From assembly GCF_019263805.1 (NCBI RefSeq), contig NZ_CP079195.1, forward strand, positions 933,501 to 997,500: a DNA stretch of 64,000 nucleotides, in the 5' to 3' direction. The DNA comes from Polaribacter sp. NJDZ03 (GTDB lineage Bacteria > Bacteroidota > Bacteroidia > Flavobacteriales > Flavobacteriaceae). The stretch's first letter is position 1. Every line of letters starts with the position of its first letter. Both the position numbers and the translations under genes were made by a program. Below the pieces are notes generated by a model, which worked only from the letters and a program-made list of their open reading frames with translations, was not told the DNA's origin and ran no database searches. Of the stretch, positions 1 to 64,000 are shown one piece after another.

Positions 1-2899
1 GAGCAAGGTTGTAACTAGGTGCCCCTTTTACGGTTTGCTTTATATTAAAATTAGTTAATACACGTAAATCGAACTGCTTATATTTAAAGCTATTTCTAAA
101 ACCTCCTGTAAACTTAGGCGTTCCATCGCCCACATAAGAATATAGGTTTCTATGTTCTTCTCTTGTTAATTGATTTCCGTTGGTTCCTTTTTCTAAATTA
201 TAAAAATCTACTGCAGAAACTTTCTTACCATCTTTCCAAAACAAAGGCAAGCCGTTACTGTCTAAACCTGCTGTTTTAATTGCAAAAATGGCATTTACAC
301 TATACCCTTTTAAAGAAGGTTTAAAGTCTTCTTCTCTAGTTTCAATGTTATCAACAATACTTTTATTATGAGAAATATTTAAACCACTTGTCCATTTAAA
401 ATCTGGCGTATTAATGTTTGTGGTATTAATAGAAAGTTCAAACCCTTTATTACTTACAGAAGCCCAGTTGGTGTTGATAAAATTATAACCACTTTCTAAA
501 GGCACAGATCTTAAACCAATTAAATCTGTACTTTTTCTTGTATAATAATCTCCAGAAATATAAATTTTATTATCTAACAACCCTACATCTAAACCAATAT
601 TAGAGGATACTGTTTTTTCCCATCTTAAATTTCCATTAGGTGCGTTTAAAGCTCTAATTGTTTCTTCATTAGTCCCTGGAAGAATAGAGGCTGTATAATA
701 CTCACCAACCACAAATGGTGAGGTAGATTTATCTATATTTCCTTGTACACCATAAGAAGCTCTAACTTTTAAATCTGTTATAGCATCTACATTATACATA
801 AAATCTTCTTTGTACACATTCCAAGAACCGGCAAAAGACCAAATAGGTAAATATCTATATTTAGGGTTCACTCCAAAAAGGTTAGAACCATCATACCTTA
901 AACTGGTAAAAGCAGTATATTTTTTATCGTATGTATAAGAAACTGTTCCGAAAAAAGAAGCGTATGCATTTTCGCTCAATGTTTTTTGATAAGGATCAAA
1001 TAAAGAATTGGTTAATGAACGTTCATCTGTAATAGCAACAGAAGTTAAAGTGTTTGCATTGTAACCAAAACCTTTGGTATGAATTTGTGTTCTTTTGTTT
1101 CTTCTAAATTCTGTTCCCAACATAACATCTAGTTCATGAACATCATTAAAAGAAGTGTTGTAATTAGCCGTCGTTTTCCAGTTATATTGAAAAACATCTG
1201 CATTCCAATTCTGAATAATTCCACCTTTAGGCATATAATAAGAAGTACCTGTAGATGATGCATATTCAGATCTTTGCTCATATTTACGGGTATAGTAACT
1301 GTCTTCTGCACTATACTTTTCAGTTTTATCAAAATCTAATTGTAAACCTAATTGTGTATTAAAGTGAATATCTTTATTCAATTCATAACCAACATCAAAA
1401 ATGGCCTTTAAAGAGCTTGATACTAACTCGTAATTGGTATTTTTTCTTTCTTCTAAAATGTTATAATCTAGATTTAAATCTGATCTTTCTACCAAATCTG
1501 GATCATACATATAATTGCCATCCGCATCCTTTACTTTTAAATATGGATTGGCATTTCTTGAGTAATTAGAAGGATTTGTATATGCATCTGCTCCTGTAAT
1601 ATAAGAAGATGTTGTGGTTTGACTACCAAATAACGCTACACCAACTTTTAGTTTTTCGTTAACCTTAAAATTATCTTTTAACGTAATATTAAATCGTTTC
1701 TGACCTGTACCTTTCGTTGTTCCTTTTTCATCGAAAATACCTGTAGAAAAATAGTAATCATTATTCTCTGTTCCTCCAGAAAGACTAACACCATATTGTT
1801 GGTTTATAGCCATTTCATACAACTCATCTCCCCAATTCGTATTTATTTTTCTTAGATTATTAATCTCATTTTGGGCAGCACTAGAAATACTAGCAAAACC
1901 ATTATCTCTAAAATTGTTATACTCGTTATAATTATTTAAAATTCTAGCAACCTCTCCTCTATCTTGTTGGTATTTTAAATCTGATCTACCAGCTAAAAGC
2001 AGTTCGAAATCTACTTTTTGAGAAGAATCCATTAAGTTTAACTTACTAAAATCTGGTTTTTGAGTTACAAAGATATTTGCATTTACATTGATACGCATGG
2101 TACCTTTTTTCCCTTTTTTACTTGTGATAACAATAACACCATTTGCTGCTCTTGCTCCGTAAATTGAAGTAGCAGAAGCATCTTTTAAAACCGTAATGCT
2201 TTCTATGTCTTCTGGGTTTAAACCAGCTATTGGATACGATTGCAAATTATCGATATTGTCTTTGTCTCTAAAATCTTTTGGAATATCATTACCATCTAAC
2301 GGTATACCATCTAAAACCCATAAAGGATCTGAAGAACCATTTAAAGTTGCAGCACCTCTAATAGAAATTTTTGAAGGTGCACCAGGAGCTCCACTTGTAG
2401 GCTGAATAGCTACTCCAGATAATTGACCAACTAACATTTGATCTACACTAGCAGCACCTGCTTGATTAATATCTGCCATTTCTACTTTTGCATACGCAGA
2501 TGTTATTTTTCGTTTTTCAATTTTTTGATATCCGGTTAAAACAACTTCTTCTAAACTTTCTGCACTTTCTTTTAAAGCAATAGATAAATTTGAAGTTACA
2601 TTAGAAACTGCAATTTTTTCGGTTTCGTATCCCATATAAGAAACCAAAATAAACTTAATGTCTTGTCCTATTTTTAGAGAAAAATTACCATCAAAATCGG
2701 TAGTAGTTCCTAACATTGTGCCTTGTATAACTCCCTTTGTATTGGTTTCATTCCCTATAATTGCCGATGATGCATAAACCGATGCACCAACAATTGGCAT
2801 TTGAAACCCAGCGTCAATAACTTTCCCGGTAATTACTTTTTCTTGCTGAGCAAAAAGTAAACTAGGAATAAAAACTAACAGGTATATTAATTTCTTCAT
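1..2899 (-). CDS. SusC/RagA-family TonB-dependent outer-membrane receptor, 3' end outside window
   Basis: Outer-membrane active-transport barrel, cut by the window edge after about 966 codons. I translated it from the ATG at 2899. It begins with a signal peptide (MKKLIYLLVFIPSLLFAQ), then a carboxypeptidase-regulatory-like domain (GKVIDAG, later TTDFDGNFSL) and a TonB plug with the SusC signature VLDGIPLDGNDI and ITVLKDASATSIYGARAANG, followed by barrel strands. The frame is open to position 1, so it is truncated by the window and not visibly broken. The start codon lies 3 bp after the stop of the metalloprotease, so the two are co-transcribed. Family knowledge: SusC proteins import oligosaccharides or peptides together with a SusD lipoprotein, which would lie beyond position 1. 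Its pairing with a protease rather than glycosidases suggests a peptide or protein substrate, but this is inference. Confidence 0.93.
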   Translation of the reverse strand, partial: MKKLIYLLVFIPSLLFAQQEKVITGKVIDAGFQMPIVGASVYASSAIIGNETNTKGVIQGTMLGTTTDFDGNFSLKIGQDIKFILVSYMGYETEKIAVSNVTSNLSIALKESAESLEEVVLTGYQKIEKRKITSAYAKVEMADINQAGAASVDQMLVGQLSGVAIQPTSGAPGAPSKISIRGAATLNGSSDPLWVLDGIPLDGNDIPKDFRDKDNIDNLQSYPIAGLNPEDIESITVLKDASATSIYGARAANGVIVITSKKGKKGTMRINVNANIFVTQKPDFSKLNLMDSSQKVDFELLLAGRSDLKYQQDRGEVARILNNYNEYNNFRDNGFASISSAAQNEINNLRKINTNWGDELYEMAINQQYGVSLSGGTENNDYYFSTGIFDEKGTTKGTGQKRFNITLKDNFKVNEKLKVGVALFGSQTTTSSYITGADAYTNPSNYSRNANPYLKVKDADGNYMYDPDLVERSDLNLDYNILEERKNTNYELVSSSLKAIFDVGYELNKDIHFNTQLGLQLDFDKTEKYSAEDSYYTRKYEQRSEYASSTGTSYYMPKGGIIQNWNADVFQYNWKTTANYNTSFNDVHELDVMLGTEFRRNKRTQIHTKGFGYNANTLTSVAITDERSLTNSLFDPYQKTLSENAYASFFGTVSYTYDKKYTAFTSLRYDGSNLFGVNPKYRYLPIWSFAGSWNVYKEDFMYNVDAITDLKVRASYGVQGNIDKSTSPFVVGEYYTASILPGTNEETIRALNAPNGNLRWEKTVSSNIGLDVGLLDNKIYISGDYYTRKSTDLIGLRSVPLESGYNFINTNWASVSNKGFELSINTTNINTPDFKWTSGLNISHNKSIVDNIETREEDFKPSLKGYSVNAIFAIKTAGLDSNGLPLFWKDGKKVSAVDFYNLEKGTNGNQLTREEHRNLYSYVGDGTPKFTGGFRNSFKYKQFDLRVLTNFNIKQTVKGAPSYNLA

Positions 2900-2902
2900 G
2901 AT

Positions 2903-5458
2903 TTAATTCTTTAAATTATATTTAATTCTTGCTATTAAATCACTATAATGTGCCTTAGTAGCGCTGTCTCCTTTATTTTTCTTTCTTTTTAAAAGCACCA
3001 ATATTTTTTCTAATGCAGCCCTTTTATTAGTCCCTATATCTGCAACTCTTGGTAAGTATGAGAAGTGTACCTTTTTAAATTTATTAGATTTTTCTGAAAT
3101 CGTTTTTTCTTTTGTTTTCTCTAACAACTTATTTCTATCTACAGTTAAAACATCTACATAGTTTTTTTGCGTAATACGATCAAACATGTCTAAAGATTTT
3201 CCTTTTTTAGTTTTCTGAAAAACAGCTTCAAATAAACGATCAAATACATATTCTTCTGTAAAAACGTCTGTATCATCACTTTCTAAGACTTTGTTTTCTG
3301 TAATTCTCATCAACCTTTCTGTCTTTATCAAAGCATAAATTGCATTGGTTTGATGAATGCGTAACATAGAAACAGGAGCGTAATATCTTTCTCCGTCTGG
3401 CGCATCTCTTACAGCAAAAACTTTATTGATTGTTTCCGGCATAAATAACCATTTCTGAGGTAAAACAGCATTTTTTATAATATAATTCAGTGCTTCTTTT
3501 TGTCTTTTAACAGATACAGGTTCAAAAGTATTTTTACCATCTCCATAAACGGTATTGTTAACATAAACGCCACCAATATTTGCCATTACATGACCGTTGT
3601 AAGTTCCCCATTGATCTATAACCGCTTTGTACAATTTAGATGCTTTGTAATAATCTTGCCCTTCTGCAGCTGTCCAATCTAAAATATTTGGCAATATTCT
3701 CTTTAAATTCTTCAATCCGTATTCACTTGCTTTTACAGCATCATCACCCAAATCTTCACTTTGAGATCTTGGGTCGATTACTTCTGCTTGTTGCGGTCCA
3801 TAAAAATATAACGGATCATTTTCATGTTTGCGAATCCATTGGTTTAATATCGGAATTTCTTGATGCGCAGATGTCTCATCCATCCATCTATATCCCCAAT
3901 CAATTGCATAGGTATCATACACACCAATTTTGGGCGTAATATCTGTAACATTGTCTTCTGGTTGCGCTACATAATTAAAACGTGCATAATCCATAATAGA
4001 AGGTGCTGTTCCGCCCATTTTAGCGGTAAACGTTTTAGATCTTAAAGAATCTACTGGATAGCTAAATGATGCGCCCATGTTGTGTTTTAATCCAAAGGTA
4101 TGCCCAACTTCATGCGATGAAACAAAACGAATTGCTTCTCCCATATGTTGATTTGTAAACTTGTTTGGTCTTGCTTTTGCATCGATAGGTCCTGTTTGCA
4201 CACGAATCCAAGAATGTAATCCTTTCATTAAGTTATGCCACCAAATAATATCAGATTCTAATATTTCGCCACTTCTAGGATCTACAATAGCAGGTCCCAT
4301 TGCATTTTGTTTTTCTGATGCTGCATAGGTAATTACAGAATACCGAACATCATCTGCATCAAAATTTTTATCGTCTTTAGACGGAAACTTTACTTTTAAA
4401 ACATTTTTAAAACCAGCTGCTTCAAAAGCCACATTCCAATCATAGACACCTTGTTCTATAAAAGGACGCCATTGTTTTGGAGTAGCAGGATCTAAATAAT
4501 AAATGATTTGTTTTTTAGGTTGTACCAATTCTCCTTGTTGATATTTTTTGATGTCTTCTTTTCTAGGTTCTAATCTCCATCTAGTAATCATCTCTCTAGA
4601 TTCAACTTCTTGTTGCTCATCAGAAAAATAATCCATAGGTTTTGTAAAATACCCAACACGTTTGTCTGAAAAACGAGGTTTCATTACATCTGTTGGCAAT
4701 AAAACAATATTTGTAGTAACACCAATAGTTAAAGGCAATGCTGCGCTTGCTCCTTCTTTAACAGAAGTGGTTAATAATGATTTTACAACAATGTTTTCTG
4801 GAAAAGATTTTATGCTTTCTAAAATAGACAAGTTAGTTTTTATACTTCCTCCTAAACCTATATTGGTTAGTACATCACTAAAACTTTGCTCTTTACCATT
4901 AAAAATTTTATTCACCTTAATAAATACAGAAGTAGAATCTGTATTTTTCGTTTCTATATTAAACTCTTCTATAATAGACTCACCAAAATTATCTTTTACA
5001 GATAAAGTAATTGCATCATTTTCTGGAGATTGAACTCTGGGGTTTATGGTTTTAACCCAAACTTTGTTTAAAATAGTGTCTCTGTAAAACCGAACAAGTT
5101 TGGTTTCAAAAGTCATTCCCTTGTTTAAACCATGTCCGTTTAAAGCGTAAGGAACGCTAGACACCTTATTTACAATTAATAAATCTCTAGATAATAATGA
5201 ATCTGGAACTTCAAAATAGTAATCTTCTTTTATAGAATAGACATTAAACAATCCTTTTTTTACATTCCCTTCTTTCAAAAACTTCTGATACGTCAGTTTT
5301 TTATTGTCCGTAGGTTTTATAGAATCTTTTTTTTCTTGATTTTCTTTGTCAGAAATATCCTTTTTATCTTGAGAAAAACCAGATAAGCTGGTAAGCATCA
5401 AAATAGAAACAATTAAATACTGAACCAATAAAGCACCTTTTAAAGAGGGGGTTTTCAT
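2903..5458 (-). CDS. Secreted zinc-dependent metalloprotease (metzincin-like, DUF5117/DUF4953 type)
   Basis: Secreted zinc protease of about 851 residues. The zinc site HEVGHTFGLKHN is at residues 449-460 (counting from the ATG at 5458): three His ligands plus the catalytic Glu450, the metzincin form HExxHxxGxxH. The N-terminus MKTPSLKGALLVQYLIVSIL followed by LTSLSGFSQ is a signal peptide. The open frame runs 14 codons further upstream to 5500, but that extension has no signal character and would cross the predicted promoter at 5479-5509, so I chose 5458. Residues 50-300 match what I know of the DUF5117/DUF5118 region seen in flavobacterial proteases of this type. It is followed 3 bp later by a susC gene and preceded by a LytTR/LytS pair, so it is probably a regulated nutrient-acquisition protease. 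The substrate is unknown. Confidence 0.88.
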   Translation of the reverse strand: MKTPSLKGALLVQYLIVSILMLTSLSGFSQDKKDISDKENQEKKDSIKPTDNKKLTYQKFLKEGNVKKGLFNVYSIKEDYYFEVPDSLLSRDLLIVNKVSSVPYALNGHGLNKGMTFETKLVRFYRDTILNKVWVKTINPRVQSPENDAITLSVKDNFGESIIEEFNIETKNTDSTSVFIKVNKIFNGKEQSFSDVLTNIGLGGSIKTNLSILESIKSFPENIVVKSLLTTSVKEGASAALPLTIGVTTNIVLLPTDVMKPRFSDKRVGYFTKPMDYFSDEQQEVESREMITRWRLEPRKEDIKKYQQGELVQPKKQIIYYLDPATPKQWRPFIEQGVYDWNVAFEAAGFKNVLKVKFPSKDDKNFDADDVRYSVITYAASEKQNAMGPAIVDPRSGEILESDIIWWHNLMKGLHSWIRVQTGPIDAKARPNKFTNQHMGEAIRFVSSHEVGHTFGLKHNMGASFSYPVDSLRSKTFTAKMGGTAPSIMDYARFNYVAQPEDNVTDITPKIGVYDTYAIDWGYRWMDETSAHQEIPILNQWIRKHENDPLYFYGPQQAEVIDPRSQSEDLGDDAVKASEYGLKNLKRILPNILDWTAAEGQDYYKASKLYKAVIDQWGTYNGHVMANIGGVYVNNTVYGDGKNTFEPVSVKRQKEALNYIIKNAVLPQKWLFMPETINKVFAVRDAPDGERYYAPVSMLRIHQTNAIYALIKTERLMRITENKVLESDDTDVFTEEYVFDRLFEAVFQKTKKGKSLDMFDRITQKNYVDVLTVDRNKLLEKTKEKTISEKSNKFKKVHFSYLPRVADIGTNKRAALEKILVLLKRKKNKGDSATKAHYSDLIARIKYNLKN

Positions 5459-5478
5459 AAATGATATTGTTAAAACAT

Positions 5479-5509
5479 CAAATTTGCATGATATCAACAA
5501 CTTAACAAA
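5479..5509 (-). promoter_or_regulatory. Near-consensus Bacteroidetes promoter for the metalloprotease-susC unit
   Basis: On the minus strand TTTG (5509-5506) is followed after exactly 19 bases by CAAATTTG (5486-5479). This matches the TTTG-N19-TAnnTTTG pattern with one mismatch, C for T at the first position. It predicts a transcript start near 5473, about 15 nt before the ATG at 5458, which supports that start over the longer frame. Confidence 0.55.
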
Positions 5510-5516
5510 ACGAAAT

Positions 5517-5545
5517 GGAGTGAACTCAATAAATAACGGAGTGAA
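5517..5545 (-). promoter_or_regulatory. Direct repeat with 21 bp period, candidate LytTR operator
   Basis: Two copies of GGAGTGAA (plus strand) start at 5517 and 5538, a period of 21 bp or two helical turns, directly upstream of the -33 box of the protease promoter. LytTR regulators characteristically bind paired direct repeats with about this period. A LytTR response regulator (7194-7964) is encoded just upstream in the same cluster. Assignment to that regulator is inference from spacing and position; the repeat sequence itself is not a known consensus. Confidence 0.5.
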
Positions 5546-5554
5546 ATACTATTT

Positions 5555-7192
5555 TTAAGTAATAAATGGCAATGTGCATACAAATTCGTCATCAATTACA
5601 CCTGTTTTAAAGCTAGTTATCTGATAAAACTGATACGTATTCTCTAAATAAGTTAACCCAATATGATGGCTATCTTTAGCTTTACGCTTTCTTGGCGTGT
5701 AATTATTTTTAACCGTAATAAAATCTTCATCAATAATAATAGTAATAACCAACGGATTTATTTTAGTTATTTCATTATGTTTTATCGCATTTTCTACCAA
5801 CGTTTCTAAAGATAGGAATGGTATTTTTTTTACTAAAATGCCATCATCACAATTATTAACAATTGTTACCTCTAAGCTCTTATTAAATCTAATTTCTTGT
5901 AAAAAAATATACTGCTCTAAAAAGCTCATTTCTTTTTTTACTGAAATTAAATTCCCTTCTTTTTCATCTAAAAGGTACCTATACACATCTGCTAATTTTA
6001 ATACAAACTGTTGTGACAAATCTGGATTTAAATCGATTAAAACATGTAAAGAGTTTAAACTGTTGAATAAAAAATGTGGATTTATTTTTTTCTTCAATTG
6101 ATTTAATTGAAGAATTGCATTTTCTTTCTGATACTTTTCGTTACTATATGTTAATTGATCTTTCTCTTCTACAACCTTTAAATTCTCTACATATTCTTTT
6201 TTTAACTGCATTCTAGAAGCAATTAAGAGCAACATAAATGTAGCAAATGCCAAAAAACTAATCCACGAAAAATATCCTTGTATGTTTTTTGTAGTTTCTT
6301 TTAAATGAATATCCACAGGAAAACTAACCACAACTATTAAAGGCGTATTTCCTATTTTAATAGTATCGTAATAACGTATGACCTCTAAACCTAAAAATTC
6401 TGAAATTGCCTTATCATTAAAAATAGTAACATTATTTGGTACGTAATATCCATTAATTTTAAGTGAATTATTTAATAATTGCTTAATGGTAATTGTACTA
6501 AAATAGGTGTCTATTTTTTTTCCGATGTATTTTGTATCAGGATGTAACATACAAATACCATCTTTATTTGTAACTACCGTATAACCTCCATCACCTTTAT
6601 AGGTTTCAGAAAAATAACTCCAAAATGAAATTAAATCTACATCGTAACCTGTATAAACAACGGTATTATTAGATAGTTTTTTTCCATAGATTTTTCTATT
6701 AATTACCTTGTGATTATTACTAATAATAGTATCTATTAAAACCTCATTTGCTATAAAACGAATATTTTTTAAAAATGTATGTATTTCTTTTTGATACAAA
6801 GAATCTTTCTTATTCGAAAAATGAGATTCCAATATACCTTTAGATGAAATAATGGATATAAAACTATTATGAATACTATGCTGTTCTAAGACTAAGTCTG
6901 ATGTAAAAAGTAATTTTTCCTTTAAATACTCAAAAGAGTTATTTTCTGAGTTTTGAATAATTTTTTGAGAATTTTTAAAAGAGTTATTTAGTTGATTAAA
7001 CTCGAAAGCAACAATGTTTTCTTTAGATTTTAAGTTCCCTTGAATAACATCTTGAATTAAATTTTCTGTAACCGATGTAATTTTAGGTGTAATTAATGAA
7101 CTGCCAATAAAAAACACAGCAATCAACAATAAACTTATATACAAGTATTGCTGATGCTTTTTTAAACGGGTCCAAAATATAGAGGTTTGCAT
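5555..7192 (-). CDS. Membrane sensor histidine kinase, LytS/YehU type with extracytoplasmic dCache-like sensor
   Basis: Inner-membrane sensor kinase of 545 residues. Transmembrane segments are near residues 17-34 and 307-326 and enclose a periplasmic region of about 270 residues. That region includes GICMLHPDTKYIGK, typical of double-Cache sensors, so it probably binds a small external ligand. The cytoplasmic part has the His_kinase-family H-box NPHFLFNSLNSL with the phosphoacceptor His373, and an ATPase N-box ETLVENAIKHN near 463-473. It starts 1 bp after the stop of the LytTR regulator (7194), so the two form one two-component system. Downstream are the protease and susC genes, its probable targets. 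Confidence 0.9.
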   Translation of the reverse strand: MQTSIFWTRLKKHQQYLYISLLLIAVFFIGSSLITPKITSVTENLIQDVIQGNLKSKENIVAFEFNQLNNSFKNSQKIIQNSENNSFEYLKEKLLFTSDLVLEQHSIHNSFISIISSKGILESHFSNKKDSLYQKEIHTFLKNIRFIANEVLIDTIISNNHKVINRKIYGKKLSNNTVVYTGYDVDLISFWSYFSETYKGDGGYTVVTNKDGICMLHPDTKYIGKKIDTYFSTITIKQLLNNSLKINGYYVPNNVTIFNDKAISEFLGLEVIRYYDTIKIGNTPLIVVVSFPVDIHLKETTKNIQGYFSWISFLAFATFMLLLIASRMQLKKEYVENLKVVEEKDQLTYSNEKYQKENAILQLNQLKKKINPHFLFNSLNSLHVLIDLNPDLSQQFVLKLADVYRYLLDEKEGNLISVKKEMSFLEQYIFLQEIRFNKSLEVTIVNNCDDGILVKKIPFLSLETLVENAIKHNEITKINPLVITIIIDEDFITVKNNYTPRKRKAKDSHHIGLTYLENTYQFYQITSFKTGVIDDEFVCTLPFIT

Positions 7193-7193
7193 A

Positions 7194-7964
7194 TTAATTA
7201 TTTAACCATTCTTTAAAAGGACGCACATTTTTTGAGCTAATTAAAATAAAATCGTTGCCTTTAGAAGACGGTTCTAATTCTATTTTTAACCTATTCTGAC
7301 TGTATTTTATAATTGTTTTTATAGCTGTATGTCTTACAATGAATTTTCTATTTATTTTAAAAAAATCTTTTTTTGATAACTTTAAATCTAAATTTAAGAT
7401 GGTATCATCATACAAAAAACTGTCTCCTTTAATTGTATATAAAAATAGCGATTTGTTTTCTGCCATAAAATAGGCAATTTCATCAGCAGTTATAGAAATT
7501 AATTTTTCGCCTCTAGAAACTAAAAATCGTTGTTGCGCTTCTTTTATTTCTTTAGGTTTTTTAAAATGATTTAATAGTTTTTCTAAATCACTAGAATCTT
7601 TAGCAGGAGTTATCGCGTAATTTTTATACTTTTCTAGCGCAGCATTTAATTTATGTTTGTCGTATGGCTTTAATAAATAATCAATAGCAAAAAACTGAAA
7701 TGATTGAATGGCATATTGATCAAACGCGGTGGTAAAAATAATTGGAACATTGATTTTTAAGGCTTCAAAAATCTCAAAACTTTCTCCATCTCCTAAATGA
7801 ATATCACTTAAAATTAAATCGCAGCTATTGTTCTTAAACCATTCGATAGATTGCGCTACACTTTCTAACCGTTTTTTTATGTTTATAGAATACGTACTTT
7901 TTAATAGTAAATTTTCTAAAGATGCTGCTGCTAAGTCTTCATCTTCAATAATAACAATATCCAT
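7194..7964 (-). CDS. LytTR-family response regulator
   Basis: DNA-binding response regulator of 256 residues. The receiver domain (1-120) has the acidic pocket IIEDED, phosphoacceptor Asp54 in LILSDIHLGDG and the conserved Lys-Pro in YLLKPYDKHK. A LytTR DNA-binding domain occupies about 150-256, with the region ending FKINRKFIVRH then SSKNVRPFKEWL. It is the first gene of the unit RR-kinase-protease-susC, each separated by only a few bases except for a 96 bp gap before the protease. Its candidate operator is the direct repeat at 5517-5545 in that gap. Confidence 0.92.
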   Translation of the reverse strand: MDIVIIEDEDLAAASLENLLLKSTYSINIKKRLESVAQSIEWFKNNSCDLILSDIHLGDGESFEIFEALKINVPIIFTTAFDQYAIQSFQFFAIDYLLKPYDKHKLNAALEKYKNYAITPAKDSSDLEKLLNHFKKPKEIKEAQQRFLVSRGEKLISITADEIAYFMAENKSLFLYTIKGDSFLYDDTILNLDLKLSKKDFFKINRKFIVRHTAIKTIIKYSQNRLKIELEPSSKGNDFILISSKNVRPFKEWLNN

Positions 7965-8008
7965 TTTAAATTGATTTATATTTTTTTTAAAGCCGGGGGC
8001 ACCTTACC

Positions 8009-8063
8009 CAATATCATTATAAATAATTATAGTTATTTATAATGATATTGAAAAGCAAAAATA
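8009..8063 (-). promoter_or_regulatory. Perfect 18 bp inverted repeat in the leader of the LytTR operon, with upstream -7 box
   Basis: Arms 8009-8026 and 8033-8050 are perfectly complementary around a 6 nt loop, almost pure A/T. Just upstream on the minus strand is TATTTTTG (8063-8056), an exact TAnnTTTG -7 box; no TTTG was found 19 bases further up. The transcript start would fall at the edge of the hairpin, placing it at the extreme 5' end of the mRNA or over the +1 site. It has no U-tract on the minus strand and so does not look like a terminator. Confidence 0.45.
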
Positions 8064-8177
8064 CAAATCTTCATCAGAACTAAATTATATAAAAATATAG
8101 GATTTTTTTATGTAAAAAAGTTAGTCATTCAGACGTTTTGTTAAACTTTTATAAATTATTTTATATAATGGATAAAA

Positions 8178-8205
8178 AAAAAGGATACTAAATAGCATCC
8201 TTTTT
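8178..8205 (-). terminator. Rho-independent-type terminator after the binding-module protein
   Basis: A stem of AAAAAGGAT pairing with ATCCTTTTT, plus one internal mismatch and a closing C-G pair, encloses a 6 nt loop. On the minus strand it is followed by a run of T. It lies 20 bp after the stop codon at 8226. Confidence 0.7.
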
Positions 8206-8225
8206 AAGTTAAATAAAAATATTAA

Positions 8226-10055
8226 TTATTCTTTAATAAATTTTGCTGTTGCAAATACGCTATTTATAGAACACTTAATTAAGTAAATTCCAGAGGATAA
8301 ATTAGAAACATCAATAGATTCGTTATTTTTATTGATTTCCAAACTCATTACTTGCTTCCCTAATAAATTATAGATCGCTGCACTTTTAATCATGTTTTGA
8401 GCAGTAATATTTAATCTATTTGAAGTAGGGTTAGGAAACATAGAAACGTTTGACAAAGCATTATCATTTACACCTGCTGTTGCAGAATTAAATAAAACAA
8501 CATCATCAATATAAAAAGTAAAATTTGCAGAACCATCACCTTCTGTTCCATTATCAAAAATTATAACCAATTTATCATAGGTATTCGCTTTATTAATTGC
8601 CGTATAATCAAAAGTTAAAGTTTCCCAAGTATTCGCCATCGTTGTTGCTACTTCTTTTTCGAAAAAAATTGCCCCATTTCCTGAATCTTCTACTTTTAAT
8701 AAAACTTTTGCTCCTACTCTTGGAGAAAAAACTTTCATTGTAAACATGTCGTTATTTGCAAAATCCATTGCAGCACTCATATTAAGAGAACTTCCTCCCC
8801 ATGGTTGACCTGCACTTTTAACCATTTTACCAACATTTGCAGAAGTATTGTCTGCATTACTATGAGGATTTGTTTCTGTTGTTACAGCTCCTCCATCAAA
8901 ATCTCCCCATGTCGTTGCGCTCTCAAAATCTAGAGGTAAAGCTACTTTAGGTATTACAACACCTGAAGAAGACAACGAAATATCATCTATATAAAAAGTA
9001 TAATTTTCGCTTCCATCTCCCATTATGTCATTGTCAAAAATAATAACTAATTTTTTATAAGATGCCGTTTTACTTATTGCTGCATAATCAAAAGTTAAAG
9101 TTTCCCATCCATTTGCAATTGTTGTTAGAACTTCTTTACTATAATTAATTCCTGCATCTCCAGAATTTTCTACTTTTAATAATACTTTTGCTCCTACTCT
9201 TGGTGAATATACTTTCATTGTAAAAGTATCATTATTAGCAAAATCCATTGCAGAACTTAAGGTTAACGCACTTCCTCCCCAAGTTTTACCTTCAAATTTC
9301 ACCATCTTACCAACTTTTTCTGAAGTATTATCTGCATTGTTATAAGGGTTTGTTACTGTTGATACAACTCCTCCATCAAAATCTGACCAAGTTATTTCGC
9401 TTTCAAAATCTAATGGTAACGAAGCAGTACCTGCAACAGGAGCTGCTGGTGCATCTGTTAATTTTTCTGCATTAAATTTTATATTATCAATATAAATGGT
9501 GTTACCTTCTGCTCTATCCGCCATATCTTGCGTCCAATCTACAAAAACAACCATTTGACTAATATTTGATAAATCTCCATTAGGATTTATACCAGAAAGA
9601 TCGAATGTTAATGTTTGCCATTCATTAACAACTAAATTACCAACATTTTGGTCTGTAATTTGAAATGAAGTTCCTGCACTATTTGTTCCCATTTTAATAC
9701 CTACAGTACCTACGTAATTTTTATGTACATCCATAGTTAAGGTTAAGTTACTTGCAACACTCATATCAATTTTCCAAGTACCAAATTTAGAGTCTTCCCA
9801 TTTATTATTAACACCTGCATAAAAAGCATTACTAGGTCCCATAACAATTTTCATTACTTTAGAAGTCGTAGCGTTTACACCATTTAAATTTGGATTGTCT
9901 ACTATTTCTGCTGGAGCTGGTTCGTTATCAAAGGTATACCAATTAGATGCTAATCCTGACGGAGTACCTTCTTCAAAATCTAAATGATATTCTTGTTGTT
10001 GTGAAAAGCCTATTGAAGTAATTAAAAAGGCTAGTAGTAAAGTAATTTTTTTCAT
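8226..10055 (-). CDS. Secreted multi-module carbohydrate-binding protein with T9SS C-terminal tail
   Basis: Secreted protein of about 609 residues with no recognisable catalytic domain. I chose the ATG at 10055 because MKKITLLLAFLITSIGFSQ is a clean signal peptide; the frame extends 10 codons further without one. Order: a divergent jelly-roll-like module (about 20-205), two tandem homologous modules of 160 residues (both beginning LPLDFES, with FDGG, SPRVGAKVLLKVE, DGS and YIDD), and a type IX secretion sorting tail (MFPNPTSNRLNITAQ, later SGIYLIK). The tandem modules resemble those in the surface glycan-binding protein at 23421, so I infer beta-glucan binding at the cell surface or released. 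It is separated from the main operon by a terminator but shares a promoter-region motif with susC. Confidence 0.8.
   Translation of the reverse strand: MKKITLLLAFLITSIGFSQQQEYHLDFEEGTPSGLASNWYTFDNEPAPAEIVDNPNLNGVNATTSKVMKIVMGPSNAFYAGVNNKWEDSKFGTWKIDMSVASNLTLTMDVHKNYVGTVGIKMGTNSAGTSFQITDQNVGNLVVNEWQTLTFDLSGINPNGDLSNISQMVVFVDWTQDMADRAEGNTIYIDNIKFNAEKLTDAPAAPVAGTASLPLDFESEITWSDFDGGVVSTVTNPYNNADNTSEKVGKMVKFEGKTWGGSALTLSSAMDFANNDTFTMKVYSPRVGAKVLLKVENSGDAGINYSKEVLTTIANGWETLTFDYAAISKTASYKKLVIIFDNDIMGDGSENYTFYIDDISLSSSGVVIPKVALPLDFESATTWGDFDGGAVTTETNPHSNADNTSANVGKMVKSAGQPWGGSSLNMSAAMDFANNDMFTMKVFSPRVGAKVLLKVEDSGNGAIFFEKEVATTMANTWETLTFDYTAINKANTYDKLVIIFDNGTEGDGSANFTFYIDDVVLFNSATAGVNDNALSNVSMFPNPTSNRLNITAQNMIKSAAIYNLLGKQVMSLEINKNNESIDVSNLSSGIYLIKCSINSVFATAKFIKE
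8484..9423 (-). repeat. Two tandem 480 bp coding repeats (binding modules)
   Basis: Units of about 480 bp (8484-8943 and 8964-9423) inside the preceding gene. Matching stretches such as ACTTTTGCTCCTACTCTTGG recur at 8704 and 9184, exactly 480 bp apart, and each unit encodes the same module of about 155 residues. Confidence 0.8.
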
Positions 10056-10123
10056 AATTATTTGTGTTTTAAATTTATGGAACAATATTAACCTTATTAT
10101 GCACTATATTAACTTAAAACACT

Positions 10124-10140
10124 ACAACAAAAAACATACA
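10124..10140 (-). promoter_or_regulatory. 17-mer shared with the susC upstream region
   Basis: TGTATGTTTTTTGTTGT (minus strand) is identical to 30029-30013. Both copies end 68-69 bp before their start codons (10055 and 29945). A second conserved block, ATTCAG followed by a T-rich run, precedes each copy at a different spacing. The TTTG inside may act as a -33 box, with TATAGTGC 19 bases downstream as a weak -7. I infer coregulation with the operon. Confidence 0.5.
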
Positions 10141-10548
10141 ACCAAAAAATATTCTGAATTTTAAGTTTATTCATCAATGAAATAAGTACTTAACATCGTT
10201 TTATTTTTCCTTTAAATTACTAATTATTAAATAGATATATTTATTTGTATTGGTAATGTATAGCTAAAAAAACATAAGTAGAGTTCTATTTTTGTTTGAG
10301 ATTGTTCTAAACCAAAATAAAACGAATAACTTTCCACTATACACAAAATAAACAATTCATTTATCAAGATCTTAATTACTTTTATGCAATTTGAATCCCC
10401 TTTATGTTCTTAAAGTAAAATAAGAATTAAAACCTGTTACACCATCCTACATAAAAAGTATAACTATTACAACCCCTAATTTGGTATCAATAACCATTAA
10501 AACCTCAACTTAAACTCCTTTATTTATGCAATACAGATCCTACAAAAA

Positions 10549-10581
10549 AAACGCTATAAATAATTAATATTCATAGCGTTT
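10549..10581 (-). terminator. Terminator of the glucan-utilisation operon
   Basis: AAACGCTAT (10549-10557) pairs perfectly with ATAGCGTTT (10573-10581) around a 15 nt loop. On the minus strand the stem is followed by eight T residues. It lies 110 bp after the stop of the symporter gene and separates the operon from the gene at 8226-10055. Confidence 0.75.
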
Positions 10582-10690
10582 AAAAAATAATTTAAAAAGT
10601 AACTTATCTTATTTCTTAATATTTTAATTTTCCTTTCTTAACCTGTTACCTGTTATCTATAGAAACTTAAACATCATCAATTTCTCTATT

Positions 10691-12106
10691 TTAGTGTACC
10701 TTACGTTTGTCTAATTCTATTCTAATTTCTCCAGCACGTTTCTCAGAAAGGTCATAATTTCTCATGATGTACATTGCAATAAGAGTTCCTGCTATAGGAA
10801 ACCCTGAAAAGAATAACCTTAATCCAATAAGTGCCTCTTCTGTCTGAATATTAACTGCAGAATCAAACCCTACAACAGATAAAATTGCACCACTTAAACC
10901 TCCTGCAATTCCGAACCCAAACTTCACCATCCACCAGTAAATAGCTCCAAAAACACCTTCTCTACGTTTACCTGTATTTAATTCATCTAAATCAATTACA
11001 TCTGCTGTCATAGACATCATTAAAGTAAATAAACCTCCAATACCAAAAGAAAAGAAAGGCAATGCAAAAAGAAACATATAGGGTTTACCAGGAATAAACA
11101 AAAACCATAACATAATATAACCAACTACAGAAATTCCTTGAGACACCATAAAGGCTTGTTTTTTTCCTATTTTTTTAGACATTTTAGCCACAATAGGAAT
11201 CACTAAAAAAGTAGTTACCAAAGCCCCAACACTTCCAAATAACGTTGGCCAAATTCCTGCGGCAGCAGCATCTCCTTTAAAAAGATAATACACAATAATA
11301 AAAAAGGTAAAACTTGCTACGGTATTAAATGCATTAAAAACAAAGAAAGTAGCAAAACATAGTTTCTTAAAAGGTTTAGATTTGAATGCTTCCACAAAAT
11401 TATTTCCTATTTCTTTTAAACTTCCTCCAATATTTTTTAATGTTAAAGAAGCATAATTTTCATTTATGGTAGACTTACTTTTGATAAAAATAGCAGGTAC
11501 CATTGCACAAATTGCAAAAACAACGCCTACCCAAACAGCCAATTCTCTTACCGCAACATCTGCTGTAACATACCATTCTGGATCGTACATAATAACCCAA
11601 AACCAAGGCGCAATTACCCAAGCCCATTGACCAATCCATTGTGCTACTGCCATGATACTTGTTCTCTCATGAAAATCGTCGCTCATTTCATAGCCCATAG
11701 CTACATAAGGAACACTAAAAATGGTAAGACCTAAATAAAATGCAAAAGAGGTTAATAAGAAATACCAAAAATTATAATCGAGCGAGTTTTCTCTAAACAA
11801 TTGCCACATAATTATAAAGGAAATCCCCATTACAATGGCTCCAATAAAAACATACTGTCTTCGTCTACCCCATCGAGATTTGGTGTTGTCTGAAATATAT
11901 CCCATAATAGGATCTGTAATCGCATCAAAAATTCTTGGCACTAAAGAGATAACTCCCCACATCCAACCCGGAAAACCTAAATCTTTCACCAAAACGACTA
12001 TAAATATTCCTATTACAGCTGGAAACATTTGATTTGCAAGCATACCTACTCCAAAGGCAATTTTTTGACTCAATGGAACTTTAGAAGACGTTTTAGTATA
12101 AGACAT
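10691..12106 (-). CDS. GPH-family (MelB-like) sugar:cation symporter
   Basis: Inner-membrane major-facilitator transporter of 471 residues with about 12 hydrophobic segments. The glycoside-pentoside-hexuronide signature near residues 60-90 is clear: RIFDAITDPIMGYISDNTKS followed by RWGRRR. It is the last gene of the beta-glucan operon, 10 bp after the GH30 gene. I infer that it moves glucose, laminaribiose or longer laminari-oligosaccharides from periplasm to cytoplasm, which the cytoplasmic phosphorylase at 16762 requires. The substrate cannot be read from the sequence. Confidence 0.9.
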   Translation of the reverse strand: MSYTKTSSKVPLSQKIAFGVGMLANQMFPAVIGIFIVVLVKDLGFPGWMWGVISLVPRIFDAITDPIMGYISDNTKSRWGRRRQYVFIGAIVMGISFIIMWQLFRENSLDYNFWYFLLTSFAFYLGLTIFSVPYVAMGYEMSDDFHERTSIMAVAQWIGQWAWVIAPWFWVIMYDPEWYVTADVAVRELAVWVGVVFAICAMVPAIFIKSKSTINENYASLTLKNIGGSLKEIGNNFVEAFKSKPFKKLCFATFFVFNAFNTVASFTFFIIVYYLFKGDAAAAGIWPTLFGSVGALVTTFLVIPIVAKMSKKIGKKQAFMVSQGISVVGYIMLWFLFIPGKPYMFLFALPFFSFGIGGLFTLMMSMTADVIDLDELNTGKRREGVFGAIYWWMVKFGFGIAGGLSGAILSVVGFDSAVNIQTEEALIGLRLFFSGFPIAGTLIAMYIMRNYDLSEKRAGEIRIELDKRKVH

Positions 12107-12116
12107 AATTTAGATT

Positions 12117-13607
12117 TTATTTAATTGCTATCATTACTGTTTGTAATGCTTGTGCATCTATATTTATAAGCGTTTCTTTTTCTCCTAAAAGAACTTTGAA
12201 ACTTTTCTTCGTTTTTCCTTCATTAAAAACTACCACAGCTATAGAACCATCTGGATTTTGAGCTGCTGTAACTTGCAACTCTTTATCAGAATTTTCTAAA
12301 CCAATTACTTTTGCTTCTGGTCTAATGTATTTACTAAAATGTGCCATGGTGTAATACAATGGTGTAAAATAAACTTCATCTTTTTCTGGATCTACAATTA
12401 CCGGAGCTACACACCAGTTTTCAAACCAATTTGGACCTCCTTTAGTATCTAAAACCATGTTCCAGTCTACCCAACCGTCTACCCAGTTATTAAGGCAACC
12501 AATAATGTCTCTTGCATATCTGTTTACTGGTGCATATTTTGGATGTAAATATTTATTTTCTGGTTCTCTCCAGTCATATCCCCAATCTGTTGCTTCTTTT
12601 TTCCAATACCAAGCATCGTCTTGCCAAACAGGTATTTCAGAATCGATACATCCTTCTGTTTCAATTAAGTATTTTTCTGGTGCTTTATTATGTGCATATT
12701 GTAATGCTTCTGGGAAAACTTCATAAGTGCTTTCATACCAATGAATTGCAGTTCCATCAAAATATTTAGAAGAATTTTCACTTCTATACATTTCATCTAC
12801 CCATTCTTTTAATCCTTCTCTATTTTGGTCATATCCTAAAATAATTTTATCGCCATATCCATCTTTTTCTAATTTTGGACCTAAATGGAACTCTACAAAA
12901 TCAGTCATTTCTTTTGGCGTAAAATGCATACTCTCCCAGTTATTTCCATTTCCGTGTGGTTCATTTTCTACTGTAAACCCCCAAATATCTATTCCTTCTG
13001 CTTCGTAAGCATCTATATATTTAGAAAAGAACAATGCCCAAGTATCATAATATTTTGGTAATAATTTTCCTCCAACCCATTTGTTATTATCCTTCATCCA
13101 CGGAGCAGCCGTCCAAGGTGAAGCAAATATTTTAAATCCGTCTTTAGAGGCTTTCATGGCATCTTTTATCATCGGAATTAAATCGTCCATATCATCTTTA
13201 ATAGTAAAATGTTCTAAGTTTACATCATCTGCTACCGGAGAATATGAATACTGACTTAAAGAGAAATCACAAGAATTCATGTGGGTTCTTGTTAACGAAT
13301 AATTTGCGCCTTCTTCTGAGAAATACGCTTGAATAATAGTATCTCTGTTTTTCTGACTCAATTTATTTAATAAATAAGCCGATGATTCTGTAAAAGCACC
13401 TCCGAAACCTGTAATGGTTTGAAAGGTTTTATCTGGATTTAATGTGATTGTAGCTGCATTTTCAGCAGGAATAAAATCAGTGATTTTAGTTAGTTTATTT
13501 CCTGCTTCCGAAGTTTCATAAACATCTACTGATAATTTGTTATCCTTCTGGTTGCAACTAATCATTATGACTAAAAATAGTGTGTAAAAAAAATAGTTCG
13601 TTTTCAT
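12117..13607 (-). CDS. GH30 glycoside hydrolase, lipoprotein (probable beta-1,6-glucan debranching enzyme)
   Basis: Lipoprotein of 496 residues: signal ending LFLVIMISCNQ with lipobox Cys18. The GH30 (beta/alpha)8 barrel begins at about residue 60 (TITGFGGAFTESSAYLL). The acid/base is Glu216 in TVENEPHG and the nucleophile Glu318 in LIETEGC. The small C-terminal beta domain that goes with GH30 barrels covers about 420-496. Family knowledge: GH30 enzymes in marine Flavobacteriia laminarin loci remove beta-1,6-linked glucose branches; other GH30 members are beta-glucosidases. Together with GH17 next to it (11 bp) this fits laminarin debranching. A second, clearly divergent GH30 lies at 15054. 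Confidence 0.9.
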   Translation of the reverse strand: MKTNYFFYTLFLVIMISCNQKDNKLSVDVYETSEAGNKLTKITDFIPAENAATITLNPDKTFQTITGFGGAFTESSAYLLNKLSQKNRDTIIQAYFSEEGANYSLTRTHMNSCDFSLSQYSYSPVADDVNLEHFTIKDDMDDLIPMIKDAMKASKDGFKIFASPWTAAPWMKDNNKWVGGKLLPKYYDTWALFFSKYIDAYEAEGIDIWGFTVENEPHGNGNNWESMHFTPKEMTDFVEFHLGPKLEKDGYGDKIILGYDQNREGLKEWVDEMYRSENSSKYFDGTAIHWYESTYEVFPEALQYAHNKAPEKYLIETEGCIDSEIPVWQDDAWYWKKEATDWGYDWREPENKYLHPKYAPVNRYARDIIGCLNNWVDGWVDWNMVLDTKGGPNWFENWCVAPVIVDPEKDEVYFTPLYYTMAHFSKYIRPEAKVIGLENSDKELQVTAAQNPDGSIAVVVFNEGKTKKSFKVLLGEKETLINIDAQALQTVMIAIK

Positions 13608-13618
13608 TGTTGTTATTT

Positions 13619-14893
13619 TTATCTTTTATACTCTGTGTTCGGAACCAAAACATCGTTCATTAATGCTTCTTTATTTCCATTATATGTTTTTGTAATTGAC
13701 TTACCTCCTCTTGTTAAACCTTTAAAAACACCTTTATCTACCAAATTCCAAAGTGAATATTTAGCTTCTCCTTTTAGGTTGATTAAACCAAAGTGATTTT
13801 CAGATCCATTTGAGTTATTTGCATCTTTCCATTGTTCATCAAAAGCTTCAAAATAGAAACAAGAAATTCCTTCTTTATGCGTCCATTCTCTTAAATGTTG
13901 ATAATACAAACCTTGCTTATATTCATCTGTAGCTCTAGAACCATTTATACCATAATGTCCGCTAGAAATAGTTGCCCACCCAGTTTCACCAATATGAATC
14001 GTTTTGGTAGCATCTATACTTTTTACATAATTCACAACATCACTATATTGTTTTTTAGCAAACGTAAAAGCACGCAACATGGCACTGTCTACCTTTTCTT
14101 TGTCTGATAAATTTTCTTCATTTTTAGGAACTTTCCAAAATTCCGGATTATAGTGAGAGTTATGGTACGCATACGTGTGCATAGAAATATAATCTACCGC
14201 TTTTATCAATTTTTCTAAATCTTCAGTATGATACATTGAATCACCGCCTCCCCAAGAAGCAAAATCATCTGAACTTGTAATCCAAACATCTTTAGACAAT
14301 GCGCCGTTTTTCTTTAAATTTTGAAGATGATTTACCCATTTTAAAATTACATTCGGTTGCACAAAATAACTTGCCGCCCATTTTACCATCGCTTCATTAC
14401 CCACTGCAATTACTTTTACAATGTCTGGATATTTGTTTGCCAACGCTACTGCTCTTGCAATTTCTCCTTCATTCTGATCACTTTCAATATCATGATTTGG
14501 TTCTTTGTCCGTCCAAGCATTTAAACAATCTATCCAAGCCCCCAACATTACATACATTTCAAAATCTACATCCTCTTTTTTAAGTTGATGAATGGCTTCT
14601 AAAACATTCGCTGCATGTGGTAATTCTTGTTGAACATTGTAAGTTCTTAAAACCTTAATACCCATTGCCGAAAGAATTTTTAAATCTTCTTTCAACTCTT
14701 TAATTGTAGGCTGATTTTCTCTTGATTGCTCTCTATAACCTCCATAAGAAATGGCTAAATACTCTGGATTTCCTAAAATATGTTCTGCTGTTATTGCTAC
14801 CTTTTTCTCTTCTTTTAACTTCACTTTAGAATTACAACTAATGCAAAAAGTCAAAACAATAATTGCAAAGAAAATTTTAATAATTGAATTCAT
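13619..14893 (-). CDS. GH17 beta-1,3-glucanase, lipoprotein
   Basis: Clan GH-A glucanase of about 424 residues. I chose the ATG at 14893 because MNSIIKIFFAIIVLTFCISC is a lipoprotein signal; the frame runs 11 codons further. GH17 hallmarks: IKVLRTYNV near the first strand, acid/base Glu167 in IAVGNEA, and nucleophile Glu303 in HIGETGWAT. GH17 enzymes act on beta-1,3-glucans, often preferring unbranched stretches, so the flanking GH30 debranching enzymes make sense as partners. Spacing is 11 bp to the downstream GH30; the upstream gap of 160 bp has no clear promoter or terminator. Confidence 0.92.
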   Translation of the reverse strand: MNSIIKIFFAIIVLTFCISCNSKVKLKEEKKVAITAEHILGNPEYLAISYGGYREQSRENQPTIKELKEDLKILSAMGIKVLRTYNVQQELPHAANVLEAIHQLKKEDVDFEMYVMLGAWIDCLNAWTDKEPNHDIESDQNEGEIARAVALANKYPDIVKVIAVGNEAMVKWAASYFVQPNVILKWVNHLQNLKKNGALSKDVWITSSDDFASWGGGDSMYHTEDLEKLIKAVDYISMHTYAYHNSHYNPEFWKVPKNEENLSDKEKVDSAMLRAFTFAKKQYSDVVNYVKSIDATKTIHIGETGWATISSGHYGINGSRATDEYKQGLYYQHLREWTHKEGISCFYFEAFDEQWKDANNSNGSENHFGLINLKGEAKYSLWNLVDKGVFKGLTRGGKSITKTYNGNKEALMNDVLVPNTEYKR

Positions 14894-15053
14894 ATTTTTG
14901 ATAATTAAATACTGTTTACACATCAAGATGTATAACCTTGAATATATTTATTTAGAATACCGATTTGTATAAGAAACATAGTATTTGAATTGACACTATA
15001 TTTCAGTTTTACACTTAGCCTAGTCTACTTTTAAGCATACGTTTTGATTTTTT

Positions 15054-16646
15054 TTACTTATTACGTAAATGAATCGTTTGAACAGCTCTAGCTGCTATTT
15101 TCGTTGTAAAAGTCTTAGTTTCTAAAACAATCGATACTTCATGAGCTTCTTTATTTTGGTTAAAAACAACCACAGCAATAGAACCATCTGTATTTTTTGC
15201 AGCTGTATATATTACCCCATCTACTGCTTCTCCTTTTACACCGATTCTGTGTGCATCTGGGCGAATGAACTTACTAAAATGACTCAATAAATAATATAAA
15301 GGCGTATAAATTACTTCGTCAGTAACAGGATTGATAAGTACTGGTGCGCTATTAAAATTATCGTAAGGATTTGGTTGTCCTTTATTACTAAGAATGCTAC
15401 ACCACTCAATATATCCTTGAGTTCCGTGGTTTAAATCTGTAATAATATCGTTTGCATACGTTTCGAAAGGCACAAAAGTACCTGCATAATCTGTACTTGA
15501 TCTCCAATATTGACCAATTGGATCATTGGCATCAATATCTATACTAGATTCGGTATGAATCATCCCTTTGTTTGGCCAATTTTTCTGTAATTCTGCTAAT
15601 TCTTTTGCATACCAATTATTCTCTTTTAACTCTGAATTTGTATACCAATGAAAAGCAGTTCCCCAAGCATATTTAGATGCTTCTGGATCTTCATACGTTT
15701 TTGCAACATAGTCATTCATTGTAGACTTATTATGGTCATAAATCAATACGTGTAATCCTGCATCTAAATCATCAAGATTAAGATGACCATCTTTAACCAA
15801 TTGAGGCCCCAAATGATCTCTCAAAAAGTCTCTCCCTTGTTCTGGCGTAAATCCATTACTATCCCATTGTGCATCATGCGCATGTAATGGTTCATTCTGT
15901 GGCGTAAGTCCCCAAAGAGTAATACCTTGTTCTTTATATGCAGTTACATATTTAGACATATATTCAGCCCAAAGCCCATAATATTCCGGTAGTAAACTAC
16001 CATTAGTCATTTTAGCAGTTTCTCCTGCTTTCATCCAAGATGGAGGACTCCAAGGTGAAGCAATAATCTTAAAATCTGCACCAGGAATACTAGCTGCTTC
16101 TAAAATCATTGGAATAAGATCATAGTTTGGATCTATCAATTCAATGCCACGTACCTGATCGTTTTCTTCTCCAGAAAATCCTTTCATATCTTCATGGATA
16201 CTAAAAGTTGAAAGATCTTCATCTCCCTCTTCTACATAAGTGTAATGATTGTTTGAATAATCACTACTGTTAATGTGCGTTCGTGTAAGCGTAAATCCAG
16301 CACCTTCTGTTGGACTAAAAAGTTTGGCTAAAACTTTTTTACGAGAATCGACTGGTATGGTAGCTAAATTCCATGCTGAAGATTCAGTAAAAGAAGCACC
16401 AAAACCATAATACTTTTGATATTCTTCATTAGGAAAAAGCTGTAATGTTACTTTTTTTACTTCTGTAACAGGTGTTTTAACTTCATCACTTGATAGTAAT
16501 TTAAGGTTGTCACCAGCTTGTGATGTTTGATAAACATCTGACACATAATTTTCATAAGCACTTTTTGGTGAGCAGCTAACAAAAATTATGGATATAAACA
16601 AAAACCATAACCCGCCAATGTTTAGAATATCAGATTGCTTATTCAT
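15054..16646 (-). CDS. Second GH30 glycoside hydrolase, lipoprotein
   Basis: Lipoprotein-type GH30 of about 530 residues. The frame opens at 16694 with further ATGs at 16667 and 16646; I prefer 16646 because MNKQSDILNIGGLWFLF then SIIFVSC gives a normal-length lipoprotein signal. The catalytic barrel starts at YYGFGASFTESSAWNL. The acid/base Glu is in TPQNEPLHAHDAQW and the nucleophile Glu in MIHTESSID. It shares motifs and layout with the GH30 at 12117 but differs through most of the chain and has an insertion of about 40 residues near the start of the barrel, so the pair is not a recent duplicate. A different branch or chain-end preference is likely. Confidence 0.9.
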   Translation of the reverse strand: MNKQSDILNIGGLWFLFISIIFVSCSPKSAYENYVSDVYQTSQAGDNLKLLSSDEVKTPVTEVKKVTLQLFPNEEYQKYYGFGASFTESSAWNLATIPVDSRKKVLAKLFSPTEGAGFTLTRTHINSSDYSNNHYTYVEEGDEDLSTFSIHEDMKGFSGEENDQVRGIELIDPNYDLIPMILEAASIPGADFKIIASPWSPPSWMKAGETAKMTNGSLLPEYYGLWAEYMSKYVTAYKEQGITLWGLTPQNEPLHAHDAQWDSNGFTPEQGRDFLRDHLGPQLVKDGHLNLDDLDAGLHVLIYDHNKSTMNDYVAKTYEDPEASKYAWGTAFHWYTNSELKENNWYAKELAELQKNWPNKGMIHTESSIDIDANDPIGQYWRSSTDYAGTFVPFETYANDIITDLNHGTQGYIEWCSILSNKGQPNPYDNFNSAPVLINPVTDEVIYTPLYYLLSHFSKFIRPDAHRIGVKGEAVDGVIYTAAKNTDGSIAVVVFNQNKEAHEVSIVLETKTFTTKIAARAVQTIHLRNK

Positions 16647-16761
16647 TTTTCCAGTATAATTTTTCATTTTCCTTTTGATATCAAATATGTTCATTCCTTA
16701 CTATATTTTACGAATACTCCACCAACTGTAAAGCAAAAACCTTACAGCTGAGTTGTATTAT

Positions 16762-19700
16762 TTACTTTTTTACTGAAACCTCTATGTGATCTATTTCTCC
16801 TGTTCTTTCGAACATCATTTTAGAAATAGCACTGTTAAGAGTTAAGCTTTCTGAGTTTTCTTGTTCCCCATTCACAAAAAAGATGGTGACACTTTCTTTA
16901 CCTGTATTTTTATAAATAACAGGCACTTGACAATACGTAAAACAAAGCGAATCTTTTTCTAAATCAATCAATTTCACTTCTTTGTTAATTGCTGTATATT
17001 TAAAAGTTTTAGGAGTTTCTACAAACTCACTTTCTTTTAACAACCTTGGATTAAAATTGATTTTTCCTTCCTTTACAAAAACACCTAACTCACCTATTCT
17101 ACTTAAAACATCTTCTTTAACCTGACCAGTCATTCCTGGTTGCTGTGCTCCTTTTCCGCCTGGTGTATGAGAATATGGATCTGTAGGAAATGCACCATAT
17201 AATTTTGGTGATTTGTGTACTCCAATTCCTGCCTGAATTTCATAATAATGATCTAATAGCGCACCAATAAGAACCTCATCTTCATTATTTTTTATTGCTA
17301 ACAAGCAATTTTCTTGCACTGCTAACAACAATTTAGAAACCATGTGCCAGTATATAGAACCTAACCCTTCATAGCCAAAAAATGTTCCTGAACGACCTGT
17401 AAATGCTTTGTGGTTAAAAACCTCTTCGAAAATAGTTGCTAATAATTGTCCTTCTTTTTCAACTAAATCAGCGTATGCTTCTGGTAAATCCTCAAAAATT
17501 GCTTTTAAACTATTTGCATTGTTAAAATTGGCATTGAAATGATAGGTACCCAAAACATCTTTGTTAATGATTTGCGTATTGTTATCAGCAATTAATTTTA
17601 ATAACAATTCAGAGTTTTCTACCGAAGATTTCGGAATTATATTCTTTTCATCAAAACGAGCTAATTCTTTATTCGGATATAAAATATAACTGTATTGATC
17701 TTCTCTAAACAGCGCACTTGCTTTCATTCCGTCTAAAACTTTTAAAGCTTCTTTTGACGATAAATAGCCAGCACTTAAAACAGCAACTTGCCCTTCTAAC
17801 ATTTCAGACAAATAAGAAACAGACACTTCTGTATCGTTTTCAATTGTCATTAAATTATAAGAATGATATAAATTATCTGTACGTTTATTTGCTTTTATGG
17901 TATGATCTAAATACTCTTTTGTAATGGTAAAAAAGTCTAAAAGAGCTGCTTTTTTAAGAATAATTTTATCACTAGAAAATCCGTTTTCATAAATTGAAGT
18001 TCTAAATTTACTTCCAGCTTCACCTAAACCATCTAAAACAGTTTTTCTTTCTGCATCAGAAAATTTTCTTGATAAAATATTTTTATTTTGATTAAAAGTA
18101 GTTATAACTTCATTAAAAAATGTTGCTAATTCTGAAGAAATAGCAACTTCTTCTGCTGTTGATTTTACAACTACTTTTTCGAAGAAATTAATAAAACGAT
18201 TTAGGTAATTTAACGTTACCATAGAAACACCGTTACCAACCAAAGCGTTGTTTGCGTCATTCCATTCTGGTCTTTGAGTGTTCATCCAAATTCCGCCTTC
18301 AGGAATAAAATTAGAGACTTTTGCTAAAACGGTAGCTAATAATTTCTCGATTAAATTTACTTTATAAATAAAGTAGTTTTCATCTCTTAGTAAAGCACCA
18401 TCAGCACCTAAACGTTCTCTTCTTTGTTCTATATTTTCTTGTTCTTCAAAATCAAAATCAATAGTATCTTTTGGATTTTTTAAAATATCTTCATATTTCT
18501 TAATTCTATAAGGCACATTTGCATAGACAAAAATAGCTTCAGAAAAACGTTTTTCTAATTGATTTGGATAATGGTTTTCTATAAATTCTAAGAATTTTAA
18601 TAAGTAAATTATCTGATGATCACCCCAATATCCAATATAAGACCAAGGGTCATTTTCTTCAATCGTTTCCCAATCAAAACCATCTTTTGTAACTCTGTAC
18701 GGATTGTAGCCATCAAAAGTAGTTGCATTCAAAAACTTATGAATCATACTTTCTATAAACTCTGGATACGAATGCGCTAGAGTTTCCCAATTCTGGAAAA
18801 TATCTCGCCAATTCCCTTCATAATCTAAAATTTTAGAACCATCAATTTCATTTTTTGTATTGATAGAAAACTTATTCCAAGGTCTACTTGGGTCTCCATG
18901 TCTTCTACTAAATTTTAATGGTAAATATTCAAAACAAAGTCTTTTAAAGTTTTTATCTTCATCTTTCTCTGCAATATTTAGAATAATATCTAATGTAAAT
19001 AAATCTGGTAATGCATTTAAAAGGTCTTCTTTTAGTTTTAGAACTTTTTTATTTGCCTTACTAATATATTTTATAAAATCTTCTTTTTCAATTTTATAAT
19101 CATCATCAAAAGTACCACCTCTCATTAAATTGAAAAGCGTATTTGCAAAATGTCTTGTGTTTACCAAAGCATCATCGGTTACTTGTAAACCATCTGCTGC
19201 GCCAGTTAAAGCAATTAAGTTTTTTGTACCTAACTCAATATCTTTAGTAATACTTTCTAATAAATTTTCATCTTCTTTTATTGCTTTAGAAACTTTTTGA
19301 ATATCACCAATTGTTTGATTTACGTTTGCAATAAAACGCCACTCTTTTGTTTCATTTGCTTCTAAAGCGATATCAGAACTAATAAAATAAGCTCCTTTTT
19401 CTGCTTTTATAGCTACCTCTTGTTGTAATTCTAGACCTCTTCTAAAATTATCTAATTGTAATGATGACAATAAATACGTAGGATTTTCGATCCCTAAAGA
19501 CCAAACAATATTTGCTTTTAAAGCTTCACTTGGTTCTGCTTTATCAACAATAATTGCACTTAAAGCATAAACACCTAAACCAACTTCTTTTTGTAATTCG
19601 CTCTTTTTATAGGCGTCTACTAAATTACTATAAGAGTTTTGCAAATCTGTAGTTACATCTGAAGGAATAATATTTTGCAAACCATCTAAAAAAGTAACTT

Positions 19701-20220
19701 CAATTTTTTCTGGTGAATTATTAATTAAAGTCGATTTTTTTACAAACCCAAATTGATCAGAAGAACTCCATTGATATCTAAAAGTGATTCCTAAGTCTTC
19801 ATTAATTTCTTCGAAAATCACTTTATTACCAAAACTGTTTTTATATAAGTTTTGTTTTGTTTGATATAAACCTATCTGTCTTTGAGAAAAAGGTTCCCAA
19901 ACATACGTTTTGTCATTTTTAGTAACTTGAAAAATAGATTTACTCCCTGTTATATCTGCAGACTCTGTAATTTTATCATCTGTATAATAAGGAAAAAGTG
20001 AATACTCACTATTTTTTCTTCCTGCAGACAAACCTCCATTACTAGAAATAAACATCCAATGGTTAGAGTCTGAAACAATACTCATAAAAAAAGGTCTCAT
20101 TTCATTACTATTCGAAATTTTATAATACACTTCATTTTCGAAGTTCATCATTTCTCCTTTTACCTCTTGCGTTTTAAACGCTGCTTTATTATTTCCTAAA
20201 AAAATAGTCTTTTTTGTCAT
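16762..20220 (-). CDS. Cytoplasmic GH149-like beta-1,3-oligoglucan phosphorylase (GH94/GH161-related)
   Basis: Large enzyme of 1152 residues with no signal peptide or membrane segment, so cytoplasmic. The length, the N-terminal beta-sandwich region (SSNGGLSAGRKNSEYSLFPY), the helical catalytic core (GGIWMNTQRPEWNDANNAL) and the late motif GGKGAQQPGMTGQVKEDVL resemble inverting disaccharide/oligoglucan phosphorylases of the GH94-GH149-GH161 group. I favour GH149 from length and context but cannot separate it from GH161 by eye. Predicted reaction: phosphorolysis of beta-1,3-gluco-oligosaccharides to alpha-glucose-1-phosphate. The start is the ATG at 20220; a TTG lies one codon upstream. It sits between extracellular glucanases in the same operon, which implies import of intact oligosaccharides. 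Confidence 0.78.
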   Translation of the reverse strand: MTKKTIFLGNNKAAFKTQEVKGEMMNFENEVYYKISNSNEMRPFFMSIVSDSNHWMFISSNGGLSAGRKNSEYSLFPYYTDDKITESADITGSKSIFQVTKNDKTYVWEPFSQRQIGLYQTKQNLYKNSFGNKVIFEEINEDLGITFRYQWSSSDQFGFVKKSTLINNSPEKIEVTFLDGLQNIIPSDVTTDLQNSYSNLVDAYKKSELQKEVGLGVYALSAIIVDKAEPSEALKANIVWSLGIENPTYLLSSLQLDNFRRGLELQQEVAIKAEKGAYFISSDIALEANETKEWRFIANVNQTIGDIQKVSKAIKEDENLLESITKDIELGTKNLIALTGAADGLQVTDDALVNTRHFANTLFNLMRGGTFDDDYKIEKEDFIKYISKANKKVLKLKEDLLNALPDLFTLDIILNIAEKDEDKNFKRLCFEYLPLKFSRRHGDPSRPWNKFSINTKNEIDGSKILDYEGNWRDIFQNWETLAHSYPEFIESMIHKFLNATTFDGYNPYRVTKDGFDWETIEENDPWSYIGYWGDHQIIYLLKFLEFIENHYPNQLEKRFSEAIFVYANVPYRIKKYEDILKNPKDTIDFDFEEQENIEQRRERLGADGALLRDENYFIYKVNLIEKLLATVLAKVSNFIPEGGIWMNTQRPEWNDANNALVGNGVSMVTLNYLNRFINFFEKVVVKSTAEEVAISSELATFFNEVITTFNQNKNILSRKFSDAERKTVLDGLGEAGSKFRTSIYENGFSSDKIILKKAALLDFFTITKEYLDHTIKANKRTDNLYHSYNLMTIENDTEVSVSYLSEMLEGQVAVLSAGYLSSKEALKVLDGMKASALFREDQYSYILYPNKELARFDEKNIIPKSSVENSELLLKLIADNNTQIINKDVLGTYHFNANFNNANSLKAIFEDLPEAYADLVEKEGQLLATIFEEVFNHKAFTGRSGTFFGYEGLGSIYWHMVSKLLLAVQENCLLAIKNNEDEVLIGALLDHYYEIQAGIGVHKSPKLYGAFPTDPYSHTPGGKGAQQPGMTGQVKEDVLSRIGELGVFVKEGKINFNPRLLKESEFVETPKTFKYTAINKEVKLIDLEKDSLCFTYCQVPVIYKNTGKESVTIFFVNGEQENSESLTLNSAISKMMFERTGEIDHIEVSVKK

Positions 20221-20279
20221 CAAAATTATTTTTTGAACCTCTTATAATTCATTTAAAGAGGTTGTTATTTATTGATTCC

Positions 20280-20340
20280 ACAAGGTACTTTTCAACCTTG
20301 TAGAATTTTATATTATATAATTACAGGTTTCGAACCCCTG
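20280..20340. repeat. Cluster of small inverted repeats, possible dispersed-element remnant
   Basis: ACAAGGT (20280-20286) pairs with ACCTTGT (20295-20301), followed by a CAGGTTTCGAACCCCTG imperfect palindrome (20324-20340) and GAAGC/GCTTC pairs just after. The ACAAGGT/ACCTTGT core matches that of the palindrome at 63274-63300. It lies in the 144 bp gap between two operon genes. Confidence 0.35.
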
Positions 20341-20364
20341 CAAGAAGAAGCGCTTGAAGCTTCG

Positions 20365-21624
20365 TTAAAATTTTATTTCTTTAAAATGCTCCGAAATTAA
20401 ATCGGTTGTCATTCCTTTTGCATATGGATTTAATTCATGTGCTTTTTGTAAAGCAAAATAAGCTGCCCTAGGTGATAATGTGTAAAAACCATTTTTATCT
20501 GTTAATCCTTTTGCACAGATACCAAACCATTCTTCATTCATGTTATTTGCTCCTTTTTCATAATCTATTCCATAGCCTGCATTAGACCAAGAAGCATGAT
20601 TATCATGAATATTTAAGCTTGTCGTTTGGCCATTTTTCCACCAGCCATCACTAAATTGAAACGTAAAACCTCCAATAGCATTTTCTGCTTTTCCTAAACC
20701 CGCCACATTTTCATAAATCTCTTTCCAATTTTCTACCATATAATAGGCTTGCATTTTTTGATCTTCTTTCTGGGTAATTGAGTTAAAAGCATCTGCTCCA
20801 AATTCTGTGAATAATACGGGCATGTCTAATGTGTTTTTTACTTTTTCAAAAGCGTTTCCAAAAGACTTTCCTCTATACATATTAGTTCCATAAATATCTA
20901 CGTCTGTACATTCTTCTGCAATAATATCTATATATAAATCGTCTCCATTACAAATAGCAACAGGATGGTTTACATCTATATTTTTCATTATAACAGCTGC
21001 TTCATTCATTAATCGATACATTGCTCTACCTCTTAACTCTCCTATTTCTTTCTTTTCATTTTCTCCTTCAGGAAAATCTTCTGTTTCCGATCCTGCCCAA
21101 AAAAGTCCGAAGTTATTTTCATTCCCTAAAAGAAATAATAATAAACCCGGTGTATCTTTATAAGTTGCTGCCATTTCACCAACTTCTTTTAATAAGCTCT
21201 GTTGTGCATCTGCATTTCTGTAATCTGTTTCTGGTTCCCAGTTGCCATTTATAGCAACTCCATATCTACCAAAAGAGTGGTTTAACATGGTATAAATGCC
21301 ATAATTTTCATAGATATACGTAATCCATTCTGGCTGAATTCCTGTATAGACACGAATTGTATTAACGCCCATTTCTTTCAGCAAAGTCATTTCTGTATCT
21401 AATGCCGTTTTAATAAATGCCTTTGGTTGCTCCCATAAACTGTAAGCGAAATTTGTACCAACCGGAAAATAATCCCAATTCATTCCATTAATTATAAAAT
21501 CTTCTCCATTTACAACTAATTTCATTCCTTGTTCATTCTTTAAAACAGCAACTTTATCTGTCTTATTATCACAAGAGTTTAAAGTAAAAAAAAGTAGGAT
21601 TATTGGTAAGAAAATGTATTTCAT
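20365..21624 (-). CDS. Clan GH-A glycoside hydrolase, lipoprotein (GH2-barrel/GH5/GH158-like, family unresolved)
   Basis: Lipoprotein of 419 residues: MKYIFLPIILLFFTLNSC from the ATG at 21624, which I prefer over the ATG three codons upstream. It is a single TIM barrel with clan GH-A catalytic pairs: acid/base Glu169 in FLLGNENNFGLFW and nucleophile Glu274 in MPVLFTEFGADAF. The barrel opens with FIINGMNWDYFPVGTNFAY, similar to catalytic domains of GH2 enzymes but without their sandwich domains. GH158 (endo-beta-1,3-glucanase, known from gut beta-glucan loci) and GH5 are alternatives. Position between GH16 and the phosphorylase argues for a beta-glucan substrate. It lies 97 bp after GH16 in the same operon. 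Confidence 0.72.
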   Translation of the reverse strand: MKYIFLPIILLFFTLNSCDNKTDKVAVLKNEQGMKLVVNGEDFIINGMNWDYFPVGTNFAYSLWEQPKAFIKTALDTEMTLLKEMGVNTIRVYTGIQPEWITYIYENYGIYTMLNHSFGRYGVAINGNWEPETDYRNADAQQSLLKEVGEMAATYKDTPGLLLFLLGNENNFGLFWAGSETEDFPEGENEKKEIGELRGRAMYRLMNEAAVIMKNIDVNHPVAICNGDDLYIDIIAEECTDVDIYGTNMYRGKSFGNAFEKVKNTLDMPVLFTEFGADAFNSITQKEDQKMQAYYMVENWKEIYENVAGLGKAENAIGGFTFQFSDGWWKNGQTTSLNIHDNHASWSNAGYGIDYEKGANNMNEEWFGICAKGLTDKNGFYTLSPRAAYFALQKAHELNPYAKGMTTDLISEHFKEIKF

Positions 21625-21730
21625 AAATATCAACTTTAATACGTAAGTTTTTAATGTATCATCAAACTAAAGAGAAGAAAAAATAAGGCCAGCCATAAAA
21701 AACTGACCTTATTAAATAAACCAAAAAATA

Positions 21731-23410
21731 TTATTGATACACTTTTACATAATCTATTTCCATGGTATCTTCTGTAAATGTATCTGCTACATCTCCACCA
21801 AGAGTACCTCCAACGGCTACATTAAGAATTAAAAAGAAATCTGCATTAAATGGCAATGTTTCACTGTTTGTCATTTCATAAAACATAACATCATCTAAAT
21901 AAATTTTAACAGACTCTTCTGTCCATTCCATACTGTAAACATGAAACTCTGAAGCTGCATTAGAAATCGCAGTAGTTTCACCATAGCTTGCATTAGAAGA
22001 ACTAGCATCATCAAACCAATGTAAAGTTCCTAAAGAGGTGTTTTTATCATCTCCTGTTTGCTCCATAATGTCAATTTCTCCACATTGTGGCCAACCAACA
22101 GTTGGAAAGTTAGAACCCAACATCCAAATTGCTGGCCAAGTTCCTGCCGCAGCCGGTAACTTCGCTTTTACCTCAACTCTACCATATTTAAATTGATACA
22201 ATCCTTGAGATTTTAATCTTGCAGAAGTATAACCATCACTTCCATCAGCTTTAGCTGTAATAATTAAAGAACCACCTTCTACCTTCACATTTTCTTCAGC
22301 TTCTGTATAAGTTTGTAATTCTCCATTTCCCCAACCACCTGCACCTAAATCATAGGTCCAATTTGCAGCATTAGGAGCTCCATCTGTATTAAAATCATCT
22401 TCCCAAACTAACTCATTAAAAGTATAATTTGGAGTAGTTGCGCCTTCTACAGGTTTTGTTGATGTAAATCTATGATACCAAGCAGCACCACTTCCTGAAG
22501 CAGAATTTTCTATAATTCTAACAATCATTTCATCATTAGTAATCGAAATAATATCATAAGTACTAGCACCTACATACCATCCCATAAAACCTCCATCAGA
22601 AATTTCAAATTCAGTACCTCTATATGATGCGTTGTTATAAGTCCCTTCTGTTCCTGCTTTAGATGTTGATGGTCCAAAAGCAACTGTTTTCACACCAAAC
22701 ATTGTCGTTGCTACCGTTTCATCATAACATTGATCTCCATCTACACCTATTAAATCTCCATAAGTACCAGGTATAAAAGCTGGTCCAACTGTTTGCTCAA
22801 AAGTAAGTCCGTTTGCAGTTCTTGTAAACACAAACTCATTATCATACATACAAGATTTTTCATCATCCCAAGCCTTAATTCCATTCCACCAAGCCTCATA
22901 TGCAAACTCTCCATTCCCATAGTCATCTGTAGCTGGTCCCATACCTACATGTACAGCAACATCTGCTTGCCAATACCATTTTTTACTATCACCTACATTA
23001 GCACCACTTAAAAAGTTTTCTGCCTCCACATCAGAAAAAGAACTATAAACTTCTACATCTATTGTTTTTGTTGATGAAACGCCACCTGTACCATTTGCTT
23101 TTACAACAACGGTATATAAATTTACACCTACTTTAGAAAACCTTTTTGTTAAGATCCCTGAAGGTGAAGCTTGTGCAACTCCATCAAAATAATATATAAA
23201 AGATGAAGCATTGGCAGCTGTTGCAATTAAATTTACAGAACCACTTCCGTCACCGTAAGGATTACTAGCATCTACACCTACAACTTCTGCAGTTATTACG
23301 ATGTCTGTTGGAGAAACAATTTCTCCGAATTCGTGCTCATTCTCTTGACAACCGTAAAGAACTGTCATTAAAGAAAATAAGATTATATAAATATTTTTAA
23401 GTTTTTTCAT
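21731..23410 (-). CDS. GH16 laminarinase with N-terminal PKD-like and accessory domains, lipoprotein
   Basis: Surface lipoprotein of 559 residues; the start is the ATG at 23410 (MKKLKNIYIILFSLMTVLYG then Cys). Order: lipobox, a PKD/Ig-like domain (about 30-118), a domain of about 200 residues rich in aromatic residues (SKKWYWQADVAVHVGMGP, later GFMGWYVG), then GH16 (about 325-559). The GH16 active site is CGEIDIMEQTGDD, with nucleophile and acid/base Glu flanking the central Asp, and LGTLHWFDD follows. It probably makes the first endo-cuts in laminarin at the cell surface. The middle domain resembles parts of glycan-binding proteins and has no catalytic motif I recognise. It is 10 bp after the glycan-binding-protein gene. 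Confidence 0.9.
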   Translation of the reverse strand: MKKLKNIYIILFSLMTVLYGCQENEHEFGEIVSPTDIVITAEVVGVDASNPYGDGSGSVNLIATAANASSFIYYFDGVAQASPSGILTKRFSKVGVNLYTVVVKANGTGGVSSTKTIDVEVYSSFSDVEAENFLSGANVGDSKKWYWQADVAVHVGMGPATDDYGNGEFAYEAWWNGIKAWDDEKSCMYDNEFVFTRTANGLTFEQTVGPAFIPGTYGDLIGVDGDQCYDETVATTMFGVKTVAFGPSTSKAGTEGTYNNASYRGTEFEISDGGFMGWYVGASTYDIISITNDEMIVRIIENSASGSGAAWYHRFTSTKPVEGATTPNYTFNELVWEDDFNTDGAPNAANWTYDLGAGGWGNGELQTYTEAEENVKVEGGSLIITAKADGSDGYTSARLKSQGLYQFKYGRVEVKAKLPAAAGTWPAIWMLGSNFPTVGWPQCGEIDIMEQTGDDKNTSLGTLHWFDDASSSNASYGETTAISNAASEFHVYSMEWTEESVKIYLDDVMFYEMTNSETLPFNADFFLILNVAVGGTLGGDVADTFTEDTMEIDYVKVYQ

Positions 23411-23420
23411 AATCATTATT

Positions 23421-25442
23421 TTAAAATTGTGATATATCGTCTAGATAAATAGTATAATTAGCAGAACCATCTCCTTCTGTACCATTATCCATTATTAAAA
23501 CTAGGTTTGTAAAGTCTACAGTAGTACTTATTCCAGAAAAATCAAACGTTAACTCTTCCCAAGCATTCGCTGTGGTTGTAGTTGCTGTAATTTCTGCTGA
23601 AGCCACGGTATTTGGCCACGGAGTAGCATCTTCAAATTTTAATAATACATCTAAACCTGCTCTTGGAGACCAAACTTTAACTTTTACACTTGTTCCGTTA
23701 GTAAAACTAAACGGAGTTGGAACCGTTATTTTAGATCCTGCCCAAAGTTGACCTGCATTTTTTACAATTTGTGCAACCATTGCAGATGCGTTTCCGTTTG
23801 TGTCTGGATTTGCAATTACAGAAATTGCACCACCATCAAAAGAACTTAATATAAACTCTGGTTCGAAATCTAAAACAGGACTTGTAGAAATATCATCTAC
23901 ATAAATAGTAAAATCAGATGATCCATCTCCTTCCGTACCGTTGTCCATTATTAAAACTAGATTATTAAAATCTACACTAGTACTTATTCCAGAAAAATCA
24001 AACGTTAACTCTTCCCAAGCATTCGCTACCGTTGTAGTTGCTGTAATTTCTGCTGAAGACACAGTATTAGGCCATGGAGTAGCATCTTCAAATTTTAACA
24101 ATAAATCTAAACCTACTCTTGGAGACCAAACTTTAGCAGTAATTGTTGTATTAGAAACATCAAATGTTGACGAAATTGTAATTTTAGATCCTGCCCAAAG
24201 CTGACCTGCATTTTTTACAAGTTCTAAAACTGAAGAAGATGAATTTCCATTTGCATCTGGATTTGCAATAACGGAAGCAGATCCACCATCAAAAGAACTT
24301 AATTCATAATCTGTTTCAAAAGTTAATGGAGTTACACCAGTAACTGGCGCTGAACTCGCTTTGTAAAAATAAAGATTGTCTATAAACACAGACCCCGAAC
24401 CTTCAAACTTGAATTGGTGAATATCATCTACTGATAAACCTTGCTCTGTAAATGCTGAAATAGGAATGTTAATCGTTGTCCAAGCATCTTTTGTTAATGC
24501 TGTTTTTATCATTTTCTCTCCGCTTGCAACACTAATTAAATAGGTATCTAATTCTGTAGCATCTGCAGTCCAAACATCTAAATGAAGAAACTCCATACCA
24601 GAAATATCTTGTGTTTCACCAATTTGAATTCCTTGATAGTTTAAATTACTATACTGAATCATAGCATCACCATTTAACTCAAAAGGAGTATAAACAGTTG
24701 TTTGGCTCCAATTCGGGTTAAAATCTGTACCTGCAACATCTGTATAGGTATCACTAAAAATAGAAATAACATCTGCAGCGTCTCTTGCTGGTTGTGTATT
24801 TGCTGATTTTAAAGGTGCTAAAATAGCAGTAACTTCAAACTCACCGGTATATTCTGTTGTTTCAATTGCACCACCTTTAGCTATTACTTTTACATTGTAA
24901 GTACCTGCTGTAGCGTATTGATAATTTATGACATCTCCAATATTAGCTGATGCTGCTGGTTGTGCTACATCTGCTTCTCCTGAATAAAAATCGTAAGTAG
25001 CTGCAAAATCTGCTTTCGCAGTAATATTTAATTGTTTAGAGATTGCAATATCATTTTCTATAGTAACTTCTAAATTTTCTGGAGCTTTAAAAGAAACTAC
25101 TAATTCTTGTGTTTCTTCTGCTGTATCTCCTTTAGAATTATAGGCTATAACTTTTACATTATAAGTACCTTCTGCATAAGTATGTTGCGCCATTTTACCT
25201 GCTTCCACCCCTTTTTCTTCTGCAGATGCATCTCCAAAATACACATCGAACATGGTAGCTCCAACCGCAGTTGGTAAAATAGTAACCAAACCAGAGTTAT
25301 CTTGCGCTAGATTATAACTTGCAGCAACTTCAGATGGAGCTACTACATTATCTAAGAAACCTAAATCTCTATCTTCTTCTGAACAAGCATTAATAATCAA
25401 AAGTAGTATTAATGCTTTGTATATTATTTTTAATTTCTTCAT
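23421..25442 (-). CDS. Surface glycan-binding lipoprotein (SusE/F-position) with PKD and tandem binding modules
   Basis: Lipoprotein of 673 residues (MKKLKIIYKALILLLIINAC) encoded directly after susD, the usual place for a surface glycan-binding protein. Order: two PKD-like domains (about 30-115 and 118-205), a jelly-roll-like module (about 215-360), then two homologous modules of 152 residues (about 370-520 and 525-673), each with SSFDGG, AGQLWAGSKIT, WSPR.GLD.LLKFEDATPWP, DNGTEGDGS and YVDD/YLDD. The same module type occurs in the protein at 8226. There are no catalytic residues. I infer beta-glucan capture for SusCD; direct binding data would be needed. Spacing: 5 bp from susD and about 10 bp to GH16. 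Confidence 0.82.
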   Translation of the reverse strand: MKKLKIIYKALILLLIINACSEEDRDLGFLDNVVAPSEVAASYNLAQDNSGLVTILPTAVGATMFDVYFGDASAEEKGVEAGKMAQHTYAEGTYNVKVIAYNSKGDTAEETQELVVSFKAPENLEVTIENDIAISKQLNITAKADFAATYDFYSGEADVAQPAASANIGDVINYQYATAGTYNVKVIAKGGAIETTEYTGEFEVTAILAPLKSANTQPARDAADVISIFSDTYTDVAGTDFNPNWSQTTVYTPFELNGDAMIQYSNLNYQGIQIGETQDISGMEFLHLDVWTADATELDTYLISVASGEKMIKTALTKDAWTTINIPISAFTEQGLSVDDIHQFKFEGSGSVFIDNLYFYKASSAPVTGVTPLTFETDYELSSFDGGSASVIANPDANGNSSSSVLELVKNAGQLWAGSKITISSTFDVSNTTITAKVWSPRVGLDLLLKFEDATPWPNTVSSAEITATTTVANAWEELTFDFSGISTSVDFNNLVLIMDNGTEGDGSSDFTIYVDDISTSPVLDFEPEFILSSFDGGAISVIANPDTNGNASAMVAQIVKNAGQLWAGSKITVPTPFSFTNGTSVKVKVWSPRAGLDVLLKFEDATPWPNTVASAEITATTTTANAWEELTFDFSGISTTVDFTNLVLIMDNGTEGDGSANYTIYLDDISQF
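23424..24336 (-). repeat. Two tandem 456 bp coding repeats with long identical stretches
   Basis: Units 23424-23880 and 23880-24336. Positions 23522-23571 and 23978-24027 are identical over 50 bp, and after a 3 bp difference identity continues for about 28 bp; the offset is exactly 456 bp (152 codons). Such DNA identity suggests recent duplication or gene conversion. Confidence 0.85.
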
Positions 25443-25447
25443 AATTA

Positions 25448-26932
25448 TTAGTATTTATCGTTTTGTTTCCAATTTCCTTGTGAAAATTGTATTTCTTCAA
25501 TCGGAATTGGAAAAACCTCATTTTTACCCGTTGTAAAACCTGGTATTTGAGCCCCTCTACCTGTTCTTACCAAGTCGAAAAATTGATGACCTTCTCCTAC
25601 TAATTCTACTCTACGCTCTTTATAAATTGCAGCTGTTAAGTTAGAACCAGTTGTAACAATATTATGATCTGCATCACCAAAAGCTCTTTCTCTCACTCTA
25701 TTTAAATACGTTTTAGCTTTAGCATCATCTGCTGATGGTTTTCTATTATTAGCTTCTGCTGCCATTAATAAAACATCTGCAAAACGAATAGCTCTATAAT
25801 TATTAGGGTTTGTTAAGTTTAAGTCTCCTGCTGCTTCTTCACTTCTTTTTCTAGGAAGATATTTTCTATTAAAATAACCTGTATGCTCATAACCTGTAGT
25901 GAATTTTGCTCCAGTTGAAGCTGCCCATGCATCAATATCTAAAATAGCAACCTCTTTTCTCTTATCTCCATCTTCAAATTCATCTACCACTTCTTGAGTT
26001 GGTACATTAAAACTAAATCCTGAAGTAAATAAACTCCCTTCATATCCTCTTACACCCTGATAACCAACAGCAACATTACCTTCACTACACTGTAAACAAT
26101 CGAAACTTGCACCTTGTGTATCTGTATATTGTACTTCAAAAACAGCACCTGTACCGTTTTCTCCGTCAAATTCAAAAATTTTGTCATAATCAGATTCTAA
26201 AACATATCCTCCGTTATTTATAACACTTTCTAAAACAGTTGCAGCTTCATCAAATTTATCTTGATATAAATAAACTTTTCCTAATAATGCCTGAGCTGAA
26301 CCTTTTGTTGCTCTACCAACTTGAGGCGCTGTATACGTCATGTTTGCAATTGCATATTCTAAATCTGCTTCAATTAAAGCATATACATCTGCTTTTGGCG
26401 ATCTTAGTATTGTTTTTTCATCACCCAAAACAAAACGACCGTCTGCTTTAATAGGAATGTCTCCAAACCATTTTACCAATTCAAAATTATAATACGCTCT
26501 TAAGAAATAAGCTTCCGCAAGAATTACATTTTTACCTGTAAAGTCGGTTTTATCTTTAAATTCTATTATATAAGCGGCTCTATTAACACCTCCATACATT
26601 AGGCTCCAAAGGTCTTGAAGTTGATCGTTAACAGGAGTATGCGTCATATCATCTATTTGCTGATATCCAGGAACATCTGTAGCTGTTTCTCCACCACACA
26701 AAGTATTGTTAGAAGCTATTTCTCCCATTAATACATTTCTAAATGTAGATTGTAAAGGATCATAAGCTGCTACCAAAGCATTGTAATAATCTGTTTCTGA
26801 ATTGAAAAAAGATTCAGAATCTTCCGCGTAAATTTTAGAATTATTTAAATAGTCATCAGAACAAGCACTTAAAAGAAGTAAACTTGCCATAAAGATGAAT
26901 CCTAATTTTATTATTTGATTGTAATTTCTCAT
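25448..26932 (-). CDS. SusD/RagB-family nutrient-binding outer-membrane lipoprotein
   Basis: Surface lipoprotein of 494 residues with signal MRNYNQIIKLGFIFMASLLL then LSAC and the SusD start CSDDYLN. Helical TPR-like elements (AEAYFLRAYYNFELVKWFGD) and the C-terminal family signature RAIRFADVLLMAAEANNR and ERRVELVGEGHQFFDLVRTG are clear. It works as the lid of the SusC transporter and binds the oligosaccharide. It follows susC by 10 bp and precedes the glycan-binding protein by 5 bp. The surrounding GH16/GH17/GH30 genes point to a laminarin-type beta-glucan. Confidence 0.95.
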   Translation of the reverse strand: MRNYNQIIKLGFIFMASLLLLSACSDDYLNNSKIYAEDSESFFNSETDYYNALVAAYDPLQSTFRNVLMGEIASNNTLCGGETATDVPGYQQIDDMTHTPVNDQLQDLWSLMYGGVNRAAYIIEFKDKTDFTGKNVILAEAYFLRAYYNFELVKWFGDIPIKADGRFVLGDEKTILRSPKADVYALIEADLEYAIANMTYTAPQVGRATKGSAQALLGKVYLYQDKFDEAATVLESVINNGGYVLESDYDKIFEFDGENGTGAVFEVQYTDTQGASFDCLQCSEGNVAVGYQGVRGYEGSLFTSGFSFNVPTQEVVDEFEDGDKRKEVAILDIDAWAASTGAKFTTGYEHTGYFNRKYLPRKRSEEAAGDLNLTNPNNYRAIRFADVLLMAAEANNRKPSADDAKAKTYLNRVRERAFGDADHNIVTTGSNLTAAIYKERRVELVGEGHQFFDLVRTGRGAQIPGFTTGKNEVFPIPIEEIQFSQGNWKQNDKY

Positions 26933-26942
26933 CTTTTATTTT

Positions 26943-29900
26943 TTAAAATTCAACATTTAAACCTAACAAAAACTGTCTAGCAGATGGATAGTTACCAGAA
27001 TCGATACCTGCACCAATTGCTCCGCCATTAATAGAAGGATCGTAACCAGTGTAGTCTGTTAGCGTAAATAAGTTATTGATAGAAGTATATAACCTTAATT
27101 TAGACAGCCCTACTTTTTCTAATAAACCTGGCGCAAAAGTGTATCCTATTTGTATATTTTGCATACGTAAAAAAGAAGCATCTTCTACAAAGAAATCTGA
27201 AAACAGTCTGTTGTTTGTAGCATCATTAGTTAACCTAGGTACCGAGTTGCTTGTTCCTGAACCTGTCCATCTATCTAAGTAATAAGCGGGTTTATTCACA
27301 TTTGGTAAAAAACGTTCAAAATTTCTAACCATGTCTTTTCCTAGCTCTGCATATAAATAAGAAGTGAAATCCCAGTTTTTATATTTTGCAGACACATTGA
27401 ATCCCATATAAAAATCTGCTTGTGGATTACCAATATTAACACGATCATCAAAGTCTATAACACCATCGTTATTTGTATCTTTATATCTGATATCTCCGGG
27501 AGAAGTAACACTTGCTCCTAGCCCTGTTTGCGAAGGATGTGCATCTACTTCTGCTTGCGTTTGGAAAATTCCATCTGTTTGTAAGCCTAAGAAATAACCA
27601 ATTGGTTGTCCTACTTCCATTCTTGATATAGGAAGGTTACCGATTCCAAAATCACCTCCTTCTACAATAGCGTCGTCTAAAACGTCTGTTACTTTGTTTT
27701 TAACATAGGTAACATTGTATCCAAAATTTAGAGAAAAATCTTCTTTAGAAATAGCATTGTAGTTAATTGCCAATTCTCCACCTGTATTTTTAGAAGTACC
27801 TGCATTTACTGTTGGGTTTTCCCCTCCTGCTGCGCCTGAACCTAACAAACCAGAAACTGGAAAGTTTTCAATTAGTAAATCCTTTCTTGTTTCTTCAAAA
27901 TAATCTGCAACAATAGTCAGTTTATCATCAAATAGATTCATATCTAAACCAATGTCTAATTTTTCTGCGGTTTCCCAAGTTGCAGACGGATTAGACAATG
28001 CTCCTTGTGCAGTACCATCTACTAAACTTCCGTTAAAAACATACTCACCTTCACCATCTAATAAAGATCTGTATAAGTTATCCCCAACTAAGTTTCCTAA
28101 AGTACCGTAACTTGCTCTTAATTTTAAAAAGTTAATCGTTTTATTATCTTTTAAGAAGTTTTCATCAGAAATTTTCCAACCTGTAGTTACAGACCAAAAA
28201 TTATCTACTCTTTGATCTTCTGCAAAAACAGAAGCACCGTCTCTTCTAATTAATCCAGAAAATAAATATTTCCCTTTATAATCATACTGAGCTCTACCAA
28301 AGAAAGAGGTTAACCTAATATCTCCATTACCTGTATTTAAACTTCTTTGTTCACTTTGCGAATTTGTTAAGCTAATATCTGCAAATTCATAAGAGTTATT
28401 AGGCACATCAAATCCGGTAGTGTAAATACCATCAAATAAATCGTTCTGTACACTTGTACCTAACGTAAAAGTGGTATTGTGATTTTCTGCAAATGTTTTT
28501 TGATATGTTGCAAATGTTTCCCAGTTTACACGTGTAGAAGTTGCTTTAAATTGATAAACCGAACTTTGCGTTTTATTATACACCTTACTAGAACCATATT
28601 CTTGAATTGGTGTAAACGTGCGTTGTTTTTCATTATAAATTTTATATCCTAAACGTGAAACTATATTTAAACCTTCAATTGGTTTGTATTCTAACTTAAA
28701 GTTTCCTTCAATTCCGTTACCGTTATTTTCACCAAATGTGTTGTTTAATAATGATAAAGGATTTACAACTTCAATTCCTAAAAAGTTATTTGTATCCTCT
28801 TCATTTACTCCAAAAGTAGGAGCATAATTTAAACCATTAAATAAAAGCGATTCATCAAAACCTTGTGAAGCACTCGTATAATAGTTTGCTATTACAGAAA
28901 AATTTAATTTTTCACTAATATCTACACCTAAGTTTAACTTGATGTTGTTTCTAATAAAATTAGATTTTTCTTTGGCTATAATACCATCTTGCTCGGTACG
29001 TGATGCACTAATAAAATATCTAAAACTTTCTCCACCACCAGATAAACTAATATTATGATTCATTAACATAGCATCATTAAAAAGCTCATCTTGCCAGTTG
29101 GTACCTTGTCCTAGTTGACTTACATTACTAAAAGGTAATGTTTGCCCACTTGCTGCATACGCTTCATTTAAAACCAATGCATATTCCGTTGCGTTTAAAT
29201 AGTCTAACTTTTTAGTAGTTTGTTGAAAAGCAGCGTAAGAGTCGTATTTTACAGTTGCTTTTTTATTTTTCTTACCAATTTTGGTAGTTACCAAAACAAC
29301 TCCATTAGCTCCTTTTATACCATAAATGGCAGCCTGGGCATCTTTTAATACAGTTATAGATTCAATATCATTTGGATTGATACTATTTAAATCACCTTCA
29401 TAACCGTCTACAATAGTTAATGGCTGGTTGTTAGTATTAGAACTAACCCCTCTAATTAAGATATTTACTTTTGCACCAGGTGCTCCAGACGAAAGATTTA
29501 CAGCAACACCAGAAGTTGTTCCTTGCAATGCACTTGTTGCATCAATAGGTTTTAATGCTTCTAAAGTTTTCTCACCTACTATAGATACAGAACCTGTAAC
29601 ATCCTTTCTTTTTTGTTTACCATAACCAACAACTACAATTTCATCTAAAGCCTCTGCAGACTCTTCTAAAGAAACATTTAAAGTTTGTTGATTTACCACA
29701 ACTTCTTTTGCAGCATATCCTAAATAATTAAATACAAAAGTTGCTCCTTCCTCCACTTTGGCAAAACTATAAAGTCCATCAAAATCTGTTTCAGTTCCAA
29801 CTGTTGTTCCTTTAATTAATATACTTACTCCCGGCAATGGATCACCCGTTTTAGCATCTTTAACAACACCCTTTACTGCTATAGTTTGCGCAGAAGCACA

Positions 29901-29945
29901 AAAACCTATAAGTAAAAGGAGTAATAACGTGATTTGTTTTCTCAT
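26943..29945 (-). CDS. SusC/RagA-family TonB-dependent receptor of the beta-glucan locus
   Basis: Complete receptor of 1000 residues. Signal peptide MRKQITLLLLLLIGFCASAQ, carboxypeptidase-regulatory-like domain (GVVKDAKTGDPLPGVSILIK, TDFDGLYSF), the linker EALDEIVVVGYGKQKRKDVTGS, a TonB plug (LTIVDGYEGDLNSINPNDIE, ITVLKDAQAAIYGIKGANG) and a 22-strand-type barrel ending LLGLNVEF with a terminal aromatic residue. It imports oligosaccharides released by the surface glucanases. It is the first gene of an 11-kind operon-like run ending at 10691. The 222 bp upstream region carries the 17-mer shared with the gene at 8226. Confidence 0.96.
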   Translation of the reverse strand: MRKQITLLLLLLIGFCASAQTIAVKGVVKDAKTGDPLPGVSILIKGTTVGTETDFDGLYSFAKVEEGATFVFNYLGYAAKEVVVNQQTLNVSLEESAEALDEIVVVGYGKQKRKDVTGSVSIVGEKTLEALKPIDATSALQGTTSGVAVNLSSGAPGAKVNILIRGVSSNTNNQPLTIVDGYEGDLNSINPNDIESITVLKDAQAAIYGIKGANGVVLVTTKIGKKNKKATVKYDSYAAFQQTTKKLDYLNATEYALVLNEAYAASGQTLPFSNVSQLGQGTNWQDELFNDAMLMNHNISLSGGGESFRYFISASRTEQDGIIAKEKSNFIRNNIKLNLGVDISEKLNFSVIANYYTSASQGFDESLLFNGLNYAPTFGVNEEDTNNFLGIEVVNPLSLLNNTFGENNGNGIEGNFKLEYKPIEGLNIVSRLGYKIYNEKQRTFTPIQEYGSSKVYNKTQSSVYQFKATSTRVNWETFATYQKTFAENHNTTFTLGTSVQNDLFDGIYTTGFDVPNNSYEFADISLTNSQSEQRSLNTGNGDIRLTSFFGRAQYDYKGKYLFSGLIRRDGASVFAEDQRVDNFWSVTTGWKISDENFLKDNKTINFLKLRASYGTLGNLVGDNLYRSLLDGEGEYVFNGSLVDGTAQGALSNPSATWETAEKLDIGLDMNLFDDKLTIVADYFEETRKDLLIENFPVSGLLGSGAAGGENPTVNAGTSKNTGGELAINYNAISKEDFSLNFGYNVTYVKNKVTDVLDDAIVEGGDFGIGNLPISRMEVGQPIGYFLGLQTDGIFQTQAEVDAHPSQTGLGASVTSPGDIRYKDTNNDGVIDFDDRVNIGNPQADFYMGFNVSAKYKNWDFTSYLYAELGKDMVRNFERFLPNVNKPAYYLDRWTGSGTSNSVPRLTNDATNNRLFSDFFVEDASFLRMQNIQIGYTFAPGLLEKVGLSKLRLYTSINNLFTLTDYTGYDPSINGGAIGAGIDSGNYPSARQFLLGLNVEF

Positions 29946-30012
29946 GAATAAGGTATTTATTATTTTGATTATAAAATTATAGTTAAATTATAGTTAAATG
30001 ACAAAAACAGCC

Positions 30013-30029
30013 ACAACAAAAAACATACA
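30013..30029 (-). promoter_or_regulatory. 17-mer upstream of susC, identical to 10124-10140
   Basis: Exact copy of the motif upstream of the binding-module gene, ending 68 bp before the susC ATG. About 20 bases downstream of its internal TTTG lies TAACTATA, and TATAGTTAAAT-like units repeat in tandem at 29978-29999. It is a candidate promoter element or activator site for the adjacent sensor-regulator. Confidence 0.5.
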
Positions 30030-30167
30030 TCACAAATAAAATGGCAAAAAAATGCTGAATCCTTAATAAACACAAGGCTTACAGAATGTATGAAATATTA
30101 ACCCAAAACATGTTTATATTACCCTTGTATAGGTGTTGTATTGGTAAAAAAAAGTAATGTTTGGGTA

Positions 30168-32945
30168 TTAAATCTCCAAAATGTAGTTTGTTAAGTTCTC
30201 ATCATGAGGTAAACCCATTTTTTTTCTTAATCGGTATCTTTTAACTTCAACACTTCTAGGAGAAATGTTTAATAAAGGAGCTATTTCTTTAGAAGATAGG
30301 TTTAGCCTTAGATAAGCACAAAGTCTTAAATCGTTTGGTGTTAAACTTGTATGTTTGTCCTTTACCTTTTTTAGAAAGTTTTTATCAGCATTGTTAAATG
30401 CTTCTTGAAACATTTTCCAATCATCTGTATTGTTTAAGTTCTTATCAATAATCTTAACTACTTTTGAGATATCTTTATTCTCACTGTTTGCCAATTCAGT
30501 TTTAATAGTATTTAAAAAATCATTCTTCTTTATAATATTCATTGTAGAACTTGCCAACTCTCTGCTTTTACTCTCTATATCTACTCTTAACTTATCATTA
30601 TTAAGTTTCATTATTATTTGAGCACTTTCTAATTCTTTTAGCTTTAATTCTTTTTGAGCTTTCTCTAATAGAGATTTACTTTTAAGTTTATACCTTCTTC
30701 TATAATAAATATTTATCAAAACAATAATGAATAAAACAGCTATTACATAAAATACGATGTATAGATTACTTAAATAAAAAGGGCGTTCGATAGAAAAGTT
30801 AAAAGACTTGATGTTTGCTATCTGATTTCCATATTTTCCTCTTACCTGAAAAAGATAGTCTCCATAAGGTAGGTTCTCATATAATTGAGATGAATTCTCC
30901 GTCCAATCGGACCAGTTGTTAGACAGTCCTTCTAATCGATATTGATATTCGTTTTTTATCATTTTATCATACTTAGAAATACTATATGAAAATTCTATAT
31001 TGTTGTGCTTATTCTCTAACACTGGTGCTTCCACCAACGAAAGGCCAGTTTTTACACCATCAATCTTATTTACAAGTACATGTTGAAGGGAAATGGTTAC
31101 GTACTTTTCTTTTTTTACAAGAGCATCATTTAATAGTAAATACCCATGAGAAGTACCTATTAAATAATTGTCTGCACTAATTTGTGTTAAGTTCTCGAAA
31201 CCTAAAACATTATTTCTGATACTACCAGCAATAGGAATTGCTTTTACTTGCGGGCTTAAACTAATACTATTAGAGGTTATAAGAAGTATATTATTATTAG
31301 AAAAGCTATACAACGTGTTCTTTTGTTCCTCTAATTTTCTTATCGTTGTAATACTCTCTAAATCATTTATTTTTTTTGAAAATAAAGAATCTACTTTAAA
31401 ACTACCATCAGTTTGTTTTTTATATATTCCTACTGAAGATGAGTAGAATAAATCATTACCAAAAGAAAAAACATTAGACCCATACCCTATTTGAGGAATA
31501 TTTATTTTCTTTTTTTTGAGCACTTTAGTATAGCTTTCATCAATTTCTAGTTCATAGAACCCTTTCAACTCATGATTTACATATAATTTATCGTTATAAA
31601 ACTCATAAAACCGACTAGAAATATCAAATCCATCAATTTTATTTTTAAACTGCCAGCTCCTATTATCCTTTTCTAAAATAGATAAACCGTCATAACCACC
31701 TTGAATAAGAATATCCTTATTGTTTGGTACTTCTTTTATATTCCAAGTACCAAGTTCTTTAGTTATAGCACTTATTATCTTTTTATTTTTAATAATAAAC
31801 GTTCCTTTATCATGTCCACAGAAAAGATTTCCTTCAATTTCTTTCAAAAACCAAACTTGGCCTTCTGTATTTTCAATTAACTTAAATTTTAAATTTTTAT
31901 CTTTAAAAAATAATCCCTGATTAGTCCCCAAATAAAGTTGATTATCAAAAAACAAAGAAGTATAAATAGTTCCTAAAGCGCCATCTTCATCTTCAAAAAT
32001 TTTAAATACTGATGATACATTTAAGTAATTTATACCGTTATCTAAACCAACCCAAATATTATGAGAATTGTCTTGAAATAAAGAAAGTGCTGTATTGTTA
32101 CTTAATCCTTTTTTTCGATTTATATTAGACGTAATTTCCCCATTTTCACTCAGAAAAATAATACCATTAGAAATTGTACCAAGCAAGAAACTTTTATCCT
32201 CTAATTGAATAGCACTAAAAATTAAAAAACTGTGTTTATTTAAATCCGTTTTTAGTTGTGTAACACCTGTTTCCTTTACCGTAACAAAACCTTTTTCTTT
32301 GGATAAAAAAAGCAATTCTTTATTATGATAAAAACAATTAATAATTTTATTATCCTTAAAAAAAGCATCGTTTGAGAAAATTTTTTCTTCTCCATTTTGG
32401 ACAGTAAATAAACCTACATTCTTTTTTTGAAAAAAAATGGTATTATTTGACACAAAAAGTCCAGAAATAATTTCTTTAGATTCTATTATTTTAACCTCTT
32501 TAGAAACAGTATTCACAAAATAAATTCTTGTATTGGATTTAAAAAGAATCCAATTTTGATAAAATTTGACATCCCAGAATTCTTCTCCTTCTTTTAATTT
32601 TATTGATAACTTTTCTACTAATGAGCTGTATTCTAATTGTCCTTTTTCATTTTTTTTCCAAAAGCCAAAATCCATAAAAGAACCTGAATAAATTATTTTG
32701 TCTTTAACTTTTACAGATCTTAAAATGGGGTTTGAAATGTGTGTATATAGTTGCCACTGTTCTCCATTATATTCGAGAAGCCCACCATTATTAGCTACAT
32801 ATATTAAATTGTCTTCAGACTGCGCTATTCCCCAATTCTGATTTTGACCTTTATAATCTTCTGCTGTAAATATTTTTATTGGCGGTAATTCTTGAGCACT
32901 ACTAACAACATTAATAAAAAAAATAAAAAATAAAAGTCTATACAT
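30168..32945 (-). CDS. Ligand-binding sensor/transcription regulator: beta-propeller, Y_Y_Y, membrane segment, LuxR-type HTH
   Basis: One-protein transmembrane regulator of 925 residues. Signal peptide MYRLLFFIFFINVVSSAQ; two-component-regulator propeller repeats through about 20-640 (NIWVGLDNGINYLN is one blade); a Y_Y_Y domain at about 660-735 (EYQYRLEGLSNNWSDWTENS, FQVRGKYGN); a transmembrane helix near 743-763; a coiled coil; and a C-terminal GerE/LuxR-like helix-turn-helix (LRLNLSSKEIAPLLNISPRS then VEVKRYRLRKKMG). There is no kinase or receiver domain, so signal passes directly from periplasm to DNA-binding domain. It lies immediately upstream of susC in the same direction and is the likely activator of the glucan locus. 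Confidence 0.92.
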   Translation of the reverse strand: MYRLLFFIFFINVVSSAQELPPIKIFTAEDYKGQNQNWGIAQSEDNLIYVANNGGLLEYNGEQWQLYTHISNPILRSVKVKDKIIYSGSFMDFGFWKKNEKGQLEYSSLVEKLSIKLKEGEEFWDVKFYQNWILFKSNTRIYFVNTVSKEVKIIESKEIISGLFVSNNTIFFQKKNVGLFTVQNGEEKIFSNDAFFKDNKIINCFYHNKELLFLSKEKGFVTVKETGVTQLKTDLNKHSFLIFSAIQLEDKSFLLGTISNGIIFLSENGEITSNINRKKGLSNNTALSLFQDNSHNIWVGLDNGINYLNVSSVFKIFEDEDGALGTIYTSLFFDNQLYLGTNQGLFFKDKNLKFKLIENTEGQVWFLKEIEGNLFCGHDKGTFIIKNKKIISAITKELGTWNIKEVPNNKDILIQGGYDGLSILEKDNRSWQFKNKIDGFDISSRFYEFYNDKLYVNHELKGFYELEIDESYTKVLKKKKINIPQIGYGSNVFSFGNDLFYSSSVGIYKKQTDGSFKVDSLFSKKINDLESITTIRKLEEQKNTLYSFSNNNILLITSNSISLSPQVKAIPIAGSIRNNVLGFENLTQISADNYLIGTSHGYLLLNDALVKKEKYVTISLQHVLVNKIDGVKTGLSLVEAPVLENKHNNIEFSYSISKYDKMIKNEYQYRLEGLSNNWSDWTENSSQLYENLPYGDYLFQVRGKYGNQIANIKSFNFSIERPFYLSNLYIVFYVIAVLFIIVLINIYYRRRYKLKSKSLLEKAQKELKLKELESAQIIMKLNNDKLRVDIESKSRELASSTMNIIKKNDFLNTIKTELANSENKDISKVVKIIDKNLNNTDDWKMFQEAFNNADKNFLKKVKDKHTSLTPNDLRLCAYLRLNLSSKEIAPLLNISPRSVEVKRYRLRKKMGLPHDENLTNYILEI

Positions 32946-33163
32946 AACTTGTTACAATGTGTTTGGTTACTAAATTACATTAAATATCATTAAACAAGAC
33001 TAAATTTAATAACTTGTATGGTTTTTGTTTTGATTGGAAACCTCAACAATAAATAATATAGCAAACTAATTCCCTTTACCTCACCTATATATTGGTGTTA
33101 AAAATAATTTTATTTTTTAAGCCTTTTATATCTTTATGCGTTAATTAATAAACGGTATTATCT

Positions 33164-33268
33164 TTACTCTTCTATCAATGGTTTTCCTATGGTTGCCAAA
33201 ATTCCACCATCAATATATAAAATATGTCCGTTTACAAAATTGCTTACTTTAGATGATAAGAAAATAGC
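33164..33268 (-). pseudogene. C-terminal remnant of a short-chain dehydrogenase (gluconate 5-dehydrogenase-like)
   Basis: The minus strand encodes 34 residues ending in a stop: AIFLSSKVSNFVNGHILYID then GGILATIGKPLIEE. This is the C-terminal end of SDR enzymes (ASNFVNGHxLYVDGG), most like gluconate 5-dehydrogenase or DEH reductase types. No start codon or Rossmann N-terminus precedes it; homology stops abruptly at 33268, 40 bp before an unrelated plus-strand gene. It is a deletion remnant. The flanking 32946-33163 holds nothing else that I can identify. Confidence 0.75.
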
Positions 33269-33307
33269 TTATTATTGTAAACTTAAAAGTCTAAACCTTT
33301 CAAAAAA

Positions 33308-33667
33308 ATGACAATTCAAGATTTAGTAGGTACCTATGCTATTATTGGTAGCAACCAAGATGCAGATGAAAATTCGTATAAAGGAAAACTTCATTTAACT
33401 TTAGATGAAAATGAAAGAATTGTTGCCAAATGGATGATTGATGACTCTCAAGAACAAACAGGAACAGGTTTCTTTAAAAACAATATTCTTGTTATCAACT
33501 TTAAATACTTGGGCTTTGAGGATCACATTTATAAAGGAGTCGTGGTTTACAAATGTCTGAATAAAGATATTTTAGAAGGTTTTTGGTCTGAAGAAGCAGG
33601 AAACCCTAAATTCTTGGGATCAGAAAACTGTTTTAGAGTAAAAAACTCTAAAACAATTTTAAATTAA
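33308..33667 (+). CDS. Small hypothetical protein, lipocalin/avidin-like beta barrel
   Basis: Protein of 119 residues, no signal peptide or membrane segment. It is predicted to be almost all beta strand, with alternating hydrophobic segments such as GKLHLTLDENERIVAKWMID and GVVVYKCLNKDILEGFWSEE, a pattern of small cytosolic barrels. I do not recognise a family with certainty. It is convergent with mannose-6-phosphate isomerase, whose stop is 9 bp away. The upstream sequence is the SDR remnant, so its native promoter may have been rearranged. Confidence 0.65.
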   Translation: MTIQDLVGTYAIIGSNQDADENSYKGKLHLTLDENERIVAKWMIDDSQEQTGTGFFKNNILVINFKYLGFEDHIYKGVVVYKCLNKDILEGFWSEEAGNPKFLGSENCFRVKNSKTILN

Positions 33668-33676
33668 TTTGAAATT

Positions 33677-34894
33677 TTATTTTGGTACGCTTGCTTTATA
33701 AATTTCTACCTCAGAATTTGTAGTAATTTTATACGTTGTATTGGCTTTTATAAGTACAGACTGCCCTTTATTTAAAGAGATAGATTCCTTATTTTGAGAA
33801 ACAGTAGCAGCTCCTTTTAAAGCCATTAATATTTCTACAGAATTAGAAGTTGATGCATGAGATACCGTTTCTGTCAATTCAATTTTACTTAGTTCAAAAT
33901 CTCTAGCTTTCGTTTTAAAAACAACTTCTCCGTTTGCTATATTTTCATCACCAAGTAAGATATTAGGAATCGTTTCTTCGAATTTTGTATTTTTAATAAG
34001 CTCATCAACATCTATATGTTTACTAGTTAATCCGGCTCTTAAAACATTGTCTGAATTTGCCATTAACTCCATATTAACACCTTCTAAATACGCATGTGGT
34101 ACACCTGCATCTTGAAAAACAGCTTCTCCTCTACTTAAATTTAAAATATTAAAAAAGTAAATAGAAAAAATTCCTTTATCAATATCTTCAGAATCTGTAT
34201 TGTCTAATGATTTGGCTGCCCAATATGCTGGCGATGATTTCTCTAATTCATTATTTACAAATTTTGGGAGAATTCTTTTAACCAAAGGTCTCAAAATTGT
34301 ATTTACTTCTTCTTGCGAATATTCCATCACTTTTTTATAAAGTCCTAAATATCCTTCTTCTAAAAAAGTATTTAATAAGAAACTTAATTCCAGCGTTTCT
34401 TTTAAATTTTTTACTAATTTTTCTTGTTCTAAAAAACCATGTAATAACCAAAAATCTGTTAAAGCCACCATTATTTCAGGCTTGTGATTTTCATCTTTAT
34501 AGTTTCTATTACTTGACGTTAACGGAATTCCTTGTTCGTTCTCTTTTTTGTAGCCTATTTTTGCAGCAGCAATACTAGGGTGTACTTGTATAGAAAGCAT
34601 TTTACTTACATCTAAAACTTTAAATAAATAAGGTAATTTACCAAAATCCTTTGCAACATCTTCCCCTAAATTTTCTGTTATATTTTGATCTAAAAATAGC
34701 TCTAGTGAAACACTTCCGTTATCTGTAGTTACTTTTGATGGTGCTTTTAAATGCGCCCCTAACCAGTATTCTGCATACGTTGTCTTTGGTGCTATAGGTT
34801 CTGAAACTAAATTAGGAATAAAACGGTCTCCTCCCCAATCATAATTTTGCACTTTACCTTCTATTCTAAATAATCTATTTTCTAAGTCTTTCAT
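33677..34894 (-). CDS. manA: Mannose-6-phosphate isomerase, class I
   Basis: Cytoplasmic zinc enzyme of about 405 residues interconverting mannose-6-phosphate and fructose-6-phosphate. Family motifs: GKVQNYDWGGDRFIPNL at the N-terminus, the zinc-site QVHPS and later DENHKPE, and the GVPHAYLEG region near the active-site arginine segment. The C-terminal cupin ends KGQSVLIKANTTYKI. I prefer the ATG at 34894 (MKDLENRLFRIEG); the frame extends 9 codons. It stands alone between a convergent small gene and a terminator. It could supply GDP-mannose precursors for the adjacent polysaccharide genes or channel mannose into glycolysis. Confidence 0.92.
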   Translation of the reverse strand: MKDLENRLFRIEGKVQNYDWGGDRFIPNLVSEPIAPKTTYAEYWLGAHLKAPSKVTTDNGSVSLELFLDQNITENLGEDVAKDFGKLPYLFKVLDVSKMLSIQVHPSIAAAKIGYKKENEQGIPLTSSNRNYKDENHKPEIMVALTDFWLLHGFLEQEKLVKNLKETLELSFLLNTFLEEGYLGLYKKVMEYSQEEVNTILRPLVKRILPKFVNNELEKSSPAYWAAKSLDNTDSEDIDKGIFSIYFFNILNLSRGEAVFQDAGVPHAYLEGVNMELMANSDNVLRAGLTSKHIDVDELIKNTKFEETIPNILLGDENIANGEVVFKTKARDFELSKIELTETVSHASTSNSVEILMALKGAATVSQNKESISLNKGQSVLIKANTTYKITTNSEVEIYKASVPK

Positions 34895-35031
34895 CTTTTT
34901 TACTCCTAATAATTTTATCAAATTAAAACCTGATAGTTTGCGTAAAAATATTCATTTTTTTTTAATTCGGAAGTTAATCAGTTTCTATAGTTTCTAAAAA
35001 ATTTAATTTTATACAGAAAATTCACCTAAAC

Positions 35032-35065
35032 AATAAAACTCAAACTAAAAAGTTTGAGTTTTATT
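35032..35065 (-). terminator. Terminator of the REC-GT2 gene
   Basis: Perfect 15 bp inverted repeat, AATAAAACTCAAACT with its complement, around a 4 nt A-loop (T on the minus strand). It lies 63 bp after the stop at 35129 and may work in both directions. Confidence 0.72.
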
Positions 35066-35128
35066 TGTAAATTTTTTGAAACACGAATAACCTTCTTTCG
35101 AAAAATTACAATTACTCTTTTCTATATA

Positions 35129-36292
35129 TTAATTTTTAATAGTCTTTTTTTTTCCTTTTCTATAAAACCAAGCTATTTGACCTAATTGCCCTACAATTTT
35201 AACAGAATCTTTCATAGATAGTTTAGATCCATCTGCATGAATCCATCTTTTTAAAGGCTGCTCACATAGCATTTCTTTTGCTTTATCTAAACCATAATGA
35301 AGCGTAATTCTTCTAAAAATTTCAACATCAAAAATCCATTGTGTTACAAATTTTTCTCCAAAAGAAACATCAATAACGTCTTTATGGAAAATTTTTGCGC
35401 CACATTGAGTATCTTTAAAATCCATAGAAAGTATTTTTCTAATAATATAATTAATCGTTAAACTAATAACCTTTCTTGCAGATTCTTTAGTTATATCTGC
35501 TCCCATTCTACTAATTCTAGAGCCACTAACAATCTTATAATTAGAGTTTTCTATGGTTGAAACTAAATCATCAAAATCTGCCAAATCTGTAGATAAATCT
35601 GCATCTAAAAAACCAATATAATCTAAATCATCTTGCTTAGCCATATGCAACATTCCTTGCCTTACTGCTTCTGCCTTACCTCCATTTTTTTCACAATCAT
35701 ATACCGTAATAAAGTCTTCTCTTCCTTTTCTTAAATCATTTAAAACTTGTAACGTATTATCTTTACTTCCATCATTTACAAAGCACAAATGATAACCAGA
35801 ATTTTTTATAATAAAGTCTGTAAATTCTTTACTTAAAAGTCTTTTTTCTTCATCATAACAAGGAATAACAACTCCAACGCATCTTTGCTGAATTAATACA
35901 TTATTAAACTTTTTCTCTTTATTATCTATATCTGGCGCACCAATTAATCTTTTTGTTCTTGCACAAACTTCTTGCAAACTTAAAGGCTTTTTCATATAAT
36001 CATTTGCACCTAATTCAAAACCCTGTGTAATCATTTCATCATCTGTATTACCAGATAAAATCATAATTGGTATTTCAGATTTTTTTACTTCTCTAATATG
36101 TCTTACAATTTCTAATCCAGAAATGGTTGGCATGTTAATATCTACGATAACTAAATCTGGCTTAAAAGAATTAAATAATTCAATTCCTTTTACTCCATCA
36201 GTTTCTGTAATTACATCATAACCTAATTCTTTTAATCTAACTTCTAGAGGGATTAAAACTAATTTCTGATCATCTATCGCTAATATTTTCAT
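35129..36292 (-). CDS. Response-regulator receiver fused to polyprenyl-phosphate-type GT2 glycosyltransferase
   Basis: Fusion of 387 residues. Receiver domain 1-118 with acidic residues Asp7/Asp8, phosphoacceptor Asp51 (VIVDINMP), Ser80 and Lys102-Pro103, so all residues for phosphorylation are present. After a 20-residue linker a GT2 domain follows (about 137-370): VVIPCYDEEKRL, VNDGSKDNT, the metal site GFLDADLST, GSRISRMG and DTQCGAKIFHKDV. The QCGxKxF signature is typical of dolichyl-phosphate glucosyl/mannosyltransferases, so the likely product is a polyprenyl-phosphate sugar. No membrane segment is obvious. It is divergent (182 bp) from a GT-C-like gene, which would use such a donor. 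A TAnnTTTG box lies at 36332-36325 (minus strand). Confidence 0.88.
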   Translation of the reverse strand: MKILAIDDQKLVLIPLEVRLKELGYDVITETDGVKGIELFNSFKPDLVIVDINMPTISGLEIVRHIREVKKSEIPIMILSGNTDDEMITQGFELGANDYMKKPLSLQEVCARTKRLIGAPDIDNKEKKFNNVLIQQRCVGVVIPCYDEEKRLLSKEFTDFIIKNSGYHLCFVNDGSKDNTLQVLNDLRKGREDFITVYDCEKNGGKAEAVRQGMLHMAKQDDLDYIGFLDADLSTDLADFDDLVSTIENSNYKIVSGSRISRMGADITKESARKVISLTINYIIRKILSMDFKDTQCGAKIFHKDVIDVSFGEKFVTQWIFDVEIFRRITLHYGLDKAKEMLCEQPLKRWIHADGSKLSMKDSVKIVGQLGQIAWFYRKGKKKTIKN

Positions 36293-36474
36293 GTTTGGGA
36301 GTTTTTTATTTCTTAATTACATAACAAAAGTACTTTAGTACTACTAAATTTTATTAATTTTCACTTTAACAGCAAATTAACATGGATGAAAGGTAGTTTA
36401 CTTTAGACAAATAAAAAAAAAACTATCCTTAAAAATATTTTATATTTACATTATCTTAAGAGATAGCTCGGTTA

Positions 36475-39400
36475 ATGAAAGAAAAATCAAACAAATATTT
36501 AATAACTGCAATACTATTAGCAATACTATTTCATGGATCTACTATTTTCTTTACTTTAGAAACAACCTACGATGCTTTAATTCATTTATTTTTTGCAGAT
36601 CATTATGCAAATCATTGGTTTGAGCCATGGAACTATAAGTGGTACACCGGTTTTACAGTACAAAGTTATCCGCCTTTAGTGCATCAAACAATTGCTGCTT
36701 TATCTTTAATTGGTGGCTTAAAATTTGGAATGTTTTCTGTTGCCATAATTGCCATTATACTTTTTGTAACGGGTGCATATAGGTATTCTTTACTAATAAC
36801 ATCTAATAGAACTGTTGCTGGTTATGCTGCTATTTTAGCTGTTTTCTCCTCTTCTTTTGTAGAAACTTTACACATTTTTGGGCAATTGCCCAGTATAATT
36901 GGTGTTTCTGTTTTAATGCATTCGTTACCCGAAATTTATTTATGGCTTAAAACGGGTAAGTATAAATTCTTTTTTACATCTCTTTCTTTAATTGCAGTTA
37001 CAGTAACTTCTCATCATGTTACCCCTATTTTTGGAATGTTATTTTTTATTTTCCCTTTAATAGGAACGGTAATTATGGATGTTGCTAGAGAAGAAGTAGA
37101 TTCTTATAAAGAAGTTACTTTTTTATTATTTTTAAAAACATTTATGAAACAGTTGAAGAAAAACTTAGCTTTTGGTTTCTCTTCATTATTCCTTATTATT
37201 TTTTGCATTTTTCCTTATTGGATGAATTCTAAATTAAACCCAATTACACAAGTACCTATTCCACATGGTTCTAGAGATAGTTTTATTGATGTAACTTCTT
37301 CTGGTTTAGTGTTTTTTACAATTCCTTGGGGAATTTTATTATTTATTCTACCTTATATTTTTTACCGCTATTTTAGTAAAAGATATTTATTCTTTGGTTT
37401 GTCTTTTACCATGTTAGTTATTTTAGGAACTGGTGGAACAACTCCTATACCTAAAATTATTTTAGGTGAAACGGCCTTTAATATCTTAACCTTAGATAGG
37501 TTTACACTTTGGGGTTCTATTATGTCTATTCCTATTTTTGGTGAATTTATTTATAGGTTTGTAGAAGGAGATTTAAAAACATTAATTCAAGATAGATTTG
37601 GTGCAGTTTATCATCGATTATTAGGAGGTCTTTTGGCAGGCGCCTATGTTTCTATGGTGATATTTACTATGAGTTTAGGATATTTTAGACCTTCTCAACC
37701 TCAAAAAATAAAAATGTTGCCTATTGTTAATTTTTTGAGTCAAGATTCTCATGATCATTGGCGTTATTTAACTTTAGGTTTTGGCGATCAAATGGCGTGG
37801 TTAGCAGCACAAACAAATGCTATGAGTGTAGATGGTAATTACCATTCTGCAAGACGTTTACCAGAATTAACTACAAGACCTATAGAACGTTTAGAAAATT
37901 CTAAATTTAAGGGAGTTGCAGGTATTGGTTCTTTGCAGCAATTTTTAACAACTCCAGAAAAATATAATTTAAAATATATCTTTTCTAATGATAAATTTTA
38001 TGATCCTGTTTTATTTTTCTGCGGATGGCAGCGTTTGTCGCAATTAGAAAACGGAATTATGGTTTGGGAAAAATTAAACGTCCCTCCTGTTTCTTCTATT
38101 TTACCAAAAGAAGATGTACCTGCTTGGGTAAAAATAATTTGGGGTGTAATTCCTTTCTTAACCGTGCTAATTGCCTTTATTTTAAATGTACAGTCTCTTT
38201 TTGTAAACAGTTTAAAAACAAAGGTAAAAGCGGTACCTATTTATTTTAAATTTAAAGTAGATTACCATAAATTTCCTAGAATTGTTTTAAAAGCACTTCA
38301 TATTTGGGCAGTCGTTTTAATAGCAGTTATTGCGTATGCTTGTTATATGTTTTATATTAAAAATGAAACACAAAGGTCTCCAGAAAATGTAGTAAAAGCC
38401 TATTATGATGCTATAGATTTTAAAGAATTAAATAAAAGCTACAGCTATATAGATCCTAAAAGTGGTGTTTCTCGGGCTCAATATCTATTAGAAATTTCTG
38501 TTACAGATGGTTTGCTTAGTTCATATGCAAAACTAGATGCTATTACTACAGAAATTACAAAAGAAACAGATAGTTTGGCTACTTTAAAAGTAGAAACCAA
38601 ATGGATTACTCCGTTAGAAAAATTATCAAAAACAGCATTTAAAACAGCTGTTAAAAGAAAAGGAAAATGGTATTTAAAACCTACAAGAAAGTCTATAGAC
38701 TTACCTCCAGATCAACTCTATTCTAAAAATTCTACTGGTTATTTTAACCAAGGTAGAAGAAGAATTACAACAGAACAAACCCATCATGAAGATGTATTAA
38801 AACAACCCGTTTTAGAAATTGTTTCTGCTAAATTAATTAAATTTAATAAACGCTATGCAATTATTGGAGAAGTACAAAATATAGACAATGTACCTGCAGA
38901 TGTTGTTCTAAAAGGAACTCTTTATAATGATGATAATAAAGAATTAGCAACTTACAATGCTAAGCATATTTTAAAGCATAAATTAATGCCAAAAGAAATT
39001 AGTGCTTTTAGAATTAATTTTGAAGGTATCGCTTGGTCTAAGACCAAAGATTCTATTCCTAAAACATTTAATCCAGATGAGTTTACACCTGTAGAATTAA
39101 GTGAACAACCTACAAAGTTTAATTTGCAAGCTGCAGGAAATACGACTAATTCAGACTTATTTAAAGACATTGTTTTAAGTGAAATAAATATAACGCCTAA
39201 TACAATTAGCGGAACTTTGTTTAATAGTGGAATTCAAGAAATTACTGTACCTCAAATGATTATTACTTTCTATAATGAAGAAAAAGAAATGATTTGGGTA
39301 GATAATTTATTTTTAAAAGAAGGAATACGACAAGAGAGAAAACTCCGTTTTAACTATTCTATTCCTTTAAACCCAACTATAAAAACAATTAATGATGATA

Positions 39401-39564
39401 TGAGTTTCTGTTTTGTTAATGGGTTACCAAATAAAGATATTGCTTTTAAAATAATACCTAATAGAGTTAAAAATCAGACTATTGGTAACTTGCAAAAAGT
39501 AGCGCATCCACTTTTTAGTTATGTTAGAATAGAATTAAGTATGTATATCGGTAATCCAAAATAA
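36475..39564 (+). CDS. Polytopic GT-C-like membrane protein with periplasmic NTF2-like and FxLYD-like domains
   Basis: Integral membrane protein of 1029 residues. About 11-13 hydrophobic segments fill residues 8-570. The first extracytoplasmic loop has TYDALIHLFFADHY and WNYKWYTGFTVQSYPPLVHQ, acidic/His features like GT-C transferases and the '6-pyruvoyl-tetrahydropterin synthase-related' membrane family. A further helix at about 612-632 leads to an NTF2-like domain (SPENVVKAYYDAIDFKELNK) and two Ig/FxLYD-like domains (EVQNIDNVPADVVLKGTLYN; later FNSGIQEITVPQMIITFYNE). Proposed role: periplasmic sugar transfer or polymerisation using the polyprenyl-phosphate sugar from the divergent GT2. The stop overlaps the next ATG by 1 base. 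Function is inferred. Confidence 0.75.
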   Translation: MKEKSNKYLITAILLAILFHGSTIFFTLETTYDALIHLFFADHYANHWFEPWNYKWYTGFTVQSYPPLVHQTIAALSLIGGLKFGMFSVAIIAIILFVTGAYRYSLLITSNRTVAGYAAILAVFSSSFVETLHIFGQLPSIIGVSVLMHSLPEIYLWLKTGKYKFFFTSLSLIAVTVTSHHVTPIFGMLFFIFPLIGTVIMDVAREEVDSYKEVTFLLFLKTFMKQLKKNLAFGFSSLFLIIFCIFPYWMNSKLNPITQVPIPHGSRDSFIDVTSSGLVFFTIPWGILLFILPYIFYRYFSKRYLFFGLSFTMLVILGTGGTTPIPKIILGETAFNILTLDRFTLWGSIMSIPIFGEFIYRFVEGDLKTLIQDRFGAVYHRLLGGLLAGAYVSMVIFTMSLGYFRPSQPQKIKMLPIVNFLSQDSHDHWRYLTLGFGDQMAWLAAQTNAMSVDGNYHSARRLPELTTRPIERLENSKFKGVAGIGSLQQFLTTPEKYNLKYIFSNDKFYDPVLFFCGWQRLSQLENGIMVWEKLNVPPVSSILPKEDVPAWVKIIWGVIPFLTVLIAFILNVQSLFVNSLKTKVKAVPIYFKFKVDYHKFPRIVLKALHIWAVVLIAVIAYACYMFYIKNETQRSPENVVKAYYDAIDFKELNKSYSYIDPKSGVSRAQYLLEISVTDGLLSSYAKLDAITTEITKETDSLATLKVETKWITPLEKLSKTAFKTAVKRKGKWYLKPTRKSIDLPPDQLYSKNSTGYFNQGRRRITTEQTHHEDVLKQPVLEIVSAKLIKFNKRYAIIGEVQNIDNVPADVVLKGTLYNDDNKELATYNAKHILKHKLMPKEISAFRINFEGIAWSKTKDSIPKTFNPDEFTPVELSEQPTKFNLQAAGNTTNSDLFKDIVLSEINITPNTISGTLFNSGIQEITVPQMIITFYNEEKEMIWVDNLFLKEGIRQERKLRFNYSIPLNPTIKTINDDMSFCFVNGLPNKDIAFKIIPNRVKNQTIGNLQKVAHPLFSYVRIELSMYIGNPK

Positions 39565-40781
39565 TGAAATTAAAAAAACTTTTTTTTCTAATCATTTTAC
39601 AATTAATTGTTGTTTCTTTTCTTGCCCAAGAAACAACAACCAAGCAAACAGCTATTTCTTTAATATCAACAAAAACAGATTTTATTGTTGGTGATAAAGT
39701 TTCACTTGAGTTTCATGTAAAAAACGATACTATACTTCAATTATATTGTTCGAATAGCTATGGTACCACTGTTTTAGATGCAACTGTTTTAAAAGAAAAA
39801 GTATCTTTTAAAATCCCTACTTTTTTATCAAATAAAAGAGGCATATTGTCTTGGAGAATTATAAATACTTCCGAAGATATTTCTGGCAATATTCTTATTC
39901 ATTCTCAGCAACAACCAACAACTATAGAGACCTATTTAGGCCCACCAAGTATAGATGCAGGCGGATCTGATTACACTATGTTAGTTGTAATACCAACAGA
40001 TAGTTTAGACAATCCTATTAGAGACAATAGTAAAGTAGATGTAAAATATCAATTTTTAAAATCAGAAAAAAAACAACCTATTTTAACCGACAAATTAATT
40101 GGATATAAAAATATTTTTTCCCCTAAAAAAAGTGGAAGAATGATTATTTCTTCAGAATCTTTTGGCTTAAATTCTAAAGAATTTGATGTTAATATTATGC
40201 CAGCTATAGCTACCAATTTTAAAATATATGTTAATAGAAACCATGAATATGCAGATGGTAATCAAATAACAACCTTTTATACATCTACCATAAAAGATAA
40301 AAACAAGAACATTATAAGTGATGGTAGTTATATAGAATTTTATATTACCAATAAAAATGGCAATATTTTAAAAACAACAGGTACTACTTTAAATGGTGTT
40401 GCTCATGCCAAAATTATTCATCCAGATTTTGAAGATAGTTGGAGTATAAAAGCGTATTTTATAGGTATTGCAGAAAGTAATATTTTAAAAATTAAGTACA
40501 AAAAAGTAATTGAAGATTACAATATTGTTTTTTTAGACAACAATAGAACTATAAAAGTAGGTCCTTTAAAAAGTTTTATGAATCAAATAATTCCTGACGG
40601 ATTGTCTATAAAACTATCCATTTATAAAGAAGGTAAGAAAATCAATGAGATTTATAAAGAGTCTAAAAATGGGTTTGCTGTCTTCTATTTAGATCCAAAT
40701 ATTTTTGAAAATGATGTCTATAAAATTATAATTGAAACTGCAGGTATTAAAAAAGAATTTAAAAGCTTTAAACTATGGTAA
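39564..40781 (+). CDS. Secreted Ig-like (Big-type) domain protein
   Basis: Protein of 405 residues with signal peptide MKLKKLFFLIILQLIVVSFL ending AQ. The rest is beta-rich: a first Ig-like domain (LISTKTDFIVGDKVSLEFHV), a middle domain (GGSDYTMLVVIPTDSLDNPI) and a bacterial Ig-like domain with NITNKNGNILKTTGTTLNGV-type wording (ADGNQITTFYTSTIKDKNKN, GVAHAKII). There are no catalytic motifs and no sorting tail. It overlaps the previous gene by 1 base and the next by 7, so the three are translated together. It is probably a periplasmic or surface scaffold of the polysaccharide machinery; no known name. Confidence 0.7.
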   Translation: MKLKKLFFLIILQLIVVSFLAQETTTKQTAISLISTKTDFIVGDKVSLEFHVKNDTILQLYCSNSYGTTVLDATVLKEKVSFKIPTFLSNKRGILSWRIINTSEDISGNILIHSQQQPTTIETYLGPPSIDAGGSDYTMLVVIPTDSLDNPIRDNSKVDVKYQFLKSEKKQPILTDKLIGYKNIFSPKKSGRMIISSESFGLNSKEFDVNIMPAIATNFKIYVNRNHEYADGNQITTFYTSTIKDKNKNIISDGSYIEFYITNKNGNILKTTGTTLNGVAHAKIIHPDFEDSWSIKAYFIGIAESNILKIKYKKVIEDYNIVFLDNNRTIKVGPLKSFMNQIIPDGLSIKLSIYKEGKKINEIYKESKNGFAVFYLDPNIFENDVYKIIIETAGIKKEFKSFKLW

Positions 40782-42292
40782 AAATGAACAAACAAATTCT
40801 AAGAGGTGTTTTAATGCTTACTTACCTTGCTATAATTGGTGTTCTTTTATTTTTAGTAAGTTCTTTATACAGTTTTTTAAATACGGGTGCAGACAGAAGT
40901 AAAATGCTACATACAGAAGTTAAAAAGGTAGAACAATATTTACCAAAAGTAACTTGGAAAAATGACGGAAACGAAGGAAGAAAAATAAGTCAGCAAAAAA
41001 TAAATGCAGTAGAAAACGATTATTTAGATGCTTGGTACGTAAAGCAAATTGCCTACAAAACAAATACACGAGTTGGTATAGAAGATTATTTTACTAAAAG
41101 TGCCAGAGAAAATATCTACAATATTTTAGATTATAATAAATTAAATAAAACGTCTATTGATGCGACTACTTTAGAACACAATTTAGATATTGAATTTTTT
41201 AGTGAAGACGGTCAATTAATTGTACTAAAAGACTCAAGTGCTTTAGAATATAAAAAAGTTTTTAAAAACGAAAAAATAATTTTAGAAGCTACCGAAGTTT
41301 CAACCTATAGATACGTTTTATTGCTAGAAGATGGTTTTTGGCGCATAAGACACGTAGTTAAAGAAGCTTCAGAAAAGTTTAAAGACAGCTCTCAAAAAAA
41401 CCCAATAAGTTTTACAAATATTAAAGGGATTAACTACTACCCACAAGCAACTCCATGGGATATGTATGGAGATAAATTTGACATCAATATTATTAAAAAC
41501 GATTTTAGAATTATAAAAAAAGCAGGTTTAAATTCCATTAGAATCTTTGTGCCTTATGAAGATTTTGGAAAAGCAGATGTAAAATTTGAAAAGTTAGAAA
41601 AACTAAAAAAAGTTTTAGATACAGCCTTAACAGAAGACTTAAAAGTGGTAATTACTTTGTTTGATTTTTATGGTAATTATGATGTTTTAGATTGGACATT
41701 AAACCAAAGACATGCAGAAAAAATTGTAGCAACTTTTAAAGATCATCAGGCTATTTTAGCTTGGGACGTTAAAAATGAACCCAATTTAGATTTTAATTCT
41801 AGGGGAAAAGAAAACGTAACAGCTTGGTTAGATTTTATGATTATTTTAATTAAAGCTATTGATAAAAAACACCCTGTAACTATTGGGTGGTCTAACACCA
41901 GAAGTGCTACTATTTTAAAAGATAAAGTAGATGTAGTTTCTTTTCATTATTATGAAGACTTAGCTGAACTTGAAAACGAGTACTTAAAACTAAAAGAAGA
42001 AATAAAAGACAAACCAATCATTTTACAAGAGTTTGGGTTATCTTCTTACGGAGGTTTTTGGAGACCTTTTGTAGGGTCTGAAGAAAAACAAGCAAACTAT
42101 TATAAAGAAGTACAAAAAATAATGACAGAAAATTCAATTCCTTTTATGTCATGGACTTTATATGATTTTGATGTTGTTCCCAAAGAAGTCTTAGGTAGAC
42201 TTCCTTGGCGTACAAATCCTCAGAAAAAATTTGGTTTTATTACCAGCTCAGGAAAAAAGAAATTATCTTATAAATATATTTCTAACGAATAA
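40775..42292 (+). CDS. Membrane-anchored GH5-like glycoside hydrolase with NTF2-like domain
   Basis: Protein of 505 residues with one transmembrane helix (about 10-30), an NTF2-like domain (about 50-200, including RVGIEDYFTKSARENI and LLEDGFWRIRHVVKE) and a cellulase-type clan GH-A barrel (about 205-500). The acid/base Glu is in AWDVKNEPNLDF and the nucleophile Glu in PIILQEFGLSSYGG. It starts at ATG 40775, overlapping the previous stop, or at ATG 40784; both are workable. Glycosidases encoded within polysaccharide assembly operons usually trim or release the growing polymer in the periplasm, which I infer here. The NTF2-like domain recalls the one in the GT-C protein two genes upstream. Confidence 0.82.
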   Translation: MVKMNKQILRGVLMLTYLAIIGVLLFLVSSLYSFLNTGADRSKMLHTEVKKVEQYLPKVTWKNDGNEGRKISQQKINAVENDYLDAWYVKQIAYKTNTRVGIEDYFTKSARENIYNILDYNKLNKTSIDATTLEHNLDIEFFSEDGQLIVLKDSSALEYKKVFKNEKIILEATEVSTYRYVLLLEDGFWRIRHVVKEASEKFKDSSQKNPISFTNIKGINYYPQATPWDMYGDKFDINIIKNDFRIIKKAGLNSIRIFVPYEDFGKADVKFEKLEKLKKVLDTALTEDLKVVITLFDFYGNYDVLDWTLNQRHAEKIVATFKDHQAILAWDVKNEPNLDFNSRGKENVTAWLDFMIILIKAIDKKHPVTIGWSNTRSATILKDKVDVVSFHYYEDLAELENEYLKLKEEIKDKPIILQEFGLSSYGGFWRPFVGSEEKQANYYKEVQKIMTENSIPFMSWTLYDFDVVPKEVLGRLPWRTNPQKKFGFITSSGKKKLSYKYISNE

Positions 42293-42305
42293 TTTTTAAA
42301 ATAGA

Positions 42306-43487
42306 TTATTTCTTTTTCTCTATAATTTTATTGAATTCGTCTAAATAAATATTTGTAATTCTTTCCATTGGAAAAGCAGTTGCAGCCTTATAATTAGCTT
42401 CACCTAATTCTATTCTGTATGCATCGTTAGTTACAATAGCTTTAATAGCATTTGCTAAACTGGTTACACTTTCTGGTTCAAAAAACTCACCTCTATACCC
42501 TTCATCTTCAATTAAAGTGGCTAAATCTCCTAGATTGGGCATTACTACAGCTCTACCATAACTACCTGCTTGGTGTAATACTCCAGAACTTCCTGTTGTA
42601 GACGTATAAGGAAAAACAACAACAGCGCTTTCCGTAAACAAAGGTGCTACTTCTACCTCTTCTACATAACCTGTAAAAGTAAGTTGTGGTACATGTTTAT
42701 AGGTTTCTTTTGCATTTTCTAAATAACCAGGTACGTTTGGGTTGTCTGTTCCTGCAATTACAATCTCTAAATCTAAACCTGTTTCTTTTCTTACAATTTC
42801 TACAGCCTCAATCATAGACTCTACCTTTTTATAGGTTCCGAATTTACCAAAAGTCATAATTTTTAAAGGTCCTTCTGGTAATTTTTGAGACGGATTTTCT
42901 GGTATTTCAAAAGTACCATGAGGAATCATTTTTACATTACCTACCTTGTATTTATCTGCTAAAGTAGTTACATATTTATCCATGGTTACCGTAACTAAAT
43001 CTGCTTTTAAAATTAACTTGGTTAATGAAGTTCCTATAAGATTATATATTTTTTGAGCCAGTTTGTTTGATGTAAAACCTGCACTTTCTAAATCTACTTG
43101 TTCTAAAATATTATGTAATAAAACAATTGTAGGTATTTTTTTTATTTTACAAACCATTGGTATTGCCAATCCTAAAGCTGCAGCCACTTTTTTATCACCA
43201 AACTTCATAAACTGTAAATTAAACAAAATAGCATCTGGCTTTGTTTGGTTAATTGCTTTGGTAACATTTATAATATTTGTGTAGCTGTTAAATTCCCAAC
43301 ATTCTTTCACCGTAATTTTACATCCATTTTCTGTAAAATTAATATCTTTTCCTTCTAAAGTCTTATCTGTTAATAAAATTAACTCTGTTACTTTTTTACT
43401 CTGTCTAAAACTTTTTACCAAGTGATAAGCGTATTCATTTAAAGTTACTTTACTTGGTGGATATGCTGTTACAATGGCTAATTTCAT
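42306..43487 (-). CDS. GT4-family glycosyltransferase
   Basis: Cytoplasmic GT-B transferase of 393 residues. N-terminal MKLAIVTAYPPSKVTLNEYAY is the acceptor-side start; the C-terminal donor domain has PLKIMTFGKFGTYKKVESMI, VIAGTDNPNVPGYLE and the EX7E-like patch (SAVVVFPYTSTTGSSGVLHQ, then GRAVVMPNLGDL and GEFFEPES). It adds a sugar from a nucleotide donor to a lipid-linked or polymer acceptor. It is convergent with the GH5-like gene and followed in the same direction upstream by the flippase gene. An exact TAnnTTTG box sits at 43511-43504 (minus strand), 17 bp before the ATG. Confidence 0.88.
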   Translation of the reverse strand: MKLAIVTAYPPSKVTLNEYAYHLVKSFRQSKKVTELILLTDKTLEGKDINFTENGCKITVKECWEFNSYTNIINVTKAINQTKPDAILFNLQFMKFGDKKVAAALGLAIPMVCKIKKIPTIVLLHNILEQVDLESAGFTSNKLAQKIYNLIGTSLTKLILKADLVTVTMDKYVTTLADKYKVGNVKMIPHGTFEIPENPSQKLPEGPLKIMTFGKFGTYKKVESMIEAVEIVRKETGLDLEIVIAGTDNPNVPGYLENAKETYKHVPQLTFTGYVEEVEVAPLFTESAVVVFPYTSTTGSSGVLHQAGSYGRAVVMPNLGDLATLIEDEGYRGEFFEPESVTSLANAIKAIVTNDAYRIELGEANYKAATAFPMERITNIYLDEFNKIIEKKK

Positions 43488-43591
43488 ATTATTAATTTTA
43501 TTACAAATTTATATTATTACTTATTCTTTTTTTATAAACCCCGCTCAAATACAATTATATATAGATGATTAGAAAATTGGTTTAGACAATA

Positions 43592-44860
43592 TTACTCTTT
43601 TATTTCTTTTATAGATTTAGATGTTCTAGAATCTTTAAAAAAGAAGAAACTAAGTTGTACTATTAATAATAATACCATGGCTATAATTTGTACATGAACA
43701 ACTTGCTCTAAAGTTTCATGAAACAAAACAACCAATACTATTTGTAACATTCCAAAAATACCAGAAAGTACAACAGGTACATATTTATCTAACGACAAAT
43801 AATAATATGCAAATATATTTGAGATGGCAAAAATTCCTGTTGCAGAAGCATATTTCCATAATAATGATGAAACTGATAAGTATTCACTACCAAATAAAAT
43901 TTTAATTATTTCATCAGGAAATAAAAAGCAACTAATAACGATTACAGCTGCAATAAAACCAATATAAACAACGTATTTTAACAAGATTGGTAACGTATCT
44001 TTGCCTTCTTTTTTTAATTGAACAACTTTTGGTAAAAGTAACATTACAAACATCCAAGCAATAAAATAGACTACTCTACCAATAAGTGCTAATGAAGCGT
44101 ATAACCCAGCCTCATAAGATTCAAAATAATGTTTAACCAATAGAATATCACTGTTATTAATAATGATTTGTGTTAACTCATAAAAAGCAGTAATAATAAA
44201 GAAATTCTTCACTAACTTTTTATTATCTGCTTCTAAAGAAAAAGGTTTAAATAATGAAAAATTGCTACTTTTAAATGGAATTAACCCAAAAACAAAAGAA
44301 CAAAAAATACCGATTGCTATAATTAATGATGAATCTATATCTAAAAAATATAATAATGTAAAAGTTAATAATAAACGACTAATCATTTCTGATTGGTATG
44401 TAACTGATAAAGATTTTAATTCTTGTTTTCCTTGAAAAACACCTCTATTAACACTCATCAGAAAATAAAACGGAACTCCAAACCCAAAAATAACAAACAT
44501 TGTTGAAGAAGTTGTTTTAAAAAAATGTTGCAATTGCGTTGAAAAAACAATAATTGCAATCCCTAAAAAGATTCCTGTAAATAGCGCATTTTTGTAAATT
44601 TTAGAAATAAAACCACTAAAAATTGAATCTTCAAAAAGCACAGAAAACTTAGCGGTAACCAACTGAAAAGTCATGGCTACAAAAGATAAAACCAATAAAA
44701 AAGTAATTAAAATTGCTGCATCAGCAAATTTCTCTGGACCTAAAACCCTACCTAAAACCAAATTGTATAAGTAATTTCCTCCATTAACTAAGAGAACACT
44801 TAACATAAACAGTTGTTCTGGTTTAATTTTTCCTTTTAATAGCCTAGGGGATAAAATCAT
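43592..44860 (-). CDS. Wzx-like polysaccharide flippase (MATE/MOP superfamily)
   Basis: Integral membrane protein of 422 residues with about 12 hydrophobic helices. The N-terminus LLVNGGNYLYNLVLGRVLGP and a later MSVNRGVFQGKQELKSLSVT match oligosaccharide-flippase-type MOP proteins. It likely moves lipid-linked sugars across the inner membrane. It lies 104 bp upstream of the GT4 gene in the same direction and is divergent from the TPR/beta-barrel gene (160 bp). Confidence 0.85.
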   Translation of the reverse strand: MILSPRLLKGKIKPEQLFMLSVLLVNGGNYLYNLVLGRVLGPEKFADAAILITFLLVLSFVAMTFQLVTAKFSVLFEDSIFSGFISKIYKNALFTGIFLGIAIIVFSTQLQHFFKTTSSTMFVIFGFGVPFYFLMSVNRGVFQGKQELKSLSVTYQSEMISRLLLTFTLLYFLDIDSSLIIAIGIFCSFVFGLIPFKSSNFSLFKPFSLEADNKKLVKNFFIITAFYELTQIIINNSDILLVKHYFESYEAGLYASLALIGRVVYFIAWMFVMLLLPKVVQLKKEGKDTLPILLKYVVYIGFIAAVIVISCFLFPDEIIKILFGSEYLSVSSLLWKYASATGIFAISNIFAYYYLSLDKYVPVVLSGIFGMLQIVLVVLFHETLEQVVHVQIIAMVLLLIVQLSFFFFKDSRTSKSIKEIKE

Positions 44861-44966
44861 TTATATTGCTTTAAAAATTAAGTTTTTAAATATTTTATTA
44901 AATTAATACAAATATCAAATAGAAACAAACTTTTATCACTATTAATCGACGAAAAACATTTATCTT

Positions 44967-44974
44967 TAGTTTTG
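44967..44974 (+). promoter_or_regulatory. TAnnTTTG -7 box upstream of the TPR/barrel gene
   Basis: TAGTTTTG is an exact match to the Bacteroidetes -7 consensus, 46 bp before the ATG at 45021. No TTTG was found at the expected -33 position, so support is partial. Confidence 0.35.
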
Positions 44975-45020
44975 TGATTAATAGCTATCGTTTAACTTAC
45001 ATTTTATAAAATATCCTCCT

Positions 45021-47099
45021 ATGCGTTTAAAGTATTTTTCTTTTTTAATTATTTTTATGATAAGTCTTAGCAGCATTTCTCAAGAAATGCAAGAAGGTTT
45101 TACTTATTTAGAAACAGGTAAATACCAAGAAGCAGAAGTATTTTTTAAAGAAATATTAAAAGAATATCCTACAAATAAAACAGCAAGACTTTGTTACGGA
45201 AGAGCAATTGGTTTAAACGGAAAGGCAACTGCAGCGGTATCTCTTTTTACAAATCTTTTAAAAGATTTCCCTACCGATTTTGAAGTAAAACTTAATTATG
45301 CAGAATCATTACTTTGGAGTAAAAATTATCCTGATGCAAAAATCTATTATCAAACATTACTAAAAGAAAACAATAAAAGCTTTGCTGCTTTATTAGGTTA
45401 CGCAAATACGTTATCTAATTTAAAAGAATTTGAAGCTGCTTTACTTAATGTAGACAAAGCTTTAGAAGTACTCCCAGGAAACCCAAATGCACTGGTTTCT
45501 AAAAAATACATGAGGTTAGGATTGGCTAATAAAAAGGTAACGGATCAAAAATATAAAGAAGCAGAAACAATTTTAAAAGAAAATTTTACTTCTTTCAAAG
45601 ACGATAAAGAAACATTACTAAACCTTGCTAATTTGTATTTAATTTCTAATCAAATAGAAAAAGCAAAAAGCACCTATGAAATTATAGGTAAAAAACCAGA
45701 AGATAAACTAACCTCTTTAAACGGAATTTCTTTAGCGTATCACCTAGATACTGATGATAAAACGGCATTAATTGTAAGTAAAACAGCACTAAAAAGCATT
45801 GATAAAAACACCTCTGAAACCTTAAAAAATCAAACAATAGAAAGATATATTCAAGCATTAATTTGGAATAAAAAATATACACCTGCCGAAACTGAAATTG
45901 ATAAATTATTAGACAACAATAAAAAACCAAAAAACTGGATGCTTTCATTAAGAGCTACTCTTAATATTTATAAAAGTGATTTTAATAAAAGTATAGATGA
46001 TTATAATTTAATATTAAAAAAAGATAGTACTTCTTTTGATGGTAATCTAGGAAAAGCAAATGCTTTAAAAGCCTCTGGTTATTATAATAATGCATACAAG
46101 AGTGCAGAAAATACGTTATCTTTTTATGAAAACCAGAAAGATGCATCTAATTTTATAAAACAATTAGATTTAAGTTTTACCCCTTTTGTAGAAACAAAAT
46201 TTTCTTATTCTTATGATAACGGAAATAACGAAGCAAACGCATACGATGTAAAAGCTGAAATTCCGTTTTCTACAAAGTTTAAAATATTAGCGAACTATAA
46301 TTACAGAACTACTCTTAATAATCAAATTGACTCATTAAAAGCAACTACCAATAATTTATTGTTAGGTATTTCTTATCAATTATTAAATAACGTAACCTTA
46401 AAAGGTAGTTTTGGTGTTACTTCTTCTGATTCAGAATCTAAAAAGTACAATCAATTATTAACAGATATTTCCGTTAATATAAAACCATTTAAGCTTCAAA
46501 GTTTAGATTTAGGTTACAAAAGAGATGTTCAGAATTTTAATGCCGCTTTATTAAATGATGAAATTGTACAAAATAACCTTATTTTAAATTACAGTTTAAA
46601 TACAAATTTTAACCTCGGTTGGTTTACGCAGTATTATTATACATGGCAAAGTGATGATAATGCTAGAAACCTCTTATTTACGTCTCTTTACTATAATATA
46701 TTTGCAAAACCTTCTATAAAAGCAGGTCTTAATTATCAAAACATTTCTTTTAAAGAATCTAAAGAAAATTATTTTAGTCCTAGTAAATTTAATGCAGTAG
46801 AAATTTTTGTTGATCTTATAAAAGATGAAGCTGCAGCTAAAGAAAAAGAATGGTTTTATGGATTAACTGCAGCCACTGGTTTGCAATATATAGAAAATGA
46901 TGAAGCTCAAAGCACTTATAGAGTTCAAGCGAAATTAGGATATAAATTTTCTGACCGTGCATTAATAAATATCTATGGGTTACAAAGTAATATTGCTTCT
47001 GCTGCTGCATCTGCAACAACCACAGCTAGTTTTACGTATACTGAGTTTGGATTACGCTTTAAATGGATCTTCTTAAAAAAACCTTTATACAAAAAATAA
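45021..47099 (+). CDS. TPR plus outer-membrane beta-barrel protein (YaiO/exporter-like)
   Basis: Outer-membrane protein of 692 residues: signal peptide MRLKYFSFLIIFMISLSSIS, tetratricopeptide repeats over about 20-375 (EGFTYLETGKYQEAEVFFKE, NYAESLLWSKNYPDAKIYYQ), then a C-terminal barrel (about 385-692) with alternating strands and a YaiO-like finish (YTEFGLRFKWIFLKKPLYKK). TPR-barrel proteins such as PgaA, BcsC and PelB export exopolysaccharides. Sequence-level identity to those is not claimed. Its place next to flippase, GT4, GT-C and GH5 genes supports a role as outer-membrane export channel of this cluster. A terminator hairpin starts at its stop codon. Confidence 0.8.
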   Translation: MRLKYFSFLIIFMISLSSISQEMQEGFTYLETGKYQEAEVFFKEILKEYPTNKTARLCYGRAIGLNGKATAAVSLFTNLLKDFPTDFEVKLNYAESLLWSKNYPDAKIYYQTLLKENNKSFAALLGYANTLSNLKEFEAALLNVDKALEVLPGNPNALVSKKYMRLGLANKKVTDQKYKEAETILKENFTSFKDDKETLLNLANLYLISNQIEKAKSTYEIIGKKPEDKLTSLNGISLAYHLDTDDKTALIVSKTALKSIDKNTSETLKNQTIERYIQALIWNKKYTPAETEIDKLLDNNKKPKNWMLSLRATLNIYKSDFNKSIDDYNLILKKDSTSFDGNLGKANALKASGYYNNAYKSAENTLSFYENQKDASNFIKQLDLSFTPFVETKFSYSYDNGNNEANAYDVKAEIPFSTKFKILANYNYRTTLNNQIDSLKATTNNLLLGISYQLLNNVTLKGSFGVTSSDSESKKYNQLLTDISVNIKPFKLQSLDLGYKRDVQNFNAALLNDEIVQNNLILNYSLNTNFNLGWFTQYYYTWQSDDNARNLLFTSLYYNIFAKPSIKAGLNYQNISFKESKENYFSPSKFNAVEIFVDLIKDEAAAKEKEWFYGLTAATGLQYIENDEAQSTYRVQAKLGYKFSDRALINIYGLQSNIASAAASATTTASFTYTEFGLRFKWIFLKKPLYKK

Positions 47100-47123
47100 G
47101 GGCAAAAGATTTCTCTTTTGCCC
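47100..47123. terminator. Hairpin between convergent genes
   Basis: GGGCAAAAGA pairs perfectly with TCTTTTGCCC around a 4 nt loop, immediately after the stop of the TPR/barrel gene and 29 bp before the stop of the convergent gene. There is no long U-tract, so termination efficiency is uncertain. Confidence 0.6.
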
Positions 47124-47151
47124 AACAACATTCCTACTTTACATTGGGGGA

Positions 47152-48828
47152 CTAGTTGACGATAAAGGTTCCGGAATGTTGATTGTTTTTATCGTCAATC
47201 AGTCTGTACTTATAAACTCCTTTTTCTAACTGAGGAGCATTGTATTGTATTTTCTTTGAAGAAGAATTGGTATTAATTTTCTGAGCATCTACAATTCTAC
47301 CCATTAAATTATATACATTAATTTGAACATATTTAGCTACTTTAGGTAATTCTATTGTTGTAGAATTTGTAAAAGGATTTGGATAGTTTAATAATTTTTC
47401 ACTAATCTCTTCTGTAAAACTTTCCTCATTTAAATTATTGTTTAGAGTAAATGCTATCTTATTTATATCTAAACTAAAAGGCTTATAATATGTGTAATCA
47501 CCTATTACAGAAAACACTATTGTTTTAATACTTGAAACCGTAACCTTCTTCCCCGCATCATCTACAAAATCTAACAATGAAATGGTATATGTTTTCTCTG
47601 CTGAATTTGCCGGAACGGTATATCGTAATCTATGCTCCCATTCTCTATTTTCATTCGTCATAATAACGACTTCTACTGGTTCATTATTTTTAATATTGAA
47701 ATTTACAAAATTATACCCCTCAACACTTAAGCTTTCATTTCCTGGCAAAAGATGTCTAAATAAATTAATATTTCCTTTTACTTCTCCTATTACTTTTACG
47801 CTCCTATCTACTTCATAAATAGCATCATCTTCTTCTCTTTCAGATAAGTTTACTTCAAAATTAGAAACCGTTACATATTCTTTTAAGTAATCTAATCCCC
47901 ATGGACCATCTGCCACGTATAAAGCATCTTTTTGCTTAGAAGTAGTTGTTTCTAAATAAAAACCAATGTCAAATAAAACACCTGTTTCTATAGATAATAC
48001 TTCATTATAGTCTCCTGAAAGAGAAAAAACATTGGCAGCTTTAATATGTGTTGTTAATTCTGTTTCGGCAATATTACCAACAAAATTTACAGATTTTTCT
48101 TGAGTTCTATTTACTAAATTTAAGTTTAGAATGCCATTAACATAGTTACCAGATTTAACAAAAACATTTGGTAAAACACTTGCTTCTCTGGTGCTTTTTA
48201 ATCCATTTTTAGATGAATGTTGATCTATAATAAAATTTGCTGTCGATAAAATTTGAGAAAAAGAAGGTCCAAAAATTAAATAGTTATGATAATTACCTGT
48301 TGGATATTGGTCTACATTCCAAAAACTAAATAATTCATTTTGTTTTGTATCAACTCTAACGGAAAAACGTAATGTATATGTAATTTGACCAGAAACACTA
48401 CTTATTGTAGCTTTAATTACTTGATGTTCTTTTACAAGAATAGTACTAATACTATCTAAACGATCAGTATTTAAGCGATCATAAATAATTTTAGAATGAT
48501 CATAAACAACACCGTCTGATTTAGTTGCTATAATAGAAGAAACTTTATTTTTACCCTGATAATAACTTACGGAAAAAGTCTCTTTAAGATTAGAATTTTC
48601 AGAGAGCTCTTTCGGTTCAAAAACAAATGCCGTTTCGGTATGATTAATTCCTGTTTCTGGTAAATAATCTATTAAAGAATTTTTTATATTACTTTTAGAT
48701 AATTGATTCTTATTAAACCTTACAACTTCTACAGCACCAAATCTATTGGCTTTTTTTGTTTGAGCATTTAAGTTTATTGCTACTATAAAAGTAGAGATCA
48801 GCAATAATATTTTTATGATATATTTCAT
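47152..48828 (-). CDS. Hypothetical secreted protein with T9SS type A sorting domain
   Basis: Protein of 558 residues: signal peptide MKYIIKILLLISTFIVAINL ending NAQ (ATG 48828, preferred over one three codons upstream), a long beta-rich body without recognised catalytic motif, and a C-terminal sorting tail (NYPNPFTNSTTIELPKVAKY, VYNLMGRIVDAQ, GVYKYRLIDD) for export and surface attachment by type IX secretion. The body has segments such as YADGPWGLDYLKEYV-type aromatic clusters and RLRYTVPANSAEKTYTISLL, compatible with jelly-roll folds that bind or cleave glycans. It lies between the exopolysaccharide genes and the NO-signalling operon. Function unknown. Confidence 0.72.
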   Translation of the reverse strand: MKYIIKILLLISTFIVAINLNAQTKKANRFGAVEVVRFNKNQLSKSNIKNSLIDYLPETGINHTETAFVFEPKELSENSNLKETFSVSYYQGKNKVSSIIATKSDGVVYDHSKIIYDRLNTDRLDSISTILVKEHQVIKATISSVSGQITYTLRFSVRVDTKQNELFSFWNVDQYPTGNYHNYLIFGPSFSQILSTANFIIDQHSSKNGLKSTREASVLPNVFVKSGNYVNGILNLNLVNRTQEKSVNFVGNIAETELTTHIKAANVFSLSGDYNEVLSIETGVLFDIGFYLETTTSKQKDALYVADGPWGLDYLKEYVTVSNFEVNLSEREEDDAIYEVDRSVKVIGEVKGNINLFRHLLPGNESLSVEGYNFVNFNIKNNEPVEVVIMTNENREWEHRLRYTVPANSAEKTYTISLLDFVDDAGKKVTVSSIKTIVFSVIGDYTYYKPFSLDINKIAFTLNNNLNEESFTEEISEKLLNYPNPFTNSTTIELPKVAKYVQINVYNLMGRIVDAQKINTNSSSKKIQYNAPQLEKGVYKYRLIDDKNNQHSGTFIVN

Positions 48829-48926
48829 ATACCACAAAAGTAAGAACTAATTAAAGTGTAATTTTCGAATTTTAGTTACTTATACTTTAACTGTCGATGA
48901 GCTGTAAGATTTCATTAGATAAAGAA

Positions 48927-49637
48927 TTAAAGTAAATCTAACCTTTTCATTAATTCTGGTCGTTTAGACCTACTAACGGGAATAACATCTTTCTTTATAA
49001 GTACACTATTATCTTCAATATCTATAATTTTTTTGATATTGATAATGTAAGAACGATGTATTTTAAGGAATAAAGAGTCTGGTAATTTTTCTTCAATTTT
49101 TTTAAGTGTAGAATGCACTATATAATCTTTACTTTCTGTTTTTATTTTAATATAATCTCCTTTAGCTTCTATTAAATAAATACTTGGTAAATCTATTTTT
49201 ATCAATCTACGATCTATGTTTACATAAAAATCGTTTTCAATATCTATGGGTTTAGCACTTTCGTTCTTTACCTCATTTGTAGTAATATTTTTCCTTTCTG
49301 CTTTTTCAATTGCTTTTTTAAAACGAGGTAATTCTACTGGCTTCAATAAATAATCTACAATAAAATCGTACTCGAAAGCTTCAATAGCAAATTTAGGATC
49401 TGAAGTTGTTAAAATAATTTTTGGTGGATTTTTTAAACTTCTAATAAAATCTAAACCACTAAAATTAGGCATATGAATGTCTAAAAAAATTAAGTCTACT
49501 TTATTTTCATTTAAATATTTTATTGCTTCAATGGCACTAGGAAACTCTTCTAAAAGATTTAAAGAATCTATTTCATTGCATAGAGTTTTAATTATAACCC
49601 TTGCCATTTTTTCATCATCAATAATAATACAATTCAT
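48927..49637 (-). CDS. LytTR-family response regulator of the NO-sensor operon
   Basis: DNA-binding response regulator of 236 residues. The receiver domain has IIIDDEKMAR, phosphoacceptor Asp53 (LIFLDIHMPNFSG) and YLLKPVELP. The LytTR domain spans about 137-236 (YLIEAKGDYIKIKTESKDYI, then FLKIHRSYIINI and VIPVSRSKR). It is the last gene of a seven-gene unit, 5 bp after the Hpt gene, and so the likely transcriptional output of the relay. Candidate targets are the neighbouring surface/exopolysaccharide genes, though I found no matching direct repeats near them. Confidence 0.92.
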   Translation of the reverse strand: MNCIIIDDEKMARVIIKTLCNEIDSLNLLEEFPSAIEAIKYLNENKVDLIFLDIHMPNFSGLDFIRSLKNPPKIILTTSDPKFAIEAFEYDFIVDYLLKPVELPRFKKAIEKAERKNITTNEVKNESAKPIDIENDFYVNIDRRLIKIDLPSIYLIEAKGDYIKIKTESKDYIVHSTLKKIEEKLPDSLFLKIHRSYIINIKKIIDIEDNSVLIKKDVIPVSRSKRPELMKRLDLL

Positions 49638-49642
49638 AAAAC

Positions 49643-49960
49643 TTATATAGTTTCTATATACGCTGTAATTGCTTTTAATATCTTATCAAAATCTTCTTGC
49701 TTCTCTAAACTTAGCTCTCGAAGATTATGTTCAAACTCATTAGCAATTTCATAGCTCTTTTCGAGACCTAAAATACTAATTTTATGTTTAAGTTTATGAA
49801 CATTTTCTTCAATTTTTTTAAACTCTTTATTTTCTAAGCTATTATAGTAATCTTTCTTCTCTTCTGGAAACTCTGTTTTTATAACTGCTAGTAACTCTGC
49901 TTTTATAGATTCGTCTCCTCTTGCTAGTTGTTCTATATACTCTAAGTTTGGTTGTTCCAT
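49643..49960 (-). CDS. Histidine phosphotransfer (Hpt) domain protein
   Basis: Stand-alone Hpt protein of 105 residues, predicted all-helical. The phosphotransfer motif is VHKLKHKISILGL with His55 as the phosphate carrier. It sits 2 bp after the kinase gene and 5 bp before the LytTR regulator gene, the order expected for a multi-step relay: kinase, (receiver), Hpt, final regulator. The free receiver at 54676 and the receiver of the GT2 fusion at 35129 are possible intermediate or terminal partners. Confidence 0.85.
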   Translation of the reverse strand: MEQPNLEYIEQLARGDESIKAELLAVIKTEFPEEKKDYYNSLENKEFKKIEENVHKLKHKISILGLEKSYEIANEFEHNLRELSLEKQEDFDKILKAITAYIETI

Positions 49961-49962
49961 GT

Positions 49963-51006
49963 TTATTTTTTTATGCTAAAATAAAAAGTAGAACCAACTT
50001 TTGGCTCAGATTCTAAATAAATTTTACCACTATACGCTTCTACAATTTTTTTTACTATAGATAAACCTATTCCAGTTGACTTATAATCATCTTCTAATTT
50101 CTGAAATGCGATAAAAATTTTATCAAAATATTTTTTTTCTATTCCTTTACCGTTGTCTTTTATATAAAATTGCCAAGCTTCCTTTTCTTCTTTAAACCCA
50201 ATCTCAACAATAACTTCCTTTTTATCATTAAACTTAATGGCATTGTCTATTAAATGTTTAAACAATTGTTCTAGTCTAAATTTATCTCCCTTTACTTTTG
50301 GTAATTTTTCAGGAATAATAAAGCTTACATTTTCTGCTTTTTCCTTATCATCTAAAATATTTTGCACTAAAGAATCTAAATCGATATCATAAAGGTCTTT
50401 TTCATTTTTACCTATTGTAGAATATTGTAAGATACCTTTTACTAAAGTATCCATCTTTTCTACATTTTCTCTTATCAATTGTAAATTTTCTGTACCAGTA
50501 GTATCTAAAACACCAGAATAATCTTCTATAACCCAAGCTGTTAATGCTTCTATACTTTGTAGAGGAGATTTTAAATCATGAGAAACCATATGTGCATAAT
50601 CATTTAACTCTTGATTCTGTCGCTCTAAGTTTCTTAAAAGTTTATCTTTTTGTTGATTAATTTTAATAATTTCATTGGTTTGATTGTCTATAAAATCTAC
50701 CAATTTTAAAGAATCCATACTTTCTTTAGGTCGGTTTGTTGTTAGATCATAAACCTGTAATTTGTCTATTACACTTTCTAACTTTGAGATTACTTTTTTC
50801 TGAGAATTAGACTCTTCTCTTAATTGTTCATTAGCATTAAATAGTTCTTCTGAACTAATTTTTGTTGCTCTCTGTAGCATTAAAAATTGTTCATCAGAAG
50901 TATGGTAAGATCGATCTATAACCTCTAAGAATTTATCTAATTCGACATTAGATTGTAATTCTTTAGAGAGAAACTTTCTTATTTGTCTTTTTAATAAAGA
51001 ATTCAT
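49963..51006 (-). CDS. Soluble histidine kinase paired with the FIST protein
   Basis: Cytoplasmic kinase of 347 residues with no membrane segment and no PAS/GAF sensor. A helical N-terminus (1-135, with a coiled coil near 55-135) leads to HisKA with His143 in YAHMVSHDLKSPLQSIEAL and an HATPase domain (NAIKFNDKKEVIVEI, DNGKGIEKKYFDKIF, STGIGLSIVKKIVEAY). Lacking its own sensor, it should be driven by a partner; its ATG overlaps the stop of the FIST gene by 1 base. Family knowledge: FIST-domain NosP proteins regulate co-encoded kinases in response to nitric oxide. Confidence 0.88.
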   Translation of the reverse strand: MNSLLKRQIRKFLSKELQSNVELDKFLEVIDRSYHTSDEQFLMLQRATKISSEELFNANEQLREESNSQKKVISKLESVIDKLQVYDLTTNRPKESMDSLKLVDFIDNQTNEIIKINQQKDKLLRNLERQNQELNDYAHMVSHDLKSPLQSIEALTAWVIEDYSGVLDTTGTENLQLIRENVEKMDTLVKGILQYSTIGKNEKDLYDIDLDSLVQNILDDKEKAENVSFIIPEKLPKVKGDKFRLEQLFKHLIDNAIKFNDKKEVIVEIGFKEEKEAWQFYIKDNGKGIEKKYFDKIFIAFQKLEDDYKSTGIGLSIVKKIVEAYSGKIYLESEPKVGSTFYFSIKK

Positions 51007-52151
51007 TATTCGCTAATTAGAGTAACCGTCATGGTTTGGTTATGTAATTGGCAGCTACTTTCTCCAATAAATGGTGCAATTTCTCCATAAGAATATAGCC
51101 CTGTAATCGTTGTAGAATCACCAACAACTTCCATTACCTCTTCTACTTCTTCTTCTACTCTTTGGTCTAAAACCAATTTTCTACCAATACAACTTACTAA
51201 AATTGCTAATTCTGGTTTCTTCTTTCTAAACTCTAAAGCACTTACAGCCGCTTTTTCTGCTGCATTTACAATGTTATCTACATTAGTCATCATTAGTTGT
51301 ACTTTAGAATCCTCAAAAATATCTCCAGCTAAAATCACAGATTTCTGCTCTTCATCAATATTTAAGATTGTTCTAACAATTGTATTGTTACCATCTTCAG
51401 ACTTTACATTTAAAGGATATAACAATGCTGCACCAGGTAATTCTTTAGATTTTTCTCCTAAATATTTCTTATACAAATCTAAAGCGGGTAAATTATCTAA
51501 TTCATATAAAACATTTCCTTTAGATTTAGTTACCACTCTTTCTGGTCCAAAAGGAGTCCAACCACCATTAATAGAAAAAGTAACTTCTAACGTTTCTCCA
51601 TACAAACCAATAGCCACCATTTCTCCTGGTTTAGGGTTTTCATTATAAGAAGAAATTGTTTTTTCAAATCGTGCATCATCTCCACACAAAGCACCTGTAA
51701 TTAACAAGTTATTTTCTGTAGCAGCATTCATTCCTTTTGTTAATTGGCTTCCGTTTATAAAACTTCCTTCAGAGAGTACAAAAACATGCTTTAATCCCTC
51801 TTTTGGTAATTGACTTATTAATTCTTTACCAACGGCAAAGCTATCTATTTTAGCTTCTAAATCTTCATTTAAAATATTTGCAGTCTTAATTATAAAACTA
51901 CTTTTCTCAAATTCTATTGCTGTAATAGTTATACTTTCGTCATCAATAGATTCTGATGAAATATCTCCACAAGCAGAACCAAAAACAATATGACCGTCTT
52001 TAAATATGGTTCTAATTTCATCAAAAATAGTTTCATCTTCTAATAGAAACCTATTTCCAAAAACCAATACCAACGGTGCTTTTAAATTTATGTTCTCAGA
52101 TAAGTATTTCCAATCAGAATTTTTATGTTTTTTAAGTTGTACTGTTTTCAT
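51006..52151 (-). CDS. FIST-domain sensor protein (NosP-like candidate nitric oxide sensor)
   Basis: Cytoplasmic protein of 381 residues with both FIST modules. FIST_N (about 25-205) includes PLVLVFGNRFLLEDETIFDE, VFGSACGDISSES and FVLSEGSFINGSQLTKGM. FIST_C (about 215-365) includes NGGWTPFGPERVVTKSKGNV, LDLYKKYLG and TGLYSYGEIAPF. Some FIST proteins (NosP) bind heme and sense NO, and they are coded beside histidine kinases as here; others bind different small ligands. The heme ligand is not identifiable by eye. Its start lies 20 bases inside the end of the PAS-kinase gene, so translation is coupled. Confidence 0.85.
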   Translation of the reverse strand: MKTVQLKKHKNSDWKYLSENINLKAPLVLVFGNRFLLEDETIFDEIRTIFKDGHIVFGSACGDISSESIDDESITITAIEFEKSSFIIKTANILNEDLEAKIDSFAVGKELISQLPKEGLKHVFVLSEGSFINGSQLTKGMNAATENNLLITGALCGDDARFEKTISSYNENPKPGEMVAIGLYGETLEVTFSINGGWTPFGPERVVTKSKGNVLYELDNLPALDLYKKYLGEKSKELPGAALLYPLNVKSEDGNNTIVRTILNIDEEQKSVILAGDIFEDSKVQLMMTNVDNIVNAAEKAAVSALEFRKKKPELAILVSCIGRKLVLDQRVEEEVEEVMEVVGDSTTITGLYSYGEIAPFIGESSCQLHNQTMTVTLISE

Positions 52152-54135
52152 TTAATTCTTTTTTTATGGTGAAGTAAAAAGTAGTTCCTTTATTGGGTTC
52201 ACTTTCTAACCAAATTTTGCCTTCATGTAAAGCAATTATTTTCTTTACAATTGATAATCCTATTCCTGTAGAATCTTCTCTTTTATTTAAAGAAGTAAAA
52301 ACTTCAAAAATTTTGTCGTGATATTTTTTTTCAATACCAATACCATTATCTCTTATAGAAAACTGATGAAATGGTTCTTTATCTTCATAGTTTATCTCTA
52401 CAATTCCTACTTCTTTATCACAAAATTTAATAGCATTACTTATAAAATTTTGAAATAATTGTTGAAACTTCGTTTTATCTCCTTTTATAATAGGTAGGTT
52501 TTTAAGAACGTTTACAGAGATGTTTTCTGGAATAAATAAGATCTTTTTTAAATCACATAATGTATTATTTAAATCTACATCTTCATCTTCTTGTGTACTA
52601 GAACCGGCACTCGAGTACTCTAAAACATCAGAAATTAGTTTTTCCATAGTTTCTAATGTCGTTTCTACTAGTCCAAAGTTTTGCAACGTCATTTCATCAA
52701 ACTTCCCTTCATTGTCTGCTTTAATCCAAGAAACTAATGCGTCTATACTTCTAAGCGGAGATTTTAAATCATGAGAAACAATATGTGCATACTCGTGCAA
52801 ATGTTCGTTACTTTTTTCTAATTCTTTTAAAATTTGCTCTTTTTGTAATTCTAATTTTTTAAAATTTGTAATGTCTAAATTTAGGGCAATAGAGCCTATG
52901 TTTTCTCCATGCAAATTATAATTTGGTGCTGCACTTACAAGCCAGTACTTAATATCACCTTTTTTATTTTTTGTCTTAAATTCATAAGAAGTAGATTCTC
53001 CTTTAAGGCGTTTAACTTTTTGATCTTTTATAATATTAGACCCCGAGTTAAATGTAAAAATATCACCTCCTACTTTACCTATTAATTCTTCTTTAGCATA
53101 GCCAGACATTTCTAAAAAACTTTGGTTTACCATAGAAATTTTGTCTTCTATATTAATCTCTACCAACCCTAGGTTCATATTGGCTATAATATTGCTATAC
53201 TTTTCTTTTTCTACTTCTAAACTTATATTATATTTTTTTTCTAAAGTAATGTCTCTAAAAGTCCACAAATAGCCTTTTATTTTTCCTCCAATAAATATAG
53301 GAATATAATTTCTTTCTAGAATTATACCATCTACCATTTCTAGTTGTTCTCCAAAAATAGGTTCTCTTTTTGCTACTATTTCATCCATCCTTTCAACAAA
53401 AGACGATGATTCTTTAAATAATACTTTATTTTGTTCTGATGCCATTTTACAATCCATCCCCAATAAATCTTGAGGTGATGCATCTACTTTAAATAACTCG
53501 CAAAACTTTGTGTTCGACAATACTATTTTTCGATTTTCATCTTCTAAAATAATACCACTGTTTAGATTTAATACTAGTGCTGCTAATCTATTTTCTGACT
53601 CTATTAATAAATCTTCTGCTACTTTATCTTTTGTTATATCTCTTATAATACCTTGCGCAGCTATTGCTTTATTATTTTTATCATAAATAACAGTTGCATT
53701 TATTTGAATCCATTTTACTTCTTTGCTTTTACTGTAAACTCTTGCAGTATAAGCGTTAAAAAAACCTTTTTCGTATAATTCTTTAAAAGAATTAGAGGTA
53801 TATTCTATATCTTCTTCATAAATAATTTCAGTAACATTAAAGGTTTCCTTTTCTATATCATACCCAAAAAGATCCTTTGCAACTTCATTCATTTTTAAAA
53901 CATTACCAAACAAATCCATAACTAAATATGCATCATTAATGTTATCAAAAACTCCTTTTAAAGTGCTAGATTTCTCTTCTAAAAGTTCATTTAGCTTTAA
54001 GTTAGAACCTTTTAATTTTTCTGTAAGGTCATATAATTCTCTAGACTTATCTTCAAGAATTTTTTCTGCTGCTTTTCTAGCAGCTTTTTCACGCTTTACT
54101 GCTCGTTGTAGTATTTCTATTTGATTTTGACTCAT
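52132..54135 (-). CDS. Soluble PAS-domain histidine kinase paired with H-NOX
   Basis: Kinase of 667 residues, no membrane segment. N-terminal coiled coil (about 15-60); PAS domains at about 57-168, 180-298 and 312-424 (GVFDNINDAYLVMDLFGNVL; NLGLVEINIEDKISMVNQSF); HisKA with His455 in YAHIVSHDLKSPLRSIDAL; HATPase (NAIKFCDKEVGIVEI, DNGIGIEKKYHDKIFEVFTS, STGIGLSIVKKI). Its catalytic half is close in motif wording to the kinase at 49963, suggesting that both feed the same Hpt. Its start shares one base with the stop of the H-NOX gene and its end overlaps the FIST gene. Confidence 0.92.
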   Translation of the reverse strand: MSQNQIEILQRAVKREKAARKAAEKILEDKSRELYDLTEKLKGSNLKLNELLEEKSSTLKGVFDNINDAYLVMDLFGNVLKMNEVAKDLFGYDIEKETFNVTEIIYEEDIEYTSNSFKELYEKGFFNAYTARVYSKSKEVKWIQINATVIYDKNNKAIAAQGIIRDITKDKVAEDLLIESENRLAALVLNLNSGIILEDENRKIVLSNTKFCELFKVDASPQDLLGMDCKMASEQNKVLFKESSSFVERMDEIVAKREPIFGEQLEMVDGIILERNYIPIFIGGKIKGYLWTFRDITLEKKYNISLEVEKEKYSNIIANMNLGLVEINIEDKISMVNQSFLEMSGYAKEELIGKVGGDIFTFNSGSNIIKDQKVKRLKGESTSYEFKTKNKKGDIKYWLVSAAPNYNLHGENIGSIALNLDITNFKKLELQKEQILKELEKSNEHLHEYAHIVSHDLKSPLRSIDALVSWIKADNEGKFDEMTLQNFGLVETTLETMEKLISDVLEYSSAGSSTQEDEDVDLNNTLCDLKKILFIPENISVNVLKNLPIIKGDKTKFQQLFQNFISNAIKFCDKEVGIVEINYEDKEPFHQFSIRDNGIGIEKKYHDKIFEVFTSLNKREDSTGIGLSIVKKIIALHEGKIWLESEPNKGTTFYFTIKKELNENSTT

Positions 54136-54674
54136 TATTTTTTATTAACAATAAACCTTACCTCTGTACCATCTTCTTTAATTTTTTCTAAAACTATAGA
54201 GGCTTCTGTATTAAAGTGCTCAAAAGTTTTATTCATTAATCCTAATCCAAAATGGTGCATTGCTCTACTAGATTTGTACACCATTGTTAAAGAGTTTTCT
54301 GTTTTTTGTTCTACTATAAAAGTTGGTAGTTCTGCTTCTGGATAGATTTTTTGAACCTCCACATGTATATGGTTTTCAATGGAAGCTAACATTTCTATGG
54401 GGTCATTATAGGTTGCTAAAAGACCTGGATAGCTTCTTTCTATCATTCCAAAAAAGTGTTCTGCATATACTAATAGCAAATCATCTGTAGAAATACCTGT
54501 GTTATCACTAAGGTTTGTAACTAATTGTAACATCTCAGAAAAGCTATAAGTACCAACAGAAGTATAAATTCCTTCTGAAGCTAATTCTGACTGATAAATA
54601 ATTTTATCTACCATTTCTAACCCAAACTTTTCTTCAACTAAATCTAAAAACTCAGTAAAAACTATTCCTTTCAT
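54135..54674 (-). CDS. H-NOX heme nitric oxide sensor
   Basis: Soluble heme protein of 179 residues, full family length. Key positions: proximal heme ligand His104 in NHIHVEVQKIYPEAELP (seven before Tyr111, as in guanylate cyclase beta1), Pro117, and the heme-propionate motif YxSxR at Tyr133-Ser135-Arg137. At the position of the distal Tyr of oxygen-binding H-NOX proteins (five after the Arg) there is Phe142, so selective NO binding is predicted. It overlaps the PAS-kinase gene by one base; H-NOX proteins typically control the kinase encoded beside them. No GGDEF or methyl-accepting domain is attached. Confidence 0.93.
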   Translation of the reverse strand: MKGIVFTEFLDLVEEKFGLEMVDKIIYQSELASEGIYTSVGTYSFSEMLQLVTNLSDNTGISTDDLLLVYAEHFFGMIERSYPGLLATYNDPIEMLASIENHIHVEVQKIYPEAELPTFIVEQKTENSLTMVYKSSRAMHHFGLGLMNKTFEHFNTEASIVLEKIKEDGTEVRFIVNKK

Positions 54675-54675
54675 A

Positions 54676-55089
54676 TTAGTATTTTTTTAATTCATTCATA
54701 CTCCAATAAGATAATACTGTTTCAATTTTTTTAACATAATCATCATATTTTAGAGGTTTTAAAATATAACCAGAAACACCTATTTTATAACATTCTTCTA
54801 AATCTTTTTGATTATCTGAAGTAGTTAATATAACCGTAGGAATATGTTGTATGTCTTTATTATTTTTTAAGATTGATAGAAATTCTATACCACTCATTTT
54901 TGGCATGTTTAAATCTAATAAAATTAAATCAGGAAAATTACCTTTTTCTTGTAAAATATCTATTGCTTCTTCACCATTTTTAGCTTCTTGTATTGTATGC
55001 TCTAATTTTAACAATGAAAGAGTTCTCTTCATTTTCATAATTTCAATTAGATTATCTTCAATCAACAATATTTTTAAGTTCTTAGACAT
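54676..55089 (-). CDS. Stand-alone receiver (CheY-like) protein
   Basis: Single receiver domain of 137 residues: LLIEDNLIEIM, phosphoacceptor Asp59 in LILLDLNMPKMSG, conserved Thr (VILTTSDNQ) and Lys-Pro (YILKPLKYDDY). I start it at ATG 55089; the frame runs to 55119, but that extension crosses the -7 box at 55117-55124. It is the first gene of the NO-sensor operon, 1 bp before H-NOX. With no output domain it is either a relay intermediate to the Hpt or a phosphate sink. Confidence 0.9.
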   Translation of the reverse strand: MSKNLKILLIEDNLIEIMKMKRTLSLLKLEHTIQEAKNGEEAIDILQEKGNFPDLILLDLNMPKMSGIEFLSILKNNKDIQHIPTVILTTSDNQKDLEECYKIGVSGYILKPLKYDDYVKKIETVLSYWSMNELKKY

Positions 55090-55116
55090 GTTAGGATGTT
55101 TTACATTTAATTTATA

Positions 55117-55124
55117 CAAACTTA
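55117..55124 (-). promoter_or_regulatory. -7 box of the NO-sensor operon
   Basis: TAAGTTTG on the minus strand is an exact TAnnTTTG match, predicting a transcript start about 23 nt before the ATG at 55089. No TTTG was seen at N19-21 upstream. Confidence 0.45.
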
Positions 55125-55220
55125 AGGTAATTAAATAGACTAATTTATGAGTGGTTGGTCAAAAAGATTTAAGTGTAGATGAAATGCTAAAAAGTATAGA
55201 TAGACTTTTTGGAACTAAAA

Positions 55221-55248
55221 AAAACTCCAACTTTTCAGTTGGAGTTTT
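55221..55248 (-). terminator. Terminator of the Entner-Doudoroff operon
   Basis: AAAACTCCAACT pairs perfectly with AGTTGGAGTTTT around a 4 nt loop, followed by a T-run on the minus strand. It lies 22 bp after the KDPG aldolase stop. Confidence 0.75.
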
Positions 55249-55270
55249 AAATTTATAAAAATAGTTTAGA

Positions 55271-55939
55271 CTATTTTCTTACTGCTTTAACAATAGCTAA
55301 AGCTGCTCTCACATCTTTTTCTAATTTTGCATAATCTTCGTTCGCAATAATTTCTTTCGAAATTAATTTAGACCCCATTCCAACACAAGTTACACCTGCA
55401 TCAAACCAACCTTTTAAGTTTTCTTCTGTTGGTGAAACTCCACCTGTAGGCATTAAGCTGGTCCAAGGTTGAGGTCCTTTTACTCCTTTTACAAATTGTG
55501 GTCCATAAATATCACCAGGAAATAATTTTACTATTTCACACCCTAATTCTTCTGCTCTAGTAATTTCTGTTAAAGTACCACAACCAGGAGACCATAATAC
55601 TTTTTTACGGTTACAAGCAATTGCAATATCTTCTCTTAAAACAGGAGTTACAATAAAGTTTGCTCCTAATGCCATATATAATGAAGCTGCTCCTGCATCT
55701 GTAACAGAACCTACACCCATTATCATACCTGGTAATTCTGCAATAGCATATTTAGTTAACGCTCCAAAAACTTCGTGAGCGAAATCTCCACGTGCTGTAA
55801 ACTCCATTAAACGAGCGCCACCATCGTAACATGCTTTTAATACTTTTTTACTTAATTCTATATCGTTATGAAAAAATAAAGGAATCATTCCTGTTTCTTT
55901 CATTACTTGTGCTACTTCTAATCTTGAAAATTGTGCCAT
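55271..55939 (-). CDS. eda: KDPG aldolase (bifunctional 4-hydroxy-2-oxoglutarate aldolase)
   Basis: Class I aldolase of 222 residues cleaving 2-keto-3-deoxy-6-phosphogluconate to pyruvate and glyceraldehyde-3-phosphate. Motifs: LMEFTARGDFAHEVF (catalytic Glu strand), MGVGSVTDAGAASLYMALGA, PGCGTLTEI, the Schiff-base lysine in CEIVKLFPGD and MPTGGVSPTEENL in the phosphate loop. It is the last gene of the unit KDG kinase, phosphofructokinase, aldolase, with a terminator behind it. KDG from uronates (alginate, pectin or similar) is the expected source. Confidence 0.93.
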   Translation of the reverse strand: MAQFSRLEVAQVMKETGMIPLFFHNDIELSKKVLKACYDGGARLMEFTARGDFAHEVFGALTKYAIAELPGMIMGVGSVTDAGAASLYMALGANFIVTPVLREDIAIACNRKKVLWSPGCGTLTEITRAEELGCEIVKLFPGDIYGPQFVKGVKGPQPWTSLMPTGGVSPTEENLKGWFDAGVTCVGMGSKLISKEIIANEDYAKLEKDVRAALAIVKAVRK

Positions 55940-56063
55940 TTTATTTTATATTTTTAACTGTTTTTTTGTGTAAACTTTAATTTGTGTAACTATGAAATAT
56001 CTTATCCAAAAGTGACAAAAATTTTATTTTTTACTGGATACTGCAACTGGAAACTGCTACTTA

Positions 56064-57281
56064 TTAATTCCAGTTTAATATTTTTTTAAAATCGTATGCT
56101 TCTGGATTGGTAACATACTTTTTTGCATTTTCATAGTCCTTTTCTTTTAAGAAGAATAAGTTTTCTATGAATAATTGTGCCATATCAGAATTGATATCTA
56201 CTAACCTTGGTGGAATTTTACCATTTTCATCTTCAAAATCTTTTAGATATAAAGGTGAAATATCTCCATTAGAATTAGCACTTACAATACAACCTGTAGC
56301 ACCTTGATCAAATAGTTTTTTAACTCCAATACCCAATAATGTACATAAGGTTAAATCGAATGCTATAGGATTACAACATCTTAATTCATACCCTAATTCT
56401 ACTGGTCTAGACTTTATTTCTAATCCTATTTCTTTTAATTTAACTTGCAGTAAGTAATTAAATATATGAGATTTACTTACGTTTCCTAATTCTGGGTGTC
56501 CGTGCTCATCATAGGTGAAGTTAATACCTGAATTAATGATTTCTTCTTTTTCCATAAAGTGAAAAACACCTTCGCTTATTAAAGCGACACCGTATTCTAC
56601 ACCCATAATTTTACATTTTACAATAGAAGAAATAATCATATTGATTAACTTCTTAAATGTAATAGTAGTTTTATTAAACATTTCTGGAATAATTACCATC
56701 TGAAAATGACATGCAGATGCAATTCCGAAGGCCAAATGCCCCGCAGAACGTCCCATTGCAGACATTACAAACCAATTTTCACTAGTTCTTGCATCTTCAT
56801 AAACGGTATTTCCAATGCGTACACCTTCATCTTTTGCGGTATGAAAACCAAATGTTGGGTTTCTATCTGGCAAAGGTAAATCGTTATCTATTGTTTTTGG
56901 AACATGAATATGTCTAACATCTAATTCTTGCTCCTTTAAATATTTAGTTAATCTATTTGCTGTAGAAGCTGTGTCATCTCCACCAATAGTAACCAATAAT
57001 TTTACATTATTTTTCTTAAAAAAATCTACTTTAAAATCACTGTCTTTAGGTTTAAATCTACTCATTATAAGACTAGAACCACCTCTACTAAAAATACGAT
57101 CTGCACGATGAAAATCAAAAATCTCCAATTCAGGATTTTCTGAAAGCAATCCTTGATATCCATGATGGACACCAATTACCTCATAACCATCTTTCATAAA
57201 GGTTTTAGCAACAGTACTAATTACTGTATTAATTCCTGGTGCAGGACCGCCTCCACACATTATAGCTACAGATTTCTTCAT
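56064..57281 (-). CDS. 6-phosphofructokinase with pyrophosphate-type signatures
   Basis: PfkA-superfamily enzyme of 405 residues. N-terminal CGGGPAPGINTVIST, then GGDDTASTANRLTKYL and PKTIDNDLP. GGDD instead of GGDG, and Lys instead of Gly before TIDND, are the two residues that mark pyrophosphate-dependent enzymes, so I predict PPi:fructose-6-phosphate phosphotransferase, reversible, rather than ATP use. The active-site stretch MSAMGRSAGHLAFG follows. It lies between KDG kinase and KDPG aldolase, an unusual place for a glycolytic kinase; a reversible enzyme could run toward fructose-6-phosphate during growth on uronates. Confidence 0.88.
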   Translation of the reverse strand: MKKSVAIMCGGGPAPGINTVISTVAKTFMKDGYEVIGVHHGYQGLLSENPELEIFDFHRADRIFSRGGSSLIMSRFKPKDSDFKVDFFKKNNVKLLVTIGGDDTASTANRLTKYLKEQELDVRHIHVPKTIDNDLPLPDRNPTFGFHTAKDEGVRIGNTVYEDARTSENWFVMSAMGRSAGHLAFGIASACHFQMVIIPEMFNKTTITFKKLINMIISSIVKCKIMGVEYGVALISEGVFHFMEKEEIINSGINFTYDEHGHPELGNVSKSHIFNYLLQVKLKEIGLEIKSRPVELGYELRCCNPIAFDLTLCTLLGIGVKKLFDQGATGCIVSANSNGDISPLYLKDFEDENGKIPPRLVDINSDMAQLFIENLFFLKEKDYENAKKYVTNPEAYDFKKILNWN

Positions 57282-57328
57282 ATTTTATTGTTGATTTTAA
57301 AATTAGTATGTGTACAGTTATAAATTTA

Positions 57329-57366
57329 TTTAACTGTTAAATAGCCTAAACTACTTAACAGTTAAA
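57329..57366 (-). promoter_or_regulatory. Perfect 12 bp inverted repeat between KDG kinase and phosphofructokinase genes
   Basis: TTTAACTGTTAA (57329-57340) and TTAACAGTTAAA (57355-57366) form a perfect pair around 14 nt, 14 bp after the kinase stop. It could be a weak terminator, an mRNA processing hairpin or an operator; the sequence alone does not decide. Confidence 0.45.
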
Positions 57367-57379
57367 CAAAAATCTAGAT

Positions 57380-58426
57380 TTATCTAGCTACTCTTCCAGA
57401 TGCATCACCACCCATCAATTTATTTACTTCTGCAACTGTAACTAAGTTTGCATCACCTTTAATAGTGTGCTTTAAACAAGACGCAGCAACTGCAAAGTCT
57501 AATGCATTTTGATCGTTATCTGGGTATGTTAATAATCCGTAGATTAAACCTCCCATAAAAGAATCTCCACCACCTACTCTATCTACAATATCTGTAATTT
57601 GGTATTGACGTGTTTGTAACATTTCATTTCCATCATATAAAACTCCAGCCCATGTATTGTGAGACGCAGAAATAGAACCTCTTAAAGTAGTAATTACCTT
57701 TTTAGCTCTTGGAAATTTCTCCATCATTTGCTTACAAACAGATAAGAAAGCTTCTGCTTTTACGTCATGTCCTGCTGTTTGAACTGCAGCTCCATCAGGC
57801 TTAATTCCGAAATGCATTTCTGCATCTTCTTCATTTCCTAAAACTACATCACAGTAAGAAGTTAATTCTGTCATTATAGACTCTCTATGAGCATCATCAC
57901 AAAAATTCCATAATTTTGCACGGTAGTTTAAATCTGTAGAAATAGTAATTCCTTTTGCACTAGCTACTTTTAAAGCTTCTAAAGTTACATCTGCAGCACC
58001 TTGAGAAATTGCTGGGATAATACCTGTCCAATGAAACCATTCACATCCTTCAAAAACGGCATCCCAATCGATCATTCCAGATTCTACTTCTGCAATAGCA
58101 GAATGCGCTCTATCATAAACCACTTTAGAACCTCTAGATACAGCACCAGTTTCTAAGAAATAAATTCCTAAACGGTCTCCACCATAAACAATCTTATCTA
58201 CACCAACACCTCTTTTACGCATCTCCATCATTGCACACTCACCAATATCATTTTTTGGTAAACGGGTTACAAAATCTACATCAATTCCGTAGTTTGCTAA
58301 TGATACTGCTACATTAGATTCTCCACCACCATAAACAACATCAAAATTATTTGCTTGTGAAAATCTTAAAAATCCTTGAGGAGCTAATCTTAACATGATC
58401 TCTCCAAATGTTACTACTTTTGCCAT
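57380..58426 (-). CDS. kdgK: 2-keto-3-deoxygluconate kinase (PfkB family)
   Basis: Cytoplasmic sugar kinase of 348 residues phosphorylating KDG to KDPG. It opens with VVTFGEIMLRLAPQGFLRFS and YGGGESNVAVSLANYG, typical of KdgK. The PfkB signature 2 is DRVGGGDSFMGGLIYG with the catalytic Asp, preceded by VITTLRGS. Its product is the substrate of the aldolase two genes downstream. It is divergent from the LacI regulator; two palindromic operators and a -7 box on its strand lie in the shared upstream region, predicting repression until a sugar-acid inducer is present. Confidence 0.94.
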   Translation of the reverse strand: MAKVVTFGEIMLRLAPQGFLRFSQANNFDVVYGGGESNVAVSLANYGIDVDFVTRLPKNDIGECAMMEMRKRGVGVDKIVYGGDRLGIYFLETGAVSRGSKVVYDRAHSAIAEVESGMIDWDAVFEGCEWFHWTGIIPAISQGAADVTLEALKVASAKGITISTDLNYRAKLWNFCDDAHRESIMTELTSYCDVVLGNEEDAEMHFGIKPDGAAVQTAGHDVKAEAFLSVCKQMMEKFPRAKKVITTLRGSISASHNTWAGVLYDGNEMLQTRQYQITDIVDRVGGGDSFMGGLIYGLLTYPDNDQNALDFAVAASCLKHTIKGDANLVTVAEVNKLMGGDASGRVAR

Positions 58427-58455
58427 TTTAATTATTTTTTAAAAATTATAGTTAA

Positions 58456-58475
58456 TTAGTTAAACGTTTAAGCAA
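58456..58475. promoter_or_regulatory. Second, imperfect LacI-type operator
   Basis: TTAGTTAAACGTTTAAGCAA is a palindrome centred on CG (12 bp perfect core, two mismatched pairs, then two more pairs). Its right half GTTTAAGCAA closely matches the half-site GATTAAGCAA of the perfect operator 90 bp away. It lies 30 bp before the kdgK start. Confidence 0.5.
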
Positions 58476-58516
58476 TTTTTCAAAATAAAATCAAAATGAA
58501 AGAATTGAACTATCAT

Positions 58517-58547
58517 TTTGATTATATTAAATATCGAATTATATTTG
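58517..58547 (+). promoter_or_regulatory. Consensus promoter of the LacI gene
   Basis: TTTG (58517-58520), exactly 19 bases, then TATATTTG (58540-58547): a full match to TTTG-N19-TAnnTTTG. The -7 box forms the left edge of the perfect palindrome. The transcript should start near 58554. Confidence 0.7.
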
Positions 58548-58569
58548 CTTAATCGATTAAGCAAATATA
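58540..58569. promoter_or_regulatory. Perfect 30 bp palindromic operator between kdgK and the LacI gene
   Basis: Fifteen-base half-site TATATTTGCTTAATC is followed directly by its reverse complement (58555-58569). The central CG with A/T-rich arms is the classic LacI-family operator form. Because TATATTTG occurs at both ends, the palindrome carries a -7 box for each direction, so one bound repressor would block both divergent promoters. Confidence 0.8.
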
Positions 58570-58580
58570 TAAAAAAAAGT

Positions 58581-59609
58581 ATTATCAAAAAGAAAACTAC
58601 CATAAAAGATATTGCAAGTGTTTTAAACATCTCTGCAGCTGCTGTTTCTAAAGCATTACACAACGATTCTAGAATAAGCGAAAAAACTAAAAAAGCCGTT
58701 AGACAGGTTGCTGAAAATTTAAATTATCAACCCAATCACTTAGCAAGTGCTCTTAGAAGTGGAAAAAGTAAACTAGTTGGCGTAATAGTGCCTAGAACAA
58801 ATAGTAACTTTTTTTCATCTGTAATACAGAATATAGAAGAAGTACTAAATAAGGAAGGCTACAATATTATTATTACCCAATCTAACGAGTCATTTAAAAA
58901 AGAATGTGCTAGTATTGATACCTTATTATTTACGCAAGTAGATGGTATTATTGCTTCTATGGCCAATGAAACTGTAGATTTAAGTTATTTTGAAAAAGTA
59001 AAAAAAGCAGGCATTCCTTTGATAACATTTGATCGTGGAGAAAATGATTTAAATGTAGATTATATTGGTATTGATGATTTTAATAGCAGCCATTTAATAG
59101 TAGCTCATCTTGCGGCCCAAGGTTGTAAAAGAATTGCACATATTGGTGGTTTTAAACGTACTAGAATTTTTAACAACAGAATTAAAGGTTATATAGATGC
59201 GTTAAAGAAACACAACTTACCTCTCATAGATGAGCTATTATTAGAAAGCGATTTAACAATTGAAGATGGTAGAGAAAAAATGCATCAATTACTAGCTTTA
59301 AAACACAGACCAGATGCTGTTTATGTAGCTGGAGATTATGCTGCTCTTGGTGCTTTACAAGTGCTAAATGAAGAAAAAATTAGTATTCCTAATGAAATAG
59401 CCTTGGTTGGTTTTGGTAATGAACCTTTTAGTTCTATGGTTACACCTTCTATTACAAGTATAGAGCAACATAGTGACGAAATTGGCAAACAAGCTGCGCT
59501 TTCTTTTTTAAAACATGTTAAAAATGACGTTGTAAAACAAACACTCACCAAAAAGATTTTAGACGTAGAATTACTTATTAGAGATTCATCAAATAGAAAA
59601 GGCATCTAA
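58581..59609 (+). CDS. LacI-family transcriptional repressor of the KDG operon
   Basis: DNA-binding repressor of about 343 residues: N-terminal helix-turn-helix (TTIKDIASVLNISAAAVSKA, then LHNDSRISEKTKKAV), hinge (NHLASALRSGKSKLVGVIVP), periplasmic-binding-protein-like effector domain (TNSNFFSSVIQNIEEVLNKE, FDRGENDLNVDYIGIDDFNS, HIGGFKRTRIFNNRIKGY). The frame is open upstream with TTG codons at 58518 and 58545, but both lie in the promoter/operator, upstream of the predicted transcript start. No ATG, GTG or TTG lies between there and the HTH, so I place the start at ATT 58581 (giving MIKKKTTIKDIA). The start is uncertain; the family is not. Effector probably KDG or a related sugar acid. Confidence 0.87.
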   Translation: MIKKKTTIKDIASVLNISAAAVSKALHNDSRISEKTKKAVRQVAENLNYQPNHLASALRSGKSKLVGVIVPRTNSNFFSSVIQNIEEVLNKEGYNIIITQSNESFKKECASIDTLLFTQVDGIIASMANETVDLSYFEKVKKAGIPLITFDRGENDLNVDYIGIDDFNSSHLIVAHLAAQGCKRIAHIGGFKRTRIFNNRIKGYIDALKKHNLPLIDELLLESDLTIEDGREKMHQLLALKHRPDAVYVAGDYAALGALQVLNEEKISIPNEIALVGFGNEPFSSMVTPSITSIEQHSDEIGKQAALSFLKHVKNDVVKQTLTKKILDVELLIRDSSNRKGI

Positions 59610-59623
59610 CCTTTTCTTTTGCT

Positions 59624-59631
59624 TATTTTTG
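59624..59631 (+). promoter_or_regulatory. -7 box before the peptidoglycan-binding-domain gene
   Basis: TATTTTTG exactly matches TAnnTTTG and lies 30 bp before the ATG at 59662. No -33 TTTG was found at the standard spacing. Confidence 0.4.
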
Positions 59632-59661
59632 TTAGTACTTAATAGACAATAAGAACACTTT

Positions 59662-60312
59662 ATGAAACAACTAATTATTTTACTTTTATTGATTATTGCC
59701 TTTTTTATTGGTTACGGACAGTATTCTCAATATCAAAGATTTAATTCTCCAGATGTTGATTATAAAACAGCAAAAGAAATAGATGTTGCATATTATAACC
59801 AAGAAGCTGTAATTAATTATTATAAAGCTATTGAAGATTTAAATAGTTTTGTGAAAATGCAATGGACAGCTAATAATATTGATGTTAGATCTCCAGAAGA
59901 GGGTACGGAAGAAACTAAATTAGCTGTTTATACATATGCAGATAAAGTTGCAATCATTAAATACTATGAAAGCAAATTAGAAAAATCTGCTGTATTAAAA
60001 AAGAAAGGTTTGTCTAATGAAGAAATTCTATTTTTAGAAAATTCAGGAATTGACTTAAAATCTCACCAAAAATTAATTGCAGTCAACAAAATAAAAAGCA
60101 TGTTTAATGCTGATAAAAAATTGGATTATGGGAATAAAAGTGCTTTAATATTTGAAATTCAGAAACAATTAAATCTAAAGGGTTTCGAGATAAAATTAGA
60201 TGGGGTTTATAAGCTTGAAACTTTAAATGCTATTAAAGGTTTTGAAGAAAAAAACAACCTTTTTGTAGATGGTGTTTTAGATGTTTTAACTCTAGATGCT
60301 TTATTTGAATAA
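59662..60312 (+). CDS. Membrane-anchored protein with C-terminal peptidoglycan-binding-like domain
   Basis: Protein of 216 residues. An N-terminal hydrophobic helix (MKQLIILLLLIIAFFIGYGQ) is followed by a helical region (about 25-150) and a C-terminal PG_binding_1-like domain (about 158-216): ALIFEIQKQLNLKGFEIKLD, GVYKLETLNAIKGFEEKNNL, FVDGVLDVLTLDALF. It is likely held in the inner membrane facing the periplasm and touching the cell wall. There is no enzymatic domain. It follows the LacI gene by 52 bp with its own -7 box and is convergent with the TPR gene. Confidence 0.78.
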   Translation: MKQLIILLLLIIAFFIGYGQYSQYQRFNSPDVDYKTAKEIDVAYYNQEAVINYYKAIEDLNSFVKMQWTANNIDVRSPEEGTEETKLAVYTYADKVAIIKYYESKLEKSAVLKKKGLSNEEILFLENSGIDLKSHQKLIAVNKIKSMFNADKKLDYGNKSALIFEIQKQLNLKGFEIKLDGVYKLETLNAIKGFEEKNNLFVDGVLDVLTLDALFE

Positions 60313-60316
60313 AAAA

Positions 60317-60439
60317 ACTGTCTAAAAAAGTTTATTGTCAATCCAAATTTATTTCAGATTCTTAAGAAGATTAAACTTCAGTAAGTTGATCTACAGAAAC
60401 AAGTTCAGTATATCAAGATTTCATCTTTTTTTAGACAGT
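60317..60439. repeat. MITE-like or dispersed element bounded by 13 bp inverted repeats
   Basis: ACTGTCTAAAAAA (60317-60329) and TTTTTTAGACAGT (60427-60439) flank about 97 bp containing TTTATTTCAGATTCTTAAG and ACAGAAACAAGTTCAG, wording I recall from dispersed non-coding repeats in Flavobacteriia. It fills the gap between two convergent genes and may also terminate both. There is no clear target-site duplication. Confidence 0.5.
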
Positions 60440-60447
60440 CTTTAAAC

Positions 60448-60984
60448 TTATTTCTTGTTTTTAGGAGTCTTACCGGGTTTCTTTACTGCTTTTGCTTTCT
60501 TTTTCTTAGGCATTTTCCCTTTTATTCTCTCTTTTTCGATAACAATATCTGCCATAAATTCTGAATTAAAAGTATGCTCTTTAGCTAGCTTAATAAAAGT
60601 AATAGCTGTTTTATATTCTTTTAATTGCTCATGTAAAATAGCTTTCTTAAGGTATAAAAGTGCTTTATCAGAACCTTTAACTGTTAAGGCAAAATCTATA
60701 AAATCTTCTACCTCTTTATAATCTTCATTCCATAGAAGTGTATTTATATAAGGTGTGTATACCTCAAAAGCATGAATATTTTCTGCTAAAGCTTGTTTAA
60801 AATACACAATTGCTTCTTCATATTTATACAACTTTTCTGCATAAACTCTCCCCATTAAAGTTAATGCCATTGTATTTTTATCATCATAAGACAACGCAAA
60901 ATTTAAAGCTTCCATTACCTCTTCTAAATCGAAAGGGTAACTTTCTAATGCTTTAAAAATATAATTATTTACCAATGTTCCCAT
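60448..60984 (-). CDS. Small TPR-repeat protein with Lys-rich tail
   Basis: Cytoplasmic protein of 178 residues made of about four tetratricopeptide-like helical hairpins (MALTLMGRVYAEKLYKYEEA, AIVYFKQALAENIHAFEVYT, LLYLKKAILHEQLKEYKTAI), ending in a strongly basic, low-complexity tail (about 155-178, KKKKAKAVKKPGKTPKNKK). No signal peptide. It is a probable protein-interaction module; the tail could contact nucleic acid or the membrane. Partners are not indicated by the neighbours. Confidence 0.75.
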   Translation of the reverse strand: MGTLVNNYIFKALESYPFDLEEVMEALNFALSYDDKNTMALTLMGRVYAEKLYKYEEAIVYFKQALAENIHAFEVYTPYINTLLWNEDYKEVEDFIDFALTVKGSDKALLYLKKAILHEQLKEYKTAITFIKLAKEHTFNSEFMADIVIEKERIKGKMPKKKKAKAVKKPGKTPKNKK

Positions 60985-61600
60985 TTTATTTCTTTATTTG
61001 TCATTCTAAAAAAATGACTCTTTTATTCTATTTTTTTACTAAAATTGTTTTAAGTTGATAATAATCAACGTAAACGATTTTTATTTTGGTGTATCATTCT
61101 GTATGTTCGATATTATAATTTACAACTTTTTTTTGTAATATCTTAACAACAACACTTACTTTATTTATCTATTCATCAATTATGCCATTTTCTAATTAGC
61201 TTTTTTTTTTATGAATAATTGCTCGTTAATTTCCTTTTAAATATGCTGTTTTTTAGCAAGTACAAAAGTACGTTCTGTTTGTGCTATTCTTGCGGATATT
61301 TGTATTCTTTTTTTAATTGCCTTTTCTTTTTTTTAATAAATAGAAAAAAAGAGATTGCATACAGACTAAAAACGTACTTCTTTCTATGTTTATTAAAATA
61401 CTATTCATTATTTTATTTGGCTCTTTTGTTAGCAAACTAGCTTGCGTTAGGGATTGAAACGGCATCCTTTTTGTTTTTCTCAAAAAGATATAGTGTAAAG
61501 CCCGACCTTTAGGTAACGCCCCTAGAATAAATTAATGTACATAAAAAAACGCCCAAAAATTAATTCTGAACGCTTGTATTAATAGTTTTATAATTAAAAG
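60985..61600. other. 616 bp intergenic region
   Basis: No convincing gene. It contains T-rich tracts (61128-61140, 61199-61212, 61306-61336), a 73-codon plus-strand frame I reject, and the structured RNA candidate at 61444-61520. The rest shows nothing recognisable. Confidence 0.6.
61444..61520 (+). ncRNA. Candidate structured RNA, three-way junction
   Basis: GCGTTA (61444-61449) pairs with TAACGC (61514-61519) as closing helix. Inside are CTTTTTG/CAAAAAG (61468-61474 and 61481-61488 region) and ACCT/AGGT (61505-61508 and 61511-61514) hairpins. The conserved-looking single strands GGGATTGAAACGGCATCC and AAAGCCCGACC resemble an element I recall recurring in flavobacterial intergenic regions, possibly the Flavo-1 family. 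That attribution is from memory and unverified. Confidence 0.4.
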
Positions 61601-63253
61601 TTATTTCTTTTCTAACAAAACAATATCAAATTCTGAATTTACAACAACTTTTCCTTCTTTAACTTCTACCAGCTGATTAGAGTAAAAATCATTCAATTTG
61701 TCTCCGTCTTTAAATATTGATGAAACATGTATTTCTTTATTTCCTTTCTGTAAATTGATACCTGCAATAATTTTATCCTCTTTTCTAACTCTAGAAAAAA
61801 CAATTCCATTTTCGGCAGAAATAAGAGTATGTTTCCCTGCTCCTACCGCAGGATGATTGGCTCTAAACTGACCTAATTTTTGCCAATGTTTTAAAACTCT
61901 CTGAGTTTCTTCTTTAGATTGAATGTCTTCCCAATTCATAAAAGAACGCAAAGTAGCATCGCCCACAGTGCCTTCTATGGTTAAATCTCTTGCAGATTCA
62001 TCTCCATAATATACTTGTGCTGTTCCGGGTGTTAATAGTAACATGGTGGCCGTTTTATATGGCTGCTCTCTTTCTTTATCAAAAGGCTGACCATCATCAT
62101 GCGACGTTAAATAGTTTAAAATTCCGTATCCTTTAAGATCTGTATGTAAAAGTGAATCGTATTTTTGAAAAACAGCTGTTTCTGCCATTTGTTTTACATT
62201 CCATTTTAACTCAAAATTGATTAAACTATTAAAAGCATTGTCATAATAATTAATTTTTTCTCCACCTAAATCAAATGCTTTTCCATCTGAAATAGTGTAA
62301 TTATACACCTCGCCTACTAAATAAAAATTGTTTTCATCTAAAACTTTCTCAGGATTATTTTTTTTATAAATAGCAAAAGCGGCATCACATTCCTGCTTAA
62401 ATTCTTGCCATACAAATTCTTCTGTATGTTTTACGGTGTCTACTCTGTAGCCATCAATTCCGAATTCTGTAATATAATCTGTTAGCCATTTCATAATGTA
62501 AAAACGTGGTGCTCTTGGGTGACCTGTTCTTGCAAAAAAAGCATCTAATTCTTTTACTTCTTGCTCATAACGTCCTTCTGCTTTCCATTTTTCTATCAAC
62601 TGAATTGGCAATTCTACGGCCTCATTACTTTCTGTTTTAATGTCTGGTAAATTTTCTACCAAGGTACAAGAAACCGTATGTTCATAAGAATCATACGTAC
62701 ATGCAGGCCCCGTTCTTACCCAATCTGATGGCCATACAGGATCTTTATCTGTAACAGGCCCTGTGTGATTAATAACGGCATCTAATAAAATACGAATTCC
62801 GTTTTTATGAGCAATAGCCACCAATTCTTTTAAATCTTCTTTGGTTCCAAAATTCGGGTCAATCTTAGTCCAATCTTTTGTCCAATAGCCATGAAAACCA
62901 TAAGACAAACCAGTTCCTTCATCGGTACCACCATGAATTTGTTCTACAATTGGCGTCATCCAAATGGCATTGATTCCTAATTTAGTAAAATATCCTTCTT
63001 TTATTTTTTGAGTGATTCCTTTGATATCTCCACCTTTAAAACCACGTAACTTTCCTGTTTCTTTAGTTCTTTCAAAATTGATATCATTGGTGGTATCTCC
63101 GTTATTGAAACGGTCTGTCAATAAAAAATAAATATTGGCGCCTTCCCAAACAAACTCCTTTTGTTTAGTTTGTGCTGTTACTTTCTGTGTTGATGAGTTT
63201 TCTTTACAACTAAAAATAGTTGCTAATATGAAAAGGAAGAGTATTTTTTTCAT
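61601..63253 (-). CDS. GH13 alpha-amylase-type lipoprotein
   Basis: Starch-active lipoprotein of 550 residues: signal MKKILFLFILATIFSC with lipobox Cys16. GH13 conserved regions are all present: region I DAVINHTG, region II GYRVDTVKHT (nucleophile Asp), region III FYLVGEVYNY (acid/base Glu) and region IV LTSHDDGQPF. YFLLTDRFNNGD opens the barrel and a C-terminal beta domain closes it. It is probably surface-exposed, cutting alpha-1,4-glucans. It lies 77 bp after another GH13 gene, with a palindrome between; the starch locus continues beyond the window. Confidence 0.94.
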   Translation of the reverse strand: MKKILFLFILATIFSCKENSSTQKVTAQTKQKEFVWEGANIYFLLTDRFNNGDTTNDINFERTKETGKLRGFKGGDIKGITQKIKEGYFTKLGINAIWMTPIVEQIHGGTDEGTGLSYGFHGYWTKDWTKIDPNFGTKEDLKELVAIAHKNGIRILLDAVINHTGPVTDKDPVWPSDWVRTGPACTYDSYEHTVSCTLVENLPDIKTESNEAVELPIQLIEKWKAEGRYEQEVKELDAFFARTGHPRAPRFYIMKWLTDYITEFGIDGYRVDTVKHTEEFVWQEFKQECDAAFAIYKKNNPEKVLDENNFYLVGEVYNYTISDGKAFDLGGEKINYYDNAFNSLINFELKWNVKQMAETAVFQKYDSLLHTDLKGYGILNYLTSHDDGQPFDKEREQPYKTATMLLLTPGTAQVYYGDESARDLTIEGTVGDATLRSFMNWEDIQSKEETQRVLKHWQKLGQFRANHPAVGAGKHTLISAENGIVFSRVRKEDKIIAGINLQKGNKEIHVSSIFKDGDKLNDFYSNQLVEVKEGKVVVNSEFDIVLLEKK

Positions 63254-63273
63254 GAGTATTTTATGTATTTAGA

Positions 63274-63300
63274 CCTACAAGGTTTTTAAAACCTTGTAGG
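63274..63300. repeat. Perfect 13 bp-arm palindrome between the amylase genes
   Basis: CCTACAAGGTTTT, one T, then AAAACCTTGTAGG. It lies 31 bp after the stop of the upstream amylase gene (minus strand). With a 1-nt loop and no T-tract after it, it looks more like a REP-type palindrome than a terminator; its core matches the repeat at 20280-20301. Confidence 0.6.
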
Positions 63301-63330
63301 AAATTAGATAGGTATGGTAATCTTTTATAA

Positions 63331-64000
63331 TTATTCTTTCACATTTAAGATAAATGATTCTAATGGTTTTAGATCTATTCTAACCCTAGCTTCACCATTT
63401 TCTACTTTTAAAATCGATGAATATTCTTTATACAATTGATCTTCTACTTGATATTCGCCGTCTTTTAAGTTCCATTTTTCAATAATATCTTGAGGTAAAC
63501 CTAACTCAAATCCATAGGTGTCATTTGCATTAAAGTTAGAAACAACAATTAATTTTTCATGATCGCTCCAACGTACAAAAGACAAAACTCTTTCATTATA
63601 CCATTCTGTATGCTGACGGTTAAAATGATGAATATCTTGGTACTCCCCCATTAAGGCATCACTTTTAATAGTAAAGTTTAATAAACGTTTGTAAAAATCT
63701 CTTAATGCTTTTTCTTTATCCGTAGATTGGCCGCCATCATACTCTTTATCGTTTACCCAACGTTGTAAAGTTGGCACACCAATATAATCGAAAATTGAAG
63801 TTCTAGACTCTGTTCCAAAACCTGCATTTTCTGCTCCTGATTCTCCAAATTCTTGTCCGAAATACACCATTGTTGGTGCCGTAGAAATTGTTGTAGAAAC
63901 CACCATTGCTGGTTTTCCTTTTAAAGCATCTCCCGCAAACTCCGGACTTGCAATTCTTTGCTCATCATGGTTTTCTAAAAAGTGCAACATATTGTGCTCT
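63331..64000 (-). CDS. GH13 alpha-amylase-family protein, 5' end outside window
   Basis: C-terminal 222 codons of a larger enzyme; the frame is open to position 64000 (EHN precedes the first visible Met), so the true start is outside. GH13 region IV is present as FLENHDEQRIA, followed by MVYFGQEFGESG and the closing helices (FYKRLLNFTIKSDALMGEYQ), then a beta domain (RVLSFVRWSDHEKLIVVSNF, ESFILNVKE). Regions I-III lie upstream of the window. It is in the same direction as the next amylase gene and likely part of one starch-utilisation operon. Confidence 0.9.
   Translation of the reverse strand, partial: EHNMLHFLENHDEQRIASPEFAGDALKGKPAMVVSTTISTAPTMVYFGQEFGESGAENAGFGTESRTSIFDYIGVPTLQRWVNDKEYDGGQSTDKEKALRDFYKRLLNFTIKSDALMGEYQDIHHFNRQHTEWYNERVLSFVRWSDHEKLIVVSNFNANDTYGFELGLPQDIIEKWNLKDGEYQVEDQLYKEYSSILKVENGEARVRIDLKPLESFILNVKE

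Follow-up and report, generated by a model that had tools for sequence, protein, structure and literature searches.

Within the window (the whole analysed stretch of 64,000 nucleotides from Polaribacter sp. NJDZ03), seven genes were found on the minus strand between positions 55089 and 48927, in the order REC, H-NOX, PAS kinase, FIST, sensorless kinase, Hpt and LytTR. The ORF list and the Pfam domains, all of which scored over their curated cut-offs, bear out the gene order claimed in the initial annotation. The features of the locus are as follows.

55171..55200, minus strand: LytTR-type box, predicted regulator site (direct repeat 81 bp 5' of the REC start codon)
54676..55089, minus strand: REC, stand-alone receiver (PF00072, E 3e-24)
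54135..54674, minus strand: H-NOX (PF07700, 137 bits against a cut-off of 25.5)
52132..54135, minus strand: HK1, three-PAS histidine kinase (PAS, HisKA, HATPase_c)
51006..52151, minus strand: FIST-FIST_C protein (PF08495, E 2e-39; PF10442, E 1e-34)
49963..51006, minus strand: HK2, histidine kinase without a recognised sensor domain (HisKA and HATPase only)
49643..49960, minus strand: Hpt phosphotransfer protein (PF01627, 29.8 bits against a cut-off of 24.6)
48927..49637, minus strand: REC-LytTR response regulator (PF00072 and PF04397)
47152..48837, minus strand: gene whose product carries a type IX secretion sorting domain (PF18962; start codon uncertain)

The REC ORF opens at a TTG codon (55119), and its first ATG (55089) was adopted here as the start. 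The tight spacing that had been reported was likewise found, with gaps of 1 bp (REC/H-NOX), 2 bp (HK2/Hpt) and 5 bp (Hpt/LytTR), and with three overlaps, of 1 bp (H-NOX/HK1), 20 bp (HK1/FIST) and 1 bp (FIST/HK2). Two features were added to the initial annotation, namely the direct repeat preceding REC and, 3' of LytTR, a possible target gene.

Gene content supports the presence of two unrelated sensor families, each beside its own kinase. The H-NOX protein was shown to contain the previously noted His104 and YxSxR motif (Y133, S135 and R137), and these residues are conserved among 206 distinct family rows, including that of the window: His104 in 205, Y133 and S135 in all 206, and R137 in 200, with replacement by Lys in five rows and by Asp in one. 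The window H-NOX shares 83% identity (tblastn) with its counterpart in Kordia algicida OT-1 (L178), where all seven genes are present, and matches the solved H-NOX of PDB entries 6bdd/6bde (E 1.5e-97), the species given for 6bdd being Kordia algicida.

The description of the FIST protein as a NosP-like heme sensor held in part. Both FIST domains were recovered and the gene adjoins that of a sensorless kinase, as in NosP-type arrangements; against the NosP model NF041558, the protein scored 52 bits, compared with an NCBI equivalog cut-off of 450, so that 'NosP-like' is a domain-level label and NO sensing by FIST only a guess. A search for the heme ligand by conservation returned no discriminating FIST residue; His370 is a general FIST mark, present in 24 of 24 solo FISTs and absent in 5 of the 78 operonic FISTs. 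The structure model of FIST was poor (mean pLDDT 62), and no PDB relatives were found by sequence or profile at E 1 or less. All 20 solo loci listed carry a co-directional kinase gene 3' of the FIST gene or FIST array.

Among 397 genomes, copper nitrite reductase (TIGR02376 over cut-off) was found in 72, and the genome of the window has one (C1:540284). Its occurrence showed no association with H-NOX (21/146 genomes with versus 51/251 without), with FIST (21/116 versus 51/281) or with the two together, leaving a link to the cell's own denitrification or NO production unsupported.

The list of phosphorelay parts is complete, comprising kinases, a stand-alone REC, Hpt and a REC output domain, and the phospho-acceptors are intact in every distinct row with a letter at the respective position (REC Asp59, with Lys111, in 200/200; Hpt His55 in 192/192; REC-LytTR Asp53 in 190/190). 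The phospho-histidines of the kinases are similarly conserved, with HK1 His455 in 202 of 203 and HK2 His143 in 121 of 122 distinct rows, the remaining row being a gap in each case. One common Hpt and a LytTR output within a single conserved operon, as had been proposed, are supported. Conversely, the suggested direct transfer from either kinase to Hpt is not expected, since Pfam identified no receiver domain in HK1 or HK2; the free REC is the natural first acceptor, and we infer a His-Asp-His-Asp relay through it, phosphotransfer being predicted from sequence. HK1 is the presumed partner of H-NOX, and HK2 that of FIST. The core consensus sequences of the two kinases are 66% identical over 230 positions, with an almost identical phospho-His helix. 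Among 15 own-genome matches to HK2 (HK2 itself included), the nearest kinases were C1:596664 (42%, 224 bits) and HK1 (47%, 214 bits), followed by a match of 33% and 106 bits.

To assess conservation across the family, 150 H-NOX rows were considered, one being the window's own; 140 were taken, and nine short, partial or second rows were excluded. At one locus (L133) no H-NOX ORF was recognised, and 139 loci were therefore counted, all from the Flavobacteriaceae, the family of the window. From 189 matches to the H-NOX of the window, the 80 best formed a second set. As 14 of these 80 loci duplicate a family-set locus, leaving 66 further distinct loci, counts pooled over the two sets include some genomes twice, and distinct-locus counts are also given.

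All seven genes were present in 69 of the 139 family-set loci, showing that the arrangement is not a product of chance; conservation of the order in related genomes, a check set beforehand, was thereby passed. A stricter rule on order and gaps retained a seven-gene operon in 66/140 family-set loci. For each of the five junctions 3' of H-NOX, between 54 and all 66 of these loci stayed within 10 bp. In the best-match set, all seven genes occurred in 51/80 loci (44/66 after removal of duplicates), and three loci were without Hpt. LytTR and Hpt were encoded in 126 and 131 of the 139 family-set loci, respectively. A relay lacking H-NOX occurs as well, as at L307-L309. Eight of the 77 loci with FIST were incomplete, five being without LytTR, one without Hpt and LytTR, one without the second kinase, Hpt and LytTR, and one without REC.

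FIST was absent downstream of H-NOX in 62/139 loci, 54 of which retain the other five genes; a few of these 54 carry extra genes, and the strict rule yields 48/140. The extra genes were a second LytTR (L045, L048 and L071), a second Hpt-LytTR (L051), an added receiver (L166) and a second kinase (L171). A quick tree was built, without bootstrap, from the window and 123 loci encoding REC, kinase, Hpt and LytTR; subject to a long-branch warning, it indicated at least 24 changes of state of the FIST-HK2 cassette. H-NOX is thus the core input, and the FIST-kinase pair a removable accessory cassette. The parts are co-inherited: FIST was found in 93/146 genomes with H-NOX versus 23/251 without (the genomes not being independent), HK2 and FIST distances track those of the relay genes, and FIST distances correlated with H-NOX distances at 0.82 over 65 loci excluding divergent FISTs (0.33 over all 69).

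The possibility that the two kinase genes, being similar, recombined and so lost the cassette was examined at 11 diagnostic columns and found no support. In 78 rows lacking FIST, the kinases had HK1 letters at 602 of the 674 cells that could be assigned and HK2 letters at the other 72 (10.7%), compared with HK2 letters in 31/1121 for the HK1 of seven-gene loci; the excess was mostly confined to one or two columns, with no run at the 3' end.

The box upstream of REC reads TCTATACTT-N12-TCTACACTT, with a 21-bp period, and is the only match in the window with two or fewer mismatches. Its matrix score was 25.8, compared with 10.1 for the next-best non-overlapping site, and it is the likely site at which LytTR binds its own operon. 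A repeat with up to three mismatches was found upstream of REC in 113/213 loci, with a spacer of exactly 12 in 107 of the 113, versus 2/213 in shuffled sequences; distinct loci alone gave 103/199, with a spacer of 12 in 97. The first matrix was trained on 107 of the same loci later counted with it. Cross-trained matrices, applied to the family set only at the threshold of 12, detected the repeat in 65/76 and 50/58 loci (shuffles, 0), with no match of 12 or more in 19/134 loci, about one in seven. The REC-upstream repeat is thus a new feature of most loci.

The first matrix is not perfectly specific. Across 2260 kb it gave 292 matches scoring at least 12, comprising 148 upstream of REC, 135 in other intergenic positions (many just 3' of LytTR, some unexplained) and 9 inside ORFs. 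A whole-genome scan of six genomes, four of them chosen for high-scoring loci, placed 9 of 11 sites within ~4 kb of an H-NOX gene, compared with none for the reversed-pattern control. In the genome of the window, the core pattern had one exact match, at the operon, and 10 matches with two mismatches (reversed pattern, 2), some of which could be real. A longer pattern returned the operon and one further site with three mismatches, apparently inside the kinase frame C1:1237382; this site was taken as a chance match. TAnnTTTG, a Bacteroidota-type promoter motif, occurred upstream of REC in 34/214 loci versus 15.6 by shuffling, which is suggestive only.

Two genomes of the window's genus (G320 and G692) carry scattered parts of the system. 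In these, the box was found before a relocated FIST-kinase pair (scores of 26.4 and 29.0, respectively), tying the pair to the circuit, and before a REC-kinase-Hpt-LytTR module (16.8 and 19.5); it was weak before REC-H-NOX-kinase (9.9 and 9.3, below the threshold of 12). The two genomes are close kin and therefore represent one event at most.

A box was often also present between LytTR and the next gene, namely in 62/119 distinct loci where that gene is co-directional, compared with 6/53 where it is convergent. This difference was seen for gaps below 150 bp (20/43 versus 0/28), of 150-400 bp (20/35 versus 1/10) and for longer gaps (22/41 versus 5/15). Compared with members of the downstream-gene family that occurs most often (L172, L175, L192 and others), the 47152..48837 product showed 51-62% identity. 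The corresponding gap in the window held no full box (best score -0.3). The downstream type IX-secretion gene is accordingly a likely target in relatives and an uncertain one in the window.

Taken together, these observations are best explained, with a probability of about 0.6, by a split four-step, autoregulated relay with two inputs, H-NOX and an accessory FIST, and a LytTR output. NO binding to the H-NOX heme would modulate the adjoining PAS kinase HK1, and, where the cassette is present, FIST would modulate the sensorless HK2 on binding a further signal, which may be NO or heme. Both kinases, with nearly the same phospho-acceptor helix, would phosphorylate the one stand-alone REC, from whose Asp phosphate would pass to the Hpt His and on to the LytTR Asp. 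Phosphorylated LytTR may then bind the pair of direct repeats (21-bp period) in front of REC and so control its own operon, whichever the sign of this regulation, and in many relatives also the adjacent gene, most often that of a type IX-secreted protein.

The odds are about even that the FIST ligand is something other than NO, such as heme itself, an amino acid or a metabolite, in which case the relay would join NO to an unrelated signal. This departs from the two-input relay in the FIST ligand only, and confidence in the two overlaps. It is favoured by the low NosP score, by the many loci that retain H-NOX without FIST, as expected for an optional extra input, by the missing nitrite reductase association, and by the link of FIST to heme besides NO in V. 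cholerae CdpA, as given in the accessible text of PMC8846402. Against it, FIST beside a sensorless kinase is the arrangement of NosP/NosK pairs (accessible text of PMC12570481), and FIST is far commoner with H-NOX than expected, in the non-independent genome counts given above. A more ambitious version, a gas-signalling system shared across the family in marine flavobacteria, is tentative at best: two unrelated heme sensors of differing NO affinities, H-NOX and FIST, would gate one relay through twin kinases, LytTR would act almost only on its own operon and the neighbouring secreted-protein gene, and NO would operate a self-sustaining surface-protein switch replacing c-di-GMP, its range or logic tuned by a FIST-kinase plug-in gained and lost at one fixed slot.

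Two insulated pathways sharing one operon, with HK1 signalling to REC-Hpt-LytTR, HK2 to another regulator and co-transcription as their sole link, appear improbable. The relay genes occur without FIST in 54/139 loci, and so do not need the cassette, and FIST-HK2 pairs stand without an adjoining regulator in L252 and L267; yet the phospho-acceptor helices of HK1 and HK2 are near-identical (only one further own-genome kinase being equally close), the relocated pair in the two close genomes bears the same LytTR box, and the relay-gene distances are mirrored by those of HK2 and FIST. Less probable still is that REC is the main output, as a CheY-like effector, with Hpt-LytTR serving as phosphate sink or brake. 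Some loci (L168 and L170) do carry REC-H-NOX-kinase without Hpt and LytTR nearby, and a Legionella H-NOX is described, in the accessible part of that literature, as having only a kinase and a CheY-like regulator encoded alongside it; the near-constant presence of LytTR and Hpt and a conserved promoter element that is a LytTR-type repeat argue against REC as the main output.

In many marine flavobacteria, H-NOX and a removable FIST-kinase pair thus appear to feed one phosphate relay, which is likely to regulate the operon itself and, in many cases, an adjacent secreted-protein gene as well. The structurally solved Kordia algicida H-NOX thereby gains a full candidate pathway, including a candidate transcriptional output with a defined promoter element, replacing c-di-GMP. 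Relatives with the cassette, without it or with it elsewhere constitute a natural experiment, which, together with the promoter element, allows direct reporter tests of why one relay should carry two NO-type sensors.

Several described systems resemble parts of this one. In the Spo0F-Spo0B-Spo0A relay, several kinases feed one stand-alone receiver, a phosphotransferase and a DNA-binding regulator; here, Hpt and LytTR replace Spo0B and Spo0A, and the genes are all in one operon. LuxU is an Hpt protein. In the NosP-VpsS-LuxU pathway of Vibrio cholerae, a NosP-type sensor acts on a sensorless kinase that passes phosphate to LuxU (accessible text of PMC6769237); VpsS is a hybrid kinase, whereas the present operon encodes a separate receiver protein and a LytTR output. 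NosP-NahK and NosP-NosK likewise have a FIST protein encoded beside a kinase without a sensor domain (accessible text of PMC12570481), whereas the present FIST is far under the NCBI NosP cut-off and sits inside an H-NOX operon without an HD-GYP or EAL output gene.

The H-NOX/HnoK networks of Shewanella and Vibrio share an H-NOX with a histidine kinase and multi-step phosphotransfer, and their outputs, as described in the accessible portions of PMC8738867 and PMC8846402, are mainly c-di-GMP enzymes or quorum sensing, compared with LytTR here. In Legionella, NosP and H-NOX lie in separate operons (accessible text of PMC11237717), unlike the present operon, which combines H-NOX and FIST with REC, Hpt and LytTR. 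The initial annotation knew of no matching system; no description of the whole operon was found in the literature searched, and its component parts are familiar, FIST genes near H-NOX genes being mentioned in the accessible text of PMC8738867 and the title of Nisbett 2019 stating that H-NOX and NosP converge in a single Shewanella oneidensis network. Finally, in LytTR Regulatory Systems a pair of 9-bp direct repeats, in most cases separated by 12 bp, precedes the system's own promoter; these systems consist of a regulator and a membrane inhibitor protein and are described as distinct from two-component systems (accessible text of PMC6193735). The present operon likewise has two direct repeats 12 bp apart upstream, at which autoregulatory LytTR binding is predicted, and its repeat (about CATTCRTCKACACTTAA) differs from theirs.

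ORF calling and a domain scan of the window placed seven minus-strand genes between 55089 and 48927, whose junctions comprise gaps of 1, 2 and 5 bp and overlaps of 1, 20 and 1 bp. The operon and the features associated with it are as follows.

First gene, minus strand: REC, a stand-alone receiver
Second gene, minus strand: H-NOX protein
Third gene, minus strand: HK1, a kinase with three PAS domains
Fourth gene, minus strand: FIST-FIST_C protein
Fifth gene, minus strand: HK2, a kinase in which no sensor domain was recognised
Sixth gene, minus strand: Hpt protein
Seventh gene, minus strand: REC-LytTR regulator
55171-55200: LytTR-type direct repeat (the box) with an exact core, lying 81 bp ahead of the start codon of REC
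47152-48837: type IX neighbour

The nearest named relatives of the window H-NOX and FIST were mostly derived from Polaribacter. Upstream of the operon (55271-58426), genes for a KDPG aldolase and a sugar kinase (the latter judged by sequence) were observed, and the aldolase gene adjoins the operon in several Polaribacter loci (L175, L180, L189, L210 and L247).

A draw of 397 Flavobacteriaceae genomes contained 146 with H-NOX and 116 with FIST; 93 genomes carried both, 53 H-NOX only, 23 FIST only and 228 neither (odds ratio 17, the genomes being related and not independent). Among 150 H-NOX rows, 140 were fetched as loci and the H-NOX ORF was recognised in 139, with FIST downstream of H-NOX in 77. 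All seven genes were found in 69 of these 139 loci, representing 48 genera, while REC, H-NOX, kinase, Hpt and LytTR without FIST (a few with extra genes) were found in 54, representing 45 genera; three genera exhibited both arrangements, and the remaining variants amounted to 16 loci. Under a strict rule (order kept, gaps of ≤300 bp and no unlabelled ORF between genes), 66 of 140 loci were seven-gene and 48 five-gene. A second set, consisting of the 80 highest-ranking among 189 matches to the window H-NOX and hence skewed to close kin, contained 51 seven-gene loci (including Polaribacter, Winogradskyella, Tenacibaculum, Kordia, Lacinutrix, Algibacter and Olleya) and 22 five-gene loci; removal of 14 repeats of family-draw loci left 66, i.e. 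44 seven-gene and 15 five-gene. Rows and loci remaining after this removal are referred to as distinct. Among 395 genomes drawn from the phylum, 27 carried H-NOX, 12 of which lie outside the family. FIST was linked by position to H-NOX in one of these 12 (G544, with the full seven genes, L299), based on 6 to 8 kb viewed for six genomes and ~1.5 kb on each side plus FIST positions for the other six, where draft contigs can conceal linkage.

The variable part of the operon is the FIST-HK2 pair, which was located between HK1 and Hpt in all 66 strict seven-gene loci. On a quick tree built from REC, H-NOX, Hpt and LytTR of 124 rows, presence of this cassette switched at least 24 times, 11 of which were forced by starred branches; shuffled labels required ~40 switches, and none of 500 shuffles was as low as the observed value. 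HK2 distances were shown to track those of REC, H-NOX, Hpt and LytTR (0.75 to 0.83, 69 loci), while FIST distances tracked H-NOX less closely (0.33, or 0.82 over 65 loci once FISTs without His370 were dropped). Based on these switches and correlations, we read the cassette as old, lost many times and partly replaced, on a tree that is blind to gain versus loss. Chimeric kinases were not found in FIST-less loci. A single locus (L032) displayed a swapped order, with FIST before H-NOX, followed by a 1156-residue kinase. Some family members carry as many as four FIST genes in tandem (L270, G225:C68, G069:C15 and G261:C7), adjoining a kinase in the single locus inspected. FIST-kinase pairs of another kind, in which the kinase has ~580 residues, were also observed (L253-L265).

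Since the domain scan revealed no receiver domain in HK1 or HK2, phosphate should pass via REC, Hpt and LytTR, and the route would run from kinase His to REC Asp, Hpt His and LytTR Asp. REC Asp59, Hpt His55 and LytTR Asp53 were retained in every distinct row (200/200, 192/192 and 190/190, respectively), as were HK1 His455 in 202 of 203 and HK2 His143 in 121 of 122, the exception being a gap in each case. The core consensus sequences of HK1 and HK2 are 66% identical over 230 positions (47% between the window's own pair), with a nearly identical phospho-His helix. Among 15 own-genome matches to HK2 (itself included), the only close ones were HK1 and a kinase at C1:596664 (position in the window's genome), the next exhibiting 33% identity. 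Given the alike cores and the single other close kinase, a REC shared by both kinases is the favoured inference. The same genome harbours another REC-Hpt-LytTR set that lacks an intervening kinase (L307 5736-7200, C1:3343235-3344699), whose Hpt and LytTR are 44% and 63% identical to those of the operon; the C1:596664 kinase could be its partner. A chassis of REC, multi-PAS kinase, Hpt and LytTR without any H-NOX (L308 1231-5187 and L309 1936-5869) suggests that sensors are added onto the relay as a general platform.

The core pattern of the box, TCTAYACTT-N12-TCTAYACTT (spacer allowed 8 to 16), was found with ≤3 mismatches in 113 of 213 loci having enough DNA upstream of REC, 107 of them with a spacer of 12, compared with two of 213 shuffled upstream sequences; among distinct loci, the core was present in 103 of 199, with a spacer of 12 in 97. 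The full repeat unit approximates CATTCRTCKACACTTAA, in two copies 21 bp apart. In other bacteria, the direct repeats reported to be bound by LytTR regulators are 9 bp long, mostly separated by 12 bp and often located upstream of the regulator's own operon (PMC6193735). With a 39-position matrix (threshold score 12), the box was recognised in 117 of the 127 loci that have FIST and in 72 of the 86 that lack it (110/120 and 65/79 without repeats), and in none of 213 shuffles. Matrices trained on family-draw FIST-less loci only, or on FIST loci only, recovered it in 65 of 76 FIST loci and 50 of 58 FIST-less loci, respectively, with no shuffles detected. Specificity is imperfect: over 2260 kb of loci, 148 matches lay upstream of REC, 135 were otherwise intergenic and nine fell inside ORFs. 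The exact core occurs once in the 4.08-Mb own genome, at the window site alone. A longer pattern yielded 11 sites in six whole genomes, four of which were chosen for strong sites; nine of the 11 sites lay within ~4 kb of the H-NOX gene, and a reversed control yielded none. The LytTR regulon looks mainly local. Extra intergenic matrix matches elsewhere than immediately ahead of REC or behind LytTR (L055 6992, L081 7035, L138 6905 and others) may indicate that the regulator has a few additional local targets.

In G320 and G692, two genomes of the window's genus, the operon parts occupy three places: REC, H-NOX and a short kinase (L040, L305); FIST-HK2 by itself (L252, L306); and a REC, PAS kinase, Hpt and LytTR module (L308, L309). 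The box precedes the relocated FIST (scores of 26.4 and 29.0) and the third module (16.8 and 19.5), and is weak before REC-H-NOX (9.9 and 9.3, under threshold). It was absent from the paralogous L307 set (best -9.9) and from two other HK2-kind FIST-kinase pairs (best in locus: L266 -4.2, L267 2.5). The cassette thus retained its promoter mark after moving, which serves as a natural test of its membership in the circuit and counts as one event in these close kin. The scanned FIST pairs with a ~580-residue kinase (L253, L254, L256-L260) also lacked the box.

The interval from LytTR (or Hpt) to the next gene of ≥150 residues contained a box in 76 of 185 loci, i.e. 69 of 127 with a co-directional and seven of 58 with a convergent next gene. 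Without repeats, these proportions were 62/119 versus 6/53 (p 2e-7, kinship not corrected for). The difference persisted in each class of gap length: for distinct loci, co-directional versus convergent counts were 20/43 and 0/28 for gaps of <150 bp, 20/35 and 1/10 for gaps of 150-400 bp, and 22/41 and 5/15 for longer gaps. The commonest neighbour family (66 of 185 loci, 60 without repeats; median 863 residues) has, in the four members scanned, a sorting domain for type IX secretion together with DUF6923 or DUF4114, and is preceded by the box in 35 of 60 distinct loci, although the full box was not found before the window's type IX neighbour (best -0.3). A small family, whose one scanned member is a CAP-domain protein, exhibited the box in 12 of 18 distinct loci. 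The window also encodes a TPR protein of 692 residues (45021-47099), and in 39 of 185 loci the gene convergent with the operon belongs to a family of median length 686 residues; the two may be orthologues, an example of the family looking alike by eye.

The FIST protein, considered NosP-like in the initial annotation, scored far under the NosP cut-off, and the one His that is well conserved in it marks FIST proteins in general; it is a putative heme or NO binder. Neither H-NOX nor FIST was associated with copper nitrite reductase in the family genomes. H-NOX/kinase pairs, FIST/kinase pairs and their convergence in one network have already been described, and FIST genes have been reported to neighbour the H-NOX genes of one group (PMC8738867). 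A search of open-access literature turned up no account of the seven-gene operon or of its LytTR output, promoter repeat or modular loss.

The top PDB matches of the window H-NOX were 6bdd (E 1.5e-97) and 6bde (E 5.6e-97). Hespen 2018 is reportedly the structure paper for 6bdd, with a title concerning hinge residue Ala71; among 206 distinct family rows, position 71 is occupied by Ala in 124, by Gly in 74 and by Ser in eight. The protein in 6bdd is the Kordia algicida H-NOX, according to a further report (PMC7356049). The molecule name in both PDB entries is that of an aldolase, presumably a mislabel.
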